Assembly: GCF_014207595.1 (NCBI RefSeq)
Contig: NZ_JACHGY010000001.1
Coordinates: forward strand, 1,426,001 to 1,490,000
Length of the DNA: 64,000 nucleotides
From: Algisphaera agarilytica
GTDB lineage: Bacteria > Planctomycetota > Phycisphaerae > Phycisphaerales > Phycisphaeraceae
Direction of reading: 5' to 3'
This document shows, piece after piece, positions 1 to 64,000 of this stretch. The notes under the pieces are model-generated. The model searched no databases and was not told the DNA's origin. It was given only the letters and a program-made list of their open reading frames with translations. A program made the translations under genes and the position numbers. Every line of letters starts with the position of its first letter. Position 1 is the stretch's first letter.

Positions 1-2922
1 CTGGTCCTGCGGGAACAGGTCCAGCGGCTCATCGGACTCCTCGAGCGGCAGGTCTTTGATCTGCTGCACCTCAAACGCCTTCAACTGACTGGGCGTCGTG
101 ATGCGGATCGCCAACTGGTCTTCGGGCACGCCCAGCTCCGGCGTCCCGCTGGAGAAACGGATCGCTCGGCCATCGGCAATCAAACGCGTCACCCCCAGCG
201 TGGTCCGCTCGGAGGTTTCGACCACCGCAGCGCCCTCCGCCCGGGCTTGGGCCACCGACGGGTCGCTACCGAGAATGGGGTCCGAGGCTCGGCCCACCCC
301 GCCTTCGGCCGGAGCCAGACCCGTCACGATCATCACCAGGCGGTAATCGCCCGCCGCACTCCGGAGGCGCTGGGTGTAGATGTCTTTGCGTGCATCCACC
401 CAGGCCTCAACCATGCTGTCGGACGTCTTGGTTTTGCGGTCATCCTTGAACCGCTCGAACATCTTATATTGCAGTTCACGGTCGCCGCCCGCCATGGCGG
501 TCAGCGCGGCGAACGCCCCGGCGGCGAGTTGCTCGTCGGTGGCCACCGCGGCCTGCATCAGATTGCGTTCGCCGCCCGCGGCCTCGCCCCAGGCCGAGGG
601 GTCGGGCAATTCACCCGCCGCCAGCTCCTGCGCAAACCAACCGATCACCCCGCCCCGGCCGCCGCCGGCTTCGTCCCGCATCAGGCCGGTGACCGGCTCG
701 GGCCCGTCGCCCAGCGCCTCGTACACACGATTCGCAAACGTCTCGCGGGCATCGGGCTCCATCTCGCGGAGCGCCGTGTCGAACGAACGCTCCGAACCCC
801 GCAGCACCCGCGCCGCGTGACGCGAGGCCGGCTGATCGCCTTCGACCACCACCCGCAGCAGCGAACCATCCGCCCGCGCCGCATCGGACTGCCGGGCCAG
901 GAACGAGACCAACGACGAAGGCGTGCTCCGGGGATCACTCAACCCCGCGTCCACGATCATGGCCAGCGGGTCCGAGTCATCGGCCTCGGTCGCCGGGTTC
1001 GATCGGCGTGACCCCGAGGTGGGCCGGTCGGTCAATTCGAAGTGGCGCAGCACCAGCCAGCCCTTCTTGCGGAGCAACGGGTCGCCGGAGTTCAGCAGCC
1101 GGAACAACGAGTGGTTCGCCGAGTCCAGCGGGATACCCGAGGTGATCATCAGGTCCAGCGGCGCATCCTCGGCCGACTCGGACTCGCGGAAGACCATGCC
1201 GCTCAGACCGCGCGCCAACGGCGTGAGGATCGGGGCGGGTTCGTCGGCCCGGGCCAGCAAGTCCAGCGTACGGCTCACCACCGACGGGTCGTTGGAACCC
1301 AGCAGCTGGAGGTTCACCCAGCCCCCCACCACCTCCGGCTGTTCACCGGCCGAGCGCAGGACCGCCGCGACGGCCGCGTCGAAACGCGGCTTAGGCAGGT
1401 TGTCAAAGCGGACCCCGCTGATCACCGCGGTGACGGTTTGCTCGTCATCAGGAATGGTCACCAGGAACTGCTCGACCACCAGGCCCGCATCGGCGCCGTC
1501 TTCATCCGACAGCATCGCGTTGACTGAATTGATCGCCCCCGACACGCCGTCGCCCGTCGCTTCGCCGTTGCGCGACGGGGCCGCGTCGGCGAGTTGCAAC
1601 GAAAGCTCGGCCCTCAACGCGGCGAGCTGGATCGCCGGGTCACGCGTCTCCCGGGCAGACGCGGCCAGGACCTGCGACACCGCAGGGGTAGCCGGTTCGA
1701 CCTGAGCCAGGGCGTACACCGTGCGGTTGCGGGCCAGGGTGTCGGGGCTCTGCAGCATCTTCTCCAGCAGCTTCGACACCACGTCGTCGGGCGCCGCCTT
1801 GCCGGGGAACTCGGATTGAGCGACCGCGGTGGCCAATAGACGCTGAGTCCACGGGTGCGGGTCGCCCGCCATCGCGGCGAGCTGCCGGATCTGGGTGAGT
1901 TCTTCGGTGGAGTAATCGCCTTCGCCCGAGGCGTTGCGACCGCCGCCCCGCCCGCTGGCGAGCGTGGTCAGCAGTTCCCAATCATCGAAGTCCATCGTCC
2001 ACGGCCCGGACTCGTGGCCACGCAGCGTCCAACCCGACGCCAACGCATTAACCTCAAACACCGCCCACACCGTCTCGGGCAGGTCCTGCTCAAACCGATC
2101 CGGCAGCGCCCGCACCATCTTCTGCAGATCGCGGTAGGTCCCGGCAAGCTCGCGGTACTCCGCGTCCGCCAAACGCTTGCGGTACGTAAACTCCCGGGAG
2201 CTCTCGTCCGCGTTGCGGGTCAAGCGCTCGGGCCGTTCGGGTTCCAGTTCTTCGAGTTGGGCACGGTCCAGCAGCAGGCTGTAGGGCTGGTCTTCTCCGC
2301 CGTTCTTCACGACCCCGCCGGGGAAGCCCCGCGCCACCTCCCACGCCACCCGGGTCACACCGCCGGCCTGCGAAATGAACAACTCCCGCGCCAACCGCGG
2401 CGCGATCTCGGGCACTTCGGACTGCCCGCTGCCTTCATCGCCCCCGGCATCCAGGCCCCGGCGGTCGTCAACATCGCTGCCCCGCGTCAGCAGGTATTCA
2501 AGATCGAGCAGTTCTTCATCCGTCGGGCCGACCGGCTCGGACGTCCTGCCGCGAGAGCCGGTACTCTGATCGTCGGGGATCTCCCAGAACAGGAAACGCC
2601 CGCCCTGGAAACTCAACGCGGGTTCTTCCAAGACCATTTCCCCCGCCCCGGCCTCGCCGGGCAGGATCCGCATCGGCAGCTGCACCAGCCGACGCCCCGC
2701 GGTTGGATTCACATCCCAGACCGTGCCGCTGACGCTCTCGCTCATCACGCGGTCCGATCCGAGCAGCAACTCCATCTGGACCAGCGCCTGCGGGCCCGCG
2801 GGCTGCTCGTCCTGAGCCTGCGCTGCGGTGAGGCCCAGCAACCCGACACAGAGTCCAAGAAGCCGTGTCATATAGATAGAGGTTCGGGAGGACACCGAAA
2901 CACGTTCCGCTCTGATCGTCAT
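1..2922 (-). CDS. Large exported HEAT-like repeat protein, 5' part (runs off window)
   Basis: The minus strand is open from an ATG at 2922 to base 1 (974 codons) with no stop, so the gene is partial and its C-terminus lies outside. GGAG lies 8 nt before this ATG; an in-frame ATG at 2871 would give a cleaner signal peptide (MTRLLGLCVGLLGLTAAQAQ) but has no ribosome site. After the signal peptide there is an acidic, mostly hydrophilic region, then from about residue 340 runs of alpha-helical units resembling HEAT repeats (for example LARNRTVYALAQVEPATPAV, and later LLRKKGWLVLRHF). No enzyme motif was seen. It is probably a secreted or periplasmic scaffold. Plus-strand open frames over this stretch are shadows. 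The family was not recognised by name. Confidence 0.72.
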   Translation of the reverse strand, partial: MTIRAERVSVSSRTSIYMTRLLGLCVGLLGLTAAQAQDEQPAGPQALVQMELLLGSDRVMSESVSGTVWDVNPTAGRRLVQLPMRILPGEAGAGEMVLEEPALSFQGGRFLFWEIPDDQSTGSRGRTSEPVGPTDEELLDLEYLLTRGSDVDDRRGLDAGGDEGSGQSEVPEIAPRLARELFISQAGGVTRVAWEVARGFPGGVVKNGGEDQPYSLLLDRAQLEELEPERPERLTRNADESSREFTYRKRLADAEYRELAGTYRDLQKMVRALPDRFEQDLPETVWAVFEVNALASGWTLRGHESGPWTMDFDDWELLTTLASGRGGGRNASGEGDYSTEELTQIRQLAAMAGDPHPWTQRLLATAVAQSEFPGKAAPDDVVSKLLEKMLQSPDTLARNRTVYALAQVEPATPAVSQVLAASARETRDPAIQLAALRAELSLQLADAAPSRNGEATGDGVSGAINSVNAMLSDEDGADAGLVVEQFLVTIPDDEQTVTAVISGVRFDNLPKPRFDAAVAAVLRSAGEQPEVVGGWVNLQLLGSNDPSVVSRTLDLLARADEPAPILTPLARGLSGMVFRESESAEDAPLDLMITSGIPLDSANHSLFRLLNSGDPLLRKKGWLVLRHFELTDRPTSGSRRSNPATEADDSDPLAMIVDAGLSDPRSTPSSLVSFLARQSDAARADGSLLRVVVEGDQPASRHAARVLRGSERSFDTALREMEPDARETFANRVYEALGDGPEPVTGLMRDEAGGGRGGVIGWFAQELAAGELPDPSAWGEAAGGERNLMQAAVATDEQLAAGAFAALTAMAGGDRELQYKMFERFKDDRKTKTSDSMVEAWVDARKDIYTQRLRSAAGDYRLVMIVTGLAPAEGGVGRASDPILGSDPSVAQARAEGAAVVETSERTTLGVTRLIADGRAIRFSSGTPELGVPEDQLAIRITTPSQLKAFEVQQIKDLPLEESDEPLDLFPQDQ

Positions 2923-3416
2923 CTGTCGCACTCCGGGCCGAGCTCGGCCGATCGCGTGAAAATATGAACCGGCACTACTGTCGCCTGACTCGATGCCTGC
3001 CTCCCCGTCTCCAAGCACAACGCATCATACTCCCACCCACCCATAATCCGGCCGGTGGGCTTGGCGGTTCCGCCCAAAATCATGCAGCGAATCCATGCAC
3101 CACCGGCCAAACCGCCTAATCCTTGAGCATCGTGTCGAAATCCGTCGAAGACGCTGTGAAAGAATATTCAATTTCATATCGGCCTTCGCCATCCCGATTC
3201 GCCCTAAAAATCAAGGGAAATGTTCTGATCCCCAAGAGACCCGACCCCGTCTCTCGATTTTTTCTAGGGCATTTCGGCGAGGTGGCATGGGGATTGTTCT
3301 ATACCCAGCATCACCCGCAAAAAACGGTGAGCCAAGCTGAGACCCACATCCAGCACGGCAAACCAGCGGGTTCCAACTGAAGCAGGCCACCCCCAAGGCG
3401 TTCTTGGGGGGCGATA

Positions 3417-3448
3417 AGCGGGCACCTTTGCGGGTGCCCGCTTTTTTT
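3417..3448 (+). terminator. Rho-independent terminator with no obvious upstream gene
   Basis: A 10-bp stem AGCGGGCACC / GGTGCCCGCT with a 6-nt loop is followed by seven T. A second hairpin (CCCCCAAG...CTTGGGGG, about 3391-3411) lies directly before it. No plus-strand gene ends upstream, so it may end an unannotated small RNA. Confidence 0.75.
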
Positions 3449-3466
3449 GTCTCTGCCCGACATTTG

Positions 3467-3535
3467 GTAGGTCAGGCATGCCTGACTGACGCGGTGTACT
3501 CAAAAGACGGTGTCAGGCAAGCATGCCTGACCTAC
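3467..3535. repeat. GTAGG...CCTAC palindromic repeat, copy 1
   Basis: Two internally palindromic halves (left begins GTAGGTCAGGCATGCCTGAC, right is its near reverse complement ending CCTGACCTAC) are separated by about 20 nt. Related copies lie at 35251-35319 and 43223-43291, with a core-variant copy at 41770-41834. Confidence 0.85.
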
Positions 3536-3575
3536 CCCCCACCCCCTTCTGCCTACACCCTGATTACCCGTCACC

Positions 3576-3677
3576 GGGTGGCCGGGGCTGAGGCTTGGAG
3601 AAGCCCCGGAAGCATGCGCCTCCAATCCCAGCCCGGAGTTTCATTCCGGGGCATCGCGGACTCTGCCCCGGCCACCC
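3576..3677. repeat. GGGTGGCCGGGGC...GCCCCGGCCACCC repeat, copy 1
   Basis: An imperfect inverted repeat with an inner pair GAAGCCCCGGAA / TTCCGGGGC and an outer end TCTGCCCCGGCCACCC. A second copy with the same right half (GGGGCATCGCGGACTCTGCC) lies at 30513-30615. Confidence 0.8.
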
Positions 3678-3938
3678 TGCCCCAGCCCAGCCCACCCCGC
3701 CCCGCCCCGCCCCGACGAGCAGATCAGGCCTGATCGCCCGGCAGCTAACCGTCAAGGCCGCAAAAACACCACTTAGTCTGAGAGAAAGCCCCCTGCCAGC
3801 GACCCCTGTTCACCCGCAGCCCCTCGCGATCGCCGTTCATTTTCCCTGAAAAATCGCCTTTCTGCACGCAATTCGAGCTATATTTCAGCGACCCCAAAAC
3901 AAAACGCCTAGCGTTTGGGCACAAAATATTTTTATCGA

Positions 3939-3967
3939 TTGCATTTCGGGCAGACCTTCGTTAACAT
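3939..3967 (+). promoter_or_regulatory. Predicted sigma70-type promoter of amt-glnK
   Basis: TTGCAT (3939-3944) and TAACAT (3962-3967) are separated by exactly 17 bp, which leaves a leader of about 90 nt before amt. The palindrome AAACGC-CTA-GCGTTT about 30 bp upstream could be an operator. No sigma54 signature was found. Confidence 0.5.
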
Positions 3968-4064
3968 GCCGTTCAACTAATGGTATCGGTCGCTTTGCGC
4001 TGTCTGCAGGGCGAGCCGATGGATCACGTCCGCTTTCAGGACAACACCAGACAGGAGCGAAACA

Positions 4065-5618
4065 ATGTCAATGTTGAGAGGTCGATGGATACTGCTGCTT
4101 GCCGTCTTGGCGGGTGGATTGTGGATGGCGGATGCGTCTTGGGCGCAAGAAGCCGAAGAAGCGGTTGAGGCCGTTGTTGAAGCCGTGGAAGAGGCGGCTG
4201 CAGAAGTGGCCCCCCCGACCGCGGAAGAAGCCGCCGCCCTGGCGGAAGCTGAAGCCGCGGCCGCAGAAGCCGGGGACTACTCGGTTGAGTACGCCGCTCC
4301 GGACGACGGCGACTACAGCATCGCGATTGTCGATACCCCGAAGTTCACCATCGACAACCTCTGGATCTGCATCGCAGGTTGCCTGGTGTTCATCATGCAC
4401 CTGGGCTTTGCGATGGTTGAATCCGGCCTGACCCGTGCGAAGAACACCGTCAACATCCTGTTCAAGAACTCGATGATCATCTGCATCGGCTTCGTGACCT
4501 ACGGGATCATGGGTTTCAACCTCCACTACCCCGGCTACGGCGATGACTCGGCGGGCTGGTTCGCGTTTGCCGGCTTCGGCTTCCTGGCTCAAGGCAGCGA
4601 GATCCTCAACGATCCTTCGCTGATGACCTCCAGCGGCTATGGCCTCGACATGACCGCTTACGCCGACTTCTTCTTCCAGGCGATGTTCTGTGCCACCGGC
4701 GCGACGATCGTCTGTGGTTCGGTGGCCGGCCGTATTAAGCTGCTGCCCTTCCTCATCTTCATCACCTTCTTCACCGCCATCGTTTACCCCCTCGTCGGTT
4801 CGTGGCACTGGGGCGGTGGTTACCTGAACAAGATGGATACCGCGTTCTACGACTTCGCCGGTTCGACGGTCGTGCACTCGGTCGGTGGCTGGGGTGCCCT
4901 GGTTGGCGCCATCGTCCTTGGCCCCCGTCTGGGCAAGTACGCCTCCGACGGCACGATTCAACCGATCCCCGGTCACAACATGCCGCTGGTGACCATCGGT
5001 GTGTTCCTGCTCTGGTTCGGTTGGTTCGGCTTTAACGGCGGTTCGGTGCTCGCGGCCGACGCCGGTCTGGTCTCGCTGGTCCTCTGCACCACGACCTTCG
5101 CCGCTGCGGCGGGTGGCCTGGCCACCGCCATCACCTCGTGGGTCATCGGCGGCAAGCCTGACCTGTCGATGGCTCTGAACGGCATCCTCGCCGGCCTCGT
5201 GGGCATCACCGCGGGTGCCGACCAAATGGCCATGTGGGAAGCCGTCCTCATCGGTGCGATCGCCGGTGTCCTGGTTTACTTCTCGGTGCTGCTGCTGGAC
5301 AAGCTCAAGATCGACGACCCCGTCGGTGCGGTCTCGGTCCACCTCACCTGTGGTATCTGGGGTACGCTCGTGGTCGGTATCTTCGGTGACTCGGCGGGCG
5401 GCGCTCAGCTGACCTCGCAGATCATCGGTATCGTCGTCGTGGGCATCGCCACCGTGATCCTCTCGGCCATCGGCTTCCTGGTGCTGAAGTTCACCCTCGG
5501 CATCCGCGTCAGCGAAGAAGAGGAAATCGAAGGCCTGGACCTCGGCGAACACGACATGTCGGCTTACCCCGACTTCCAGCAGACCTTCATCAAGAGCTAC
5601 CACGCCCGGGAAATCTAA
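4065..5618 (+). CDS. amt: Ammonium transporter with long Ala/Glu-rich N-terminal extension
   Basis: Amt/Mep/Rh family channel moving ammonium across the inner membrane. The start is fixed by the site ACAGGAG 7 nt upstream. Residues 1-28 form a signal peptide; residues about 29-75 are almost only Ala, Glu, Pro and Val, an acidic extension not found in typical Amt proteins of about 400-430 residues (this one has 517). The channel core begins near residue 95 and keeps the pore histidines in TVVHSVGGWGAL (AmtB His168 position) and AVSVHLTCGIWG (His318 position). The C-terminal cytoplasmic tail (RVSEEEEIEGLDLGEHDMSA) is the part that usually contacts PII. The glnK gene follows 193 nt downstream with a hairpin in the gap. 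Confidence 0.96.
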   Translation: MSMLRGRWILLLAVLAGGLWMADASWAQEAEEAVEAVVEAVEEAAAEVAPPTAEEAAALAEAEAAAAEAGDYSVEYAAPDDGDYSIAIVDTPKFTIDNLWICIAGCLVFIMHLGFAMVESGLTRAKNTVNILFKNSMIICIGFVTYGIMGFNLHYPGYGDDSAGWFAFAGFGFLAQGSEILNDPSLMTSSGYGLDMTAYADFFFQAMFCATGATIVCGSVAGRIKLLPFLIFITFFTAIVYPLVGSWHWGGGYLNKMDTAFYDFAGSTVVHSVGGWGALVGAIVLGPRLGKYASDGTIQPIPGHNMPLVTIGVFLLWFGWFGFNGGSVLAADAGLVSLVLCTTTFAAAAGGLATAITSWVIGGKPDLSMALNGILAGLVGITAGADQMAMWEAVLIGAIAGVLVYFSVLLLDKLKIDDPVGAVSVHLTCGIWGTLVVGIFGDSAGGAQLTSQIIGIVVVGIATVILSAIGFLVLKFTLGIRVSEEEEIEGLDLGEHDMSAYPDFQQTFIKSYHAREI

Positions 5619-5637
5619 TCCCGAGCTTTCCGATCAC

Positions 5638-5684
5638 GGCCCGCGGGGCCGGGTGGATACCAAACGCCACCCGCCCCGGGCCTT
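5638..5684 (+). promoter_or_regulatory. GC-rich hairpin between amt and glnK
   Basis: GGCCCGCGGGGCCGGGTGG and its near complement CCACCCGCCCCGGGCC flank a 10-nt loop, with no T-tract after them. It could reduce read-through or protect the amt mRNA end while glnK is transcribed separately or at another level. Confidence 0.5.
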
Positions 5685-5811
5685 ACGGAACGCACTTGAT
5701 ACCCTGCTGGTCGTGAACACGACCGTGATGAACCTAGCGTAGAAATGAAACCAACTCACCCGGCCGGCCCAGACAGGCCCGCCCGCACCGAAAGAAACAG
5801 GAGAACTCGTC

Positions 5812-6150
5812 ATGCATATGATTGAGGCCATCGTCAAGCCGTCGTCGATCGACGGCATCAAGTCAAAGCTCGCCCAAGTCGGCGTCCTGGGTATGACCGC
5901 CCTGGAATGCAAAGGCTTCGGTAAGCAAAAAGGTCACACCGAACGCTACCGTGGCGGTCGGATGGACGTGGGCTTCGTGCCCAAGGTCACGCTGAAGGTC
6001 GCCGTGAAGAGCGAAGACCTCGACAAGGCCCTCGAGGCCGTGACCAGCGCCGCCCGCACGGGCAACGTCGGCGACGGCAAGCTGTTCGTCTACGAACTGT
6101 CCAAGGTCGTCCGCATCCGCACGGGTGAGGCCGACAACGACGCGCTGTAA
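5812..6150 (+). CDS. glnK: PII signal-transduction protein GlnK without the uridylylation tyrosine
   Basis: 112 residues, the normal PII length, colinear without gaps with E. coli GlnB from memory. It should bind ATP/ADP and 2-oxoglutarate and block the Amt channel through its T-loop. The family signature KGFGKQKGHTERYRGG, the B-loop TGNVGDGKLFVYE and the C-terminal RIRTGEADNDAL are present. The T-loop reads YRGGRMDVGF: Tyr46 is kept, but position 51, uridylylated in proteobacteria, is Met, and position 49, phosphorylated in cyanobacteria, is Gly. The start has AGGAG 8 nt upstream. A strong terminator follows, so amt-glnK is a closed unit. Confidence 0.96.
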   Translation: MHMIEAIVKPSSIDGIKSKLAQVGVLGMTALECKGFGKQKGHTERYRGGRMDVGFVPKVTLKVAVKSEDLDKALEAVTSAARTGNVGDGKLFVYELSKVVRIRTGEADNDAL

Positions 6151-6186
6151 TCCAGCCTGAGATATCCCGGAAGGGACAAACCATTA

Positions 6187-6226
6187 GCCGGCTCGCCGTT
6201 ATCCTCCACGGCGGGCCGGTTTTTTT
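6187..6226 (+). terminator. Terminator after glnK
   Basis: The stem AGCCGGCTCGCCG / CGGCGGGCCGG with a 10-nt loop is followed by seven T. Confidence 0.9.
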
Positions 6227-6516
6227 GTGCGCCTGCCCAACCCCTCCCCCGCCGGGGGGGGGGTGGCGGGCAAAGCCCGTCGGAGGGGGAACGTGGGTTT
6301 GGCGCGGACATGAGGCGCATCGGGACTTATATGCCCTCACCCCAGCCCTCTCCCGGAGGGAGAGGGGGTAAGGCACATGCCCTTCCGTTGCCGCGACTTT
6401 CGATAGAACGTGGGCATACTCCTACACCTGATTTTTTGTAACGCACATCACTCTCACCCCAGCTCAACACCGCGTCCGATACACTCTGCGGGTTCCCCCG
6501 CCGCGAGACCCTCCGC
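6227..6516. other. Intergenic region with GC palindromes
   Basis: No gene was found. It contains a C/G-rich palindromic stretch (6238-6295) and a second palindrome CCCTCTCCC-GGAGGGAGAGGG (about 6348-6370). A -10-like TACACT at 6480-6485 could serve the next gene. Confidence 0.45.
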
Positions 6517-7554
6517 TTGAAGCACAAACTCCGCAAACACCTGTTCACCGCGGTGCGTGTGCTGCTGATCGCGGCGGGGATCGGGTACATCGCCTGGACC
6601 GTGCAGTGGGGCGACGCCACCACCCTCGGCCCCGACGGCGAAGAGACCCAGCAACCGGGCATGCTCACGCTGGTGAAGGGGGCCGACCCGGTCTGGCTGC
6701 TGGGCGGGTTGGCGCTGACCTCACTGGTCCTGCCCCTGCAGGCGGTGAGATGGTGGCTGCTCATGCGTTGTCGGGGGATGAACGTGTCGCTGCGCAGCGT
6801 GTTCAAGCTGGTCATGGTCGGCCTGTTTTTTAACTTCTGTGTCCCGGTCGGGACCAACGGCGGGGACGTGGTCAAAGCCTACGGCGCCGCCCGCGGGATC
6901 AAGACGCCCGGCTCGACAACCAAGGCGATCATCAGCGTGTTGATGGACCGCGTGGCGGGACTTTTGGGGCTGATCGTCTTGGCGGCGTTGGCGGGGCCGA
7001 TGGTGTGGGACGATCCGGTCGGCCGTCAGATCACGATCTTTGCCTGGGCGGCGCTGGGCTTCGTTGTGTTGTCGGGCGGCTTGTACCTCTGGCCGGTGAC
7101 ACGCAAGTGGCTGGGCGTCACTACGCTGCGTCGCGTCGGCGTCTTCGAGAAGATCGACGAAGCGGTCGTGGGCTACCGCCACCACCCCAGCGCGGTATTC
7201 GGATCGATCGGGCTCAGCGTGCCGGTGCACATCTCGATCTGCATCGCCACCGCGATGGCGGGCTACGCGATCGGCGTACCCACGCCGCTGCTCACGCTGC
7301 TCGCGGTGCTGCCGATCGTGTTCATCGTGGGGGCGTTGCCGTTGACGTTTATGGGCCTGGGCCTGATGGAGCCCACGATGTTCGGGCTGCTCAAATCCGA
7401 TGGCGGCATCACGTTCAATCAGGTGACCGCGATGATCATGGCCTTCCGCGCATACTTCCTCGCCTATGCGCTGATCGGCGGATTGTTTGTCTTGACCAAG
7501 GGCGTGAGCCTCAGCGAGAAGCCCGCGGCCGACACCGCTGATGCCTCGGCGTGA
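6517..7554 (+). CDS. YbhN/UPF0104-type integral membrane protein (LPG synthase TM-region family)
   Basis: 345 residues with about eight membrane helices. The family (lysylphosphatidylglycerol synthase transmembrane region, YbhN, DUF2156-free form) lacks the aminoacyl transferase domain and is thought to act in lipid flipping or export. Typical family blocks are FFNFCVPVGTNGGDVVKAYG (near residue 105), a VLMDRVAGLLGL helix and ALPLTFMGLGLMEPTMFGLL near the C-terminus. TTG at 6517 gives a basic N-terminus (KHKLRKHLF); a GTG at 6553 is the alternative, and no strong ribosome site decides between them. The next gene starts 32 nt downstream with its own -10-like element. Confidence 0.82.
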   Translation: MKHKLRKHLFTAVRVLLIAAGIGYIAWTVQWGDATTLGPDGEETQQPGMLTLVKGADPVWLLGGLALTSLVLPLQAVRWWLLMRCRGMNVSLRSVFKLVMVGLFFNFCVPVGTNGGDVVKAYGAARGIKTPGSTTKAIISVLMDRVAGLLGLIVLAALAGPMVWDDPVGRQITIFAWAALGFVVLSGGLYLWPVTRKWLGVTTLRRVGVFEKIDEAVVGYRHHPSAVFGSIGLSVPVHISICIATAMAGYAIGVPTPLLTLLAVLPIVFIVGALPLTFMGLGLMEPTMFGLLKSDGGITFNQVTAMIMAFRAYFLAYALIGGLFVLTKGVSLSEKPAADTADASA

Positions 7555-7574
7555 GGCAGGGCCCGCCCCGCCAC

Positions 7575-7580
7575 TACAAT
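7575..7580 (+). promoter_or_regulatory. -10-like TACAAT, 6 nt before the VanZ-MurJ start
   Basis: TACAAT followed by six bases and GTG. With the usual 6-8 nt to the transcription start, the mRNA would begin at or next to the start codon. Confidence 0.55.
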
Positions 7581-7586
7581 GCCGCC

Positions 7587-9695
7587 GTGTCGAACCCGCC
7601 CTCTCTAGCCATCGCCGCCGACCATCGGCCGACGCACTGGCGCACCCTCATTCGGGTGGGTTGCGTGCTGTATTGGCTGACCCTCATCCTGGCGACACAC
7701 TGGCCGGGGCTGAAGCGGGAAGACCTGCCGGACCTGGGTTGGCTGCCGTTCGACAAGACGATGCACGTGCTGACCTTCGCGGGGCTGGCGATGTGGATGA
7801 CCTGGCCCAAGTGGTTCGGCCGCTGGGGCTGGGTCGGCAACGCGCTGGCCGCCGTCGGTTTCGGGATGGCCTACGGGGTCATCAAGGAGTTCACCCAGCC
7901 GCTCGTCGGGCGGACCGGGGCGTTTGACGATCTGGTGGCCGACGCGGCGGGCCTCATCATCGGGGCACCGATCGCGGTCGGCGTGGCGGTGCTGTTCACC
8001 CGCAACGGAAGCGAAGCCGAACGAGCCGACTCGCCCCGAGACTCGAACAGCACCGAACCCGGGGGCGGCGCTTCTGGAGGAGGAGGCGGGTTCGTCGGGC
8101 ATGCCGCGTTGGTCAGCGCGTTGACGCTGGTGTCGCGGATGCTGGGGCTGGTGCGCGACGCGGTGCTGGCGGCGGTGTTCGGGGCGTCGATGGTGCTCGA
8201 CGCCTTCCTGATCGGGTTTATCGTGCCGAACTTATTCCGCCGACTATTCGGGGAAGGCGCGCTGACCGCGGCGTTCATCCCGCGCTACACCAAGCTGCTC
8301 AAAGACGACCCGGCACTCGCTCGGCGGTTCGCGTCGCTGTGCGTCGTGGTCGTAGCGATGCTATTGGCGGGTATCACGTTGGTCGGCGAGGTCGTGTTGG
8401 GCGTGTGGCTGGCCAATGCCGATCAAGAGAAAACCACGCTGGCGATTCGGCTGACGATGCTGATGCTGCCGTACATGCCGATGGTATGCGGCGTGGCGTT
8501 CCTTGGCGCGATCCTGCACGTCCACCGCAAGTTCGGCCCGCCCGCCGCGGCGCCGGTCCTGCTCAACGTGGCCATGATCGTTGCCGCGCTGATTGCGGCT
8601 TCGCAGCAGTCACACGAACGCGCCGCAGTCACGCTCGTGGCCCTGTCGGTGTTGGTGGCGGGTGCAATCCAGATCGCCTGGATGGTGATCGCGGTGTGGA
8701 AGACCGCCCCGCTGACCAAGGCTTTTGCCGGCACCTCGACCCACTTCCGCGGCATGCTCGTCACCATGCTGCCCATGGTCATCGGGCTGGGCGTGTTTCA
8801 GATCAACACGCTGATGGACGGGCTGATCGCCTACGGCCTCGCCGCCCCGCCGGACGATCCGGGCGGGTCTTTCACGTTCGCGGGCAACACCTACGACTAC
8901 CCCATGGAAACCGGCGCGGTCACCACGCTGACGCTCGCCCAGCGCCTCTACCAGTTCCCGCTGGGCGTGTTCGGCATCGCCATCGCGACGGCGATCTTCC
9001 CGGCGCTCGCCAGCGCCGCGGCGGGACGCGGCGGCCACGATGAACCGCAAGCGGCTGAACACGACGACGAGTACGCGGCGATCTTCCGGCGTGGCGTCCG
9101 CCTCACGCTCTTCATCGGGCTGCCCGCCAGCGTCGGGCTCATCCTCGTGCGCGTCCCACTGACCCGCGTGTTTTTCGAATACGGCGAGTTCACGGCCGAC
9201 GACGCCCTGCGCTCCGCGGCGGTGCTCATGGCCTACGCCTCGGCGGTCTGGGCCTACTCGCTGACCCACGTCACGACCAAAGCCTTCTACGCGGTGGACG
9301 ACGCGATGACCCCGCTCAAGGTCAGCCTCGGCATGGTGGTGATCAATCTGGTGATGAACCTCACGCTGATCTGGCCGTTCGGCGTCGCGGGCCTGGCGTG
9401 GTCCACCGCGATCAGCGCCGCGGCGCAGTCGGTCGTACTCGTGGTGCTGCTCCGCAAACACGTCGCTCGGCCGATCACCGCCGAGGTGATGCGCGGCATC
9501 GGCACCACGCTGGGCCTGACCCTGGCCATGGGCGTCGCGGTGGGCGCGGTGGTGTGGCTGATTGACCCGGTTTCGCTCAACAAAGCGCAGAGCATCGGGG
9601 TGCTGGCACTATGCGTGGGCCTGGGCGCGGGGATTGTGCTGGGCGGCGCCTGGGTGCTGAAGCTGCCCGAGGTGCGCGAGCTCAAGCGAAGATAA
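7587..9695 (+). CDS. murJ: VanZ-like domain fused to MurJ lipid II flippase
   Basis: 702 residues from the GTG at 7587; an upstream ATG at 7551 is in frame but lies before the -10-like element. Residues about 20-137 are a VanZ-like domain (FDKTMHVLTFAGLAMW, then YGVIKEFTQPLVGRTGAFDD and ADAAGLIIG), a family linked to teicoplanin resistance. Residues 138-169 are a Gly/Ser-rich hydrophilic linker. Residues 170-702 are a complete MurJ/MviN with about 14 helices (SRMLGLVRDAVLAAVFG, FIVPNLFRRLFGEGALTAAF, GITLVGEVVLG). MurJ moves lipid II across the inner membrane for peptidoglycan synthesis. The fusion is continuous, with no frameshift. Confidence 0.92.
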   Translation: MSNPPSLAIAADHRPTHWRTLIRVGCVLYWLTLILATHWPGLKREDLPDLGWLPFDKTMHVLTFAGLAMWMTWPKWFGRWGWVGNALAAVGFGMAYGVIKEFTQPLVGRTGAFDDLVADAAGLIIGAPIAVGVAVLFTRNGSEAERADSPRDSNSTEPGGGASGGGGGFVGHAALVSALTLVSRMLGLVRDAVLAAVFGASMVLDAFLIGFIVPNLFRRLFGEGALTAAFIPRYTKLLKDDPALARRFASLCVVVVAMLLAGITLVGEVVLGVWLANADQEKTTLAIRLTMLMLPYMPMVCGVAFLGAILHVHRKFGPPAAAPVLLNVAMIVAALIAASQQSHERAAVTLVALSVLVAGAIQIAWMVIAVWKTAPLTKAFAGTSTHFRGMLVTMLPMVIGLGVFQINTLMDGLIAYGLAAPPDDPGGSFTFAGNTYDYPMETGAVTTLTLAQRLYQFPLGVFGIAIATAIFPALASAAAGRGGHDEPQAAEHDDEYAAIFRRGVRLTLFIGLPASVGLILVRVPLTRVFFEYGEFTADDALRSAAVLMAYASAVWAYSLTHVTTKAFYAVDDAMTPLKVSLGMVVINLVMNLTLIWPFGVAGLAWSTAISAAAQSVVLVVLLRKHVARPITAEVMRGIGTTLGLTLAMGVAVGAVVWLIDPVSLNKAQSIGVLALCVGLGAGIVLGGAWVLKLPEVRELKRR

Positions 9696-9742
9696 AACCC
9701 GTTTAACGGAAGACGCTTTGCGAAGGCTTTCGGGTATGACGC

Positions 9743-9773
9743 AAAAAAGCGGGGGCACTTTGTGCCACCCGCT
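9743..9773 (-). terminator. Terminator of the prepilin-like gene
   Basis: On the minus strand AGCGGGTGGCAC, loop AAA, GTGCCCCCGCT are followed by six T. It lies between convergent genes and may serve both, but the T-tract favours the minus strand. Confidence 0.85.
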
Positions 9774-9804
9774 TAACGTGCGTTGAGATATCTGAGGCTA
9801 GCGA

Positions 9805-10287
9805 TCAGTCCGACGTCGAGGCGAGGGTGCTGGCGTCGGACGTGTTGGCCGCGTTGTAGAGCTCGAGCGTCAGCGCTTCGGTGTCCTGCGCGGGCACCAG
9901 AGCACGGAACGTGCCGTTGTTGGGGTTGTACCAGAACGCACCGCCGGTACCGACGAGTTTGTTGGACGGGTGGGTGTCGCCGCTGGCGGCGCTGGTGTCG
10001 TAGTTCACGATCGGCGATTGCTGCTCGGGGGCCAGCGGGTTGCTGGGCAGAGCGCCCTCGACGAACCAGTCGCCGTCGAGCGTGGTCGCGTACGAGCCTG
10101 TGGTGGCGTAGTCCTCGAAGATCTTGGACTGCACGGTGCGAACGATCGACGAAGCGGCGACCGCTTTGGATTGCGCGGTCGCGCTGCTGAACTGCGGGAT
10201 GACGATCGAGGCGAGGATGCCGAGGATCACCACCACGATCAGGATTTCGACCAGCGTGAACCCGTGTTGTTTCGTCTGCTTCATCAT
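9805..10287 (-). CDS. Type IV prepilin-like / GspG-type pseudopilin
   Basis: 160 residues. Residues 1-9 are a short basic leader ending in Gly, followed by FTLVEILIVVVILGILASIV, the prepilin peptidase site (G|FTLVE with Glu+5) plus the hydrophobic stalk. The C-terminal globular part (YATTGSYATTLDGDWFVEGA, then FWYNPNNGTFRALVP) resembles planctomycete general secretion pathway G-like pseudopilins. Two adjacent ATG codons follow the strong site GGAGGGGAG. No other secretion gene is next to it; the nearest candidate partner is the GspE-like ATPase at 36845. It ends in its own terminator. Confidence 0.9.
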   Translation of the reverse strand: MMKQTKQHGFTLVEILIVVVILGILASIVIPQFSSATAQSKAVAASSIVRTVQSKIFEDYATTGSYATTLDGDWFVEGALPSNPLAPEQQSPIVNYDTSAASGDTHPSNKLVGTGGAFWYNPNNGTFRALVPAQDTEALTLELYNAANTSDASTLASTSD

Positions 10288-10462
10288 GAAGAGGCTCCCC
10301 TCCTATAGCGATTGATACCAACCAGCCGCCGCGCGGCCTTACCCCTGAAATCGACGCGAATCTTGAAAGACTTAACCCCCGCCCCGTCTTCCGGGCGGCT
10401 GCAGCTTCCCCAATCGTTACAACCCTCACCCCTTCCCAACCGCGCGGCCCGACACGGTCGCC

Positions 10463-11095
10463 TCAGCGGTGGAGCGGGTAGACCGCCTGGATCTCGCGGG
10501 AGGTGCCGCGGGTGGCTTCGGTGAGCTGCACCACGACGTTGAGCGTATCACGGTCGGCCAGCAACTCTTCAGCTAACGCAAGCGTCAGCGAGTAGTGGTC
10601 GCCGGTGAATCCGCTGCGGTACGCGGCGTCCCAGTCGGCGGGTTCCCAGAGTTTTTCGAGCAACACCTCGGGCGAATCGCCGGTGACATCCAGCAGCTGC
10701 ACCTTGACCTGGCCCGGCACAACCAGGGTTCGGCCACGCTGATCGGTGGGCTTGATGTACAGCCGAACCTCGTCGTCGGTCCCGTCGCCGTTGCTGTCGA
10801 TCGGCCCGGAGTACCGCCCGAACTCCAGGCCCGAAAACACCGGCGCTACCGCGCCCGGGATCGCGCCCGAGCCGGCCGCGTCTTCTCGATAGACACGCAG
10901 CTCACTCTCGAGCAGCGCGAGCTGCTTCTGGGTCTCATCGATCTGTTGACGGAGTTCCTGGTTATCCCGGCGGAGCTCATCGTTGTGCTGCGACAGCGAT
11001 CGGCCGTCGCCGCCCACGCGAGCGGAGCAGCCCACCTGCAACGCGGCTACCGAGAGTGTGATCCAGGCCAACGCGTTGGGGCGAAACGTGCACAT
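10463..11095 (-). CDS. Exported lipoprotein with coiled coil
   Basis: 210 residues. The leader ends in the lipobox LQVGC (Cys23). Residues about 33-75 form a heptad-rich coiled coil (NDELRRDNQELRQQIDETQK). The C-terminal domain (about 90-210) is beta-rich and carries DSNGDGTDDE, a calcium-loop-like sequence. GGAG lies 9 nt before the start. The clpP gene ends 54 nt upstream on the same strand. No known family was recognised; the coiled coil suggests oligomerisation at the membrane. Confidence 0.7.
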   Translation of the reverse strand: MCTFRPNALAWITLSVAALQVGCSARVGGDGRSLSQHNDELRRDNQELRQQIDETQKQLALLESELRVYREDAAGSGAIPGAVAPVFSGLEFGRYSGPIDSNGDGTDDEVRLYIKPTDQRGRTLVVPGQVKVQLLDVTGDSPEVLLEKLWEPADWDAAYRSGFTGDHYSLTLALAEELLADRDTLNVVVQLTEATRGTSREIQAVYPLHR

Positions 11096-11149
11096 GGGCG
11101 AAACTCCGCGGCTTGCTTAACGGGATGTCGGGACGGGCGCCGGTCAGCC

Positions 11150-11773
11150 TCAGTCGTCGGACGACGAGCCGCCCTGGGTTTCGGGCAGGTGCTCGAGGAC
11201 GCTGTCGACCACGCCGTACTCCACCGACTGCTCGGCGTCGATCCAGTAGTCGCGTTCGCAGTCCTCGGCGATCTTCTCTTCGGTCTGGCCGGTGTGGTGG
11301 GCCATGATCTTGTAGAGGCGCTTGCGGGTCTTGATCATCTCCTGGGCCTGGATGCCCAGGTCGGTGGCCTGACCCTGCATGACGCCGCCCATCAGCGGCT
11401 GGTGCAGCAGCACGCGGGCGTTGGGCAGGATGTGACGCTTGCCCTTTTCGCCGGCCATGAGCAGCAGCGAGCCCATCGAGGCCGCCATGCCGATGCAGTA
11501 GGTCGCGACCTTGGGGCGGACGAACTGCATGGTGTCGTAGATGCCGAGCCCAGCCGAGACGCTGCCGCCGGGCGAGTTGATGTAGCAGTGGATGTCGCTG
11601 TCGTCGTCTTCGTTGGACAGCAGCAGGAGCTGAGCGGTGACGACCTGGGTCATCTCGTCGGTGACGGGCCCGTTGATGAAGATGATGCGGTCTTTGAGAA
11701 GACGGGAGTAGATGTCGTAGGCGCGTTCACCGCGGCCGGACTTCTCGATCACCATGGGGACTAACGTGCTCAT
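11150..11773 (-). CDS. clpP: ATP-dependent Clp protease proteolytic subunit
   Basis: 207 residues from the ATG at 11773 (GGAAGGA 8 nt upstream; an ATG at 11791 is in frame but lies upstream of that site). Serine protease barrel working with ClpX or ClpA in the cytoplasm. The catalytic Ser is in [14 protein letters not shown], His in [14 protein letters not shown] and Asp in ERDYWIDA. The usual GQAAS reads GMAAS here. No clpX or tig gene is adjacent. The C-terminus is short and acidic (QGGSSSDD). Confidence 0.96.
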
Positions 11774-11963
11774 CGCGGGGGTTCCTTCCAATTGATCCGG
11801 ATCGCGGGGCCGGGTGAGGCCTCGCGGGGGGAGGCGGGGGATGTCAACACGACATCGGCCATCCGTGGGCGTGTCGTTTGATATTGAGCGGGATTATAGC
11901 CGCGTTTGCCCGTCAATTCGCTGTGGCCGCCCCCGCAGGCACGGTGGGTCCGATCATGGGGAA

Positions 11964-14168
11964 TCAGTCAGACAGCACGGTGCTGCCCTCGGGCGCCTCA
12001 CGCGGATCGGGGATGAGGTCGGGCAGTTTCACGCGGTTGAGGAAACCCGCCGCGTCGTGGCGGGCCGAGGCATCGACCGCTTCCTGAACCGATTGGCCTT
12101 GTTCCCGGGTGACCAACCAGCCGGGCTGACTCATCGACGTCACCGCCCAGGCCGGCTGCCCATCGATCTCGATCGCCAGGCGGGTGGTTCGGGTCTTGGC
12201 GTCCACCTTGGTCAGCTCGGGCTCGAATGGATTTCTGCCTCGCGACTCGTAAACGCGTTGCTCCGATTCAGTGGTCGTCACCCCGACGACGCGGACAGCC
12301 TGTCCGTCCGCCACCAAAACGCCGCGCCCTTCAAGCTGATCCACCAGCGCGTTCTTGATCGCTTCACGCTCCGCACCGCTGGCCTCGACCTTCGAGACAT
12401 CCACCGACACCCGGTCGCCCGGCTGAAGGAGCATCGTCGGGGAATCCATGCCGGCGCGGGCCTGGTCGATCCCTTTAGCCGCCCGACCGGGCAACGGCCA
12501 GGCCGTCAACACGAAGGCGGGTCCCGCATCGCGTTTGAGTTCGGTGGATTTGCCGATCCGCACAAGCGACCCCGCGTGCGCGGCAAACTTCACCCGCGAC
12601 ACGCCGTCCTGATCCATGTCATACCCCCAGATCGGCTGCCCCGTTTTCAGGTCGTAGACCCAGCCGCCCGCAAACACCAACCCGGAATCGGCGGCAACCG
12701 GCGGGCCCGACTCCCCGGGCCGCAGGCCGATGCTGGGCCAAGACACGCGGTTCAACAGATCCCACCCTTTGACCAGATTCCGGCCGCCCGCCACCAGGGT
12801 CTGTCCATCCGGCGAAAACGAAAGCGACCGCACCCGGAAGTCGGCACCGGGCAGCGTGGCGCCCACCTCGCCGGTCCGGACGTCGAGCAACACCGCGCGT
12901 CCGTCCGCCAAGGCCGCCAGCCACTCGCCGCCGGGGGTCAAGGCCAAGACGTCACTGCCCTGATCCAGGCCGCTGACCTCCCAGAGGCCGCGGCCCGTCG
13001 TAGCGTCCCAAGCCGACACCACGCCCCTGCGGTTGCTCACCACCACCGTGTCCGCATCGACAAACAAAACCTGCTCGATATCCGCCTGAGACTTCTGACG
13101 ATCGTCAAACGGGGCGAAACTCACCAGGTGCTTAGGCTGTCGTGCTGACCAATCCCAAACATCCAGCCGGTTCTTCGAGCCGATGTGAAACCCGTTGGCC
13201 ACGGAGGCGAGGCGTTCACCGCCCGGCGAAAGAGCACGGGGCAAAGCCGCCGCGTCAAACTCAACCGCCCCCGTGACCCGCCCACGAGCGATATCGACCT
13301 TCTCGGCATAAATCGTCGTGGCCTTTCCGGGCGGCGTGTCTTCGATGACCACCAAGGCGTGCGTCCCGGACATCTGCATCACCACAGGCTTCTCGAAAAA
13401 CCGGTTCTCACCCGACTTCAAAGAAAGCGTCCGCGGGCGTTGGATCGTCTCGTCGGCGGGGTCCACCAAGACCTCGCCCCATCGGCCCGGGGACACCGTC
13501 GTGATCTCCATGCCCAAGCGGTCCGCCTCGCTAACCGGGTGGGCGAACGGCGGCGGCGCAAACGGGTCGCGCTTGCCCGAGTCGTCGCGGGTCGTCTGGG
13601 ATTCCTTCTTTTCGTGGTCGGCAAATGCTTCCTTGGCCTTGCGCAACGAATCACGGATCGAGTCGTTGTGAACGCTGTGCCCGAACTGACTGAATACATC
13701 CGGGCCCTCGTGGTCTTCGCCGGGGGTACGCAAACGTGGGGCGTCGACCCACTCCCAGTGGAACTGCGTCACGCCAATGCCCTGCTTCGTTGCAATCAGG
13801 TAGAGCGGCGGCGAAGCGCGTTTGACTTCGGCCTCGACCCATCGGCTGTGTCTTTTCAGTTCGACCTCCTGCCCGGTACGGAACCGCCGCGGCTTTTCGC
13901 GTTCGGGCGTGGCGGCCGGCCCGTCCGAAACCCCGCCCACCGCGCGCAGCCGGTCGGCGGTGATCCATTCTTCGGTGCCGTCGTCGTAGCGGATCTGCAG
14001 CCGACGCCCCTCTTTCTTGATGAACTCGGCGGGCGACCAGATATCGCCCTCGCGCACCTCCACCGCATCACCGGGCGACGGCTCGAAGGCGTGAACCGAA
14101 AACGCGGCGGCCGACAACGCGATCGCCAAACCCGAGCACCACCAAACCGAAGATCGTTGAATACGCAT
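11964..14168 (-). CDS. Exported SHD1/Tudor-like and WD40 beta-propeller protein
   Basis: 734 residues from the ATG at 14168, preceded by AAGGGAT. A signal peptide (about 1-28) is followed by two SH3-like repeats of the SHD1 kind found in planctomycetes (GDAVEVREGDIWSPAEFIKK... and GQEVELKRHSRWVEAEVKRA). From about residue 260 there are WD40-like blades (VVVSNRRGVVSAWDATTGRG, SLSFSPDGQTLVAGGRN), and the C-terminal region has a GNA1162-like or lipoprotein-like beta domain (QLEGRGVLVADGQAVRVVGV). It is probably periplasmic, binding a protein partner. The terminator of the fasciclin gene upstream separates it from that gene. Confidence 0.8.
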   Translation of the reverse strand: MRIQRSSVWWCSGLAIALSAAAFSVHAFEPSPGDAVEVREGDIWSPAEFIKKEGRRLQIRYDDGTEEWITADRLRAVGGVSDGPAATPEREKPRRFRTGQEVELKRHSRWVEAEVKRASPPLYLIATKQGIGVTQFHWEWVDAPRLRTPGEDHEGPDVFSQFGHSVHNDSIRDSLRKAKEAFADHEKKESQTTRDDSGKRDPFAPPPFAHPVSEADRLGMEITTVSPGRWGEVLVDPADETIQRPRTLSLKSGENRFFEKPVVMQMSGTHALVVIEDTPPGKATTIYAEKVDIARGRVTGAVEFDAAALPRALSPGGERLASVANGFHIGSKNRLDVWDWSARQPKHLVSFAPFDDRQKSQADIEQVLFVDADTVVVSNRRGVVSAWDATTGRGLWEVSGLDQGSDVLALTPGGEWLAALADGRAVLLDVRTGEVGATLPGADFRVRSLSFSPDGQTLVAGGRNLVKGWDLLNRVSWPSIGLRPGESGPPVAADSGLVFAGGWVYDLKTGQPIWGYDMDQDGVSRVKFAAHAGSLVRIGKSTELKRDAGPAFVLTAWPLPGRAAKGIDQARAGMDSPTMLLQPGDRVSVDVSKVEASGAEREAIKNALVDQLEGRGVLVADGQAVRVVGVTTTESEQRVYESRGRNPFEPELTKVDAKTRTTRLAIEIDGQPAWAVTSMSQPGWLVTREQGQSVQEAVDASARHDAAGFLNRVKLPDLIPDPREAPEGSTVLSD

Positions 14169-14247
14169 ATTGATCCCTTGCAGACAGGTAAATCCCAGAG
14201 CGAATGAGTGTAACCCGTCGCCGCACCAACCGAGCCAACCAACCCAC

Positions 14248-14280
14248 AAAAAAGCCGCACACCCCGGAGGATGTGCGGCC
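14248..14280 (-). terminator. Terminator after fasciclin gene 1
   Basis: On the minus strand GCCGCACA-loop-TGTGCGGC is followed by six T, 32 nt after the stop codon. Confidence 0.9.
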
Positions 14281-14311
14281 GATCGATGAACTTCGGGTTG
14301 TGAGCGAGGGC

Positions 14312-14872
14312 TTACTCGGCGGGGAGCAACACCGCGTCGATCACGTGGATCATGCCGTTGGTGGTTTCGATATCGGTCTTGATGATGTTGACGCCGTTGA
14401 CCTGGGCGTGGTCGTGGTCGCCGTGAGATTCAACCGAGAAGGTGAGTTCGCCGCCCTGCACGGTGGTGGCGGTCCCTGCTTCGAGTGCGGCCGCCGAATC
14501 GACCTTGCCGGGCACGACGTGGTAGGTCAGGATCGCGACGAGTTGGTCTTTGTTTTCCGGCTCGAGCAACGACTCGACAGTACCTTCGGGGAGCTTGGCG
14601 AACGCCGCGTCGGTCGGGGCGAGCACGGTCAGCGGGCCTTCGGACTGCAGCGTCTCGACGAGGCCGGCCGCTTCCGCGGCGGCGAGCAGGGTGTTGAACA
14701 CACCCGCGGACGCGGCGGTTTCGACGATGTCGCCGCTGGGCCCGGCAGGCTTTTCCTTCTTGGCCGAGCAGCCGCAGCCGCCGCACGCCATGGCGGCGGG
14801 TGCCGTCATCACCGCTGCGACCACTGCGAGTGCGGCGATAGAAAACAAACGAGTAAAGGGTTGGAGTTTCAT
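14312..14872 (-). CDS. Secreted fasciclin-domain protein 1
   Basis: 186 residues from the ATG at 14872. The signal peptide ends AAMACGG and is followed by a Cys cluster CGGCGCS, so it may be a lipoprotein or metal-binding. A single FAS1 domain spans about 45-185 with the two conserved boxes: LTVLAPTDAAFAKLP (H1) and VNGVNIIKTDIETTNGMIHV (H2, close to the YH-motif region LTYHVVPGK). FAS1 domains mediate adhesion or matrix binding. It lies directly downstream of a sigma/anti-sigma pair, and a paralogue lies on that pair's other side. A His/Asp patch (SHGDHDHAQ) sits in a loop. Confidence 0.92.
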   Translation of the reverse strand: MKLQPFTRLFSIAALAVVAAVMTAPAAMACGGCGCSAKKEKPAGPSGDIVETAASAGVFNTLLAAAEAAGLVETLQSEGPLTVLAPTDAAFAKLPEGTVESLLEPENKDQLVAILTYHVVPGKVDSAAALEAGTATTVQGGELTFSVESHGDHDHAQVNGVNIIKTDIETTNGMIHVIDAVLLPAE

Positions 14873-14997
14873 ATCAGAGTCTTTCGCTTGGGTTTCAGAA
14901 TCAGTTACGTGTTGTGCGTTGCAATCGGACGATAGGTGGCGAATTGGGGTTTGACTCGCCGCTTCAGAAAAAAACGGCGATGAAGTCAACCCGGCAA

Positions 14998-15840
14998 CTA
15001 CTCAACCGCCGCCACAACCAGCAGGGCGTTGTTGGATTTAACAACGCCGCCGGGCTGTTCGAGGGTGATCGCAAACGCGGCGGGCTGATCGACGCGGAGC
15101 TTGGCGTCGATGGGCACGTAGGCCTTGCCGTCTTGCGCAACGTGGTCCGCCACGCTGAAGACGCCGCCGTCGACGGGGAATGCGTCGCGGGTGGGGTCGA
15201 CGATCCAGAGCTGGTACTGCGCGGTGGCGGGGTCGTTGGCGGGGAGTTGGTCGAGCACCATGTAACCGCCCTGGGTGGTTCCGCTCCAAGCGACCTGGCC
15301 GGTGACCTGTTCGTAGCCGGGCTCGGTGATCGTCCAGGGATACTCGGCGACGTCGGCGGTTGCTTGCATGAATTCCAAGTACTGCTCGTCGGCGGCGAGC
15401 GGCGTGACCTCGACCGGTGCCTCGGGGGCCGTCGTGAGGATCAACGCCACCAGGATCGACGCCGCCACGGCTCCGATCACCGCCCCGCCGATGAACGCCA
15501 ACACGCCGCGGTTGTTCTGCGTGTTCAACGTGTCGGGGAGAGTGGGTTCGGGTTGGGCGGCAGGAGCGGGTTGAATAAATCGCTCGGCATCCGCGGCGAG
15601 TTTGTCGGACAAGCCCGCAGGCAACTCCGCTTGGCCCGACGAAGGCACCGCCTCGGCAACCAACAGCAACGCCGCGGCTTCTTCGAGCGCGTCGTCCTGC
15701 AGTTCGGGATGGTCTTCGAGCAAACGGGTCATCTCGTGATTCACGTCGGGCGTCAGCAGCCCCAGCGTATGGTCGGCCAACAGGTCGAGCAGACGCTCCG
15801 ATTCTGGGTTCGCAGGCGGGGTGGGGTTGGATTCGCTCAC
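14998..15840 (-). CDS. RskA-type anti-sigma factor
   Basis: 280 residues, GTG start overlapping the sigma-factor stop (GTGA). The N-terminal cytoplasmic part (1-110) resembles anti-sigma domains without the zinc motif (LADHTLGLLTPDVNHEMTRL). One membrane helix spans 113-136. The C-terminal extracytoplasmic RskA domain includes ITEPGYEQVTGQVAWSGTTQ and ATAQYQLWIVDP. It should hold the sigma factor inactive until cleaved or released. Translational coupling to the sigma gene fits a stoichiometric pair. Confidence 0.88.
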   Translation of the reverse strand: MSESNPTPPANPESERLLDLLADHTLGLLTPDVNHEMTRLLEDHPELQDDALEEAAALLLVAEAVPSSGQAELPAGLSDKLAADAERFIQPAPAAQPEPTLPDTLNTQNNRGVLAFIGGAVIGAVAASILVALILTTAPEAPVEVTPLAADEQYLEFMQATADVAEYPWTITEPGYEQVTGQVAWSGTTQGGYMVLDQLPANDPATAQYQLWIVDPTRDAFPVDGGVFSVADHVAQDGKAYVPIDAKLRVDQPAAFAITLEQPGGVVKSNNALLVVAAVE

Positions 15841-16511
15841 GGCGTCACCCCCTCGTGTTCTCGCTCGGCCAGAGCCTCACGCAGCCGGATCAAACCCCGG
15901 CGGACGTGCGATTTTACCGTGCCCAGCGGCATTTCGAGCCGTTCCGCCACCTCCTGGTGGGTCAGCCCGTCACACACGGCCAAACGAAGCACCTCGGGCT
16001 GAGGCGGCTTGAGCTCGGCCATCGCGGCGTGGATGCAGCGAACCTCGTCGGAGAGCTCCAACGCCGCGGTCGGCCCTTGGTCGTACGACGCGGCGGTAGA
16101 CGCCTCGGAGAGTTCGGCGGGCTGGCCGTCGGGCCGGGCTTGGGTCCGCCGCAGCCGGTCGATCAGACGCCGACGGGTGAGCACCGCGATGAAGGTGGCT
16201 TCTTTGCCTTTGCTCGGGTCGAACCGGTCGGCCTTCTGCCACAACTCGATGAACACCTCTTGGACCGCGTCTTCGGCCTCGGGCCGATTGCCCAACACCC
16301 GTCGGGCCAGGCTCCACACCAGGCCACGATACTTTTCGAGGCAGGCGTTGATCGCTTCACGATCACCCCGGGCGACCTGCGGGAGCAGGGGTGGCTCGGC
16401 GGTGATCGGGTTGGGGGCGGTCTGATCCATGGTCTGGAGCGGTCGGCCCGGTTGCGGCACGACTTCCAAGTCTAGGCCGTCGGGGCGGGATGGGCTCAGC
16501 GTTAGATTCAT
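15837..16511 (-). CDS. ECF-type RNA polymerase sigma factor
   Basis: 224 residues from the ATG at 16511. Region 2 reads CLEKYRGLVWSLARRVLGNR...AEDAVQEVFIELWQKADRFD, and region 4 reads VLRLAVCDGLTHQEVAERLE followed by MPLGTVKSHVRRGLIRLREA, a SigK/ECF-like layout. The linker holds a low-complexity segment (ASTAASYDQGPTAALE). The start is uncertain: no ribosome site was found, and an ATG at 16430 would also keep region 2 whole. The overlapping downstream gene encodes its RskA-like antagonist. Confidence 0.9.
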   Translation of the reverse strand: MNLTLSPSRPDGLDLEVVPQPGRPLQTMDQTAPNPITAEPPLLPQVARGDREAINACLEKYRGLVWSLARRVLGNRPEAEDAVQEVFIELWQKADRFDPSKGKEATFIAVLTRRRLIDRLRRTQARPDGQPAELSEASTAASYDQGPTAALELSDEVRCIHAAMAELKPPQPEVLRLAVCDGLTHQEVAERLEMPLGTVKSHVRRGLIRLREALAEREHEGVTP

Positions 16512-16559
16512 GGCCGTCGTCTGGCCCGCGTTTGGAAAAGCAGGCAACTTCTGCGAAGC

Positions 16560-16596
16560 AAAAACAGCCTGCCGCCTGGAGGGACGGACAGGCTGT
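16560..16596 (-). terminator. Terminator after fasciclin gene 2
   Basis: On the minus strand ACAGCCTG...CAGGCTGT is followed by five T. It separates fasciclin gene 2 from the sigma gene. Confidence 0.8.
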
Positions 16597-16615
16597 GGAT
16601 GGGGTCGATACTCAA

Positions 16616-17149
16616 TTACTCAGCGCTTTCGGGCAGCAGCACCTGGTCAATGACGTGGATGATGCCGTTGCTGGTCTTGATGTCGGTGGCGACGATGTTG
16701 ATGCCGTTGACCTGGGCTTGGCCATCAACCACGGCGAAGCCGAGGGTTCCGCCCTGGACGGTGGGCGCTTCACCCATCTTCAGTGCGTCCTCGGCCTTGG
16801 CCTTGGCAGGGATCACGTGGTAGGTCAGGATCGCAACGAGTTGGTCCTTGTTTTCCGGCTTGAGTAGGGTCTCGACGGTGCCTTCGGGCAGCTTGGCGAA
16901 GGCTTCATCGGTCGGAGCCATGACGGTGAACGGGCCTTCGCTCTTGAGCGTGTCCACGAGGTCGGCGGCCTGCACCGCGGCGACGAGCGTGTTGAACGTG
17001 CCCGCCGAGACGGCGGTGTCGACGATGTCGGCCTTGGCGGCCTTGTTGCCGTATTCACATCCGCTGTCGCCGGCGAGGACGGTGTTGGCGGTCAGGCCGA
17101 AGGTGGCGGCGAGGGCGAGAGCGATTCCGGAGAGGCTAAGAGCTTTCAT
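16616..17149 (-). CDS. Secreted fasciclin-domain protein 2
   Basis: 177 residues with a clear signal peptide ([19 protein letters not shown]...VLAGD) and one FAS1 domain: [36 protein letters not shown] and [25 protein letters not shown] lies 7-8 nt before the ATG. It is clearly a paralogue of the gene at 14312, but lacks that gene's Cys cluster and His patch. It is divergent from the ABC permease operon; a palindrome CCGGAAAA-AATTTTCCGG lies in the 167-nt gap (about 17251-17270) and could be an operator. Confidence 0.93.
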
Positions 17150-17304
17150 GGGTCGGGTTCCTTGGGATCAGGGGAGGGTTTCGGTTCATTCCACAGCGGG
17201 TTGCAACGCCGAGGGTGGTTTCGCGGGCCGAGGGCGTGCGGATGCACGAACCGGAAAAAATTTTCCGGCTTTGTCCGACGACGCCAACGCGACAAGCGAT
17301 GCCC

Positions 17305-17310
17305 TAAAAT
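17305..17310 (+). promoter_or_regulatory. -10-like TAAAAT, 6 nt before the ABC permease start
   Basis: TAAAAT, then six bases, then ATG; no Shine-Dalgarno site. Consistent with a leaderless mRNA. Confidence 0.55.
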
Positions 17311-17316
17311 GCCCCG

Positions 17317-18201
17317 ATGAGTACGGCTCAAGTCCCTGTGTCTTCCCCCCCGATGTCCAGCCCCACGCCCGCCGACACCCCCGGCGACGCGGGGCGCGAC
17401 GTGACCTGGCCCGCGGTGGCCGCGCTGTGGAAACGCGAAGTCAAGCGGTTCTTCCGGCAGCGCAACCGCGTCATCGGCGCGGTCGCCACCCCCGTGGTCT
17501 TCTGGCTGCTGCTGGGCCTGGGGCTCAACGAGACCTTCCGCGTCTCCCCCGGAAGCACCCCCGGCGAAACGGGCACCGAAGCAGCGGACGGCATCGGCTA
17601 CCTCGAATTCTTCTTCCCCGGCATGGTCGTGATGATGGTGCTGTTCACCGCGATCTTCTCGACGATCTCCGTCATCGAAGACCGCAAGGAAGGTTTTCTG
17701 CAGGGCGTGCTCGCGTCGCCCGCCAAGCGGTGGGCGATCGTGCTGGGCAAGGTGCTGGGCGGGGCGAGCATCGCGACAGTGCAGGGCGTGGTGCTGCTGG
17801 CGATCTGGTGCGTGTTCTTCGCCTGGCCGGGCGTGGTGAACCTCGTCGCCGCCGTCGGCGTGATGTTTGTCATCGCGGTCGGGCTGACGGGTCTGGGATT
17901 GCTGATCGCCTGGCCGATGGACTCGACCGCCGGGTTCCACGCGATCATGAACCTGCTGCTGATGCCGATGTGGTTTTTATGCGGTGCGGTATTCCCCGTC
18001 GAGACCGCGGGGCCGATGAAGTGGGTGATGTACGCCAACCCGCTGACCTATGGCAACACGACGTTTGCCTGGGCGCTGCAGGGTGACGACGCGGTGGGCA
18101 TCGGCATGTCCAACTGGATCGCGGCCGTGCTCATGGTGATCGCGACGATCGCCGCCGTGGCGGGGGCGACGAAGCTGGCGTCGAAAGCGGGGAAGGCGTG
18201 A
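17317..18201 (+). CDS. ABC-2 type transporter permease
   Basis: 294 residues. After a Pro/Ser-rich cytoplasmic start, WPAVAALWKREVKRFFRQRN leads into six membrane helices of the ABC-2 family. The typical central block is EFFFPGMVVMMVLFTAIFST followed by EDRKEGFLQGVLASPAKRW, and a C-terminal block is NLLLMPMWFLCGAVFPVE then MYANPLTYG. The ATPase subunit that must energise it is not adjacent on either side. The stop overlaps the next start (GTGA), so it is translationally coupled to an SCO protein, which hints at a role in respiratory copper-protein biogenesis (inference). Confidence 0.9.
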   Translation: MSTAQVPVSSPPMSSPTPADTPGDAGRDVTWPAVAALWKREVKRFFRQRNRVIGAVATPVVFWLLLGLGLNETFRVSPGSTPGETGTEAADGIGYLEFFFPGMVVMMVLFTAIFSTISVIEDRKEGFLQGVLASPAKRWAIVLGKVLGGASIATVQGVVLLAIWCVFFAWPGVVNLVAAVGVMFVIAVGLTGLGLLIAWPMDSTAGFHAIMNLLLMPMWFLCGAVFPVETAGPMKWVMYANPLTYGNTTFAWALQGDDAVGIGMSNWIAAVLMVIATIAAVAGATKLASKAGKA

Positions 18202-18857
18202 ACCGAGCAATACGAAAACTACTACTTTCCACAGGGATTTCTCTACTTCTTGCAGCGTTACTTCTGGCGTTCATACTCCCGCCGATTATGGACCGGGCAT
18301 ATGAAAAACACCGAGCCCAAATGATTTCGCTGGAAGCGGAGGCCCTCCCCGAACTCTGGCCCGCCCCCGACTTCACCCTCACCAACCAAGCGGGCGAAAC
18401 CGTCACCCGCGACGACCTGCTCGGCCAGGTCTGGGCGGCCGACTTCTTCTTCACCAGCTGCCCCGGCATCTGCCCGATGTTGTCCGCCAACATGCAGGGC
18501 CTCAATGCCGATCTCGCCGACCACCCCAAGCGTAGTGACCTGCGGCTGGTGAGTTTCAGCCTCGACCCCGAGCACGACACCGTCGAAGTGCTCGCCGAGT
18601 ATTCCGAGGCGATCGAAGCCCCGCCGTCCGACTGGCTGTTCCTCACCGGGCAGCGCCAGGCGATCTGGGACCTGTCGATCAATGGCTTCAAGCTCGAAGT
18701 CCAGGACACGCCCGACGACCCGGCCAACCCGATCCTGCACTCGGGCAAAGTCGTCCTGGTCGATCGCCAGGGCATGGTCCGCGGCTACTACGACGGCCTG
18801 CTCCCCGAGGGCATCAAACAACTGCAAGCCGACCTCGAACTCCTGCTGGCCGAATGA
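18198..18857 (+). CDS. SCO1/SenC family copper chaperone-like protein
   Basis: 219 residues, GTG start overlapping the permease stop. A single N-terminal membrane anchor (about 8-30) is followed by a thioredoxin-like fold with the copper-binding CPGIC motif (Cys88, Cys92) in ADFFFTSCPGICPMLSANM and a conserved His in ILHSGKVVLVDRQG. SCO proteins deliver copper to CuA or act as thiol reductants. This copy lies far from the oxidase cluster, which has its own SCO gene at 59775. Confidence 0.93.
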   Translation: MNRAIRKLLLSTGISLLLAALLLAFILPPIMDRAYEKHRAQMISLEAEALPELWPAPDFTLTNQAGETVTRDDLLGQVWAADFFFTSCPGICPMLSANMQGLNADLADHPKRSDLRLVSFSLDPEHDTVEVLAEYSEAIEAPPSDWLFLTGQRQAIWDLSINGFKLEVQDTPDDPANPILHSGKVVLVDRQGMVRGYYDGLLPEGIKQLQADLELLLAE

Positions 18858-19753
18858 ACCCCGCAACTCCCCCCGCACCCGATGCCGCGCCGCCGGCCTG
18901 GCGTGCCCCCACGCCCGAAGCGCTCGAAGCGCACCTGCAACGCCACGCCGCGATCGCCCCCTCGCCCTGGGCCCGGCGGGCGCCACTGTTTGTGTTGGGC
19001 GGCGTGGTCCTGCTGGCCGTGGTGCTGCAAGGCCCCGCCGCGTGGCTGCTGCCGTGGCTCGCGCTCGTGGGGATACTGCTCTTCGGCCGACAAAAACTCT
19101 TGGCACGGCGCAGCTTCGAACGACGCCTGTCCCGCGCCCAGGAACTCGCCACCCTCCGCCACCACCGCCCCGCGCTGCGCAGCGCCTGGCGGCTTATCCC
19201 CGAGCTGGTGCACCTGCCCGCCCAGCAGCACCGGGCCGTGGCGGTGTTAGCCCATGCGCTCGACAACGTCGGGGCCTACGAAACCGCGATCGTCGCCTAC
19301 GACCGCCTGCTCAACGACCTGCCCAAGGATCACCCCGGCGCGATCCACCTAAAGGTGCAGCGGGCCATCGCGTCGCTGTTCACCCACCAGCTCAGCGACG
19401 CGGACGACGCGCTGCGTCGGCTGCGCGGGCCGGTCGAGCCCTTGGCCAAGACGCCCATCGGCGCGTCCTACCGCTTCGCGTTGCTCTTCCAGTCGGTGCA
19501 GACCGCCCACTACGCCGAGGCGATCGACGAATCGGACGGCCTGGTTGAAGCGCTGCGCCCCCTGGGCGTCGAAGCGGGCTATGGCCACGCGCTGCTCGCG
19601 TGGTGCCACGCCCAACGCAACGACCCCGAACGAAACGACGCCAGCCTCGCCCAGACCTGGTGGCAACGCGCCACCACGCTGCTGCCCGCGTCCGCCTTGC
19701 GGGCACGCTTCCCCGAAATCCGGGACGAGATCGTGGGGGTGCCCCGTGATTGA
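18854..19753 (+). CDS. Membrane protein with TPR-like helices
   Basis: 299 residues, ATG overlapping the upstream stop (ATGA). Residues about 40-78 form two adjacent membrane helices (PLFVLGGVVLLAVVLQGPAA, LPWLALVGILLF), followed by basic residues and alpha-helical repeats resembling tetratricopeptide units (AVLAHALDNVGAYETAIVAY). It pairs with the next gene, which has the same plan. Not recognised as a named family. Confidence 0.75.
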   Translation: MNPATPPAPDAAPPAWRAPTPEALEAHLQRHAAIAPSPWARRAPLFVLGGVVLLAVVLQGPAAWLLPWLALVGILLFGRQKLLARRSFERRLSRAQELATLRHHRPALRSAWRLIPELVHLPAQQHRAVAVLAHALDNVGAYETAIVAYDRLLNDLPKDHPGAIHLKVQRAIASLFTHQLSDADDALRRLRGPVEPLAKTPIGASYRFALLFQSVQTAHYAEAIDESDGLVEALRPLGVEAGYGHALLAWCHAQRNDPERNDASLAQTWWQRATTLLPASALRARFPEIRDEIVGVPRD

Positions 19754-20615
19754 CGCCGACCCCACGCCCACCGAACAAGCGCCGACGCCCAGCGGTTCGC
19801 CGTCTGCCCCGGCGCGTCGGCTGCCGCCCTTCTCGCCGTCACGCCTGCAGCGCGAGCTGGCGATTGATGCGGCGCTGCGTACCGCGGCGCTGGCCGGGCT
19901 GTTCTTCGCGTTCTTCTTGCTGCTCTCGTTCGGCCCGGGCAGCTCGGCCATGAAGGCGGTGCTGATCGTCTTCATGATCTTGGCCTGGCTCGCGCTGAAC
20001 GTCACCGGGGCGAAGGTCGCCCAAACCCTGCCGAGCCTGTCGGCCGTGCTGGAGAGCAACCCCCCGGCGGGCGAGACCGCGCTGGCGAACCTCATGAACA
20101 AGCGGGCGCTGCCGCGCTGGGTCCGGCTGATGCTCACCCACCGCCAGGCGGTGCTGCGCCACCGCCAGCAGAACTTCACCGAGTCGTCCGCGATCGCCCA
20201 GACCCTGCTCACCACCCCCCGCCCCGGCCCCGCCGCGGCCCACCGGGGACAACTCCTGCTGCTGCTCACCGAAGCCCGCCTCGAACTCCGCGACGCGACC
20301 GGTGCCTGGCTCGCTCTGGTCGAACTCGCCCACACCCCGCTGGGCCTGACCGAAGCGCTCCAACGCATGGCCCTGCGCACCCGCTACGAACTGCTGGTCG
20401 GCCAGAACGAGGAAACCCTCAAAGGCCTGGAGCACAAGACCCAGCTCGCCGAGTTGATGCCCGCCCCGCAGTGCGGCGCGCTCCACGCCATGCTCGCCAC
20501 CGCCGCCAAGCACGCCGGCCGCGACGACCTGCACACCCAACTCCGCTCACGCGTCGAGCTGATGTGCAGCGAAGACGAGATCGTGCAGATGCTCGAAGGC
20601 GGGCTGCTCGTTTAG
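19746..20615 (+). CDS. Second membrane/TPR-like protein of the operon
   Basis: 289 residues, GTG start at 19746 inside the last codons of the upstream gene (8-nt overlap), with GGGGGTG just before. Layout matches the preceding protein: a Pro-rich cytoplasmic tail, two membrane helices (AALAGLFFAFFLLLSFGPG and AVLIVFMILAWLALN), then alpha-helical repeats (RLELRDATGAWLALVELAHT). The two probably form a complex with the permease or SCO protein (inference). It is the last gene of the operon; the repeat locus 20612-20840 follows at once. Confidence 0.75.
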   Translation: MIDADPTPTEQAPTPSGSPSAPARRLPPFSPSRLQRELAIDAALRTAALAGLFFAFFLLLSFGPGSSAMKAVLIVFMILAWLALNVTGAKVAQTLPSLSAVLESNPPAGETALANLMNKRALPRWVRLMLTHRQAVLRHRQQNFTESSAIAQTLLTTPRPGPAAAHRGQLLLLLTEARLELRDATGAWLALVELAHTPLGLTEALQRMALRTRYELLVGQNEETLKGLEHKTQLAELMPAPQCGALHAMLATAAKHAGRDDLHTQLRSRVELMCSEDEIVQMLEGGLLV

Positions 20616-20840
20616 TGATTTGGTGATTTGGTGATTTGGTGATTTTCTTCGATCGTTTAGTGGGCGATCCAAGATCGCCGTGTCGGTTGACCGAAACCCA
20701 CAACCCCGCCGCGGCCACCCCGAACGCGGATCTGCGATCCGCCGCTAAACCTTGCGCACCTCCACGAACCCCCGTCCCAACTTCGCGGTTTTTCAATCGC
20801 CAAATCGCCAAATCACGCAATCGCAAAATCCCCAAATGAT
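20612..20840. repeat. Composite inverted-array repeat A (8-nt period)
   Basis: The left arm has four GTGATTTG units (20614-20645). The right arm has six AATCGCCA-like units (20792-20839), the inverted complement. Between them lie two copies, inverted to each other, of a palindrome with core GGCGATC...GATCGCC plus CGCTAAAC (20654-20682 and 20725-20750). Not coding. Confidence 0.85.
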
Positions 20841-20841
20841 C

Positions 20842-20847
20842 TATCAT
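20842..20847 (+). promoter_or_regulatory. -10-like TATCAT, 7 nt before the antiporter start
   Basis: TATCAT, then seven bases, then ATG; no Shine-Dalgarno site. Confidence 0.5.
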
Positions 20848-20854
20848 CCGGCCC

Positions 20855-21961
20855 ATGCCTAACACGCTCACCCCCATCGCCGCCTCGCTGATGCCCGCCG
20901 GGATTGAACACTGGCTGCAGGAGCAGTCAGTGGTGGTGCTGCTGGTCCTCGCCGCGTTCGCGATGGCGGTCGTGATCAAGGGGGCCGACTGGCTGGTCGA
21001 AGGGGCCGCGGGCATCGCCAAGAAGCTGGGCATGCCCGAGGTGGTCGTCGGCGCAACGATCGTTTCGCTGGGCACCACCTCCCCCGAAGCCGCAGTCAGC
21101 GTGCTCGCGGCGTTCAACGGCGACGCGGGTTTGGCGATCGGCAACGGCGTGGGCTCGATCATCGCCGACACCGGCCTGATCTTCGGCCTGGGCTGCCTCA
21201 TGACCCGCCTCCCCGCCGACAAGTTCGTCCTCTCCCGCCAAGGCTGGGTGCAGGTCGGCAGTGCTGTCATCCTCGCCGGGCTCTGCTACTTCCTCTGGGC
21301 CATCCAGGGCAACGACGCCACCATCCCCCGCATCGCGGGTATCGGCTTCGTCGTGCTGCTCGTCGGGTACCTGGCCATCTCCATCAAATGGGCCCGCGCC
21401 CACCCCAGCGGCGAGCCGCACGTCGTCGAAGAAACCGACGGCACCGTCCACACCGACCACGAGATCCACGCCGAGCGCGGCCTGGGCCTGCTCTTCGGCA
21501 TGGGGCTGGCCGGCCTCGCCCTGGTCATCGCCTCGGGCGACCTGCTCGTCGGTTCGGTCACGATCGTCGCTGAACGCTGGAACGTCCCCGACGCCGTGAT
21601 CGCCTCGACCATCGTCGCCCTGGGCACCAGCCTCCCCGAACTCGTCACGGGCCTGACCGCCATCCGCAAGGGCCACCCCGAATTGCTCGTGGGCAACGTC
21701 ATCGGGGCCGACATCCTCAACGTCCTGTTCGTCATCGGCGTCTCGGCCTGTGCCGCCCCGCTCCCGCTGATCGACCTGAGCGCGGAGATGCCCGCGATCA
21801 TCCTGCTGGTCATGTTGCCGACCATGCTCATCATGCTCTTCTACTTCCGCGGCTGCATCGCGCTCGCCTCGTCCAAGGGTTCGTTCTCCAAGTGGATGGG
21901 CGTCCCACTCGTGGCGATGTACTTCGCATATCTAATCGTGTCGTACGCGGTCTCCGTGTGA
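20855..21961 (+). CDS. CaCA-family cation (Na/Ca) antiporter, YrbG type
   Basis: 368 residues with about ten membrane helices and the two inverted alpha-repeats that form the ion site: [20 protein letters not shown] and [21 protein letters not shown] His-rich cytoplasmic loop between the halves ([20 protein letters not shown]) may sense or bind metal. It exchanges Ca2+ or another cation for Na+ or H+ across the inner membrane. It converges on the next gene across a large inverted repeat. Confidence 0.93.
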
Positions 21962-21969
21962 CGGAGACC

Positions 21970-22040
21970 GAGTGATGAGTGAACAGTGACGAGTGATGAG
22001 TAAAGGCACTCATCACTGTTCACTCGTCACTCATCACTCA
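21970..22040. repeat. Inverted array D (7-nt period) between convergent genes
   Basis: The left arm GAGTGAT-GAGTGAA-CAGTGAC-GAGTGAT-GAGT and the right arm of the same heptads in inverted orientation flank AAAGGC. The arms differ only in the order of the inner heptads. The right arm contains the stop codon of the minus-strand gene. It could act as a bidirectional transcription stop, though there is no T-tract. Confidence 0.88.
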
Positions 22041-22981
22041 CGTTCGACGCGCGGAACGCGCCAAAACGGCTTGCCCACACCCTCGGCGGTGAGATAGATC
22101 GACTCGCCCTTGGCGTCGAACGCGATAGCTTCGCTCTGGCCGCGGGGACCCAGGGCGATCTGCTCGGGGGCTTGTTGGAAGGCGTCGACCCAGGATTGGT
22201 TTTCGTTGCGGGTGTACAGCCAGGCGTCGCCGTAGGTGGCGACGATGGCGCGTCGGCTGTCGGGGGCGATGTCCATGCCCACGGTGATGCGTAGCGAGAG
22301 GTTCGCGGCGCGTTCCACCACGATGGGTTCGTCCAGGCCACTCGAACTCTCGGCAGGCAGCGGCAGGAAGTACACCCCCGCATAGCCCACCGGCAGGCGA
22401 CGCGGGTCGACCTTGGTGACGATGACGATGTTGTTGCTCGCCGGGTCGAACGCGATCGACTCGCAGTCCTTCGGGCCGTCGGCGTAGGTGAAATCGATAC
22501 GGCGCAGCGGCTCCATCTTCAGCGGAAACGCGGACTGCCGATCGGGATCGAACGACGGCTCGGGGATGAGCCAAAGCGTGACGCGTTGGCGTTTGTGGGC
22601 GTTGTCCCCCACATCGCCCACCAAGAGGTACGGCTCGCCGTTGAGCTCGAACGAGGCGATGTCTTCCCAGTCGGTCGCGAACGGGGCATCGACCTGGTAC
22701 TCGGCCTGGAGTTCGCCGGTGCCGTCGATGAGGAACAGCCGAGGCTTGTCGCCCGAGTCGTTGTGGGTCCAGAAGAGCCCTTCATTGCCGGGAGCGCGGG
22801 CCGCGGCGAGGCCGCTGCTCTCGTTGATGGCGGGGGCTTCGATCTGGCCGACGACTTGCATCGGGCCGAAGGCCGTGGACTGGGCGCACACCGAGCCTGC
22901 GACGCCGAGCATTGCGGCAAACGCCAGGCACGCCGAGGCGTGTGACGGGTTGGGGCTCTTTCGCCACTTCACAAGATTCAT
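22034..22981 (-). CDS. Exported beta-propeller-like protein
   Basis: 315 residues from the ATG at 22981. A signal peptide (MNLVKWRKSPNPSHASACLA...SVCAQ) precedes beta-strand repeats with blocks such as EAPAINESSGLAAARAPGNE, FWTHNDSGDKPRLFLIDGTG, YLLVGDVGDNAHKRQ and GQSEAIAFDAKGESIYLTAE. This pattern resembles SdiA-regulated/YjiK-like or esterase-like propellers, but no catalytic residue could be assigned. Its gene is 14 nt downstream of another secreted protein gene, so the two probably form an operon. Its stop lies inside inverted array D. Confidence 0.75.
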   Translation of the reverse strand: MNLVKWRKSPNPSHASACLAFAAMLGVAGSVCAQSTAFGPMQVVGQIEAPAINESSGLAAARAPGNEGLFWTHNDSGDKPRLFLIDGTGELQAEYQVDAPFATDWEDIASFELNGEPYLLVGDVGDNAHKRQRVTLWLIPEPSFDPDRQSAFPLKMEPLRRIDFTYADGPKDCESIAFDPASNNIVIVTKVDPRRLPVGYAGVYFLPLPAESSSGLDEPIVVERAANLSLRITVGMDIAPDSRRAIVATYGDAWLYTRNENQSWVDAFQQAPEQIALGPRGQSEAIAFDAKGESIYLTAEGVGKPFWRVPRVERE

Positions 22982-22995
22982 ACGTCGGCCCCGGC

Positions 22996-23709
22996 TCAGG
23001 GTTCGGCGATCGGCTGTGGCTCGACGACCGTGCCGTCGACAAGCGTGGCCTTCACGTCGGTGAAGAACAGGCGGAACTCGCGGTTGCCGCTGTAGTGGTC
23101 CAGCGACACGATGATGGGGCCGAGCTGCTTGTGCTCTTCCCACGTGGTCGCAAAGCCGCCGTCGGTCTTGCCGCCCTTGCGGAAGACCCACTGCTGGATG
23201 AGGCCGTCCTCGCCGAGGTACAGGTCGTACGCGTCGCCGGGGGTGTAGCCGCCCACCTCGGGCCACTGGGTGATCAACTTGGTGGCTTGCCCTTCACCGA
23301 TCCGTAGCGCGGCAGTTCCCTCATCGGTCACCGTCGGATCCGACCACACGAGTTGGAAGGGGAAGAGGAACCAGTAGGAATCGTTGATGAACTGGCGATG
23401 GGCCTGCTTGGTGGCTTGAACTTCAAGGTCTTGAGTGTCTTGCAAGTTGAATGTGAAAACCTCGATATCCCCTTCGCCCTTCTCAATGACGCGCTCGACC
23501 TCACCTAGATGAGGTCTCCAAACCCAGCCACGCGCGGTGGTGTCGCCGTTGGGGCGTTTGACGTTGAAGGTGAACTCGATCGAAGCGATCTGATCCCATT
23601 GGTCGATCCCGTAGCGCTGCGCGACCTTTTCACCGGGGTCGGCCCATGCGGGGGTGATCAGGCCGAGGGCAAGCACGAGGGTGGCGAGGGATCGGAGCGT
23701 GGTGTTCAT
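22996..23709 (-). CDS. Secreted protein of unknown function
   Basis: 237 residues from the ATG at 23709 (MNTTLRSLATLVLALGLITPAWA, a clean signal peptide). The mature part is beta-rich: WDQIASIEFTFNVKRPNGDT, GWVWRPHLGEVERV, YDLYLGEDGLIQQWVFRKGG. It resembles LolA/outer-membrane-lipoprotein-carrier-like or DUF-type half-barrels in general pattern only, so no function is assigned. It forms a likely operon with the following propeller protein. Confidence 0.7.
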   Translation of the reverse strand: MNTTLRSLATLVLALGLITPAWADPGEKVAQRYGIDQWDQIASIEFTFNVKRPNGDTTARGWVWRPHLGEVERVIEKGEGDIEVFTFNLQDTQDLEVQATKQAHRQFINDSYWFLFPFQLVWSDPTVTDEGTAALRIGEGQATKLITQWPEVGGYTPGDAYDLYLGEDGLIQQWVFRKGGKTDGGFATTWEEHKQLGPIIVSLDHYSGNREFRLFFTDVKATLVDGTVVEPQPIAEP

Positions 23710-23851
23710 ATTGAGATTCCAGGGCTGAACGTTAGCCCCCGGCGAGTCGCCGGGGGTGCCGCGGGTCACGGCGTTACACAAGACGTGGGGTTACAAAGAT
23801 CGACCTATCGTAGGCAGCGGCTACCCGGCATCACGGACTTCGGAACAATTT

Positions 23852-24970
23852 TCAGAACAGCCCGTCGCCGCCATCCGCCGACGCATCCTCCGCCGGGCGG
23901 AACTTCACGCCCACGTGCTCGGCCCCGGCCTTTGTCAACATCCGGCCCTTGCGCGTCCGCGCCAAAAACCCGATCTGCAGTAGGTACGGCTCGACCATCG
24001 ATTCCAGCGTCCCCGAATCCTCGCCCAGTGTTGCCGCCACCGCTTCGAGCCCGACGGGGCCGCCCTCGTAGGTCGTGCCGATGACGGTGAGGTACTTGCG
24101 GTCGATCTCGTCGAGGCCGAGGTGATCGACACCTTCGAGTTTGAGCGCATCGTTCACGAGTTCGGGCGTGAGGTTGCCATCGGCCTTCACCTGCGCAAAG
24201 TCGCGCACCCGGCGGAGCAAACGGTTGGCGATCCGCGGCGTGCCGCGCGAGCGGTCGGCGATCGTCGCCAAAGCTTCGATCACTTCCCCCTTAGCCCCCG
24301 GCTCTGCCGGGGGGTTCGCTTCAACACCCCGAGGCCCCCCGGCAGAGCCGGGGGCTAAGGGGGTCAGGCCCAATAGATTCGCGCTGCGTTGCAAAATGCT
24401 CAGCAGGTCGTCGTGGTTGTAGAACTCGAGGTTGTGCGTGATCCCGAAGCGCGACCGCATCGGCCCGGACAGCAGGCCCGCCCGCGTCGTCGCGCCGATC
24501 AACGTGAACGGCTTGAGCGTGATCGGGATGGTCTTGGCGTGCATGCCGGTGTCGATGGTGAAGTCGATCTTGAAGTCTTCCATCGCCGGGTAGATGAACT
24601 CTTCGACCGCCGCGGGCAAGCGGTGGATCTCGTCGATGAACAGGACGTCGCCACGCTGGAGCTTGGTCAGCGTGCCGACCAGGTCGCCACCCTTGGTGAG
24701 CGCCGGCCCGGCCGTCACCGTGACGTGGGTGCCCATCTCGTTGGCGATGATGTGGGAGAGCGTGGTCTTGCCCAGGCCGGGCGGTCCGTGGAGGAGGACA
24801 TGCTCCATCGGCTCGCTGCGCTGCTTGACCGCTTCGAGGGTGATCTTGAGCTTCTCGACGAGGGCGGGCTGGCCGACGTAGTCGTCGAGGGTCTGCGGGC
24901 GCAGCGACAGGTTGAACGTCTCTTCGTTCAGGTCGGTCGAGGCGGCAGTAACGATGCGTTCGGTGGCCAT
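23852..24970 (-). CDS. ruvB: Holliday junction branch-migration ATPase RuvB with in-frame palindromic insertion
   Basis: 372 residues, about 30 longer than usual. Motor of the RuvAB complex that drives branch migration in recombination repair. Walker A is HGPPGLGKTTLSHIIANEMG, Walker B LFIDEIHRLP, sensor 1 GATTRAGLLSGPMRSRFGI, sensor 2 GTPRIANRLLRRVRDF, and the C-terminal winged-helix end is LEPYLLQIGFLARTRKGR-like. Residues about 203-229 (LAPGSAGGPRGVEANPPAEP) are encoded by a 78-bp palindromic element (24286-24363) that keeps the frame and sits in the linker before sensor 2. No ruvA or ruvC is adjacent. The start has no ribosome site but a -10-like TAAATT 6 nt upstream. Confidence 0.97.
   Translation of the reverse strand: MATERIVTAASTDLNEETFNLSLRPQTLDDYVGQPALVEKLKITLEAVKQRSEPMEHVLLHGPPGLGKTTLSHIIANEMGTHVTVTAGPALTKGGDLVGTLTKLQRGDVLFIDEIHRLPAAVEEFIYPAMEDFKIDFTIDTGMHAKTIPITLKPFTLIGATTRAGLLSGPMRSRFGITHNLEFYNHDDLLSILQRSANLLGLTPLAPGSAGGPRGVEANPPAEPGAKGEVIEALATIADRSRGTPRIANRLLRRVRDFAQVKADGNLTPELVNDALKLEGVDHLGLDEIDRKYLTVIGTTYEGGPVGLEAVAATLGEDSGTLESMVEPYLLQIGFLARTRKGRMLTKAGAEHVGVKFRPAEDASADGGDGLF
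24286..24363. repeat. 78-bp palindromic element inside ruvB
   Basis: Two perfect 29-bp inverted arms (24286-24314 and 24335-24363, beginning CCCCCTTAGCCCCCGGCTCT) surround a 20-nt loop. The element length is exactly 26 codons and leaves ruvB in frame. Confidence 0.95.
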
Positions 24971-24972
24971 AG

Positions 24973-25092
24973 AGGTAATTTAGCGATTTGACGATTGCGT
25001 GATTGTGCGATTGATAATCCAAGCCCCACGACGCCAACGCTTGCGTCCGGCAATCACCCAATCGCGAAATCGCCAAATCGCTAAATTACTTG
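24973..25092. repeat. Inverted-array repeat B (8-nt period) between divergent genes
   Basis: Both arms end outward in CAAATCGCTAAATTA and are built of AATCGCCA-like octads in inverted orientation; a 30-nt unrelated centre includes CAACGCTTGCG. The outer TAAATT hexamers (24977-24982 minus, 25082-25087 plus) lie 6 nt before the start codons of ruvB and of the gene at 25094. Confidence 0.85.
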
Positions 25093-25093
25093 C

Positions 25094-25600
25094 GTGACAA
25101 ACGATCAATCACCCGAATCTTCCACGCCCCACCACCCCGGGCCCACCGAACTCTACATCCTGGCGGCCGGCCTCCTGCTGGGCATCCTGCTCGGGCCCGC
25201 GGTGCTCGGGCGTGTCGCCCCCAAAGCACAAGCGTCGCTCTTCGGCGGCGGGCCGGCCACCCAGCAGATCATCGAATTCGAAGAAGAGACCGCCTCGATG
25301 CTCGCGGCGCTGCAAGCCACGGGCGTCACCCCCGACGCGGTGGACGAACAACTGGAGATGCGCGACCTGCAAGGCCAAGCGCTCTACCAGGCCCGCGCCG
25401 CGCTGATGGACCGCACCGCGTTGATGCGCGTACTCTGCGTGTTCGTATTGCTGGGCGGGTTGATGGCGTTGGAAGCGGCGCTGGGCCGAGGCGGACGCGG
25501 TTGGCGGTTGGCGCGTTACGCCGTGGCGGGCTTGGGGCTGGCGTTGATCATCGCCCGGCCGAGCCTGATCGCGTCTATCCCCAGCGCCTTCGGCGTCTGA
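25094..25600 (+). CDS. Small membrane protein of unknown function
   Basis: 168 residues from GTG at 25094; TAAATT ends 6 nt before it, and there is no ribosome site. The N-terminus is short and polar; helices span about 18-38 (YILAAGLLLGILLGPAVLG), 112-130 (ALMRVLCVFVLLGGLMALEA) and 138-158. Between the first and second lies a hydrophilic alpha-helical stretch (QQIIEFEEETASMLAALQAT). Not recognised. It converges with gmhA, with one base between the stops. Confidence 0.7.
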   Translation: MTNDQSPESSTPHHPGPTELYILAAGLLLGILLGPAVLGRVAPKAQASLFGGGPATQQIIEFEEETASMLAALQATGVTPDAVDEQLEMRDLQGQALYQARAALMDRTALMRVLCVFVLLGGLMALEAALGRGGRGWRLARYAVAGLGLALIIARPSLIASIPSAFGV

Positions 25601-25601
25601 T

Positions 25602-26180
25602 TCAGTCCAACGCCGCCAACACCGGATCCAGCGCCTCACAGATCGTGTGGTACAGCATCAGGTGCATCTCCTGCACGCGGGCGGTCACGTCGCTCGGCAC
25701 GAGTAGTTCGACATCCGCCAAGCCCTTGCACACCCCGCCGCCCTTGCCGAGGAAAGCGATCGTTTTCAAACCCTCCGCTTTTGCCGCGTCGAGGGCGAGT
25801 TTGACGTTCTGCGAGTTGCCCGAGGTGGTGAAGCCGACGAAGACGTCGCCCGCGGTGCCCTGGGCGATGACCTGCTTGGCGAACACCTGCTCGGGGGGGT
25901 AGTCGTTGATGAGCGCGGTGAGGATCGAGTGGTCGGCCGTGAGGTCGATCGCGGGGAAGCCTTTGCGCTCGATCTTGTAGCGCCCCGCGATCTCGGCGGT
26001 GAAGTGGGCCGAGTCGCAGGCGCTGCCGCCGTTGCCGCAGCACAGCAGCTTGCCGCCGGTTGTGAGCGAGGCCTCGAGCAACGCGGTCGCATCGAGCAGC
26101 GCCGGGCCGAGCGCGGGCATCGCCTGGGTCAGCTCGGCCAAGGCACCGAGGTTGTCGCTCAAGAGTTTTTCTACGTCCAT
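25602..26180 (-). CDS. gmhA: Phosphoheptose isomerase (SIS domain)
   Basis: 192 residues. Converts sedoheptulose 7-phosphate to D-glycero-D-manno-heptose 7-phosphate, the first step of the heptose for lipopolysaccharide. The SIS signature LLCCGNGGSACDSAHFTAEI, the region LTADHSILTALINDY and FVGFTTSGNSQNVKLALDAA are typical of GmhA. The ATG overlaps the upstream SDR stop by one base (TGATG), with AGGA 5-6 nt upstream, so it is coupled to that gene. Confidence 0.93.
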   Translation of the reverse strand: MDVEKLLSDNLGALAELTQAMPALGPALLDATALLEASLTTGGKLLCCGNGGSACDSAHFTAEIAGRYKIERKGFPAIDLTADHSILTALINDYPPEQVFAKQVIAQGTAGDVFVGFTTSGNSQNVKLALDAAKAEGLKTIAFLGKGGGVCKGLADVELLVPSDVTARVQEMHLMLYHTICEALDPVLAALD

Positions 26181-27052
26181 CACGGTCCTTTCGTCGGCTC
26201 GGCATCACCCGAACGCTGCGCCGCGCTCGCGGCCTTGGCGGTCTTCTTCTCGTAGCCCCGGCGCAGCGCCCACGCGGTGAACCCCGGGAACGCGGTCGCG
26301 ACCGCCGCGGCAAAACGCGCAGTCCGCATCGGCCAGACCTCGGCCTTGGGCCGCTTCAGCGATCCAACGATCCGCTTCGCCACGTGCTCGGGCGTCTGCA
26401 TCAGGAAGCTCGGCGTCTCGATTCGGTCGGCGTGCTCGTCCGGCGTCTGCCGTTTGGCCTGCTCGAAGAACTCGGTCTTCGTGCCCACGGGGTGGACCGA
26501 CGTCACGCTGAACCCCTCGCCCGCCAGCTCGGCCCGCATCGACTGGGCGAGCATGTCCTGCGCCGCCTTGGTCGCGGCGTACACCCCCGACCCCGGCGGG
26601 CCGACCTCGCTCAGGCACGAAGAGCACACGAGCATGTGCTTCAGCCCGTCCTCGGTGTTCGCTAGGTAGGGCATCGCTTGCCGCAAGAGGTGCACGGTGC
26701 CGAAGTAGTTGACCTCGAACATCGCGCGGTGTTCGGTGAGGGTCATGTCCATGACCGGGGTGATGAAGCCGTAGCCCGCGTTGGCGTAGACCGCGTCGAC
26801 CCGGCCGAAGGTGTCATACGCCTCGCTGACCCAGGCCTTGACGTCCTCGGGGTTGGCGATGTTGCCGGTGAAGAAGTGGGCCCGCTGGTTGAGGTCCGAG
26901 ACCTGCTTGGCGACGCCCTGGAGCTTGCTGGCCCGGCGGGCGAAGATCGAAACATTCATCCCCTCCCACGCGCAGGCGAGGGCCGTGGCCTTGCCAATGC
27001 CAGCACTGGCACCGGAGATGAGGATGACTTTGTCGCGGAGGTTGCGGGGCAT
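26180..27052 (-). CDS. Short-chain dehydrogenase/reductase
   Basis: 290 residues. Classical SDR with the NAD(P)-binding motif ILISGASAGIGKATALACAW, NAG in AVYANAGYGFITPVMDM, and the catalytic Ser (CSSCLSEVGPPGSGV), Tyr and Lys (YAATKAAQDM). A C-terminal extension of about 60 residues (RFAAAVATAFPGFTAWALRR) may touch the membrane. Substrate unknown. The arginine-like residue after beta2 (FARRASKL) suggests NADP. Co-transcribed with gmhA. The start is preceded by TAAATT at 8 nt, with no ribosome site. Confidence 0.9.
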   Translation of the reverse strand: MPRNLRDKVILISGASAGIGKATALACAWEGMNVSIFARRASKLQGVAKQVSDLNQRAHFFTGNIANPEDVKAWVSEAYDTFGRVDAVYANAGYGFITPVMDMTLTEHRAMFEVNYFGTVHLLRQAMPYLANTEDGLKHMLVCSSCLSEVGPPGSGVYAATKAAQDMLAQSMRAELAGEGFSVTSVHPVGTKTEFFEQAKRQTPDEHADRIETPSFLMQTPEHVAKRIVGSLKRPKAEVWPMRTARFAAAVATAFPGFTAWALRRGYEKKTAKAASAAQRSGDAEPTKGP

Positions 27053-27059
27053 GGCCCCT

Positions 27060-27222
27060 TAATTTAGCGACTTGGCGATTGAATGATCGAATATTTCACG
27101 TTTAGCCGCGGATCGTAGATCCGCGCTCGAGGGATCCTATTGCCGCCACGCCCCACGGCGATCTGCGATCGCCCGCTAAACGGTTCACGTCCCATCACGA
27201 AATCACCAAATCGCTAAATTAC
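27060..27222. repeat. Composite inverted-array repeat C (8-nt period) between divergent genes
   Basis: Octad arms (GCGACTTG-GCGATTGA... on the left, GAAATCAC-CAAATCGC-TAAATT on the right) enclose two inverted copies of the GGCGATC...GATCGCC palindrome (27099-27126 and 27154-27182). The layout is the same as locus A. The outer TAAATT hexamers face the SDR and pyrE starts. Confidence 0.85.
27215..27220 (+). promoter_or_regulatory. -10-like TAAATT, 6 nt before pyrE
   Basis: TAAATT, six bases, ATG; it forms the outer edge of repeat C. The mirrored hexamer serves the SDR gene on the other strand with an 8-nt gap. Confidence 0.55.
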
Positions 27223-27226
27223 CCCC

Positions 27227-27763
27227 ATGACCCACGACCAACTCATCGAACGCATCCGCGACACCGCCCTGCTGCACGGCGACTTCACCCTCCGCTCGGG
27301 CCGGAAGAGCAAGTACTACCTCGACAAGTACCTCTTCGAGACCCAGCCGGACATCCTCGCGGCCCTGGGCGAGAAGTTCGCCGAGGTGATCAAGGCCGAC
27401 GACAAAGGCATCGACCGCCTCGCGGGCCCCGAGCTCGGCGGCATCCCGCTGGTCACCGCCGCCGCCATGGCCACCGGCCTGCCCATGGTGCTCATCCGCA
27501 ACGCCAAGAAAGACTACGGCACCGCCAAGCAGTTCGAAGGCAAACTCAACGAAGGCGACCGCGTCCTCATCACCGAAGACATCGCCACCTCCGGCGGCCA
27601 GTCCATCGAAGCCGCCAAGCTCCTCCGCGACGAGATGAAAGTCGACGTCGCCAAGATCGTCGTCGTCATCGACCGGCAGGAGGGTGCCCGCGAGAACATC
27701 GAGGCCGAAGGGTTTGCGTTTGAGGCGTTGTTTACGAAGAGTGATTTGGGGATTGACGAGTAA
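27227..27763 (+). CDS. pyrE: Orotate phosphoribosyltransferase
   Basis: 178 residues. Joins orotate and PRPP to form OMP in pyrimidine synthesis. The PRPP loop is GDRVLITEDIATSGGQSIEA; the substrate region FTLRSGRKSKYYLDKYLFET and AGPELGGIPLVTAAAMATGL are typical of the short PyrE class. No other pyr gene is nearby. The start follows a -10-like hexamer by 6 nt, so the mRNA is probably leaderless. Confidence 0.95.
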   Translation: MTHDQLIERIRDTALLHGDFTLRSGRKSKYYLDKYLFETQPDILAALGEKFAEVIKADDKGIDRLAGPELGGIPLVTAAAMATGLPMVLIRNAKKDYGTAKQFEGKLNEGDRVLITEDIATSGGQSIEAAKLLRDEMKVDVAKIVVVIDRQEGARENIEAEGFAFEALFTKSDLGIDE

Positions 27764-27780
27764 TCTCGCCGGGGGGCTCG

Positions 27781-28533
27781 ATGACAAACCCGAGACGCAC
27801 GGAAACCCTGAGACTACCCCACACGATTGAGGCCAGTCGCCCCGTTTTCGTCTACGAAAATGAAGCCGGGCCGACGATCACCGACCGTTCCATTAAACGG
27901 CGATGCATTAGTGGGCTGATCTTTGGTTTGATTGGCGTCCCGGGTCTTGCCGTTTGCGCGCACGGCGTGTGGGCAGTCATCCGAGCGTTTTTGGATCATG
28001 CTCCCGGAAGCTACGCCCGAGCTGACGAGACCACCTTGGGCATCTCGATCGTTGCCGGAGGCCTTTTCCTCGTTACGGTTTCCCTGGCACTTCTCGTCGC
28101 ACTACGCATGCACCGAAGCTTCAGTGTGCAGGTTGATCGTTTTGATCAGCGGTGTGTATGCCGTTCTCGCTTGCTTGGGATTACCCTCAGGCGGATCCAA
28201 TTCGATCTCAAACACCTGACCTGCGAACCTTTGTCCGCCCACCGCATGGCTGAATACAAGGAAAAGGTTACGTTCCTCGGGGCGTTGGTAACTCTAATCG
28301 CGGTATTCGCGGGCCCACTCGGTTGGATCATTTTGCTGGTCAGCCAAAGCGTGCGCAGTCGGGGGCAGGCGGCGCGTTCAAGGCCACTGACACAGGAATG
28401 GATCAAGCTTCGCTTCGGTGATCCAGATCGAAGTGAATCTGTAGAGGTCTATCTGCTGGAGGAGGATTTGGCCGAGCAATTCGTGCTGGCTTTGGACCGA
28501 ACCGGCGACGGCTATATCCGATCAACAACGTAA
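27781..28533 (+). CDS. Membrane protein of unknown function
   Basis: 250 residues, 17 nt after pyrE, with GGGGGG before the ATG. Three hydrophobic helices (LIFGLIGVPGLAVCAHGVWA, ISIVAGGLFLVTVSLALLVA, GALVTLIAVFAGPLGWIILL) separate polar parts. Base composition is less GC-biased at third positions than in the neighbours, so it may be younger or foreign. The layout (two N-terminal helices, a soluble beta part, a third helix) resembles bacterial PH-like membrane proteins, but the family was not recognised. Confidence 0.72.
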   Translation: MTNPRRTETLRLPHTIEASRPVFVYENEAGPTITDRSIKRRCISGLIFGLIGVPGLAVCAHGVWAVIRAFLDHAPGSYARADETTLGISIVAGGLFLVTVSLALLVALRMHRSFSVQVDRFDQRCVCRSRLLGITLRRIQFDLKHLTCEPLSAHRMAEYKEKVTFLGALVTLIAVFAGPLGWIILLVSQSVRSRGQAARSRPLTQEWIKLRFGDPDRSESVEVYLLEEDLAEQFVLALDRTGDGYIRSTT

Positions 28534-28545
28534 CTTAGCCCGGGA

Positions 28546-30327
28546 TCATTGACCCTGGGCTAACGTTGAATCCTCGTGCGGGATCCCGGCGTGTTCGCGG
28601 AGGATGCGTTTGATCTCGGCAATCGCATCCGGGTGGTCGTGGGCGTTGTGACCGGCGGGAACGAGTTTTTCGCTGGCGGTGCCGTCGAGGTGGGACGACC
28701 AGTATTCGACGATGCCGTCGGAGGTGTCGTCGAGCTCGGCGTAGTCGTCGACGCGGGTGCCGATGATGCTGTGGAAGATCACGCCGTCGCGGATCGGGCT
28801 TTCGTCGACCGCGCGGGAGCCGGGGTAGCTCGGCTCGAGGGTACGGATGGACGACGGCGGGCCGTTGACCAGCAGCGGGCCGTAGCCGGGGGTGAGCTTG
28901 TCGAGGTTGAGCCGGGCGACGGTGCGGGTGTTGTCGACGCACTCCTGGGGCAGCCGGACCAACGATTCGCCGAACCGGCCGATGAGGTTGGTGGCGAACT
29001 CCGAGCCGCGGTGCGGCGTCGCAACGAACACGACCCGGTTCACATAGGGCAGGTGGTCGTAGACGTAGATGTCGCGGATGAACTGGATGACCTCGGGGTC
29101 GCCCTCGAGTTCTTCGGGCGGCGCGGTGAAGGCGAAGGACCAGTTTTTCTCGGTGCCGTCGGACACGAGGGTGCGGGTGAGGATGCCGCCCATGGAGTGG
29201 CCGATGACGACGATGTCCTGCGTGGCGAAGTCGTCGAGTTCGGGGTCGAGCTCAAGGCGGATCTCGTCGAGCTTGGTGCGGAGCATGAAGGCCGAGTAGT
29301 ACGGGCAGGGCGCGGTCGGGTAGAGGAAGTGCCAGACCTGGTAGCGTTCGCGGAGCTCGGGGTCGCTGTAGAAATCGTTGGTCGCCTGGATCCAGGTGAG
29401 GGGCGTGGACATCAGGCCGTGGACCATCAGGAGCGGGGTCTTGTCGGGGTCGTAGGGTTCGAGCAGGTAGATGCCCAGGCGGTCCTCGCTGGCCGAGGGA
29501 TCGAGCATCCCGGCGAACCCGAGGGAGGCGAGCTCCTGCGTGCGCGAGAGCAGCTCGGCGTACGGCGCGGAATAGTCCGCGGCCAACGTCAAACGCATGG
29601 CCTCGGCGGAGTCGCTCTCGCCGACCGGGAGGGCGACCTCGGCAACCCGGCGCGGGTCGTAGATCGCCAGGCGGGGTTGGCCGGGCTTGTCAAAGTGCAG
29701 CACCGCGGTGAGCGGACGGACGATGCCCTCGGGCGGGTAGTGCGCTTCGATCGGTTGATCGCGTTCGTTGGGGCGTGAGGCGATCAGCGCGGCGCCGAAA
29801 CCGTGGTGCACGTGGTGTTCGCGCAGGCCTTCTATGCGCACATCCGCGGCGGGCGTGTACGACGCGAAGTAGTCCGGGGCGGTCCAGTCCTGCGGGTCGG
29901 TGCCCGCGAAGGCCTGGGCATCAAACTCGACGCGGCTGTCTGCCTTGTTCGGCGGGGCGTTGCGGATGTAGCCCGCCACCGCGCGGTTATAGAACTCGGC
30001 GATGATGAGTTCCCGGTCGTCTTCGGGCGTCTGGGGATCGGTGATCAGGCCGTAGGCCATCTCCGCGGCATCGAGGTAGCGCTGCGAAGCCAACGAGGGC
30101 AGCAGCCCATCGACACGTTTGGCCCGACGCAGCGTGTCGATCAGCTCGGGCGCGTCGATCTCGTCGGCGAGGTCGGCGGGGACGTGGTTGTAGTGCGGGG
30201 TGAGCCCCGGCTGGCCGTAGGAATCCAGGGCCGAGACCTGGACCGGCGCGGTACACCCCGCGGCCAGCAGGAGCGGGGCGAGGACCAACAGCACAGCAAG
30301 ACATTTGGCGGGGGGCAGCGGTTGCAT
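28546..30327 (-). CDS. Lipoprotein alpha/beta hydrolase (lipase/esterase-like)
   Basis: 593 residues from the ATG at 30327. The lipobox LLAAGC places Cys25 as the lipidated residue, so the enzyme is anchored outside the inner membrane. The N-terminal 240 residues form a helical/beta cap region; the hydrolase fold then contains TPLLMVHGLMSTPLTWIQAT (oxyanion region), the nucleophile elbow VVIGHSMGGILTRTLVSDGT near residue 375, and a late His in VPAGHNAHDHPDAIAEI. Substrate unknown. A -10-like TATCAT lies 9 nt before the start. Confidence 0.88.
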   Translation of the reverse strand: MQPLPPAKCLAVLLVLAPLLLAAGCTAPVQVSALDSYGQPGLTPHYNHVPADLADEIDAPELIDTLRRAKRVDGLLPSLASQRYLDAAEMAYGLITDPQTPEDDRELIIAEFYNRAVAGYIRNAPPNKADSRVEFDAQAFAGTDPQDWTAPDYFASYTPAADVRIEGLREHHVHHGFGAALIASRPNERDQPIEAHYPPEGIVRPLTAVLHFDKPGQPRLAIYDPRRVAEVALPVGESDSAEAMRLTLAADYSAPYAELLSRTQELASLGFAGMLDPSASEDRLGIYLLEPYDPDKTPLLMVHGLMSTPLTWIQATNDFYSDPELRERYQVWHFLYPTAPCPYYSAFMLRTKLDEIRLELDPELDDFATQDIVVIGHSMGGILTRTLVSDGTEKNWSFAFTAPPEELEGDPEVIQFIRDIYVYDHLPYVNRVVFVATPHRGSEFATNLIGRFGESLVRLPQECVDNTRTVARLNLDKLTPGYGPLLVNGPPSSIRTLEPSYPGSRAVDESPIRDGVIFHSIIGTRVDDYAELDDTSDGIVEYWSSHLDGTASEKLVPAGHNAHDHPDAIAEIKRILREHAGIPHEDSTLAQGQ

Positions 30328-30415
30328 GTTGCAACAATGATAGACGCGGTTGCGGTGAAATCGACGTTTGGGTTTGACGAAATTGGTGGCGGTCGTCGAA
30401 CGTTGCCAGCCGGGG

Positions 30416-30480
30416 TGCGCTCGCTGACGCTTCACGCTCTGATTCAATCCACCGATCCGAGCCCGAAGCGTGAGCGAGGG
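30416..30480. repeat. CGCTCGCTGACGCTTC inverted repeat
   Basis: Imperfect inverted pair: CGCTCGCTGACGCTTCACGC and GAGCCCGAAGCGTGAGCGAG. It is related to the perfect copy at 41683-41760. Confidence 0.7.
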
Positions 30481-30512
30481 ACTCTGCCCACCCTCCGTCA
30501 CAGCAGGGCCTC

Positions 30513-30615
30513 GGGTGGCAGGGTCTGACGCTCGGGGAAGCCCCGGAAACGTACTCAACACGCTAGGGTTTTAGAGGATGGTTCCGGGGCATCGCGGACT
30601 CTGCCCCGGCCACCC
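30513..30615. repeat. GGGTGGC...GCCCCGGCCACCC repeat, copy 2
   Basis: Same right half as the copy at 3576-3677 (GGGGCATCGCGGACTCTGCC, then CCGGCCACCC) and the same inner GAAGCCCCGGAA / TTCCGGGGC pairing. Confidence 0.8.
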
Positions 30616-30647
30616 GGTCAAGCAAGAGGGGCGGATCGCCGCTCGCC

Positions 30648-32930
30648 TCAGCCGATCAGCTGGGTGCCGGGGATCGCGCCGCCGGACTCGTTTTCCTCGC
30701 CCTGGATCACGACGGGGTCGGTGATGGCCTCGATCAGCACGCGGCCGTCGCCCTGCACGACGCAGACCGGGATCTTGCCCGCCTGCCAGTCGGCCAGCGG
30801 CAGGAGCGGCCAGCGCTGCGGGGTGTGGCGGTCGGGGTCAACGGTGATGTAGGTGCCCACCGCGCCGGGGGCGAGGCGGTCGATCATCAGGCGGGGCGTG
30901 GCGAGGTAGTAGCCCATGGTGACCACGCCGCGGGGGTAGTTGTGCAGGCGGTTGTGGATGTAGGTGTCGGTGTAGCCCAGGCTCTGGGAGTGGGTGTTGC
31001 TCATGACCTGCAGGTCCCAGTACTGCTGGGCGGAAGACTCGCCGCCGAGGCGCAGGTAGCGGGCCAGGAGGTCGCGCCAGATGTTCTGGGAGATGCGGGG
31101 GTTGTTGGGCTCGAGCGAGGAGTGACCGTCGCCGTAGCGGCCGTTGCACTCGCGGTTGCTGCGGTAGACATCGCGGGTGAGGCGGTCGCGGTCGAGCAGC
31201 GGGGGCTGGCCGATGAGTTCGGGCAGCAGCAAGCCGTTGGCGGTGTAGATGGAGTAGGCGTCCCAGCCGGGCAGCTCGTCGATCTCCAACGGCTCTCCGG
31301 TGACGGGGTCGGTGAGTTCAACGGCGCTCTTGTCCACGGCCACGGCGTAGTGATCGCCCAGCCAGGCGGCTTCTTCGATCTTGCGGGTGTCACGCTCGAC
31401 CAGCTGCTCGCACTCCCGGGCCTTGTCGAGCTCGAGGCTGCGGCGGAACATGCCCGCGGCGGCCCGCAGCGCCGCGACCCGCTTCACCGCGAGGTAGGTC
31501 TGCTTGCGGGCGTATTGCATCGCCGCGGCGGCGTCGACCATAGCGTTGGCCACGCCCTCGGTCGGGAAGCCCGAGGCGTCGCGGTCGGTCCAGATCAGAT
31601 AGCGGGCGAGTTCCCAGGCCACGTCGAGGTAGGCCGAGGCGGTCTGCTTGTCGCCGGTCCAGCGGACGAGCGTCTCCAACAGCAGCAGGAAGTTGGCGTT
31701 CTCCTCCACGGGCATGCGGTGGTCGTAGGCGCTGTCGGTCGCGGTCATCCCCACGCCCAGGTCGTGGCGCATCACCCGGCCGCCCGACGGTTCGTGGGGC
31801 TCGGACCGCTCGACCCATTGACGCAATTGCACCTTCAGCAGCCGCGGCCATACCGCGAGGTAGAACAGCGAGTTGTTGTATTCCACATCCAACGCCGAGT
31901 GATACGTCGGCGAGCCGTCCCACACGCTGAACCATTCCAGCGGCTCGGACAACAACCCCTCGGTCGCCTCGGGCGACGGGATCGTGTCGCACCAGAAGGT
32001 GTTGCACAGGAAGTTCTGAAACGACTGGTTATTCAGGTGCCGCTGCGAAGCGTCGAGCGGGGCCTGCTCGAGCAGCTTTTCAAACCGGCGGGACAACGCC
32101 AAACGCTCGTCGCGGGTCTTGATCGCTTCCTGGGCGACCGCGTCCACGTCCGGCCAGTGCTGGTTGTAGCGCAGCTTGGCTTGGTGGATCTCACCCTCTC
32201 GCTTCACCGTCAGCACGGGCTCGGCCACGTGCGACGCCCACACCAGCCGCCACTTGGTCCCCGAACCCGAACGCGTCACCGGCAGGTCCAGCGTCAAGCC
32301 CTGGCCACACGGCGTCACCTCGCAGCCCGGGTTCAACGACACGATCCGGTCCTCGGCGTGAACCGTCGGCACCTCCTTGGCGAGCTCGCTCACCGGGCGC
32401 GGCCGCTCCCACGGGTCGGCGGGCTTCAGCGGGATGTCGTACGCCATACGGATCGTGTTGTCCGAAGCGCTCAGCTCCGTCTCGGGGCGGCGCAGCCGGA
32501 TGAACAACTTCACCTTGCCCGGCGCCTCGCCGACCCGCTTGACCAACCGGAACCGGCGGAGCGGGTTGACGCGCATCTCCAGGTAGAACGCGGGCATGAC
32601 GCAGAGCCGCTCGTTCTGCGGGTAAAAGACGCTGTGGATGTTCATCTCGAACCGCAGGCCGTAGCGTTCGCTGTAGCCGCGGAAGGTGGTGGAATTGATG
32701 CGGTCGAACTGCTCGCAGTTGGCGAACTGGTCGACGCCGTCGTTGTCGTTGTCTTTGGTGAACGGCAGGACGCGCTGACGCCCGTCCGGCTCGATCAGGC
32801 CGACCGCCAAGTCCAACGGCTGATCCAGAAACCGACCCAACGCCGAGTGCATCACCCGTCGCTCGTACGGCTCAAACATCAGGCCGAAGCGGCTCCCCAG
32901 CCGACCAATCATCCAAGACATCAACTGCAT
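30648..32930 (-). CDS. Six-hairpin glycosidase-like protein (DUF4965/GH52 neighbourhood)
   Basis: 760 residues, no signal peptide, so probably cytoplasmic. The N-terminal half is beta-sandwich-like (RRFRLVKRVGEAPGKVKLFI), and the C-terminal half is an alpha-barrel. RHDLGVGMTATDSAYDHRMP followed by VEENANFLLLLETLVRW matches the HD-x-G...PVEE-x-xN pattern of the DUF4965/glutaminase A and GH52-like families. Acidic residues in VWDGSPTYHSALDVEYNNSL and FWCDTIPSPEATEG could be catalytic. It probably acts on an oligosaccharide; the substrate is not predictable. A loop near residue 380 (WVERSEPHEPSGG) looks like low-complexity extra sequence. Downstream lies a repeat; upstream is the nifS gene. Confidence 0.65.
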   Translation of the reverse strand: MQLMSWMIGRLGSRFGLMFEPYERRVMHSALGRFLDQPLDLAVGLIEPDGRQRVLPFTKDNDNDGVDQFANCEQFDRINSTTFRGYSERYGLRFEMNIHSVFYPQNERLCVMPAFYLEMRVNPLRRFRLVKRVGEAPGKVKLFIRLRRPETELSASDNTIRMAYDIPLKPADPWERPRPVSELAKEVPTVHAEDRIVSLNPGCEVTPCGQGLTLDLPVTRSGSGTKWRLVWASHVAEPVLTVKREGEIHQAKLRYNQHWPDVDAVAQEAIKTRDERLALSRRFEKLLEQAPLDASQRHLNNQSFQNFLCNTFWCDTIPSPEATEGLLSEPLEWFSVWDGSPTYHSALDVEYNNSLFYLAVWPRLLKVQLRQWVERSEPHEPSGGRVMRHDLGVGMTATDSAYDHRMPVEENANFLLLLETLVRWTGDKQTASAYLDVAWELARYLIWTDRDASGFPTEGVANAMVDAAAAMQYARKQTYLAVKRVAALRAAAGMFRRSLELDKARECEQLVERDTRKIEEAAWLGDHYAVAVDKSAVELTDPVTGEPLEIDELPGWDAYSIYTANGLLLPELIGQPPLLDRDRLTRDVYRSNRECNGRYGDGHSSLEPNNPRISQNIWRDLLARYLRLGGESSAQQYWDLQVMSNTHSQSLGYTDTYIHNRLHNYPRGVVTMGYYLATPRLMIDRLAPGAVGTYITVDPDRHTPQRWPLLPLADWQAGKIPVCVVQGDGRVLIEAITDPVVIQGEENESGGAIPGTQLIG

Positions 32931-33072
32931 CGAACAAGACCCTCACCGAAGAGTATCCCCTTGCATTGTGCGCCCCCAAACACGCCGATACAAGCCAAGC
33001 GTCCGAAATTGGTTTTCATACGCGTTAATTCCTGATTTCGTCGCCAAGGGTTTACCCAAACTCGCCGCACGA

Positions 33073-34347
33073 TCATCCACCACCCATCGGCATCACGCGC
33101 GACAACCGCCCCACCACCTCGACCACCACCGACACCGCGCTTTCGATTTCTTCTTCGCTGGTGAATCGGCTCAACGAAAAACGCACCGACCCGTGCGCCA
33201 CCGCTTCGTCCACCCCCATCGCCCGTAACACCGGCGAAGGCTCCAGGCTGCCGCTGGAGCACGCCGCGCCAGCCGACGCGCACACACCCCGCTCGCTCAA
33301 ACCCAGCAGGATCGCCTCGGCCTCGAGACCGCGGAACCCCAGATTCGTCGTGTTCCAAAGCCGCAGACTCCCTCCACTGTTCACAACCACCCCCGGCGTG
33401 CCGGCTTCAGCCCGCATGCCCCCCAACCCGTCGATGACCTGCGATTCAAACCGATCGCGCAGCGCTCGCACCCGGCCCACCGCGTCGGCGTCCGGCACAA
33501 ACGCCGCCGCCGCCTCGGCCGCCACGCCCAAACCCAATAAGCCCGGCACGTTCTCCGTGCCGCCCCGCCGTTCGGTTTCCTGCGGCCCGCCCAACTGCTG
33601 CGGACGGACCCGCACCCCGCGACGCATCCACAACGCCCCCGCGCCTTTGGGCCCGTGAAACTTGTGCCCCGCCAGCGTCAACAGATCCACGCCCGCCTCG
33701 GCCACATCCACCGGCAGCTTCCCGACCGCTTGCGTCGCGTCGGTGTGAAACACCACCCGCACCGGGTTGCCCGCCTGCCGCGCCGCGTCGCGCACCCGGG
33801 CCACCGCCTCGGCGATCTCCCGGATCGGCTGAATCACCCCCGTCTCGTTGTTCGCCCACATCACGCTGAGCAACACAACCCCAACCCCCGATCCCCCTTC
33901 CGGCGTGCGGGCTTCAGCCCGCATGCCCACCGCTTCCTCCAACAACTCCCCCAACGCCCGCACATCCACCACCCCGCCCTCGAGCATGGGCAACCAGCGC
34001 ACCTCGCCCCCACGCTTCTCCACCGCCTCGGCCACCTCGCGCACCGCCGCGTGCTCCGCCTTGTCGGTGATCAACACCGCCCCGCCGAGGTCTTCGCCCA
34101 GCGTGCCCCCGATCGCCAGGTTGTTCGCCTCGGTCCCCCCGGACGTGAACACCAGCTCGCGCGGCCGTCCGCCGATCAGCTTCGCCACCGAGGCCCGCGC
34201 CAGCTCCATCCGCTGCCGCACCGTCTGCCCGAAGCGGTGCACGCTCGACGGGTTGGCCCACAGCGATTCGTGCGCCTCCGCAACCGCCGCCGCGACCTCG
34301 GGCAGGGGTTTGGTCGTAGCATTGTTGTCCAGGTAGATAGCGTCCAC
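33073..34347 (-). CDS. Cysteine desulfurase (NifS/IscS class) with two palindrome-coded insertions
   Basis: 424 residues, about 25-40 longer than IscS. A PLP enzyme that removes sulfur from cysteine for Fe-S or thio-cofactor synthesis. The N-terminus is IYLDNNATTKPLPEV; ELVFTSGGTEANNLAIGG and SVMWANNETGVIQPI are typical; PLP Lys is in LTLAGHKFHGPKGAGALWM, and the active Cys in GVCASAGAACSSGS. GTG start with TAGACT 6 nt upstream and no ribosome site. Near residues 140 and 309 the peptide GMRAEA(R/G)TP occurs twice, each time coded by a 26-bp palindrome placed in a surface loop. Confidence 0.95.
   Translation of the reverse strand: MDAIYLDNNATTKPLPEVAAAVAEAHESLWANPSSVHRFGQTVRQRMELARASVAKLIGGRPRELVFTSGGTEANNLAIGGTLGEDLGGAVLITDKAEHAAVREVAEAVEKRGGEVRWLPMLEGGVVDVRALGELLEEAVGMRAEARTPEGGSGVGVVLLSVMWANNETGVIQPIREIAEAVARVRDAARQAGNPVRVVFHTDATQAVGKLPVDVAEAGVDLLTLAGHKFHGPKGAGALWMRRGVRVRPQQLGGPQETERRGGTENVPGLLGLGVAAEAAAAFVPDADAVGRVRALRDRFESQVIDGLGGMRAEAGTPGVVVNSGGSLRLWNTTNLGFRGLEAEAILLGLSERGVCASAGAACSSGSLEPSPVLRAMGVDEAVAHGSVRFSLSRFTSEEEIESAVSVVVEVVGRLSRVMPMGGG
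33395..33420. repeat. Coding palindrome inside the cysteine desulfurase gene, copy 1
   Basis: GGCGTGCCGGCTTCAGCCCG followed by CATGCC; codes for GMRAEAGTP on the minus strand. Confidence 0.88.
33902..33927. repeat. Coding palindrome inside the cysteine desulfurase gene, copy 2
   Basis: GGCGTGCGGGCTTCAGCCCG followed by CATGCC; the arms pair with one mismatch around TC. It codes for GMRAEARTP. Confidence 0.88.
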
Positions 34348-34445
34348 GCTGATAGTCTAGACACTGTGGGCCGAGTGTCTCGGCAGGCAATACGCAATCG
34401 GCCCATGCGTTGAATCTGAATCAGCCCTTCCCCCGGAGCCGAACC

Positions 34446-35162
34446 ATGTCCGATGCACCCTCCCGCCGGATGTTCCTGAAAAACGCCGCCCTCGGCCTCG
34501 GTGTCGCCACCGCCGCGGGCCTCCGCCTCCGCGCCGACGCCCAGCCCACCGAAGCCTCCGGCGACGCGGGCGACTTCGGCACCTTCCTCACCAAGCAAGG
34601 CGAGTCCCTCGACGACCCACCCGCCAACCCCGCCGCGATCAAACCCGTCACCGAGCCCAACGTCCTGGGCCCCTACCACCGAGAGAACGCGCCCTACCGC
34701 GCGAAGATCACCCCCCCACTCGAGCCCGGCCCGACCCTGCTCATCACCGGCACCGCCTGGGGGCACGACACCCAGAAGCCCCTGCCCGGCGTCACGATCG
34801 ATATCTGGCAGGCCAACGCCGCCGGGCGATACGACAACGACGACCCCCGCAACCCGCCTCAGCCCGACGTCTTCGTCAACCGCGCCCGCGTCCTCACCGA
34901 CGAGCTCGGCCGATACGAATACGAAACCATCCACCCCGGCGCCTACCGCGTCGGCCGAGGCTTCCGCCCGCCCCACATCCACTACCTCGTCCGTGCCGCG
35001 GGCTACCAAACCCTCATCACCCAGCTCTACTTCCGTGGCGACGCCCACCAGGACACCGACGGCCTGATCCGCGATTCGCTGATCATCGACCTCGACACCC
35101 ACGAAACCGAACACGGCCGCTACCGCAGCGGCGTCTTCGACGTCGTCCTCGCCGCGAAGTGA
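34446..35162 (+). CDS. Tat-exported intradiol ring-cleavage dioxygenase-like protein
   Basis: 238 residues from the ATG at 34446 (GGAG 7-8 nt upstream). The twin-arginine-type leader SRRMFLKNAALGLGVATAAG directs it out of the cytoplasm. Non-haem Fe(III) ligands of the family are visible: Tyr in LGPYHRENAPYR, Tyr in ELGRYEYETIHPGAYR, and two His in RPPHIHYLVRAAG. Intradiol enzymes open catechol rings between the hydroxyls; exported single-domain forms may act on plant- or lignin-type phenolics. It stands alone; no catechol pathway genes surround it. Repeats follow the stop. Confidence 0.9.
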   Translation: MSDAPSRRMFLKNAALGLGVATAAGLRLRADAQPTEASGDAGDFGTFLTKQGESLDDPPANPAAIKPVTEPNVLGPYHRENAPYRAKITPPLEPGPTLLITGTAWGHDTQKPLPGVTIDIWQANAAGRYDNDDPRNPPQPDVFVNRARVLTDELGRYEYETIHPGAYRVGRGFRPPHIHYLVRAAGYQTLITQLYFRGDAHQDTDGLIRDSLIIDLDTHETEHGRYRSGVFDVVLAAK

Positions 35163-35171
35163 ATCCAAGCT

Positions 35172-35233
35172 GTAGGGTGGGCAATGCCCACCGCGTGTTT
35201 TCATAGCCGATCGTTGGGCCATGCCCACCCTAC
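35172..35233. repeat. GTAGG...CCTAC palindromic repeat, GGGCA variant
   Basis: The left half GTAGGGTGGGCAATGCCCAC and the right half GGCCATGCCCACCCTAC are inverted around about 25 nt. Same outer ends as the other family members but a different core. Confidence 0.75.
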
Positions 35234-35250
35234 CTTTCTCTCGCCAACAT

Positions 35251-35319
35251 GTAGGTCAGGCATGCCTGCCTGACACCGAGTGGGAGAAACCCTGCGTCAG
35301 GCAGGCATGCCTGACCTAC
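35251..35319. repeat. GTAGG...CCTAC palindromic repeat, copy 2
   Basis: The left half GTAGGTCAGGCATGCCTGCC and the right half ending GCATGCCTGACCTAC are inverted around about 22 nt. It lies beside the GGGCA variant between convergent genes. Confidence 0.88.
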
Positions 35320-35345
35320 GACTACGACCAAGCCACGGTGGCGAA

Positions 35346-36620
35346 TCAAGGTGATGCTTCCAATTCGTTCACCGCGCGATCGATGCGCTCCTGCGCCTCG
35401 GACTCCAGCGCCGCGATGCCTTCGAGCCACCCGATCTCCGCCGCGCGGACCTCGGCCGTCCAGCTCGTCACGGGCTTCTGCTTAACGAAGCCGAATTGGT
35501 CGTCGGTCGGGTCCCACTTGCCCAAGTATTGGGCCAAGCGCTCGTACACCCCGGCCGCATCCGACGCGTGCGCTTGCGCCGCCTCGGGCAGGTGGCGCGA
35601 TTGTTCGCGGATGTATTGTGCCGCGTGGTCACGCCGGGTCATGTGCAGCGAGCTGTAGTTCCAGCCGTTGAGGAAGTATAGGTTGCCGCGCTGCTCGTCC
35701 GTCAGCGTGTCGGCCCGGTGGAGGTCGGCCAGCCACTCCGCGTAAGCCTGCGGGCCGTAGTAGTAACGCATGGGGGGAGCGTACGGCGTATCTTCCGTGC
35801 CTTGGGCCCAACGCCGACTCGTCAGCCTAACCCCCTCGGCCACCGCCTCGCCGCGCGGCAGCGGCTCGACCACGTTCGTCAGCCACGCGGTCACGCCCTT
35901 GATCTCGGCGGTGGGCATCACCACCGGTTTACCCTCCGACCAATAGTCGCTGAGCACGACGGTTTGGCCAGCGTCTTCGTAGCCGTAGATCACGCCGAGG
36001 TCGTGCTTCTTGCCGTAGGCAAGGATCGGCCGACCCGCGTCGACCTCGGCGACGATGCGCTCGATCGGCTTGTCCGCGTTCTCACCGGGAAACGACCAAT
36101 CGAATGCGTAGCCCGTTGCTCGGCCCAGCGTCTCACGCTCGTCCGGCCACTCGCCCACCGGGCACGACCCGCACCACGTGTCGGCGTCCACGCCGCGCGC
36201 CCAGCGGATACGGTAAGCCAACCCCGAGTCGCCCATCATCGTGTTGAGGTCCAGCGGCCGGTCGCTGCCGCAGAACGCCGCCTCCATCGCGCCCAGGTAC
36301 GTCGGCTCGGGGCTCGGGCCCCACTGCAGCGACGACACGCCGTCGATCCACACCCGCCCCGCCTCCCGGCGGACCCGGCCTGTGGGGGCATTGTCCCGGA
36401 AATGGGCCACGAGCCTGGGCCAACTCGCAAAGCCCACGCCGCGTGCGATCTCGTGCTGGGCCGCGCTGAGCGTGAACCGAGGCGGGAGCAGTTGGCCCTC
36501 CACCGCTTGGCGCTGGCGCTTCAACAGCGACTTCGCTTGTTTGCGAAGGTTCTCCAGCGAGGCGTTGGCGGGCAGAGACGGGGACTGAGACAGAGACGAC
36601 GACGATTCGGATGCGGTCAT
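35346..36620 (-). CDS. Hypothetical protein with ankyrin-leader-like N-terminus and BtrH/C39-like core
   Basis: 424 residues from the ATG at 36620 with the site GGAAGGAAGGTG upstream. Residues about 20-72 (LRKQAKSLLKRQRQ...FTLSAAQHEIARGVGFASWP) match the short helical module often placed before ankyrin repeats. The middle part has AAFCGSDRPLDLNTMMGDSG and VDADTWCGSCPVGEWPDERE, with a Cys near the start and His later in KKHDLGVIYGYE, which is reminiscent of C39 or butirosin BtrH-like folds. No activity can be assigned. It is divergent from the GspE-like gene. Confidence 0.7.
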   Translation of the reverse strand: MTASESSSSLSQSPSLPANASLENLRKQAKSLLKRQRQAVEGQLLPPRFTLSAAQHEIARGVGFASWPRLVAHFRDNAPTGRVRREAGRVWIDGVSSLQWGPSPEPTYLGAMEAAFCGSDRPLDLNTMMGDSGLAYRIRWARGVDADTWCGSCPVGEWPDERETLGRATGYAFDWSFPGENADKPIERIVAEVDAGRPILAYGKKHDLGVIYGYEDAGQTVVLSDYWSEGKPVVMPTAEIKGVTAWLTNVVEPLPRGEAVAEGVRLTSRRWAQGTEDTPYAPPMRYYYGPQAYAEWLADLHRADTLTDEQRGNLYFLNGWNYSSLHMTRRDHAAQYIREQSRHLPEAAQAHASDAAGVYERLAQYLGKWDPTDDQFGFVKQKPVTSWTAEVRAAEIGWLEGIAALESEAQERIDRAVNELEASP

Positions 36621-36844
36621 AGCGCACCTTCCTTCCGGCAGGGCCCGTCGTCCGCTTCGATCGGGCAGGAATGAAGGTGAAAATTGGTAATCAACCGATT
36701 GGTGGGCTTGGCCCTTCCCGCGGACGTGGAGGCGTCCCTGACACCTGACCACAACCTACCCCGCCCGGCGGGGCCACGCAATGAAAATTCTTCCCGCCCG
36801 CCCGGTGGCGGGCCCGGCGGATGGCCGATAGATTGCTTACGTCT

Positions 36845-38671
36845 ATGCCCGTACTCGAACTCATTTCTCCGCACCGCACCCACCGCGTTTCCTTCAACGG
36901 CGCCAGGTTTGTCTTTGGCCGGGACGACGCGTGCGACGCTACGCTCGACGGCGACAAGCTCATCAGCCGCAAGCACTGCGAGGTCGTGCTGTACAAGGGC
37001 CACTACCTCGTCCACGACCTGCAGTCGCGCAACGGCACGCTGGTCAACGGCAAGCCGATCGAGGCGGTGAAGCTAGCCGACAAGGGCGTGTTCCAGGTCG
37101 GGCAGACCTACGTGCGATTCTTCCTCACCCCCGAGTCGGCCAAGGCCACCCCGCTGGCGGCCTACCCCGAGAACACCACGTCTTCGTCCCAGGCACCGCC
37201 CAAAGCCGCGCCCAAGCCGCGCGACCCCGACGACCTGCAGCTCGCCGATGACGACGACGAACCCGTCTACGACGTCGCGGTGCTGGTCGAAGACGACTCG
37301 GCCGTCGTAGAAACCACACCCACCCACAACCCCCCGCCGCCGTCGATCCCCGGCGAAGCGCCCGACTCCGCGACGCCCCAGCCCGGCGACGTGCTCAAGA
37401 CCATCGTCGACATGGCCCGCATGGGACGCGACCCCGGCTTCGGCATCGAGTCGCTCTCGCTGCTCAACGCCCGCGGTCAGGTCGTCCACGAAGCGGGCGC
37501 CGCCCTCTCCGACGCCACCGAATCCCTCGCCCACCTGCAGCTGCTCACCCTCGGCGCTCTGCGCTCGGGCGCCAGCGATATCCACCTCGAGCCCAAGCAG
37601 TACGACGCGCTGATCCGCGTCCGGGTGGACGGCGCGATGCTCGACGTCTGCCGCCTGACCGCCGAGCAAACCAAGCGTCTGATGTCGCTGATCAAGATCC
37701 TCTGCGACATCGACATCAGCCGTAAGTCGATCATCCAGGAAGGCCACTTCTCGTTGGCCGTGCCCGGCCGAACGATCGACTACCGCGTCAGCTTCGCCCC
37801 GGCGATGTACGGGCAGAAGATGGTCATCCGAGTCCTCGACCCCACCCAGGCGCCGCAGCAGCTCGCCGACCTGGACATGCCCCAGTTCATCCAGGACAAG
37901 CTCGCGTCCACCAGCCAGCAGTCCACCGGCACCGTGCTCGTCTGCGGCCCCACCGGCAGCGGTAAAACGACCACGCTCTACGCGGTGCTGCGTCAGATCG
38001 ACGCCCACGTCCGCAACGTCCTGACGATCGAAGACCCGATCGAGTACGAGATCGAGCACGTCACGCAGATCCCCGTTGACACCCAGGAAGGCCACACCTT
38101 CGGCAATTTGCTTCGGACCTGCCTCCGCCAGGACCCGGATGTGATCGTTCTCGGCGAGATCCGTGACCAGGACACCGCCGTCACCTCGATGCAGGCCGCG
38201 ACCACGGGGCACCTGGTGCTGTCGACCGTCCACTCCAACGACACGGTCAGCACCGTGCTGCGTCTGCTGGACCTGGGCGTCGAGCCGTACCTGATCGCCT
38301 CGACGCTCAACATCGTGCTCGCCCAACGTCTGGTGCGTCGGCTGTGTGAGTCCTGCAAGAAACCAGTAACGCCGACCGAACAGGACCGCCTGCGTTTGGG
38401 CCTGGCCGAGTCGGAAGACGTGACGATCTACTCCCCGGTCGGCTGCGACGCCTGCTTCGGCACGGGCTACGCGGGCCGTGTGGGCGTGTTCGAACTGCTC
38501 GACGCCACCGACGCCATCCGCGACGTGATCCTGAGCAACCCCAACCTCGTCGATCTGCGTCAGGCCCTGGCCGGCACCGGCTTCCGCAGCCTCAAAGACC
38601 ACGCCATCGAACGCGTGCTCTCGGGCGTCACCTCCATCGACGACGCCCACCGCACCGTCGGGCTGGGTTGA
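36845..38671 (+). CDS. FHA domain fused to GspE/PilB-type secretion ATPase
   Basis: 608 residues from the ATG at 36845; an in-frame ATG at 36821 is possible. Residues 1-95 are an FHA phosphopeptide-binding domain (FVFGRDDACDATLDGDKLIS, RKHCEVV, QSRNGTLVNG). A Pro/Asp-rich linker spans about 100-190. The ATPase then has Walker A VCGPTGSGKTTTLYAVL near 367, the Asp box, Walker B VIVLGEIRDQDTAVTSMQAA near 433 and two CxxC pairs (CESCKKP, CDACFGTG) that bind zinc. It powers type II secretion or type IV pilus assembly. No other assembly genes are adjacent. TAGATT lies 10 nt before the start. Confidence 0.93.
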   Translation: MPVLELISPHRTHRVSFNGARFVFGRDDACDATLDGDKLISRKHCEVVLYKGHYLVHDLQSRNGTLVNGKPIEAVKLADKGVFQVGQTYVRFFLTPESAKATPLAAYPENTTSSSQAPPKAAPKPRDPDDLQLADDDDEPVYDVAVLVEDDSAVVETTPTHNPPPPSIPGEAPDSATPQPGDVLKTIVDMARMGRDPGFGIESLSLLNARGQVVHEAGAALSDATESLAHLQLLTLGALRSGASDIHLEPKQYDALIRVRVDGAMLDVCRLTAEQTKRLMSLIKILCDIDISRKSIIQEGHFSLAVPGRTIDYRVSFAPAMYGQKMVIRVLDPTQAPQQLADLDMPQFIQDKLASTSQQSTGTVLVCGPTGSGKTTTLYAVLRQIDAHVRNVLTIEDPIEYEIEHVTQIPVDTQEGHTFGNLLRTCLRQDPDVIVLGEIRDQDTAVTSMQAATTGHLVLSTVHSNDTVSTVLRLLDLGVEPYLIASTLNIVLAQRLVRRLCESCKKPVTPTEQDRLRLGLAESEDVTIYSPVGCDACFGTGYAGRVGVFELLDATDAIRDVILSNPNLVDLRQALAGTGFRSLKDHAIERVLSGVTSIDDAHRTVGLG

Positions 38672-38674
38672 TCC

Positions 38675-38950
38675 ATGTCTAAAGACGAGTGGGAATTCGT
38701 CGGCACATCTCTGCAGCCCGAAACATTCGGCTGGATAGGCGTAGTCGATTTCAGCCAATCTCGCTGGAACCGCATCGAAGGCGGTATCGCGCATGTGACC
38801 GAACCCCTCTATGGACAATCATACAAGGCGCCGATTTACGAACTTCTTGTGTCAAATTCCTTAAGGCACACCGTTATTCGATTTGCCAGCATCGAGATGA
38901 GCCCTGGAGTGCATGGGTTCTGGGTGCCAGCCATAATCTCAGACAAGTAA
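38675..38950 (+). CDS. Small hypothetical protein after GspE
   Basis: 91 residues, 3 nt after the GspE stop, so possibly coupled. The sequence (MSKDEWEFVGTSLQPETFGW, IEGGIAHVTEPLYGQSYKAP) is globular, aromatic-rich and without a signal peptide. Codon third positions are much less GC-rich than in the neighbours, so it could be a recent arrival or not a gene. It ends 3 nt from the convergent gene. Family not recognised. Confidence 0.5.
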   Translation: MSKDEWEFVGTSLQPETFGWIGVVDFSQSRWNRIEGGIAHVTEPLYGQSYKAPIYELLVSNSLRHTVIRFASIEMSPGVHGFWVPAIISDK

Positions 38951-38953
38951 GAC

Positions 38954-39346
38954 TCACCCACACATCAACGGCGGGACCGGGACGTTGTGCCAGTCCGAGT
39001 GAGACACCGCACGGCGATGCACCGCGCGGTGCACCCGCATCGACATCTCAAACAACTCCCGGGTCTCCTCGCGGACCTCGGCATCAAACACCGGGTCGCC
39101 CGCGTCCTCCACGAAGGTGTGTTCATCGATAAACCGGCGCAGCGACACCGCGAACTCCTGCGGCGAACTGTCGTGGGCGCTGGCGATAAGCGTGGCCAAC
39201 TCGGGCAGCATCCACTCCATGCGCCCGGTATACGGGCTGGTAGCGCCTTGGGGCGAAAGTTTCATCGACTCCCGGAGCGCACGATGACGCAGGGTCTGCT
39301 GGCAGAGCCTTAGAACGGTGAAACGTAGCGGGAGAAGCGGGTCCAT
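38954..39346 (-). CDS. Small helical hypothetical protein
   Basis: 130 residues with an excellent site GGAGGTG 4-5 nt before the ATG. Mostly alpha-helical with many Arg and His (LRLCQQTLRHRALRESMKLS, EMSMRVHRAVHRRAVSHSDW). An acidic middle (FIDEHTFVEDAGDPVFDAEV) could bind metal with the His residues. No known domain recognised. Confidence 0.7.
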   Translation of the reverse strand: MDPLLPLRFTVLRLCQQTLRHRALRESMKLSPQGATSPYTGRMEWMLPELATLIASAHDSSPQEFAVSLRRFIDEHTFVEDAGDPVFDAEVREETRELFEMSMRVHRAVHRRAVSHSDWHNVPVPPLMCG

Positions 39347-39520
39347 GTGACACCTCCGTGTGCAAGGACGGCAGAAACGTTTCCCTCCGATGATCGGTGA
39401 CCCTCAAGGCAAGAACGGCCGAGGGTGATGAATTCGAGTGATGCGGAACCTTTTATTAAGGTACCAAAGCATCCCGCAATCGATGTCACAAATCCCGGAA
39501 AGTAATGGAAAACCCCTGAG

Positions 39521-40786
39521 TCAGGGCACCAGGAAGCTGTCGCGGTGGGCGTCTTGGGGGGCTTCGGTACCGGTGTAGCCGCCGTCGTGGCCGCTGATCT
39601 GCCAGACGTTGTCGCCGCCGATGTGGGGGGTGGTCGACCAGCTCACACGTCCGTCGAGCATAAGGATGTTCTGGCCCTTGCCGCCGTGGAGGAGGCTGGC
39701 GGCGTCACGCTTGGCCTCGCGGTCGTAGACGACCTTGCCGTCCTTCACGATGAACAGCGGGTTCTTGTCCGCCAGCACGGCCAGACGGGGCGAGCTGCGG
39801 TCGACGCGGATCGGGGCCACGCCGTGCTGGTTCTGGTAGCTGTAGGAGATCGCTTGGTGCGAGGCCCAGTCGAGCTGACCGCTGCCGGGCATCGAGACGG
39901 TGGCCCGGTCGTTGGAGGCACACGCCAGGCGGGACGGCGCCACGTAGGCGTCGCGGATGAGGATGTACAGGTGGGCGGAGTTGGATTGGTAACGGCCGGC
40001 GTCGTCGATGGCGTCGGGCTGGCCGGTCTTGATCCACGAGTCGCCAACGGGCCCACGCGGGAGCATGCCGGCGTGATCCATCGAATACTGCCCGATCTGC
40101 TGACCCGCCACGCCGAGGTTGTAGCTGCACGCCGCGATCTGCTGGGCCTGACGCTGGTGGTCGAGGGCGGGCATCAGCAACGAAATGCCCAGAAGCAGCA
40201 CCGCGGCGGCCGTGAAGACCTGCCGCAGGCTCACACCAAATGTCCGGCGGGGCTCGGCAAACATCTCGATCTGCTGGGCAAACCGCTCGCGCTGGCGTGC
40301 GTCGGCCGCGGCGGCGAGGGTGCGTTGAATCAAGTCTTCATCGCCGCCGGCCGCGTCTTCGCGGGGCATCTGATCCAGGAGCGACAAGACCCCCGCGACC
40401 CGCTGGGTGCGATCACCCAGCCCCGCAGGGACCGGGCCGGGCTGGCCGGCGTTGGCGACGACCGCGTCGAGCGCCCGGCCGTCGTCTTCACACAACGGCG
40501 TCACTTCGATCGGTTTCTCGGCTTCACGTTGAGCCGCGACCCGCGCCAGGGTGGACTGGATGACCGATTCACCCGCGTGGGCTTGCGGCGCATCCGCGGC
40601 GGCCACCTGATCCAGCAAGGCGAGCACACCACGCACCTTCTCGACCCGCTCTTTCGAGCCTGCGGGCATCGGCCCGGCTTCGCTGCCCATCGCCCGGGCA
40701 CCCATCACCGCATCCAACGCCGCGGCATCCTCGGGCGAGAGCTCGACAAAGGCTTCGGGTTGTTCGGGGATGTTCGAGTCAGGCAT
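39521..40786 (-). CDS. Membrane sensor / anti-sigma-like protein with duplicated N-terminus and DUF1559-like C-terminus
   Basis: 421 residues. Two similar cytoplasmic units of about 80 residues lie at about 16-92 and 98-172: LSPEDAAALDAVMG...VRGVLALLDQ and LCEDDGRALDAVVA...VAGVLSLLDQ. Each ends in a helix (SVIQSTLARVAAQ, DLIQRTLAAAADA). One membrane helix follows (AAAVLLLGISLLMPALDHQR). The outer part resembles DUF1559 prepilin-like proteins: CSYNLGVAGQQIGQYSMDHA and the terminal ILMLDGRVSWSTTP. The gene is 118 nt downstream of a sigma-factor gene, so it probably regulates that factor (inference from position and topology). Confidence 0.72.
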   Translation of the reverse strand: MPDSNIPEQPEAFVELSPEDAAALDAVMGARAMGSEAGPMPAGSKERVEKVRGVLALLDQVAAADAPQAHAGESVIQSTLARVAAQREAEKPIEVTPLCEDDGRALDAVVANAGQPGPVPAGLGDRTQRVAGVLSLLDQMPREDAAGGDEDLIQRTLAAAADARQRERFAQQIEMFAEPRRTFGVSLRQVFTAAAVLLLGISLLMPALDHQRQAQQIAACSYNLGVAGQQIGQYSMDHAGMLPRGPVGDSWIKTGQPDAIDDAGRYQSNSAHLYILIRDAYVAPSRLACASNDRATVSMPGSGQLDWASHQAISYSYQNQHGVAPIRVDRSSPRLAVLADKNPLFIVKDGKVVYDREAKRDAASLLHGGKGQNILMLDGRVSWSTTPHIGGDNVWQISGHDGGYTGTEAPQDAHRDSFLVP

Positions 40787-40795
40787 GGTCTAAAG

Positions 40796-40866
40796 GTGGT
40801 GGTCTGGTCTGGTGGTCTGTTCGTAGACCAGTGGAACTGGTCTGGTTACGGTCTAGTTTTGGTCTG
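40796..40866. repeat. GGTCTGGT short tandem repeat before the sensor gene
   Basis: The 118-nt gap holds several GGTCTGGT/CTGGTGGT-type units and a small hairpin (TGGTCTG-TTCG-TAGACCA). Its position between the sigma and sensor genes could affect expression of the sensor. Confidence 0.6.
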
Positions 40867-40904
40867 CCCTCGGTTCCAAGAGGTCCGGGGCGGGGGTTAT
40901 CGGG

Positions 40905-41603
40905 TCACTCCGACGGGTTCGGGCTGGGGTAGCGGGCCTTCCAGAGCTGGGCGAAGGTGCCCACCGCCGCGTGCAGGCGGCTCTTGACGGTGCCCAGCGG
41001 GATGCTGAGCATCTCGGCGATTTCCTTGTAGGCAAACTGGTTGAAGTAAGCCAGCAGCAAAACCTCTCTCAAGTGGTCGGGCAACGACTCGACCACCTCC
41101 TTGACCAGATCCGCGGTCTCCCCGTCCTGCACCAGGTCATCGGGCAGGGGCAGGTCGGCCTCCATCAGGTCGATAAACGACGGGCCGTCTTCCTGCTTCT
41201 TGTCGACCAGGGCCGACAGCGGAACCGTCTTCTGTCGTTTGTTCTTACGCAAGTAGTCCCGGGCTTTGTTCGCGCCAATCGTAAAAAGCCAGGGTTTAAA
41301 TCGCTTGGACACATCAAAAGTGTCGGCCGAGATGTGAACCTGGAGAAAGGTCTCTTGGAACAGGTCCTCGCCCGCCGCCCGGTTGCTGGCAAAACGGATC
41401 AGAAAATGCAGCAGTTCCGGCCGATACCGCCGCACCAGGGCCTCAAACGCCTCCAAACGACCGTTGCGATACTCGCCGAGCAACTGCTCGTCGGTCAGGT
41501 CTTTCAGGGCGGTGGGGGTGGGTGTTTCGCCGGACATCACGGGCGATTGTACCGCTTCGCGGGTCGCTAACGTGGCAAGCTGGGGGAAGTTAAGTGTGGT
41601 CAT
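40905..41603 (-). CDS. ECF-type RNA polymerase sigma factor
   Basis: 232 residues from the ATG at 41603; the open frame continues upstream to 41735, but that part reads like repeat DNA. Region 2 is FEALVRRYRPELLHFLIRFA...AAGEDLFQETFLQVH with KPWLFTIGANKARDYLRKNK; region 4 is LREVLLLAYFNQFAYKEIAE then MLSIPLGTVKSRLHAAVGTF. A basic region and acidic insert (DKKQEDGPSFIDLMEADLPL) separate them. Its likely partner is the membrane protein encoded next. Confidence 0.93.
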   Translation of the reverse strand: MTTLNFPQLATLATREAVQSPVMSGETPTPTALKDLTDEQLLGEYRNGRLEAFEALVRRYRPELLHFLIRFASNRAAGEDLFQETFLQVHISADTFDVSKRFKPWLFTIGANKARDYLRKNKRQKTVPLSALVDKKQEDGPSFIDLMEADLPLPDDLVQDGETADLVKEVVESLPDHLREVLLLAYFNQFAYKEIAEMLSIPLGTVKSRLHAAVGTFAQLWKARYPSPNPSE

Positions 41604-41682
41604 GGGGATAGATGCCCCACTGGTACGCCACGGGTGCGGGGCAGGATCGCGCGGATCCGACAATTTTCGACCCCGTTGGGTT

Positions 41683-41760
41683 GATTCCGAGCACGAAGCG
41701 TCAGCGAGTGACGTTTGCACCGATCGTTCGGCCACTCGCTGACGCTTCGTGCTCGGAATC
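41683..41760. repeat. Perfect 28-bp inverted repeat
   Basis: Arms 41683-41710 and 41733-41760 (starting GATTCCGAGCACGAAGCGTC) are exact complements around 22 nt. A degenerate relative lies at 30416-30480. Confidence 0.92.
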
Positions 41761-41769
41761 GGGCTTGTT

Positions 41770-41834
41770 GTAGGTCAGGTCTTCGACCTGACACGAGTTG
41801 AGGTGAATTGCGTCAGGTCGAAGACCTGACCTAC
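41770..41834. repeat. GTAGG...CCTAC palindromic repeat, core variant
   Basis: GTAGGTCAGGTCTTCGACCT and its inverted copy ending AAGACCTGACCTAC. The CATGCC core of the other copies is replaced by TCTTCGACC on both arms, so the two arms changed together. Confidence 0.85.
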
Positions 41835-41849
41835 GAATCCCACCCGCGC

Positions 41850-43133
41850 TCAATCCAACGGATTAATCACCAGCCCCGTCGCGAGCTTGGGGTAGAAGTA
41901 CGTGCTCTTGGGCGGCATCACCTCGTTGGCCCGCGAGACGGCCATCACACTTTCGAGCGGCGTGCCCCGCATCACCACGCCGAGGCGGGCGCCCGCGGGA
42001 TCCTCTTCCGCCGCGAGTTGTTTCATCTCGTCGAGGTCTGCGGTGTATTTGAACGTCACCCCCCCGGCCTCGCCCTCCCCGCCGAAACTCGGCCGCAACA
42101 CACGCTGGATCAGCCACTCGTGCAGCACCGCCACGTCCAGCGTCCGCCACACCTCGGGCTTGTCGGGGAACGCCTCGGCCAACACGTCGCCGTGCGTCTC
42201 CAAACCCACCGTGTCGCCGCTGACCGGGTCGAACAACGCGAACCGCGTCTGCGCGGGGTCGCCGCCGAGCGTGCAGCGGTCGTCCGCCCCGAGGATCGCT
42301 TCGAGCTCCGACCACATGAACTCCTGCAGCCCGCACACCACCCGGTGCGTCGGCAGCACGATCATGCCCGGGTCCTCCGCCGCGACGAGCACGAATAAGC
42401 AGCTGCCCGCCCCCGGAAGATCGGGATGGTCTTTCGCAAACTGCAGCGCGGTCGTGTAGCGGTGGTGGCCGTCGGCGATGAAGACATCGGTTTCGCGGAA
42501 AAACGCGGACAGCGTGTCGAGCGTGGCGGGGTCGTGGACCAGCCAGCAGCGGTGGGCGACGCCGTCGTTGGCGGTGGTGCCGTGGTAGTCGGGGTCGCTT
42601 GACTCGCAGATGTCGTTGAGCAGTTGGACCGCCACCTTCTTCGGGTCGGGGAAGATGCCGAAGATCGGCGAGAGCTGGGCGGAGGTCGCTTCCATCAGCT
42701 TCGTGCGGTCGCCGATGCCGCCCGCGATAGTCATCTCGTGGCGGAAGATGCCGTGGGGCTGGTTGAATTCCTCGACGCCCACCCCCGCGAACAAACCCCG
42801 ACGCCGGACGGTTTGGCCATTGAGTTCGTAGGCCTGTTCGTACACCACCACGCCCGGCTGATCGTCGCGCGTCAGCACCCCGTCGCTGAGCAACTGCCGA
42901 TACAGCGCGCCCGCCTCGGCGTACGCGGCGTCCGGCCCCACGGTCTTGGGCGGCGTCACCGGCAGGTCCACCGCGACGATGTTGTGCGCATCCTTCGCCA
43001 ACAACTCCGCCTTCGGCCCGGCGTCCAGCACGTCGTACGGCGGAGCGATCTTCGAAGAAAGATCGGCCGACCCCGCATCCGCGTTGCCGTCGGCTGCGTA
43101 TCGAACCACATGAAGCGGACTGAGTTTGGGCAT
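41850..43133 (-). CDS. DUF1015 family protein
   Basis: 427 residues, typical DUF1015 length, with GAGGAG upstream. Family blocks visible: IAPPYDVLDAGPKAELLAKD near residue 30, FRHEMTIAGGIGDRTKLMEA, VFIADGHHRYTTALQFAKDH and the C-terminal AVSRANEVMPPKSTYFYPKL. The GHHRY motif resembles the ParB/Srx-like fold of nucleotide-using enzymes such as SerK; a kinase-like role is possible but unproven. It stands alone between two repeat clusters. Confidence 0.92.
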   Translation of the reverse strand: MPKLSPLHVVRYAADGNADAGSADLSSKIAPPYDVLDAGPKAELLAKDAHNIVAVDLPVTPPKTVGPDAAYAEAGALYRQLLSDGVLTRDDQPGVVVYEQAYELNGQTVRRRGLFAGVGVEEFNQPHGIFRHEMTIAGGIGDRTKLMEATSAQLSPIFGIFPDPKKVAVQLLNDICESSDPDYHGTTANDGVAHRCWLVHDPATLDTLSAFFRETDVFIADGHHRYTTALQFAKDHPDLPGAGSCLFVLVAAEDPGMIVLPTHRVVCGLQEFMWSELEAILGADDRCTLGGDPAQTRFALFDPVSGDTVGLETHGDVLAEAFPDKPEVWRTLDVAVLHEWLIQRVLRPSFGGEGEAGGVTFKYTADLDEMKQLAAEEDPAGARLGVVMRGTPLESVMAVSRANEVMPPKSTYFYPKLATGLVINPLD

Positions 43134-43505
43134 GGAAGAAACTCCTCAGGCAAAAGCAAGAAAGGACGCCTGAGCGTAACCCCCTGCAGGTTCCGGAGCG
43201 AATCGGTGATAAGCCGCGACCCGTAGGTCAGGCATGCTTGCCTGACGCAGGTTCTCAGTCACTCGACGTCAGGCAGGCATGCCTGACCTACAAAGCCCCC
43301 TCTCCCGAGGGGAGAGAAGACCAAGGCACACCACCCCGCTTCGTGACGAAAAACCCGCGTGTTTTGCACCACGCCTGCGAGACCCGTGTTCATTAATCCC
43401 AAGACGGAGGATTTGCTGAAATTTCATAATCCCGGCGGCGTCCACCGGCATAGTATCGAGCAAGAGAGACCATCCGTAACCATCACCCCGTGGGGGAACC
43501 AAGCC
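43134..43505. other. Intergenic region with repeats
   Basis: Contains the GTAGG...CCTAC copy at 43223-43291 and a palindrome CCCCCTCTCCCGAGGGGAGAG (43297-43317, given here as two halves CCCCTCTCCC/GAGGGGAGAG). The remainder shows no convincing gene. Confidence 0.5.
43223..43291. repeat. GTAGG...CCTAC palindromic repeat, copy 3
   Basis: GTAGGTCAGGCATGCTTGCC and its inverted partner ending GGCATGCCTGACCTAC, around about 22 nt. Confidence 0.88.
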
Positions 43506-43676
43506 TTGAACACGACCGAACTACCCAAGCAAACCACGCCGCAACGACTCCGCGCCCTGATCGGCCGACTCCGTGCCAAGCAGCTCGATCTCGCCCAACG
43601 CGGCAAGACCCGGACGTCCGCCCTCTACGCCCAGCGTGCCCAACGTGCTCGCCAAGCGTTGGCGTTGGCGGCCTGA
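43506..43676 (+). CDS. Small basic helical protein (possible)
   Basis: 56 residues from TTG at 43506 after GGGGGAACC. The sequence (LPKQTTPQRLRALIGRLRAK, QRAQRARQALALAA) is Arg-rich and helical, as in small nucleic-acid-binding proteins. The open frame runs further upstream to 43359, but that part has different composition. Codon use fits the genome. Start and reality are uncertain. Confidence 0.45.
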   Translation: MNTTELPKQTTPQRLRALIGRLRAKQLDLAQRGKTRTSALYAQRAQRARQALALAA

Positions 43677-43724
43677 ATCCAAGACGCCAAACCCGTGACC
43701 AAAGTGCAAGCGTTGGCGATGCCT

Positions 43725-43845
43725 TGAACTCCTCCCCCTTGAGGGGGAGGCCGGGTGGGGGTGCCGAGCATTCTCAAACGCCCCAGCCCTTTGAACACAC
43801 GGCACCCTCCCCTCACCCCTCCCTCAAGGGAGGGGAATCCATCCA
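43725..43845. repeat. CTCCCCCTTGAGGGGGAG palindromic pair
   Basis: Two related C/G-rich palindromes (CTCCCCCTTGAGGGGGAG near 43735 and CCTCCCTCAAGGGAGG near 43820) lie in inverted arrangement in the 221-nt gap before aroDE. No gene seen here. Confidence 0.65.
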
Positions 43846-43883
43846 TCAAACATGTTGAGGAGATGGCCACCGCGGCCACCCGC

Positions 43884-43889
43884 TATCCT
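43884..43889 (+). promoter_or_regulatory. -10-like TATCCT, 8 nt before aroDE
   Basis: TATCCT, eight bases, ATG; no Shine-Dalgarno site. Confidence 0.45.
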
Positions 43890-43897
43890 GTGTCGCG

Positions 43898-45499
43898 ATG
43901 ACCCGCCTCACCGTCCCGATCACTGTCCACGACCGCCCTTCCGCCCTGGCCGACGCCGCCCGCGCCGCCGAGATGGGGGCCGACCTGGTGGAATACCGCG
44001 TCGATACGTTCTGCCCGCCGGAGGTGGACGTGGTGGAGGTGCAGAAACTGGTCGCCGAGTCGCCGCTGCCCTGCATCGTGACCTGTCGGCCGACCTGGGA
44101 AGGCGGGGCCTACGACGGCGACGATATGCATCGGCTGGACCTCATCGAGGCCGTCGGGAACGGGTTGGACGGCGTCACGCCCGCTTACCTCGACGTCGAA
44201 CTCAAAGCCTACGAGTCCTCGGCCGAGCTCCGCGAGAAACTCGGGCTCGTGGTCGACCACAACAATCAGTCTCGGCCGGACGTGTCGACGGGGTTGATCC
44301 TGTCCTCGCACGACTTTGTCACCCAGCCCGCGGACCTGGACCGCAAGCTCATGGCCATGGCCGAGGCCGAGGCGTGCCGGGTGATCAAGCTCGCCTGGCG
44401 GGCGCGCTCGCTGCGTGACAACCTCGAAGCGTTTGAGATCGTCCGCCGAAAGCTCAAGCCGACGATCGCGCTGTGCATGGGCGACGAAGGCTTGGCGTCC
44501 CGCGTGCTGGCGAAGAAGTTCGGGGCATTGCTGACGTTCGCGGCGCTCGATCCCGCGCAAGGCACCGCGCCGGGGCAGCCGACGGTGCGCGATCTCAAGG
44601 AACTCTACCGCTGGGACGCGATCCGCGAGGACACCGCGGTCTACGGCGTGATCGGCTACCCCGTGGGGCACTCAATGTCGCCCGCCTTCCACAACGCCGG
44701 GTTCGACGAGACGGGGTACAACGGCGTGTACCTGCCCATGCCCATCCCGCCGGAGTACGATCACTTCAAGGCGACCGTTTTGTCGTGGCTCGAGTACGAA
44801 CCGCTGCACTTCCGCGGCGCTTCGGTGACGATCCCGCACAAAGCGAACCTCTTGCGCTTCGTCGAAGAGCAAGGCGGCGAGATCGAGCCGCTCGCCGCAA
44901 CAATCGGCGCGGCCAACACGCTGACCAAGCGCGACGACGGCAGCTTGTACGCCAGCAACACCGACTACGCCGCCCTGCTCGACGCGGTGTGCGACGCGTT
45001 GTCGATCGGGCGGGACCAGCTTGCGGGTAAGACGCTTGGCGTCCTCGGCGCGGGTGGCGCCGCGCGGGCCGCGGTCGCGGCGTTTGCGCAGTACGGCTGC
45101 AAAGTCACGGTCTACAACCGCACCCTCGACAAAGCCCAAGCGCTGGCCGAGCAGTTCGACGCGACCGCCAAGCCGATGGACGAGCTTGGCGAAACGTCCT
45201 ACGACATCCTGATCAACTGCACGCCGCTGGGCATGTTCCCCCAGACCGACGCCACCCCCCTGCCCCCGGAGAAACAAAGCATCCTCGGCCCGGGCGTCGT
45301 CGTGTTCGACACGATCTACAACCCACTCGAAACCATCCTGCTGCGCGACGCCAAAGCCACGGGCTGCCTGACAATCAATGGCGCGGAGATGTTCGTGCGA
45401 CAAGGCGCAGCCCAGTTCGAACTGTGGACAAAGCAGACCCCGCCGCTGGAGGTGTTCCGACAAGTTCTGCTGGAAAAACTTTCTGCCGGCGAGGAATAG
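43898..45499 (+). CDS. aroDE: Bifunctional 3-dehydroquinate dehydratase / shikimate dehydrogenase
   Basis: 533 residues. Residues 1-240 are type I dehydroquinase: LVEYRVDTFCPPEVD, catalytic His in LILSSHDFVTQPADL, and Schiff-base Lys in ACRVIKLAWRARSL. Residues about 247-533 are shikimate dehydrogenase: VIGYPVGHSMSPAFHNAGFD, GASVTIPHKANLL, the NADP loop GVLGAGGAARAAVAAFAQYG with VYNRTLDKA, and INCTPLGMFPQ. The fusion performs steps 3 and 4 of the chorismate pathway and is known from plants, chlamydiae and planctomycetes. No other aro gene is adjacent. An inverted-array repeat follows. Confidence 0.96.
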   Translation: MTRLTVPITVHDRPSALADAARAAEMGADLVEYRVDTFCPPEVDVVEVQKLVAESPLPCIVTCRPTWEGGAYDGDDMHRLDLIEAVGNGLDGVTPAYLDVELKAYESSAELREKLGLVVDHNNQSRPDVSTGLILSSHDFVTQPADLDRKLMAMAEAEACRVIKLAWRARSLRDNLEAFEIVRRKLKPTIALCMGDEGLASRVLAKKFGALLTFAALDPAQGTAPGQPTVRDLKELYRWDAIREDTAVYGVIGYPVGHSMSPAFHNAGFDETGYNGVYLPMPIPPEYDHFKATVLSWLEYEPLHFRGASVTIPHKANLLRFVEEQGGEIEPLAATIGAANTLTKRDDGSLYASNTDYAALLDAVCDALSIGRDQLAGKTLGVLGAGGAARAAVAAFAQYGCKVTVYNRTLDKAQALAEQFDATAKPMDELGETSYDILINCTPLGMFPQTDATPLPPEKQSILGPGVVVFDTIYNPLETILLRDAKATGCLTINGAEMFVRQGAAQFELWTKQTPPLEVFRQVLLEKLSAGEE

Positions 45500-45506
45500 A
45501 GCCAAG

Positions 45507-45684
45507 GCAGCGCTTCGCTTATCACGGAGCGCGCGGAGGCGCAAAGGCGCGGAGAAGAAAACCGGAAATTAGTTTTCAATCCTACCCCTAGATCGCAATC
45601 ATTTTTATTTTTTCGTTTCATGGTATTCATGCCTTCCTCCACGTCTCCGTGCCTCCGCGCTCTCCGTGATAAGCGAAGCGCTGC
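45507..45684. repeat. Inverted-array repeat F (8-nt period)
   Basis: The left arm (45507-45556) reads GCAGCGCTTCGCTTATCACG then CGGAGGCG-CAAAGGCG-CGGAG octads; the right arm (45633-45684) holds CCTCCACG-TCTCCGTG-CCTCCGCG octads and ends GATAAGCGAAGCGCTGC. The centre is AT-rich (45570-45630). A single degenerate arm with the same octads lies near 47690-47722. Confidence 0.88.
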
Positions 45685-45708
45685 ATTAAACATCCCCAGA
45701 AACCAACC

Positions 45709-46632
45709 ATGAAAACCACCACCCTCGGCCGAACGGGCCTTGAAGTTTCGATCGCCGGGCTGGGATGCGGCGGGCACTCGCGCCTCGGCATCTCCTACGG
45801 CAAAGACTTTGACCACGCGGTCGGCGTCCTCCGCCGCGCGATCGAGCTGGGCGTCAACTTCATCGACACCGCGACCAACTACCAGACCGAGCCCCACGTC
45901 GCCCGCGCTATCGCCGAGGTGCCGCGCGACTCGGTCGTGATCTCTTCCAAGTGCGGCGTCGCCGACGAGCAGGGCCTACTCACCGGCGACGCCTACGTCG
46001 CCAAACTCGAAGCCAGCCTCCAACGACTCGAAACCGACTACGTCGACATCTACCACCTCCACGGCCTGCAGCCCACGCACTGCGACCACGCGCTGCAAGA
46101 GATCGTCCCCGCCCTGCAACGCGCGAAGGAACAGGGCAAGCTGCGCCACCTCGCCGTGAGCGAAGCGTTCGAGACCGACCGCGGGCACAAGACCCTGAAG
46201 CGCGTGCTGGACGCCGACGTGTTCGACGTGATGATGGTGGGGTTCAACCCGCTCAACCCCTCGGCCCGCCGCGACGTGTTTCCCGCCACCCTAAAGCAAG
46301 GCGTGGGCACGCTCGGCATGTTTGCCGTCCGCCAAGCACTCACGCGACCTGAACGCCTGCGCGAAGTGGTCGCCGAGCTGATCGAAGCGGGGAAGATCGA
46401 CCCGCAGACCGTCGACCACGACGACCCGCTGGGCTTCCTCGGCGATGTCACCGACGCGGGCTACCGCTTCTCCGCCCACGAACCCGGGCTCGACGTCGTG
46501 CTCTTCGGCACAGGCAACCCCGAGCACCTCGAAACCAATCTCCAGTCCATCAACGCCGACCCGCTTCCGGCCGAGCAGCACGCGAAATTGACCGAGTTGT
46601 TTGGGCAGCTCGACACGCACTCGGGGAATTGA
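45709..46632 (+). CDS. Aldo/keto reductase
   Basis: 307 residues. TIM-barrel NADPH-dependent oxidoreductase. Catalytic residues fit the family: Asp and Tyr in GVNFIDTATNYQTEPHVARA, Lys in VVISSKCGVAD, His in DIYHLHGLQPTHC. The cofactor-binding end (DVVLFGTGNPEHLETNLQSI) is typical of the D-threo-aldose dehydrogenase-like branch. The N-terminus MKTTTLGRTGLEVSIAGLGC is the family start. Substrate unknown. It lies just after repeat F. Confidence 0.93.
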   Translation: MKTTTLGRTGLEVSIAGLGCGGHSRLGISYGKDFDHAVGVLRRAIELGVNFIDTATNYQTEPHVARAIAEVPRDSVVISSKCGVADEQGLLTGDAYVAKLEASLQRLETDYVDIYHLHGLQPTHCDHALQEIVPALQRAKEQGKLRHLAVSEAFETDRGHKTLKRVLDADVFDVMMVGFNPLNPSARRDVFPATLKQGVGTLGMFAVRQALTRPERLREVVAELIEAGKIDPQTVDHDDPLGFLGDVTDAGYRFSAHEPGLDVVLFGTGNPEHLETNLQSINADPLPAEQHAKLTELFGQLDTHSGN

Positions 46633-46645
46633 ACCTGCCGAGCAC

Positions 46646-46673
46646 ACGGCGATCTGCGATCGCCCGCTAAACG
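46646..46673. repeat. GGCGATC...GATCGCC palindrome, single copy
   Basis: ACGGCGATCTGCGATCGCCC followed by GCTAAACG. Other single copy at 47643-47670; paired copies lie inside repeats A and C. Confidence 0.8.
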
Positions 46674-46681
46674 ACGCGGGG

Positions 46682-47605
46682 TTACGGCCGGGCGATAACG
46701 CGCTGCCGCAGCAGCGAACACGTCGCGGCTTCGCGCAGCGGCAGGTCGTTTTTCATCAGCGCCGCTTCGATCCCCGCGGTGTTGTGCAGGCGCTGGTCGT
46801 AAGCGACGACGATCGAGTCGTCGCCGGGCTGGAGGAAGGTGGTTTCGCCGAGCTCGGTGTAGCGGGTGGCGCCGATGCTGATGACCGCGCGGTGGGGGTG
46901 GCCCGCCACGGCGAGCCATTGCGCGAGGTCTTCGAGCGGGCCTTCGTCTTGCTGGGTGTTGAAGCGTTCGATGAGCCAGTCGAGCAGCTGCTGATACATG
47001 TAGCCGTAGCCGTCGGGCCCGGCGACGGGTGAGTCTTCGCCGTAGGTGTGCAGCTCGCCGTCGCGGAGCAGGTAACACGCCACGCGGAAGTGCTGGAGGA
47101 TGCCGGCCTCGTCGAAGGAATCGAGAAGCAGCCATTGGTCGGACGCGAGGCCCTTGGTGTTGGGGCCCCAGTTCTTCTTCTGGCTGATCTTGGTCGCATC
47201 CGGGCGGCGGGTGGAGCAGTCGTTGTAGGCGGCGCAGTGGGTTGGGCGGATGGCGGTGACTTGCTGGGCGTCGTCGTAGCTCAGTTCGCAGAGCAACGCG
47301 AGCTCGGGTTCGATCTGGAGGTTGGCGGCCTGGCCCTGGATATCGCCGGGGTGTTCGATGGTGTCGGGGGAGAGGGGGAAGGTGTGGAGGAAGTGGGATC
47401 CGGGGCTTTGTCGCTGCGCTCCGCAGCCCTCGGCTTGGGGGGTAGGGTTGTCCTGGGCTTGGGGGACGTAGAAGGGGAAGACGCCTTTGGGGGCGCCGGC
47501 GGCGGCTTGGATGTTGACGAAGTCCGAGGCTTCGCCGGCCTGTTCGAGGTGGCCGGTGAAGTTGCCCGCGACGCCGAAGCCGATGAGGGTCTGCAGATCG
47601 ATCAT
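46682..47605 (-). CDS. DUF5718 family protein
   Basis: 307 residues. The N-terminus LIGFGVAGNFTGHLEQAGEA then KGVFPFYVP is, from memory, characteristic of DUF5718. Other blocks: LALLCELSYDD, TKISQKKNWGPNTKGLASDQ and AVISIGATRYTELGETTFLQ. The pattern of conserved Glu, Lys and Asp suggests an enzyme, possibly of the fumarylacetoacetase-like fold, but no activity is known. Residues about 58-75 (AEGCGAQRQSPGSHF) look like an extra loop coded by palindrome-like DNA (47402-47432). TATCTT lies 6 nt before the ATG. Confidence 0.85.
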   Translation of the reverse strand: MIDLQTLIGFGVAGNFTGHLEQAGEASDFVNIQAAAGAPKGVFPFYVPQAQDNPTPQAEGCGAQRQSPGSHFLHTFPLSPDTIEHPGDIQGQAANLQIEPELALLCELSYDDAQQVTAIRPTHCAAYNDCSTRRPDATKISQKKNWGPNTKGLASDQWLLLDSFDEAGILQHFRVACYLLRDGELHTYGEDSPVAGPDGYGYMYQQLLDWLIERFNTQQDEGPLEDLAQWLAVAGHPHRAVISIGATRYTELGETTFLQPGDDSIVVAYDQRLHNTAGIEAALMKNDLPLREAATCSLLRQRVIARP

Positions 47606-47611
47606 TCAGGG

Positions 47612-47617
47612 AAGATA
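47612..47617 (-). promoter_or_regulatory. -10-like TATCTT, 6 nt before the DUF5718 gene
   Basis: Minus strand: TATCTT, six bases, ATG; no Shine-Dalgarno site. Confidence 0.5.
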
Positions 47618-47642
47618 GCGGGTTTGATTGCGCGGTGTGGAC

Positions 47643-47670
47643 ATGGCGATCTGCGATCGCCCGCAAAACG
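47643..47670. repeat. GGCGATC...GATCGCC palindrome, single copy
   Basis: ATGGCGATCTGCGATCGCCC followed by GCAAAACG, upstream of the DUF5718 gene. A remnant octad arm (GCTTCTGCGTCTCTGCG) follows near 47690. Confidence 0.75.
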
Positions 47671-47739
47671 AAACACAAAACGTCATGGCCGCGCTTCTGC
47701 GTCTCTGCGCCCTCCGCGATCAATGAAGCGCCGCCTTGG

Positions 47740-48153
47740 TCACACCCGCGACGCAAACGCGCCGACGTGGTGACGGATCACCGGGTCGCCCTGCTCGGGG
47801 AACTCCACGGCGATGACATCGAAACGGAACGGCCGATCGGTCAATCGATAGCGACGCGCGAGCTGCGCGGTCAGCGCCACGATCTTGCGTTGCTTGGCGG
47901 GCGTGACGTGCAGCTCGGGCGGGAAGCGTTCGTTGGCGGAGCCGGCTTTCACTTCAACCACCACTACCGTTCGGCCGTCGGGCGCGAGCGCCAGCAGGTC
48001 GATCTCGCCAAATCGGTTTCGCAGGTTGCGCGCAAGCACGCGGTAGCCGTGTTTCTTGAGGTGTTGGGCCGCGAGATGTTCGCCGGCTCGGCCACGTCGG
48101 CGGTGGGCACCGCGCATCGGGGCGACGAACAGGTGCGCGAATCTTTGAAACAT
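47740..48153 (-). CDS. YraN/UPF0102 endonuclease-like protein
   Basis: 137 residues. PD-(D/E)xK-type nuclease fold: RGRAGEHLAAQHLKKHGYRV, FGEIDLLALAPDGRTVVVVE and VKAGSANERFPPELHVTPAK supply Glu, Asp and the E-x-K pair. UPF0102 proteins are predicted Holliday-junction-resolvase-related. The gene starts 41 nt after the SurA-like gene on the same strand, so they may be co-transcribed. The N-terminus has about 20 extra residues (FQRFAHLFVAPMRGAHRR). Confidence 0.9.
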   Translation of the reverse strand: MFQRFAHLFVAPMRGAHRRRGRAGEHLAAQHLKKHGYRVLARNLRNRFGEIDLLALAPDGRTVVVVEVKAGSANERFPPELHVTPAKQRKIVALTAQLARRYRLTDRPFRFDVIAVEFPEQGDPVIRHHVGAFASRV

Positions 48154-48193
48154 GGAGTACCCCAGAAGATGTGCCGACGCGGGAAACGTGTTG

Positions 48194-49318
48194 TCACTGA
48201 GAGGCGTAGCGTGCCACCGCGATTTCCAATACCGCTTCGGTCATGCGCTGCTCGTCGGTGAAGCTGGCACCGCGGCGCAGCTTTTCGCCGAGCTCGAGTT
48301 GGAGTTGGCGTTCTTGCTGGGTGCGCAGGGCACGTTCGATGTCGACCTGTGCTTCAAAGAGCGTGCGGGTCTCGGGCCGATCGAGCGAGGCGATGTAGAT
48401 GAACCAGTCCTGGCCGCGGTTGGGCAGCGGGCCGACCCACTCCCCCGCTTCAAGGGGTTGGATCGCCTCGTTGATATTGGCCTCGAACATGTCGTCGCCT
48501 TCGAGCGCGAGTTTCATGTCGCCGCCGCGGAAGGCGTTGCGGTCGTCGAGGGCGAGTTCGCTGAACGGCACGCCCGCTTCGAGTTGTTCGGTGAACCACT
48601 CGCTGTCGGGCGGGCTGGCGGAGTAGATCAAGTTGACTTCGCGTTTGGGCGGCGGGTTGAACGTTTCGTAGTTGTCGCGGTAGAAGCGTTCGATGTCGCG
48701 GCGGGTGACGTTAATCAACGGCCGGAGGTTGCGCTCGAGGTAGGTGCTGATGGTGATCTGGGTACGGATGTCGCGGAGGTTTTCCTGGAGCGTCTTGCCG
48801 GTCTGCTCGAGGATCTGCCGTTCGGCCAGTGCGAGCGAGCCCTGGCCGTAGCGGCGCATCAGTTCTTCGCGTCGGCTGGCGACGAAGAGTTCCAGGCCCC
48901 CGCGCTGGGCGGGGCTGAGGCTGCGGTTGGCTTCGTCTTGGATCAGTGCGTCCTGAACCAGACCCCGCACCTGCTCGAAGATCAGTGCCGTCGCTTGATC
49001 GCGGAACGACCGCGCGGGCAGGCGACGGCCGAGGCTGGCGAGTTGTTCTTCCATGCCCGAGAGCACGTGGTGGGCGTAGATGGGTTGGCCGGCGATCTGG
49101 CCGACCATCGCCTCGACCGGCGGGATGGGTTCTTCGTCGGCTTGCGGTTCATCCACCTCGGTGAGCGATTCACGAGCCGCCGGGGCCGGCTCGGTGCGCA
49201 CGATGTCGGGGACGCGCGGAGTCTCGGGGTTCTTGCTCTGGCAGCCGAGCACGATGCTGCAAACGCCCGCCAGGACCGCCCAGCGCCAAGCTCTAGGATT
49301 TAAAGCGATGCTCAACAT
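48194..49318 (-). CDS. SurA/PrsA-like peptidyl-prolyl isomerase lipoprotein
   Basis: 374 residues. The lipobox SIVLGC makes Cys26 the lipid anchor. An N-terminal SurA-like helical chaperone region (GQIAGQPIYAHHVLSGMEEQ, ALIQDEANR) is followed by INVTRRDIERFYRDNYETFN, the usual entry to the parvulin domain (about 230-325), and a C-terminal helix. The domain is weak: the His and GGDMKLALEGDDMFEANINE segment resembles parvulin GGDLGWF only loosely, so it may be a chaperone without isomerase activity. TATGCT lies 6 nt before the ATG. Confidence 0.85.
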   Translation of the reverse strand: MLSIALNPRAWRWAVLAGVCSIVLGCQSKNPETPRVPDIVRTEPAPAARESLTEVDEPQADEEPIPPVEAMVGQIAGQPIYAHHVLSGMEEQLASLGRRLPARSFRDQATALIFEQVRGLVQDALIQDEANRSLSPAQRGGLELFVASRREELMRRYGQGSLALAERQILEQTGKTLQENLRDIRTQITISTYLERNLRPLINVTRRDIERFYRDNYETFNPPPKREVNLIYSASPPDSEWFTEQLEAGVPFSELALDDRNAFRGGDMKLALEGDDMFEANINEAIQPLEAGEWVGPLPNRGQDWFIYIASLDRPETRTLFEAQVDIERALRTQQERQLQLELGEKLRRGASFTDEQRMTEAVLEIAVARYASQ

Positions 49319-49324
49319 GGGGAT

Positions 49325-49330
49325 AGCATA
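49325..49330 (-). promoter_or_regulatory. -10-like TATGCT, 6 nt before the SurA-like gene
   Basis: Minus strand: TATGCT, six bases, ATG; no Shine-Dalgarno site. Confidence 0.5.
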
Positions 49331-49403
49331 CCGGGCTGAGGGGCGGGAGGCGGCCCGGGCCGAGGCTGGCCCGAGACTAGGGTGAACACCCGAGGTGGGG
49401 GCA

Positions 49404-49461
49404 CAAAAAAAGCGACGAGTGGGCCGAAGCCCAACTCGCCGCCTTCCGGGGGCAATGTTGA
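49404..49461 (-). ncRNA. Candidate small RNA with own promoter and terminator
   Basis: A -10-like TATACT (49469-49474, minus) is followed by about 58 nt that end in a terminator hairpin (GCGGCGAGTTGGGC-TTCG-GCCCACTCGTCGC) and seven T (49404-49411). No open frame of useful length lies in it, and the nearest upstream minus-strand gene is absent, so the terminator needs another source. The class is unknown. Confidence 0.45.
49405..49443 (-). terminator. Terminator, minus strand, with no upstream coding gene
   Basis: A 13-bp stem with one bulge and a TTCG loop, then a T-tract. It lies after the start of the SurA-like gene, so it would stop transcription coming from 49461-49700. Confidence 0.8.
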
Positions 49462-49699
49462 TATGCGGAGTATAGCTCAGGCATAGGAGCCCTGTAGATC
49501 GGGAATACCCGCATTTCTCCTTTTCGTCTGACGGGCGCTCACATCTTTAATATTAACGTGAGGGGCCCGCCCCACCCGCATTTTGGCTAAAAGCGGCCCC
49601 TAGCGGGAATCCCGAGGGCCGATACACTATGCATCACCCCTAAACGCTGGCCCTTTCGCCCTTTGGATCGCGTTCAAAACACCAACCAGGCAGGACATT
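49462..49699. other. Intergenic region before the small membrane protein gene
   Basis: AT-rich patches (TTTAATATTAACG near 49543) and a -10-like TACACT near 49624 may be promoter elements for the gene at 49700. No open frame of interest. Confidence 0.4.
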
Positions 49700-50134
49700 A
49701 TGAACGAATCAACCACAAGCTCTCCACATTGTGCGATTTCCCGTCGGGCCTGGATGCGTTGGGGGCTGTTGACCGGGATCAGCGCGGTGAGCATGGCGGT
49801 GCTGCTTCCGCTCGCTGAATCGACACAAATGAATGACACAACTTGGTTTATTGCACCAGTACTCTGGCTGCTGCTCGCCGTTCCCGCCACGGTTGGGGTG
49901 TACGGGCACAGCTTCCGCAACCCCTCGGGCCTGGGCGAGGACGCGGACCGCCACGCGGCGGAAGAGTATCTGCGGGGCTCGACCTCGGTTTGGTCGGTGC
50001 TGACCGCGGGCGTGATGCTGTCGCTGGTCGCTTGCCTGCTGGCCGGTGCCGCGTCGCCGGGGGTTTGGCCGGGGGCGTTGATGTTGATGCTTCTGATGTT
50101 GGCCCGGCCGACCTCATCAGCCAGCGCTTCCTGA
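49700..50134 (+). CDS. Small membrane protein of unknown function
   Basis: 144 residues, site CAGGCAGGA 5-6 nt upstream. Four hydrophobic stretches (WGLLTGISAVSMAVLLPL, WFIAPVLWLLLAVPATVGVY, VWSVLTAGVMLSLVACLLAG and PGALMLMLLMLARP) enclose a polar loop with SFRNPSGLGEDADRHAAEEY. It is next to the respiratory operon but separated by 300 nt with a promoter, so a link is not shown. Confidence 0.72.
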   Translation: MNESTTSSPHCAISRRAWMRWGLLTGISAVSMAVLLPLAESTQMNDTTWFIAPVLWLLLAVPATVGVYGHSFRNPSGLGEDADRHAAEEYLRGSTSVWSVLTAGVMLSLVACLLAGAASPGVWPGALMLMLLMLARPTSSASAS

Positions 50135-50270
50135 TTACGGAGTGTTCTGCCGACACCGCGATCAGCTCATTTCACCGACTCACCACCCGCTGCAAGAGAC
50201 GATCGAACGCCTCGTCTTTCTGCGACTTGGTATCAAAAAGACTCTACATATTCGGACTCATTTTTCGGCT

Positions 50271-50299
50271 TTGTCATGGCCGATGAATGTCGTTAACCT
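50271..50299 (+). promoter_or_regulatory. Predicted promoter of the act-cox operon
   Basis: TTGTCA (50271-50276), 17 bp, TAACCT (50294-50299), about 130 nt before actA. The gap 50135-50434 otherwise holds no gene. This is the only promoter-like site found for the long block that follows. Confidence 0.45.
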
Positions 50300-50434
50300 G
50301 ACGCGTGTTGCAGGGGGTCAGCACAGCTCGAGGGAGGACCGGTCGTCGGTAAAGACGTCGACGTTCATGGTTCCATCATCCTTGTGCCCGCCTGATTCCC
50401 TTACCCGACCGACCTATTGGCCAGGCAATCTCAC

Positions 50435-51274
50435 GTGACTGATCAAGAACAATCCAACGCTAAATTCGTTTTCCCTCGCTGGGCAAACTACCTGCTCCCG
50501 CTCATTCTGCTGGGGGCCATGGGTGGTGCGGTGTATGTCCCGGCGGTTGTCGGGCTGGGGCTCAACCCCAACACCCTCAACCAGAACTACCAGCCCAAGC
50601 AGCCGATCCCGTACAGCCACGAGCTGCACGTCGGTCAGCTCGGCCTGGACTGTACGTACTGCCACACCTCGGTGAACCAGGCCGGCTTCGCGGCGATCCC
50701 GCCGGTCGAAACCTGCATCACCTGCCACAACCCCGGCGCGGGCTCGGGCGTGAAGAAGCTCAGCCCCAAACTCGAACCCCTCCACCGCGCTTACCTGCCC
50801 TACCTCGACCGCGACACCGGCTACCCCACCACCGAAGCCGGCCCCGAAGACCGCCCCAACCTCACCAACCCCGACCAGGGCAAGCCGATCGAATGGATCA
50901 AGGTCCACGACATCGCCGACTACGCCTACTTCAACCACTCGGCCCACGTGACCAAGGGTGTGTCCTGCGTGTCCTGTCACGGCCGGGTCGACCGCATGGG
51001 TGAAGAAGGCGTGTACCAAGTCGAAAACCTCTCGATGGGCTGGTGCCTCGAATGCCACCGCGCTCCCGAGAAACACCTGCGTCCGCCCAGCGAAGTGACC
51101 AACCTGTCGTGGACCCCGCTCGACGACCCCGAAGTCATCGAAGCGATCAAGGCGGGCGAGATCAAAGAAGGCGACGTCGACGCCGCCCAATTGCTCGTCG
51201 GCCTCCGCGTCAAAGAACAGTACAACGTCCACAACGCTGCTTACATGCAGTCCTGCTCCACGTGCCACCGATGA
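50435..51274 (+). CDS. actA: Alternative complex III pentahaem cytochrome c subunit ActA
   Basis: 279 residues from the GTG at 50435 (CCAGG upstream). One N-terminal membrane anchor (NYLLPLILLGAMGGAVYVPA) then five CxxCH haem sites: CTYCH, CITCH, CVSCH, CLECH and CSTCH, the last just before the C-terminus. The anchored domain sits on the periplasmic side and passes electrons from the quinol site to the monohaem subunit or directly to the oxidase. The stop overlaps the actB start (ATGA). Confidence 0.95.
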   Translation: MTDQEQSNAKFVFPRWANYLLPLILLGAMGGAVYVPAVVGLGLNPNTLNQNYQPKQPIPYSHELHVGQLGLDCTYCHTSVNQAGFAAIPPVETCITCHNPGAGSGVKKLSPKLEPLHRAYLPYLDRDTGYPTTEAGPEDRPNLTNPDQGKPIEWIKVHDIADYAYFNHSAHVTKGVSCVSCHGRVDRMGEEGVYQVENLSMGWCLECHRAPEKHLRPPSEVTNLSWTPLDDPEVIEAIKAGEIKEGDVDAAQLLVGLRVKEQYNVHNAAYMQSCSTCHR

Positions 51275-54200
51275 TTGAACCCAACCTCACCGCAAGCGAA
51301 GACCTGCAGGGCCAGCGTTACTGGCGCAGCCTCGACGAGTACTCCAACAGCCCCGAGCTCCTGGAGAAGATCGCGCAGGAGTTCCCCGAGTACGACCCCG
51401 ACGAACTGTTGGGGATGTCGCGCCGCAAGTTCATGAAGCTCGCCGGCGCCTCGATGGCCCTGGCCGGCCTGACCCTCACCGGTTGCCGCCGTTGGCCCAA
51501 GGAAAAAGTCGTTGCCCACAACGCGCGTCCCGAGGGCACCCTGCCCGGCGTGCCCGAGACCTACGCCTCGATGCTGCAACGCGGCGGCGTGGCGAACGGC
51601 CTGTTTGTCACCAGCTTCGACGGCCGGCCGATCAACGTCGCCGGCAGCCCGCTGCACCCGATCGTGGGCGACGCCGAGCGTTACGCCGCGGGCGACCTGC
51701 AGTACGGCTCGGCGGATGTGTTCACCCTCGCCAGCCTCCTGGATATGTACGATCCCGACCGCAGCCGGTCGGTGAAGAAGTACAGCGAAGGCGAAGGCAA
51801 GGGCAAGCGTTCGTCGTGGGAAGAGTTTGCCGGCGCGGTTTCGGGGCTCAAGGCCGACAGCAAGATCGCCGTGCTCAGCGAAGCCCAATCGGGCCCCGCG
51901 TTCGCCGACGTCAAGAAGCGTTTCCTCAAGCACTTCCCGCAGGCGACCTGGACCACCTGGGAGCCGCTGCACCGCGACAGCGAAATCGAGGGCTCGGGTC
52001 TGGCTTTCGGCCAAGCGCTACGTGCTCAGTACGACGCCTCCAAGGCGATGGTGCTCGCCACGTTCGACAGCGACTTCCTCAGCGACCACCCCGCCTCGGC
52101 GAAGCACGCCCGCGGCTGGGCGAAGCTGCGTAAGAGCTGCGACGAAGGCAAGATGAGCCGGGTGTATGCCGTGGCGCCGGCGCTGAGCGTCACCTCGTCA
52201 AACGCCGACGTGCACCTGCAGGTCAAGCCCTCGACGATCGCCGCGATGCTCGAAGCGCTGGCGGTTGAGATCGGCGTCAGCGGCCTGAACTCGACCATCA
52301 GCCTCGGCGAAGCCGAGTCGCTCTTCGTCAAGAAGCTCGCCAAGGACCTCAAGGAACACAAGGGCGAATCGCTGGTCGTCGTCGGCCCCAGCCAACCCGC
52401 CGCGGTCCACGCCCTGGCGTGGTCGATCAACGAAACGCTGGGCAACCTGCACAAGACCGTGATGCTCACCCAAGAGCCCGCGGGCGACAAGCTCTGCGTA
52501 GACGAGATTGCCGAGCTCACCGACAAGCTCAACGCCGGTGAAGTCGACACGCTGCTCATCCTCGGCGGCAACCCGGTCTTCGACGCCCCGGCCGACCTCG
52601 GCTTCGCCGAAGCCCTGGCCAAGGCCGAAACCTCGATCCACCTGGGTCTCTACGAAAACGAAACCTCGGTCTCCTGCGGTTGGCACCTGCCCGAAGCGCA
52701 CTATCTCGAGTGCTGGGGCGACGGCCGGGCGTGGGACGGCACGATCTGCCTGCAGCAACCGATCATCGAGCCGTTGTTCGGAGGCAAGTCGCCGATCGAA
52801 GTCCTGGCCATGATCGGCCACGACGACGCGACCGAAGGCTACGACCTGGTGCGTCGCGCCTGGTCGGCCGCGATCAAGGCGGGTCAATACGACGTGGCGA
52901 CCTCGGCCTGGCCGGGCGGCCCCGTCGACAACTCGGCGGAAAACGCCTGGCGTGTCGCGGTCCACGACGGCCTGCTGGCCGGCACCGCGTTCCCGCTGGT
53001 CAACGCCAAGACCGTCGGCGCGAGCGGCACCAGCGTCGTCGCCACGACCGAAGCCATGCAGATCGCTTTCCGTCAGGACCCCAAGGTCTACGACGGCCGC
53101 TACGCCAACAACGGCTGGCTGCAAGAGCTGCCCGAAACCATCACCAAGATCACCTGGGACAACCCCGCCTGGGTCAGCGTGCAAGACGCGCTGGACCACG
53201 ACCTCAAGAACGGCGACGTGATCAACATCAAGATCGACGACCGCGAGCTCGACTGTGCGGTCATGATCACCCCCGGCCAAGCGCCCGGCGTGGTCGTGCT
53301 GACCGTCGGCCAAGGCCGTAGCTGGGGCGGACGCATCGCCACCGGCGTAGGCTTCAACACCTACACCCTCCGCGGCACCACCACCCAGGGCTGTGCCTAC
53401 TCGGCCCAGATCAAGAAGACCGGCCAGACCCACCCGCTGGCCACCACCGAGATCCACCACCTCATCGACACCGGCAAGCTCGGCCCCGACGCCCTGAGCG
53501 GCGGCAAGGACCGCGATGGCAGCGGCGCGATGGCCGCATGGGCCCTCGACAAACGGGTCGGCAAAAAGCCCGGCGACGAAGGCTACATCGTCAAGCAAAC
53601 CAGCTTCGCCGACTACAAGAAATACCTCCAGAAGCTCGACAAGGACCCCAAGGCCCTGTCGTTCGCCAACGACGACGCCCACGGCGACCTGTCGCTGCAG
53701 CTCTACGACGCTCCGCTGGCTGAAGAGTTTGCCGAGCGTGCCAAGGAGCTGATGGAGAAGTACCCCGAGGAAGTCGCCGACGGCTGGACCCCCAAGCAGC
53801 AGTTCAACGACAAGCACGCCTGGGGCATGACCATCGACATGACCGCGTGCACGGGCTGCAACGCCTGCGTGATCGCGTGTCAGTCGGAGAACAACGTGCC
53901 GATCGTCGGCAAAGACCAGGTAATGATGTCGCGCGAGATGCAGTGGATCCGCATCGACAGCTACTACCGCGGCAAGCCGCAGGCGACCAAGAACTTCAAG
54001 GTCAGCAAGGACGACAAAGAAGTCGTCGACGCGGTGCACATGCCCGTGACCTGCGTGCACTGCGAGAACGCCCCGTGCGAACAGGTCTGCCCCGTGGCGG
54101 CGACGGTGCACGACACCGAGGGCCTGAACACCATGGTGTACAACCGCTGCATCGGCACGCGGTACTGCTCCAACAACTGCCCGTACAAGGTCCGCCGGTT

Positions 54201-54690
54201 CAACTACTTCGACTACCACTCGAAGCTCGACTCGGCCAGCTTCCGCAACACCGGCAAGGACGGCGGCCTGAGCAACAGCCCCTGGCTGAAGATGCCCGAC
54301 CAGCAGCCCGGCGACGTGATCGACCAGATCCGCCGCATGGTGTTCAACCCCGACGTGACCGTGCGGATGCGCGGCGTGATGGAGAAGTGCACCTACTGCA
54401 CCCAACGCATCCAACGCGCCAAGATCGAAGCCAAGGCCCGCTGGGCGGAGGCCAAGACCGCCGGCCAAGAGGTCGACGACTACCCCTACGTCGACGACGG
54501 CAAGCTCACGACCGCCTGCCAGGGCGCCTGCCCGACCGAGGCGATCACCTTCGGCAACCTCAACGACCCCAAGGCGAAGGTCGCGCAGATTCAAAGCAAG
54601 AACAAGCGTGCCTACAAGCTGCTCTCCGAACTGAACTCACGACCCCGGACCCAGCACATGGGCTTGGTCCGCAACCCGGTGAAGGCCTGA
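51271..54690 (+). CDS. actB: Alternative complex III iron-sulfur subunit ActB
   Basis: 1139 residues, fusion of a molybdopterin-oxidoreductase-like part and an Fe-S part, as in other ActB proteins. Tat leader [20 protein letters not shown] sits about 50 residues in, followed by a Cys (LTGC). The large domain (about 80-760) lacks the usual Cys/Ser Mo ligand and Mo cofactor. The C-terminal part has four Cys clusters: [44 protein letters not shown] and [12 protein letters not shown] with [10 protein letters not shown], fitting [3Fe-4S]/[4Fe-4S] centres. Periplasmic. Confidence 0.95.
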
Positions 54691-54697
54691 TCCGACT

Positions 54698-56164
54698 ATG
54701 GCAACCCTGACCCCCGGCTCCATCATTACCCAGCGCGTGGACAACACCCACGACGACCCGACGCACCGCGCCCCGCTGGTGCTCGGCGGCAAAGACTTCA
54801 TGGGCGTCACCGACGCCGTGGCCGTCAACGCCGAACGCAAAGCCCACCTGATCTGGCTGATCTGCTTCCTGATCTCCGCATCGGGGGCCGGCCTGTTCTT
54901 CGGGCTCATCGGCTACCTCTTCGCCACCGGCGTCGGGGTCTGGGGCAACAACCAGCCCATCGCCTGGGGCTTCCCCATCATCAACTTCGTGTTCTGGGTC
55001 GGCATCGGCCACGCCGGTACGCTGATCTCCGCGGTCCTGTTCCTCTTCCGCCAGAACTGGCGGACCTCCATCAACCGCTTCGCCGAGGCGATGACCATCT
55101 TCGCGGTCATCTGCGCCGGCATCTTCCCCGGCATCCACGTTGGCCGACCCTGGCTCGCCTACTGGCTGTTCCCCATCCCCAACCAGATGGCGATGTGGCC
55201 GCAGTTCCGATCGCCCCTGCTGTGGGACGTCTTCGCGGTGTCGACCTACGCCTCGGTGTCGCTGCTGTTCTGGTACACCGGCATGGTGCCCGACCTCGCC
55301 ACCCTGCGTGACCGGGCCAAGGGCAAGATCAGCCAGATCGCCTACGGCATCGCGTCGCTGGGCTGGAACGGCTCGTCCCGCCACTGGCACCGCTTCGAGC
55401 GGGCCTACATCCTGCTCGCCGCCCTCTGTACGCCGCTGGTGCTCTCGGTGCACTCGGTCGTTTCGTTCGACTTCGCCGTGGCTCAGCTCCCCGGCTGGCA
55501 CACCACCGTGTTCCCGCCCTACTTCGTCGCGGGTGCGATCTACGGCGGCTTCGCCATGGTGCTCACCCTCGCGGTGCCCTGCCGCGTGTGGTTCGGCCTT
55601 AAGGACATCATCACCGAGCGCCACATCGACAACTGCTGCAAGGTCATGCTCGGCGTCGGGATGATCTGTACCTACGCCTACGTCCTGGAATTCTTTGTCG
55701 CGTGGTACTCGGGCCACCACTACGAGCAGTTCATCTTCGCCAACCGCGCCGCGGGCAGCTCCGCCCCGGGCTTCTGGTCGCTGATCATCCTCAACTGTGT
55801 GATCCCGCAGATCCTGTGGTACCGGCCGTTCCGCCGCCACTGGCTGCCGATCATGATCGCCGCGATGGCGGTGAACATCGGCATGTGGTTCGAACGCTAC
55901 GTCATCGTGGTGTCCTCGCTCTCGCGTGACTTCATGCCCGGCAGCTGGGCCGACTTCAAGCCCACCTGGGTCGATATCTGGATGTTCGTCGGCAGCTTCG
56001 GCTTGTTCCTGACCAACTTCCTCTTGTTCCTGAAGTTCCTGCCAATCGTCGCCATCGCTGAAGTCAAGACCGTGATGCCCGAGGCCCACCACCACCCGCA
56101 CCACGACGACGATCACGGCGACCACGCCGAAGAAGAAACCCACTCGAATGGAGAGGCTCACTAA
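54698..56164 (+). CDS. actC: Alternative complex III quinol-binding membrane subunit ActC (NrfD-like)
   Basis: 488 residues with ten membrane helices of the NrfD/PsrC family, one of the two quinone-binding subunits. Recognisable blocks: [59 protein letters not shown] and [20 protein letters not shown]. The cytoplasmic tail is strikingly His/Asp-rich ([20 protein letters not shown]). It begins 7 nt after actB, and its stop overlaps the actD start. Confidence 0.95.
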
Positions 56165-56793
56165 TGTCAGTCATTGACGCCCCCATCACCGAATCCCTGC
56201 CCCAGGAAGCCGCCGTCGGCGACGACGTGAAGGTCTACGGCATCATCGCCGAGTACGACAACGTCGGCGACGTGATCGAAGCGACCCAGGCCGCCTACGA
56301 CGCGGGCTACCGCAAGATGGACGTGCACTCGCCGTTCCCGATCCACGGCATCGACGAGGCGCTGGGCGTGAAGCCCACCATCCTGCCCTGGCTCGTGCTG
56401 GGCATGGGCCTGACGGGCATGACCACCGGCATCCTGCTGACCACGTTCACGATGACCGACTTCATGCCGGTGCCCGACGCGGTGCCGACGAACTTCGAGG
56501 GCTACCGCTACCTGATCTCGGGCAAGCCGTTCAACAGCTTCGCGGCGTTCATCCCGGTGATCTTCGAGCTGACGATCATGTTCAGCGCCTACACAGCGGT
56601 GTTCGCGATGTTCCTGCTCAACAAGCTGCCGCTGCTGTACCACCCGCTGTTCAACAGCAAGCACTTCCGCCGGGCGACGCAAGACCGCTTCTTCCTGGCG
56701 ATCGAGAGCCAGGACCGCAACTTCGACGCCGACCAGACCGCGGCGTTCCTGAAAGAACACAAGGCACTGTCTACCGAACTGATCAACGAATGA
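56164..56793 (+). CDS. actD: Alternative complex III subunit ActD (DUF3341)
   Basis: 209 residues. VYGIIAEYDNVGDVIEATQA...YDAGYRKMDVHSPFPIHGID is the DUF3341 signature. Two membrane helices follow (LGMGLTGMTTGILLTTFTM and FEITIMFSAYTAVFAM-like). Its job within the complex is structural. TAATG overlap with actC. Inverted array E lies between it and actE. Confidence 0.94.
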   Translation: MSVIDAPITESLPQEAAVGDDVKVYGIIAEYDNVGDVIEATQAAYDAGYRKMDVHSPFPIHGIDEALGVKPTILPWLVLGMGLTGMTTGILLTTFTMTDFMPVPDAVPTNFEGYRYLISGKPFNSFAAFIPVIFELTIMFSAYTAVFAMFLLNKLPLLYHPLFNSKHFRRATQDRFFLAIESQDRNFDADQTAAFLKEHKALSTELINE

Positions 56794-56800
56794 AAAAGGG

Positions 56801-56877
56801 TTGAGGCATGAGAGGTGAGGCTTGAGCGAGCCGATCCCCACGACCACGACTCAAGCCTCGGACCTCAAACCTCAAGA
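56801..56877. repeat. Inverted array E (7-nt period) inside the act operon
   Basis: The left arm TGAGGCA-TGAGAGG-TGAGGCT-TGAGCGA and the right arm ACTCAAG-CCTCGGA-CCTCAAA-CCTCAAG are inverted around about 20 nt. It lies between actD and actE and could form a large mRNA hairpin. Confidence 0.8.
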
Positions 56878-56886
56878 ACCGACACC

Positions 56887-57675
56887 ATGTTTGACCCCCG
56901 CCTCTTTTTGCCCAAGCCCCCCATGTGGATGATCGCCATCGCGATCCTCTTCGTGGTCGGTTCGTGGATCCCGCTGACCGCGATCTTCAAGTACACGCAG
57001 TCGAAGCACGAGAAGCCCCGCATCCACCTGTTCCAGGACATGGACAACCAGCCCAAGCTCAAGGCCCAGGCCGCCTCGCCGATCTTCGCCGACGGCCGGG
57101 CGATGCGTCCCGAGGTGCCCGGCACCATCCGCCGCGGCGAGCTCCGCGACGATACCGAGTTCGAGCTGGGCTACACCGTCAAGAAAGACGGCGACAGCTA
57201 CGCCCCGGTGTTCATCTCCGGCATGCCCGACGCGGCCGAAGTCGACCAGTTCTTCCTGGCCCGCGGCCAAAAGAAGTTCGACACCTTCTGCTACCCCTGC
57301 CACGGCAAAGCCGGCTACGGCGACGGCCCGGTCAACCAACGCGCCACCGAACTGGTCAGCGGCGACCAAACCCTGTCCTACGGCACCCAGTGGGTCCCCT
57401 CGGCCAACCTCAACAACGTGCAAGACGGCAAGCTCCAATTCGGCGCTGATGTCTACCCCAACGGCCAGCTGTTCAACGTGATCACTCACGGCAAGGCCAA
57501 CATGGCCGGCTACGGCCACGCGATCCCGGTCGAAGACCGCTGGGCGATCGTCGCCTACGTCCGGGCGTTGCAACTGTCCCAGAACGCCGGCGCCGCCAAG
57601 GTCGCGATGGACCTCGCCGCCAACTCGAACACGCAAACCGCTGAAGCTAACGAGCTCGGCGTCACCTCGGAGTAA
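56887..57675 (+). CDS. actE: Alternative complex III monohaem cytochrome c subunit ActE
   Basis: 262 residues from the ATG at 56887. An N-terminal helix (PMWMIAIAILFVVGSWIPLT) anchors it. One haem c site FCYPCHGKAGYGDGP near residue 140 and a later Met ligand region (HGKANMAGYGHAIPVEDRW). The ATG has no clear ribosome site and follows the inverted array. A Glu/Asp-rich middle binds the other subunits. It passes electrons on to the oxidase, probably the caa3 subunit II haem. Confidence 0.92.
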   Translation: MFDPRLFLPKPPMWMIAIAILFVVGSWIPLTAIFKYTQSKHEKPRIHLFQDMDNQPKLKAQAASPIFADGRAMRPEVPGTIRRGELRDDTEFELGYTVKKDGDSYAPVFISGMPDAAEVDQFFLARGQKKFDTFCYPCHGKAGYGDGPVNQRATELVSGDQTLSYGTQWVPSANLNNVQDGKLQFGADVYPNGQLFNVITHGKANMAGYGHAIPVEDRWAIVAYVRALQLSQNAGAAKVAMDLAANSNTQTAEANELGVTSE

Positions 57676-57682
57676 GCCCCTA

Positions 57683-59263
57683 GTGTCCGCTCATCCGCCT
57701 AAACAACTCTCTGAACAAGACAAGGCTGTGCTCGGCGACAAGGCCTGGCCGCTGCGTCGCAACCTCCTGCTGCTCGGCGGCATCGCGCTGCTGGTCGCGG
57801 TCATCGGCGCCGCCCTGCCCAAGACCGTGCTCACCGGCGGCTGGGAACGCCTGGGCTTCGCCTACCTGATCGGCTACGCCTTCGCGCTGGCCATCACCCT
57901 CGGCAGCCTCTTCTTTGTCCTGGTCACCACGGTGTTCCGCGCCGGTTGGTGCGTGGCCTTCCGCCGTGTGCCGGAGAACATCGCCGCGAACATGCCCACG
58001 ATGGGCCTGCTGGCGATTCCGATCCTGATCACCGTGCTGATCAACAACGGCGCCCTGTATCCCTGGGCCAAATCCGGCGTCCACGAGGCGGGTAAAAAGA
58101 TCGCGTACCCCGCGGCCTACGCCGAAGACGGCAAGCACGCCGACGAAGCCCACAGCCTGGACAACAACATCTTCCTCCGCCGCGCCGCCGCCGGTGCCCC
58201 CGCCGAGGAAGACGGCCACGCCGGCGACGATCACGGCAAGCACGACGGCGAAAAAGCCCACGATGACCACGGCCACGATGCGCACCACGGCGACCACAAA
58301 ACCTTTGCCCACACCGCGGCCACCCACCCCGATCACGACCACGCGCTTCCCTACTTCGTCTACAAGAAGGGCGCCTGGTACACCCCGCCGTTCTGGGTGG
58401 TCCGCTGGGTGTTCTACATCGCGGTGTGGTCGTTCCTCGGCTGGTTCTACTGGAAGCGCAGTGTGATGCAGGACGCCGACGGCGACGTGCAGCACACCCA
58501 TAAGCGTGAATGGTGGGCCCCGCTGTCGTTGGTGGCTTTCGCGGTCACGCTGACGCTGGGTGCGTTCGACCTGCTGATGTCGCTCGACCCGGTGTGGTAC
58601 TCGACGATGTTCGGCGTGTACTTCTTCGCCGGCTGCTTCACCGCCGCGCTGTGCACCATGATCATCACGCTGATGCTCGGCCAGAAGGCCGGCTACTTCT
58701 CGGCGGTCACCACCGACCACTTCCACGACCTGGGCAAACTGCTGTTCGCCTTCGTGTTCTTCTGGGGCTACGTCGGCTTCAGCCAGTTCATGCTGATCTG
58801 GTACGCCTCGCTGCCGGAAACCACCTACTGGTGGGAGATCCGCGGCGTGACTTCGGTGTCGGGCACTTCGCTGGAACCCGGCCCGGAGACCTTCGGCAGC
58901 ACGTGGACGGTCGTCGCCTGGACGCTGCTGTTCGCCCACCTGCTCTTCCCATTTGCCATCCTGCTTTCTAAGCACGTGAAGCGTAACCGCGTGGCCCTGT
59001 TCAGCATGGCCTGCTGGATGCTGACGCTCTGCTACATCGACATCTTCTGGGTCGCCATGCCCGCCCTGGTCAGCCCGGACTTCGTGTTCGGCCTGCCGGA
59101 GATCGGCTGCGTGGTGTTCTGCGTGTCGATCATGCTCGCCGAGGCCCTGCGTCGTGCGTCGGGCGTGAGCCTGACCGCTCACCGCGACCCGCGGATGCAC
59201 GAGTCGCTGCAGCTCGACACCACCGCCTGGGCCCCGATCTACTCGCCGCCCGGCAAGCACTGA
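57683..59263 (+). CDS. actF: Alternative complex III membrane subunit ActF with His-rich loop
   Basis: 526 residues, GTG start 7 nt after actE. About ten membrane helices; blocks GWCVAFRRVPENIAANMPTM, FWVVRWVFYIAVWSFLGWFY, SFTLMSLDPVWYSTMFGVYF-like and LFAFVFFWGYVGFSQFMLIW are typical of the second quinone-handling subunit. A loop near residues 170-215 is full of His and Asp (DHGKHDGEKAHDDHGHDAHH), on the cytoplasmic or periplasmic face depending on topology. It could bind metal or protons. Confidence 0.93.
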   Translation: MSAHPPKQLSEQDKAVLGDKAWPLRRNLLLLGGIALLVAVIGAALPKTVLTGGWERLGFAYLIGYAFALAITLGSLFFVLVTTVFRAGWCVAFRRVPENIAANMPTMGLLAIPILITVLINNGALYPWAKSGVHEAGKKIAYPAAYAEDGKHADEAHSLDNNIFLRRAAAGAPAEEDGHAGDDHGKHDGEKAHDDHGHDAHHGDHKTFAHTAATHPDHDHALPYFVYKKGAWYTPPFWVVRWVFYIAVWSFLGWFYWKRSVMQDADGDVQHTHKREWWAPLSLVAFAVTLTLGAFDLLMSLDPVWYSTMFGVYFFAGCFTAALCTMIITLMLGQKAGYFSAVTTDHFHDLGKLLFAFVFFWGYVGFSQFMLIWYASLPETTYWWEIRGVTSVSGTSLEPGPETFGSTWTVVAWTLLFAHLLFPFAILLSKHVKRNRVALFSMACWMLTLCYIDIFWVAMPALVSPDFVFGLPEIGCVVFCVSIMLAEALRRASGVSLTAHRDPRMHESLQLDTTAWAPIYSPPGKH

Positions 59264-59335
59264 ACCCCCGACGGGCGCGAACCCGCCCGCTGTACCGAAC
59301 TTTGAACCGACCGATTTTGACCCTGGACCCCGACC

Positions 59336-59677
59336 ATGCCCGCAACGACCCGTGAACTCAACGTCAAAGTGATCTTCGTCGTGACGATCGTCTCGACGCT
59401 GCTGCTGATCGCGATCGTCCTGGCGGCACAGGCGGGCTTCTTCTTCTTCAAGAACCAGCAGGAAGCCACGCAGTACAGCCGCGGGGCCGAACGCACCTAC
59501 GAAGAGACCGGCCTGCGGATGGACAACATCGACCTCGCCCGGTCGACCCAGGAACAGGCCGCCGAGCTCCAGCGTGAAGGCTCTGTTGAGCTGACCGACG
59601 CCGACGGCGAGCCGATCGGCACCGTCGAGATGATGCCGATCGAAAAAGCGATGAACGAGGTCGCCGAGCGGTATTGA
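59336..59677 (+). CDS. Small membrane-anchored protein of the act-cox operon
   Basis: 113 residues. One N-terminal helix (VIFVVTIVSTLLLIAIVLAA) then a polar, acidic part (LARSTQEQAAELQREGSVEL). It lies 72 nt after actF and 97 nt before the SCO gene. It may be an assembly or structural accessory of the complex (inference from position). Family not recognised. Confidence 0.8.
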   Translation: MPATTRELNVKVIFVVTIVSTLLLIAIVLAAQAGFFFFKNQQEATQYSRGAERTYEETGLRMDNIDLARSTQEQAAELQREGSVELTDADGEPIGTVEMMPIEKAMNEVAERY

Positions 59678-59774
59678 ATTTCGCCCGGCGTGAGCCGTGG
59701 CCGAGTGATTTGAGGGGGCGTAGAGTCCCATTGGCTCCGAGCTGAAGGCTCCGGGCCCCGAACGAACCCGAACC

Positions 59775-60758
59775 ATGCAAGTCAAACGACTGCACAACCC
59801 GACACCACGGCACGGCCGACCCCGCTGGGGATCGGCCCGCGGTGTCGCGTGCGGCCTCGCCTTGCTGGCCGGGGCCTTCGCGTCGCCGGCGCTGGGCCAG
59901 TCACGGGTCGGGCCCAACCCCCTGGGCAACACCAAAGCCCCGATGCCCCCCGCCGCGGCCGAGTTCGCCGAAAGCATCAACGACGGCGCCGTCGAGCAGA
60001 AGATCGGCAACCTGCTGCCGATGGACCTGCCCTTCATCGATGAGAACGGCAAGCCCGTGAAGCTCGGGGACTACTTCAACAACGACAAGCCGGTCATCAT
60101 CGACTTCGCCTACTTCGAGTGCCCGCTGACCTGCCCGATGGTCATCAGCGGCATCATCGATGCGACCCAGACGGTCGGCGAAGACTGGGTGCCCGGCAAA
60201 AACTTCGAGATCCTGACCATCAGCATCAACCCGAACGACAGCCCCGTGGCCGCCCTCGGGCAGCAAAACGCGGTGGTCGAACGCTTCGGCGGGATGGAGA
60301 GCGAGCTCGGGGCCGGGGCCCGCGAAGGCTGGCACTTCCTGACGGGCCGCGAAGTCGATATCCAACGGCTGACCCACGAGGCGGGCTTCGGTTTCACGCC
60401 CGTGCCCGAGACGAACGACTTCGCCCACGCGGCGGTGCTCATCTTCGTCTCGCCCGAGGGTGAGGTGACCCGCTACCTGCCGAACCACGTCTACGCCGAG
60501 CGCGACTTCCGCATGGCGCTCACCGAGGCGTCCCAGGGCAAGCAGGGCTCGTTCTTCGACATGGTCCTGCAGCTCTGCTACAGCTACGACCACACGCTCG
60601 GCACGTACACCGCCGACGCGCTGGCCCTGATGAAACTCGCCGGGGGGGTCACGCTGATCACCCTGGCTTCGGTCATCGGCGGCCTGTTCTACTTCGAACA
60701 CCGCCGACGCGATCGGCTCGACGACGGCCCGCCGGACTCGACGCCCACCCCCGCATAA
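59775..60758 (+). CDS. SCO1/SenC copper chaperone of the oxidase cluster
   Basis: 327 residues. A signal peptide (ends ASPALGQ) then the SCO fold: DYFNNDKPVIIDFAYFECPL with CPLTC (Cys116, Cys120) and a conserved His in NDFAHAAVLIFVSPEGEVTR. A C-terminal membrane helix (LAGGVTLITLASVIGGLFYF) anchors it, a second topology compared with the copy at 18198. It should load copper into the CuA site of the subunit II encoded next. Confidence 0.95.
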   Translation: MQVKRLHNPTPRHGRPRWGSARGVACGLALLAGAFASPALGQSRVGPNPLGNTKAPMPPAAAEFAESINDGAVEQKIGNLLPMDLPFIDENGKPVKLGDYFNNDKPVIIDFAYFECPLTCPMVISGIIDATQTVGEDWVPGKNFEILTISINPNDSPVAALGQQNAVVERFGGMESELGAGAREGWHFLTGREVDIQRLTHEAGFGFTPVPETNDFAHAAVLIFVSPEGEVTRYLPNHVYAERDFRMALTEASQGKQGSFFDMVLQLCYSYDHTLGTYTADALALMKLAGGVTLITLASVIGGLFYFEHRRRDRLDDGPPDSTPTPA

Positions 60759-60872
60759 CCCTGTAGGGCCCCGGCCCGGAAACCCGCGGCACCGCCGCAG
60801 AACACTGAACACCCAGACCAACCCGAGGGGAAACGCCGAACGCCGGCGTGAACAACACCAAGGTTCAACACC

Positions 60873-61979
60873 ATGACACTCGCTTTCATCGCTGACTTCT
60901 TCCGCTGGATCAACGGCCCGTGGATGCCCGACGACGCCGGGGGCTTCTCCGACAACGTCGACGCGCTCAACGGCTTCGTGATGTTCGTCTCGTACTTCTT
61001 CACGGTGCTGATCGGCGGGCTGATGATCTTCTTCGCGATCAAGTTCCGTCAGAAGGATAAAAACGAGGTCGCCAAGGGCATCACCCACTCCACGCCGCTG
61101 GAGATCGCCTGGACCCTGCCGCCGATGCTGATCGTGCTGGTGATTTTCGCCGTGGGTTTCCGCGGCTACATGGACATGTCCACGCCGCCGCGGGCGGGCA
61201 ACGCGTATGAAATCCGTGCGGTGGCCAACAAGTGGGACTGGAACTTCCACTACCCCAACGGCGCGGTCACCAAGAAGCTGTTCGTGCCCTCGGACCGCCC
61301 GACCAAGCTGACGCTCGAGTCGGTGGACGTGCTGCACAGCCTGTTCGTCCCGGCGATGCGGGCGAAGAAGGACGTCGTGCCCGGCCGGTTCAACGTGATG
61401 TGGTTCGAGCCCGATCCATCGGTCGTCAGCTCGGACGACCCCGAAAAATACGAAGCGGCGTATCCCCTGCACTGCACCGAGTACTGCGGCCAGGGCCACT
61501 CACAGATGAACACCGAGCTCGTCGTCGTGGACGGCAGCCAATGGGAAGCTAAGCTCGAAGAGATCAACATCTGGAACCCCGATCGCCTGCCCCCGGCCGA
61601 GCTGGGCGCCATCGTCTACGCCAACAACTGTGCCTCCTGCCACTCCGTGGACGGCGCCGCCAACACCGGCCCGACCTGGAAGGACCTCTACGGCAAGCAG
61701 AACTACGCCATGGCCGTCGGTGAAACCGTCGCGGTGGTCGACGACAACTACATCCTGAACTCCATCCGCCAGCCCAACCTGCAGAAGGCGGTGGGCTTCG
61801 AAGGCGCCAACATGAGCGCCTACGGCGAAGGCGTCATCAAGTCTGGTGATGTACGTGCTCTGATCGAGTACATGAAGACCCTCTCGGTCCACCACCCCAA
61901 CGGTGCGGACCTCGATGCCTTCCCGGATGACTACGAAGGCGATACCGCGATCGACGCCACCGGAGCGACGAGCGAGTAA
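60873..61979 (+). CDS. coxB: Cytochrome c oxidase subunit II with haem c domain (caa3 type)
   Basis: 368 residues. Two membrane helices (VMFVSYFFTVLIGGLMIFFA, LPPMLIVLVIFAVGFRGYMD) lead to the CuA domain: His in VDVLHSLFVPAMRAKKDVVP and the Cys-Glu-Cys-His-Met set in YPLHCTEYCGQGHSQMNTEL. A C-terminal cytochrome c domain carries CASCHSVDGAANTGPTWKDL and an axial Met in EGANMSAYGEG. This fusion makes electron entry from ActE direct. 115 nt lie between the SCO gene and the ATG. Confidence 0.96.
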   Translation: MTLAFIADFFRWINGPWMPDDAGGFSDNVDALNGFVMFVSYFFTVLIGGLMIFFAIKFRQKDKNEVAKGITHSTPLEIAWTLPPMLIVLVIFAVGFRGYMDMSTPPRAGNAYEIRAVANKWDWNFHYPNGAVTKKLFVPSDRPTKLTLESVDVLHSLFVPAMRAKKDVVPGRFNVMWFEPDPSVVSSDDPEKYEAAYPLHCTEYCGQGHSQMNTELVVVDGSQWEAKLEEINIWNPDRLPPAELGAIVYANNCASCHSVDGAANTGPTWKDLYGKQNYAMAVGETVAVVDDNYILNSIRQPNLQKAVGFEGANMSAYGEGVIKSGDVRALIEYMKTLSVHHPNGADLDAFPDDYEGDTAIDATGATSE

Positions 61980-62074
61980 ACCCGCTTCCACAACCGGGCC
62001 TATTCGGCCCCTGACCCCGAACCCCCCGCCGACGGCATGATTCGATCGGCTTAGTTGAGACCAAGGACACACGT

Positions 62075-63868
62075 ATGTCTGTCATCCCGAACCCCGCACC
62101 CGGCGACGTCGCCGCTGAAAAGACTCCCACCGAGCCGCCCCACGGCGATAACTACATCACCCACGGCAAGGGCTTCCTTTCGTGGGCGCTGACCATCGAC
62201 CACAAACGCATCGGCATCATGTACATGGTCGGTGTGCTCGCGGCGTTCTTCATCGGCGGGATCATGGCCATCGCGCTGCGGACCGAGCTCATCGCCCCCG
62301 GCGCCACGCTCATGTTCTGGGCCAACGACGACGCGGCGCTCAACTCCAACTGGCGGCTCTACAACCAGCTGTTCACCGTCCACGGCGCGGTGATGGTGTT
62401 CATGTTCATCATCCCCGCGATCCCGGCGATCCTGGGCAACATGGTCCTGCCCATCATGCTCGGGGCCAAGGACGTGGCCTTCCCCAAACTCAACCTGCTG
62501 AGCCTCTACTGCTGGATCGGCGGATCGATCTTCTTCACCTGGATCCTCTTCGGCGGCGTCATCGGCACGCTCTTCGGCATCCAGGACATGCCCTGGTACT
62601 TCCCCAAGGGCCTGGACACCGGCTGGACGTTCTACACCCCCTACTCCACCGAGACCAACACCGGCGTGCTCCTGGGCACCATCGGCGTGTTCATCCTCGG
62701 CTTCTCGTCGATCCTCACCGGCGTGAACTTCATCGCCACCATCCACATGCTCCGCCCCAAGGGCATGGGCTGGGGCAAGCTCCCGCTGTTCCTCTGGGCC
62801 CTCTACGCCACCGCGATCATCCAGATCCTGGCCACCCCCGTCCTGGCGATCACCGTCCTGCTGCTCATGGCGGAAAAGGTCCTGGGTATCGGCATCTTCG
62901 ACCCGGCCCTCGGCGGCGACCCGGTGCTGTACCAGCACTTCTTCTGGTTCTACAGCCACCCGGCGGTGTACATCATGATCCTCCCGGGTCTGGGCGTGAT
63001 CTCCGAGATCATCTCGATCCACAGCCGGAAGCACATCTTCGGCTACAAGTTCATCGCCGCCTCGTCGCTGGCGATCGCCCTGTTTGGCTTCATCGTCTGG
63101 GGCCACCACATGTTCACCTCGGGTCAGTCGGCCCTCTTGAACTCGGTGTTCTCGCTGCTGACCATGTCCGTGGCGATCCCCTCGGCGGTCAAGGTATTCA
63201 ACTACCTGGCCACGCTGTACAACGGCCGGATCCGCCTGGACTCGCCCATGCTCTACGCCCTGGGCTTCATCTGGCTGTTCACCATCGGCGGCCTGACCGG
63301 CCTGCCCCTGGCGGCCCTGTCCACAGACATCCACTACCACGACACCTACTTCGTCGTCGCCCACTTCCACTACGTGATGGTCGGCTCGACGCTGTTCGCC
63401 TTCCTCGCGGGCATGAACCACTGGTGGCCGAAGATGTTCGGCAAGATGCTCGACGAGAAGTGGGCCCGCATCGGCGCGATCATGACCTTCGTCGGCTTCA
63501 ACGCCACGTTCTTCATCCAGTTCATCGCCGGCTCGCAGGGCATGCCCCGCCGTTACGCCGACTACGACCAGCAGTACTTCTGGTACCACCTGTTCTCGAC
63601 GCTCGGCTCGTACGTGCTGACGATCGGGCTGTTCATCGTCCTGTTCAACTGGATCCACTCGCTGCGTAAAGGCAAGCCCGCCCCGGCCAACCCCTGGGGC
63701 GCGAACAGCCTCGAGTGGCACACCCCCTCGCCGCCGCCGCACGCCAACTTCGAAGACGGCGTCGAGCCCGAGGGCGTGGACCCCTACGACTACCACGGCT
63801 GGGACTACGACGAATCCATTGACGGCTACGTCAAGAAGGAAGGCTACGTCCCCAAGGAACACCACTAA
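62075..63868 (+). CDS. coxA: Cytochrome c oxidase subunit I (A2-type haem-copper reductase)
   Basis: 597 residues, site AAGGA 8-9 nt upstream. Binds haem a, haem a3 and CuB. His ligands: [18 protein letters not shown] (haem a), [13 protein letters not shown] and GHHMFTSGQ (CuB), and [12 protein letters not shown] (haem a and a3). In FYSHPAVY the usual HPEVY Glu is Ala and a YS pair stands in front, the mark of type A2 enzymes such as the Rhodothermus and Thermus caa3 oxidases. The C-terminal tail is long and acidic ([20 protein letters not shown]). Confidence 0.96.
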
Positions 63869-63961
63869 ACGCAAGCAAACCGTCGGACGCCCGACACCCG
63901 GAACCCGTTCCGACTTGCCAGATTGTTTCACTTTCGTATTGCAAACCTCGAACTGAACACC

Positions 63962-64000
63962 ATGAGCGATCACGCCCACGACCACGACCACCCGCCACAC
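63962..64000 (+). CDS. Start of the next oxidase gene (probably subunit III), partial
   Basis: ATG at 63962, 93 nt after coxA; 13 codons are inside the window: MSDHAHDHDHPPH. Position suggests cytochrome c oxidase subunit III or the fused form, but the visible part is only a His-rich leader, so the identity is inferred from position. Confidence 0.5.
   Translation, partial: MSDHAHDHDHPPH

Follow-up and report, generated by a model that had tools for sequence, protein, structure and literature searches.

A palindrome within ruvB

The window, which is the whole stretch of 64,000 nucleotides that was analysed, carries a ruvB gene on its minus strand. Inside this gene is a palindrome that consists of two inverted copies of a short hairpin separated by a spacer. 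The features are as follows:

23852..24970, minus strand: ruvB, the host gene of the insertion; 372 amino acids, frame intact; NF000868 at 442.7 bits (cut-off 282)
24286..24363, no strand assigned: REPIN, a 78-nt palindrome with perfect arms, which encodes residues ~203–229, TPLAPGSAGGPRGVEANPPAEPGAKGE
24291..24313, plus strand: REP 1, a TTAG head (24291–24294) with an 8-bp stem and a TCT loop
24315..24334, no strand assigned: spacer of 20 nt between both 29-nt arms, which varies from copy to copy
24336..24358, minus strand: REP 2, an inverted copy of REP 1, identical in sequence

The arms (24286–24314 and 24335–24363) are complementary at 29 of 29 nucleotides (100%) around the 20-nt spacer, and the 78-bp perfect palindrome of the original prediction is thus real. 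Its RNA folding energy gives z = -8.5 relative to chance, with none of 200 shuffles equally good, and at -77 kcal/mol the fold of the RNA is highly stable. An Rfam scan of the 64-kb window at gathering thresholds gave no matches. The minus-strand reading frame is open and Pfam RuvB_N, AAA_lid_4 and RuvB_C all score above cut-off, which bears out an in-frame insertion into an otherwise intact RuvB. The frame is kept because the insert is 78 nt long. It had been described as exactly 26 codons, which is correct for length and frame; the ends, however, lie off codon boundaries, as by coordinates the insert begins at the second position of codon 203 and ends at the first position of codon 229. The conserved RGTPRIANR motif stands after the insert, in agreement with the linker location that had been proposed, at a site which we take to be before "sensor 2".

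The repeat family in this genome

The arm is not confined to ruvB: a 24-mer taken from it recurs genome-wide in 30 copies at ≤3 mismatches, while the reversed-pattern control gives 0. When a degenerate 22-mer is used, also at ≤3 mismatches, 48 REP copies are found (control, 0). By position these group into 26 places, comprising 22 inverted +/- pairs with their heads outward and four single copies. Each REP starts with a 5' head, followed by an 8-bp GC stem that closes a loop of 3 nt. Of the 48 copies, 43 have a TTAG head, a count that is biased upward since the search pattern itself began with TTAG; none has GTAG, and a GTAG head would cost just one of the three permitted mismatches. At the fifth stem pair, 13 copies have C-G, 33 have G-C, one has T-A and one T.G. 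These swaps are compensatory changes, that is, the stem covaries.

REPIN spacers vary between copies, and some copies join two different REP types so that their arms are imperfect. Consequently, the perfect arms in ruvB are no sign of selection for arm pairing. This had been offered as one meaning of the perfect arms and is unsupported; the other, a recent event, is the simpler reading, with two REPs of the same type inserted recently. Two inverted, TTAG-headed REP hairpins that belong to a dispersed family make the ruvB palindrome a REPIN. The family has the anatomy of this class: inverted REPs around a spacer, dispersal in multiple copies, a hairpin with a 5' tetranucleotide and a RAYT gene flanked by the same REPs, as described below. 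Passage through the element in frame is nothing special, as 46 of 114 frames across 19 REPINs are open anyway.

A RAYT-like transposase gene between the same REPs

A gene for an HUH (Y1-type) protein is present at G000:C1:846421-846909, where G000 is this genome. The protein reaches 25.0 bits with Pfam Y1_Tnp (cut-off 23) and stays far below the cut-off of NCBIfam REP_Tyr_transpos (23.3 versus 80 bits), so that the name RAYT leans more on context and motifs than on profiles. One TTAG-family REP lies just upstream of the ATG and one overlaps the stop codon, with another farther out on each side. The genome has six Y1-like matches, namely three to Y1_Tnp (two above cut-off) and three weak additional ones, and by coordinates this gene is the sole one of them with a TTAG-family REP place nearby. 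The TAG stop codon of the gene (near position 846910; ~1771-1773 of locus L007) belongs to the TTAG head of the downstream REP.

Some RAYT homologue is found in 30 of the 61 genomes searched, this genome included. The six closest in other genomes are 58% to 36% identical, and WHxH and Y[IV]xxH are common to all seven proteins. Similar GC hairpins, counted only if a perfect stem spans 7 bp or more, occur on both sides of the homologue in G041 (58%), G010 (48%), G016 (44%) and G012 (41%), and on one side only in G004 (40%) and G048 (36%). The heads of these hairpins are TTAG, TCAG, GCAG, ACAG or ATAG, and the stems vary by genome.

Within the 61-genome search, no close RAYT was found in the five genomes that have the exact REP pattern (G008, G025, G027, G028 and G052). 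The best RAYT match in G008 has an E value of 5e-15, G025 has none, and the one homologue inspected in G027 is accompanied by a hairpin of another kind. Two congeners, 78% and 91% complete, gave neither an exact REP match nor a RAYT match. The REPINs of G027 (L159, L160, L162 and L164) are flanked by additional similar sequence, e.g. agtggtgcgttgcatctgtttcttt, as if they were within a larger repeat.

The insert in the RuvB protein

Of 61 genomes, this one included, 59 yielded a RuvB. The RuvB loci of 29 relatives were aligned, one of which is cut off and 28 of which cover the insert site; in the protein alignment, the insert is missing from the site in all 28. The inserted residues are not common to all close relatives and the repeat is not a single occurrence without intergenic relatives, these being the two outcomes that the original prediction had named as counting against it. 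A precise empty site and a target-site duplication were sought in the DNA of G002, G015, G010 and G049. Here, the junctions could not be fixed at the nucleotide level because the length and sequence of the linker vary in each relative compared.

Structures point to the same segment. Solved RuvBs align up to query residue 206 (chain residue 207) and resume at query residue 233 (chain residue 209), which means that about two dozen residues are extra. An AlphaFold model of the protein, made with 44 aligned RuvBs, has a mean pLDDT of 90.4. It places a coil at residues 200–225, with block pLDDT values of 70, 58 and 76, between helices on either side and neighbours that are mostly above 90. As modelled, this is a low-confidence loop between intact RuvB domains. 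Once translated, the insert is probably an unstructured loop, rich in Pro, Gly and Ala, with the large AAA domain on one side and the lid domain on the other, and it is probably near-neutral for function.

Other intragenic copies in this genome

A copy was called intragenic when there was coding signal in one open frame on both sides and the protein was recognisable. By this measure, in-frame REPINs are present at five of the 26 places: in ruvB, mfd, leuS, a GT4 glycosyltransferase gene and the gene for an aminoacetone-oxidase-like FAD enzyme. Mfd, RuvB, LeuS and the FAD enzyme pass their NCBIfam cut-offs, and GT4 is below its own (161.7 versus 400). PDB alignments of LeuS and GT4 expose the insert directly; the insert of the FAD enzyme falls in a gap between matched PDB stretches, and the insert of Mfd is within an unaligned PDB stretch, where relatives have a variable segment. 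When mfd, leuS, the FAD enzyme gene and ruvB are aligned with relatives, most of the relatives are without an insert of such kind. The spacers and reading frames of the five inserts are not alike.

The other 21 places have no convincing coding on both sides and look intergenic when judged from codon usage, a crude test. Open reading frames over places 3001336, 3006240 and 3330196 were rejected as genes because a better frame ends beside the element or because one side is without coding signal; place 3006240 scored >0.1 on both sides and was left out by judgement. Place 3798806 was counted as intergenic, as it precedes the first residues that are likely to be coding in its open reading frame, which presumably encodes an asparagine synthase-like protein. 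If, by the usual rule of thumb, coding sequence makes up roughly nine tenths of the genome, five intragenic places out of 26 means that insertions within genes are strongly lost.

Insertions into the same loops in other genomes

The leuS loop that precedes the editing domain was aligned in 24 relatives. In G041, this loop contains a REPIN with perfect 28-nt arms of the type of its own genome (a GGT..ACC stem, as beside the G041 RAYT), which has 40 copies in G041 with a looser pattern (control, 0). In G015, the same loop contains an element of an AGCGAG family that starts with AGCGAGCCGG and is present in 59 copies at ≤2 mismatches (control, 1); by this count it is a dispersed repeat. A counted repeat is thus present at this loop in two of the 24 relatives and in this genome, that is, in three genera. 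The elements are two TTAG variants, each typical of its own genome, and one AGCGAG family. A palindrome, CCCACGTTCA..TGAACGTGGG, also lies in this loop in G048 (L217), with its copies uncounted. Three clustered copies of the G015-type AGCGAGCCGG repeat, with 1–2 mismatches, are found in this genome at G000:C1:2103839-2104568 (L355, L358 and L360).

The GT4 of G015 is 31% identical to that of this genome over 226 residues. Its gene (L392, G015:C20:5950-8950) has an in-frame, AGCGAG REPIN-like pair at 1438-1515, at most a few residues from the position of the TTAG REPIN here. Single in-frame REPs of the TCAG type, read as SAPGSAGG, are present in ileS of G010 (L344) and, within linkers of low complexity, in two genes of G016, namely polX (L398) and that of a sigma-54 type response regulator (L407). 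In sampled loci, two-sided coding was seen for one of 20 elements in G015 (leuS excluded), for two of 23 in G016 and for two of 30 in 27 mixed loci, one of the last being the same PolX copy. Nineteen sampled REP loci of G008, G027, G052, G028 and G016, together with two of G010, gave no convincing in-frame insertion; one open reading frame of G008 (L157) passed the crude coding score on both sides of its REP.

Comparison to known systems

The closest anatomical match is to the REP doublets, or REPINs, with RAYT of Bertels and Rainey (2011; PMC3116915), which, in the available text of that study, share the inverted REP pairs, the variable spacer, the dispersal and a REP-flanked RAYT. There, the head is GTAG or GTGG instead of TTAG, the commonest 16-mers have 1,067 copies compared with 26 places here, and only 14 of those 16-mers overlap genes compared with five of 26 places inside genes here. 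None of the 48 copies has the GTAG or GTGG head by which the GTAG REP superfamily is defined.

Intragenic REPs have been known since 2013, when GTAG and CGTC REPs were described within genes (PMC3733652). According to the main text of that paper, these are similar in that REP dimers in genes encode 20–30 amino acids, many of the genes function in repair and tRNA synthetases are also affected; there, too, the TAG of REPs provides stop codons. The sole case of same-site insertion in that text is recB, in two species of Xanthomonas. TTAG, ruvB, mfd, leuS and Phycisphaer- are absent from the main text, which was the part within scope.

HUH-Y1 genes flanked by hairpins, sometimes in multiple copies, are also known from Planctomycetes as TnpAY1 class 3 (PMC6006769). 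As this class is presented in the available text, it has a CnGA foot and Y----Q, whereas the family here has a TTAG head and YIERHA, and membership was rejected on these two differences.

Origin of the ruvB palindrome

At a probability of roughly 0.9, the ruvB palindrome is a REPIN that was moved by a RAYT and has survived at a tolerant loop, with the peptide loop near-neutral. Here, a copy of the REPIN would have been cut by the RAYT and carried in single-stranded form into ruvB. Most insertions into genes would be lost, and the survivors would be those that lie in a flexible loop and leave the reading frame open. For E. coli TnpAREP, binding and cleavage of single-stranded REP in vitro have been reported (PMC8266576).

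An insert that is kept for a purpose, i.e. an mRNA hairpin or a peptide that tunes RuvB synthesis or activity, is improbable. Such tuning was speculated on for REP-tagged repair proteins in the main text of PMC3733652. Among the five genes with an insert, ruvB and mfd function in DNA repair or recombination, which echoes that work, and the stability of the folded insert RNA, at -77 kcal/mol, would also fit. The remaining three genes, however, are those for LeuS, a glycosyltransferase and an FAD enzyme. Since the five inserts vary in spacer and frame and sit where most aligned relatives (of mfd, leuS, the FAD enzyme gene and ruvB) do without, tolerance is the default reading.

The likeness to Rickettsia palindromic elements (RPEs) that was originally proposed holds for behaviour, as in both cases an in-frame palindrome gives a peptide to unrelated housekeeping proteins, five genes being affected here. 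Membership is another matter and is scarcely credible: RPEs, in the available text of PMC10969869, are ~150 bp long, about twice the 78 bp found here, belong to another phylum and are described without a link to a RAYT, whereas the ruvB element comprises two TTAG-REPs in a planctomycete with a RAYT between such REPs, and is a REPIN by anatomy. The two are set apart here by their descriptions. RPE-4 and RPE-6 are themselves said in PMC3733652 to match REP repeats of R. conorii.

GC-rich hairpins are difficult sequencing targets, which is what an assembly artefact would have in its favour. An artefact, or a palindrome that arose by chance, nevertheless has a negligible probability, because the same element is present at 26 places, with five open frames, and other genomes have their own versions in homologous loops.

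REPINs as a possible source of linkers

A broader proposal is that RAYT/REPIN systems of Phycisphaerales are a recurrent source of linkers, and that different families enter the same loops of core enzymes beyond what tolerance gives, either by RAYT target motifs or by selection for the hairpin or peptide. This is tentative and, on balance, doubtful. The hits in the same leuS and GT4 loops are observed; the excess over tolerance is a supposition that they suggest.

A search of the literature on intragenic REPs, Phycisphaerales RAYT and RuvB palindromic repeats found no earlier report, PMC3733652 being the nearest. As far as searched, the TTAG REP family and its RAYT clade in Phycisphaerales are new, as are REPINs in one leuS loop of three genera and one GT4 loop of two. 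REPs are called extragenic, but about one place in five here is in frame within a gene. The repeated loop hits map out, by natural experiment, the sites at which core enzymes such as RuvB, Mfd and LeuRS tolerate some 20–26 extra residues, and they allow the idea that mobile hairpins supply protein linkers to be tested. In addition, the varied heads beside related RAYTs (TTAG, TCAG, GCAG, ACAG and ATAG) provide a series in which the reading of the tetranucleotide by RAYTs can be tested.

Possible other repeats in RuvB and Mfd linkers

Two minor observations concern these linkers in other genomes. In G041, mfd (L188) has a linker insert, PLTQPSPGGRG, from CCCTCACCCAACCCTCTCCCGG, which looks like another repeat family, with its copies uncounted. 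In G020, the linkers of both ruvB (L041) and mfd (L175) contain the unit CAAGGGGCCGAGGGGCCG, with the peptide GQGAEGPxGQV, which may be a further coding repeat that this pair of proteins carries.
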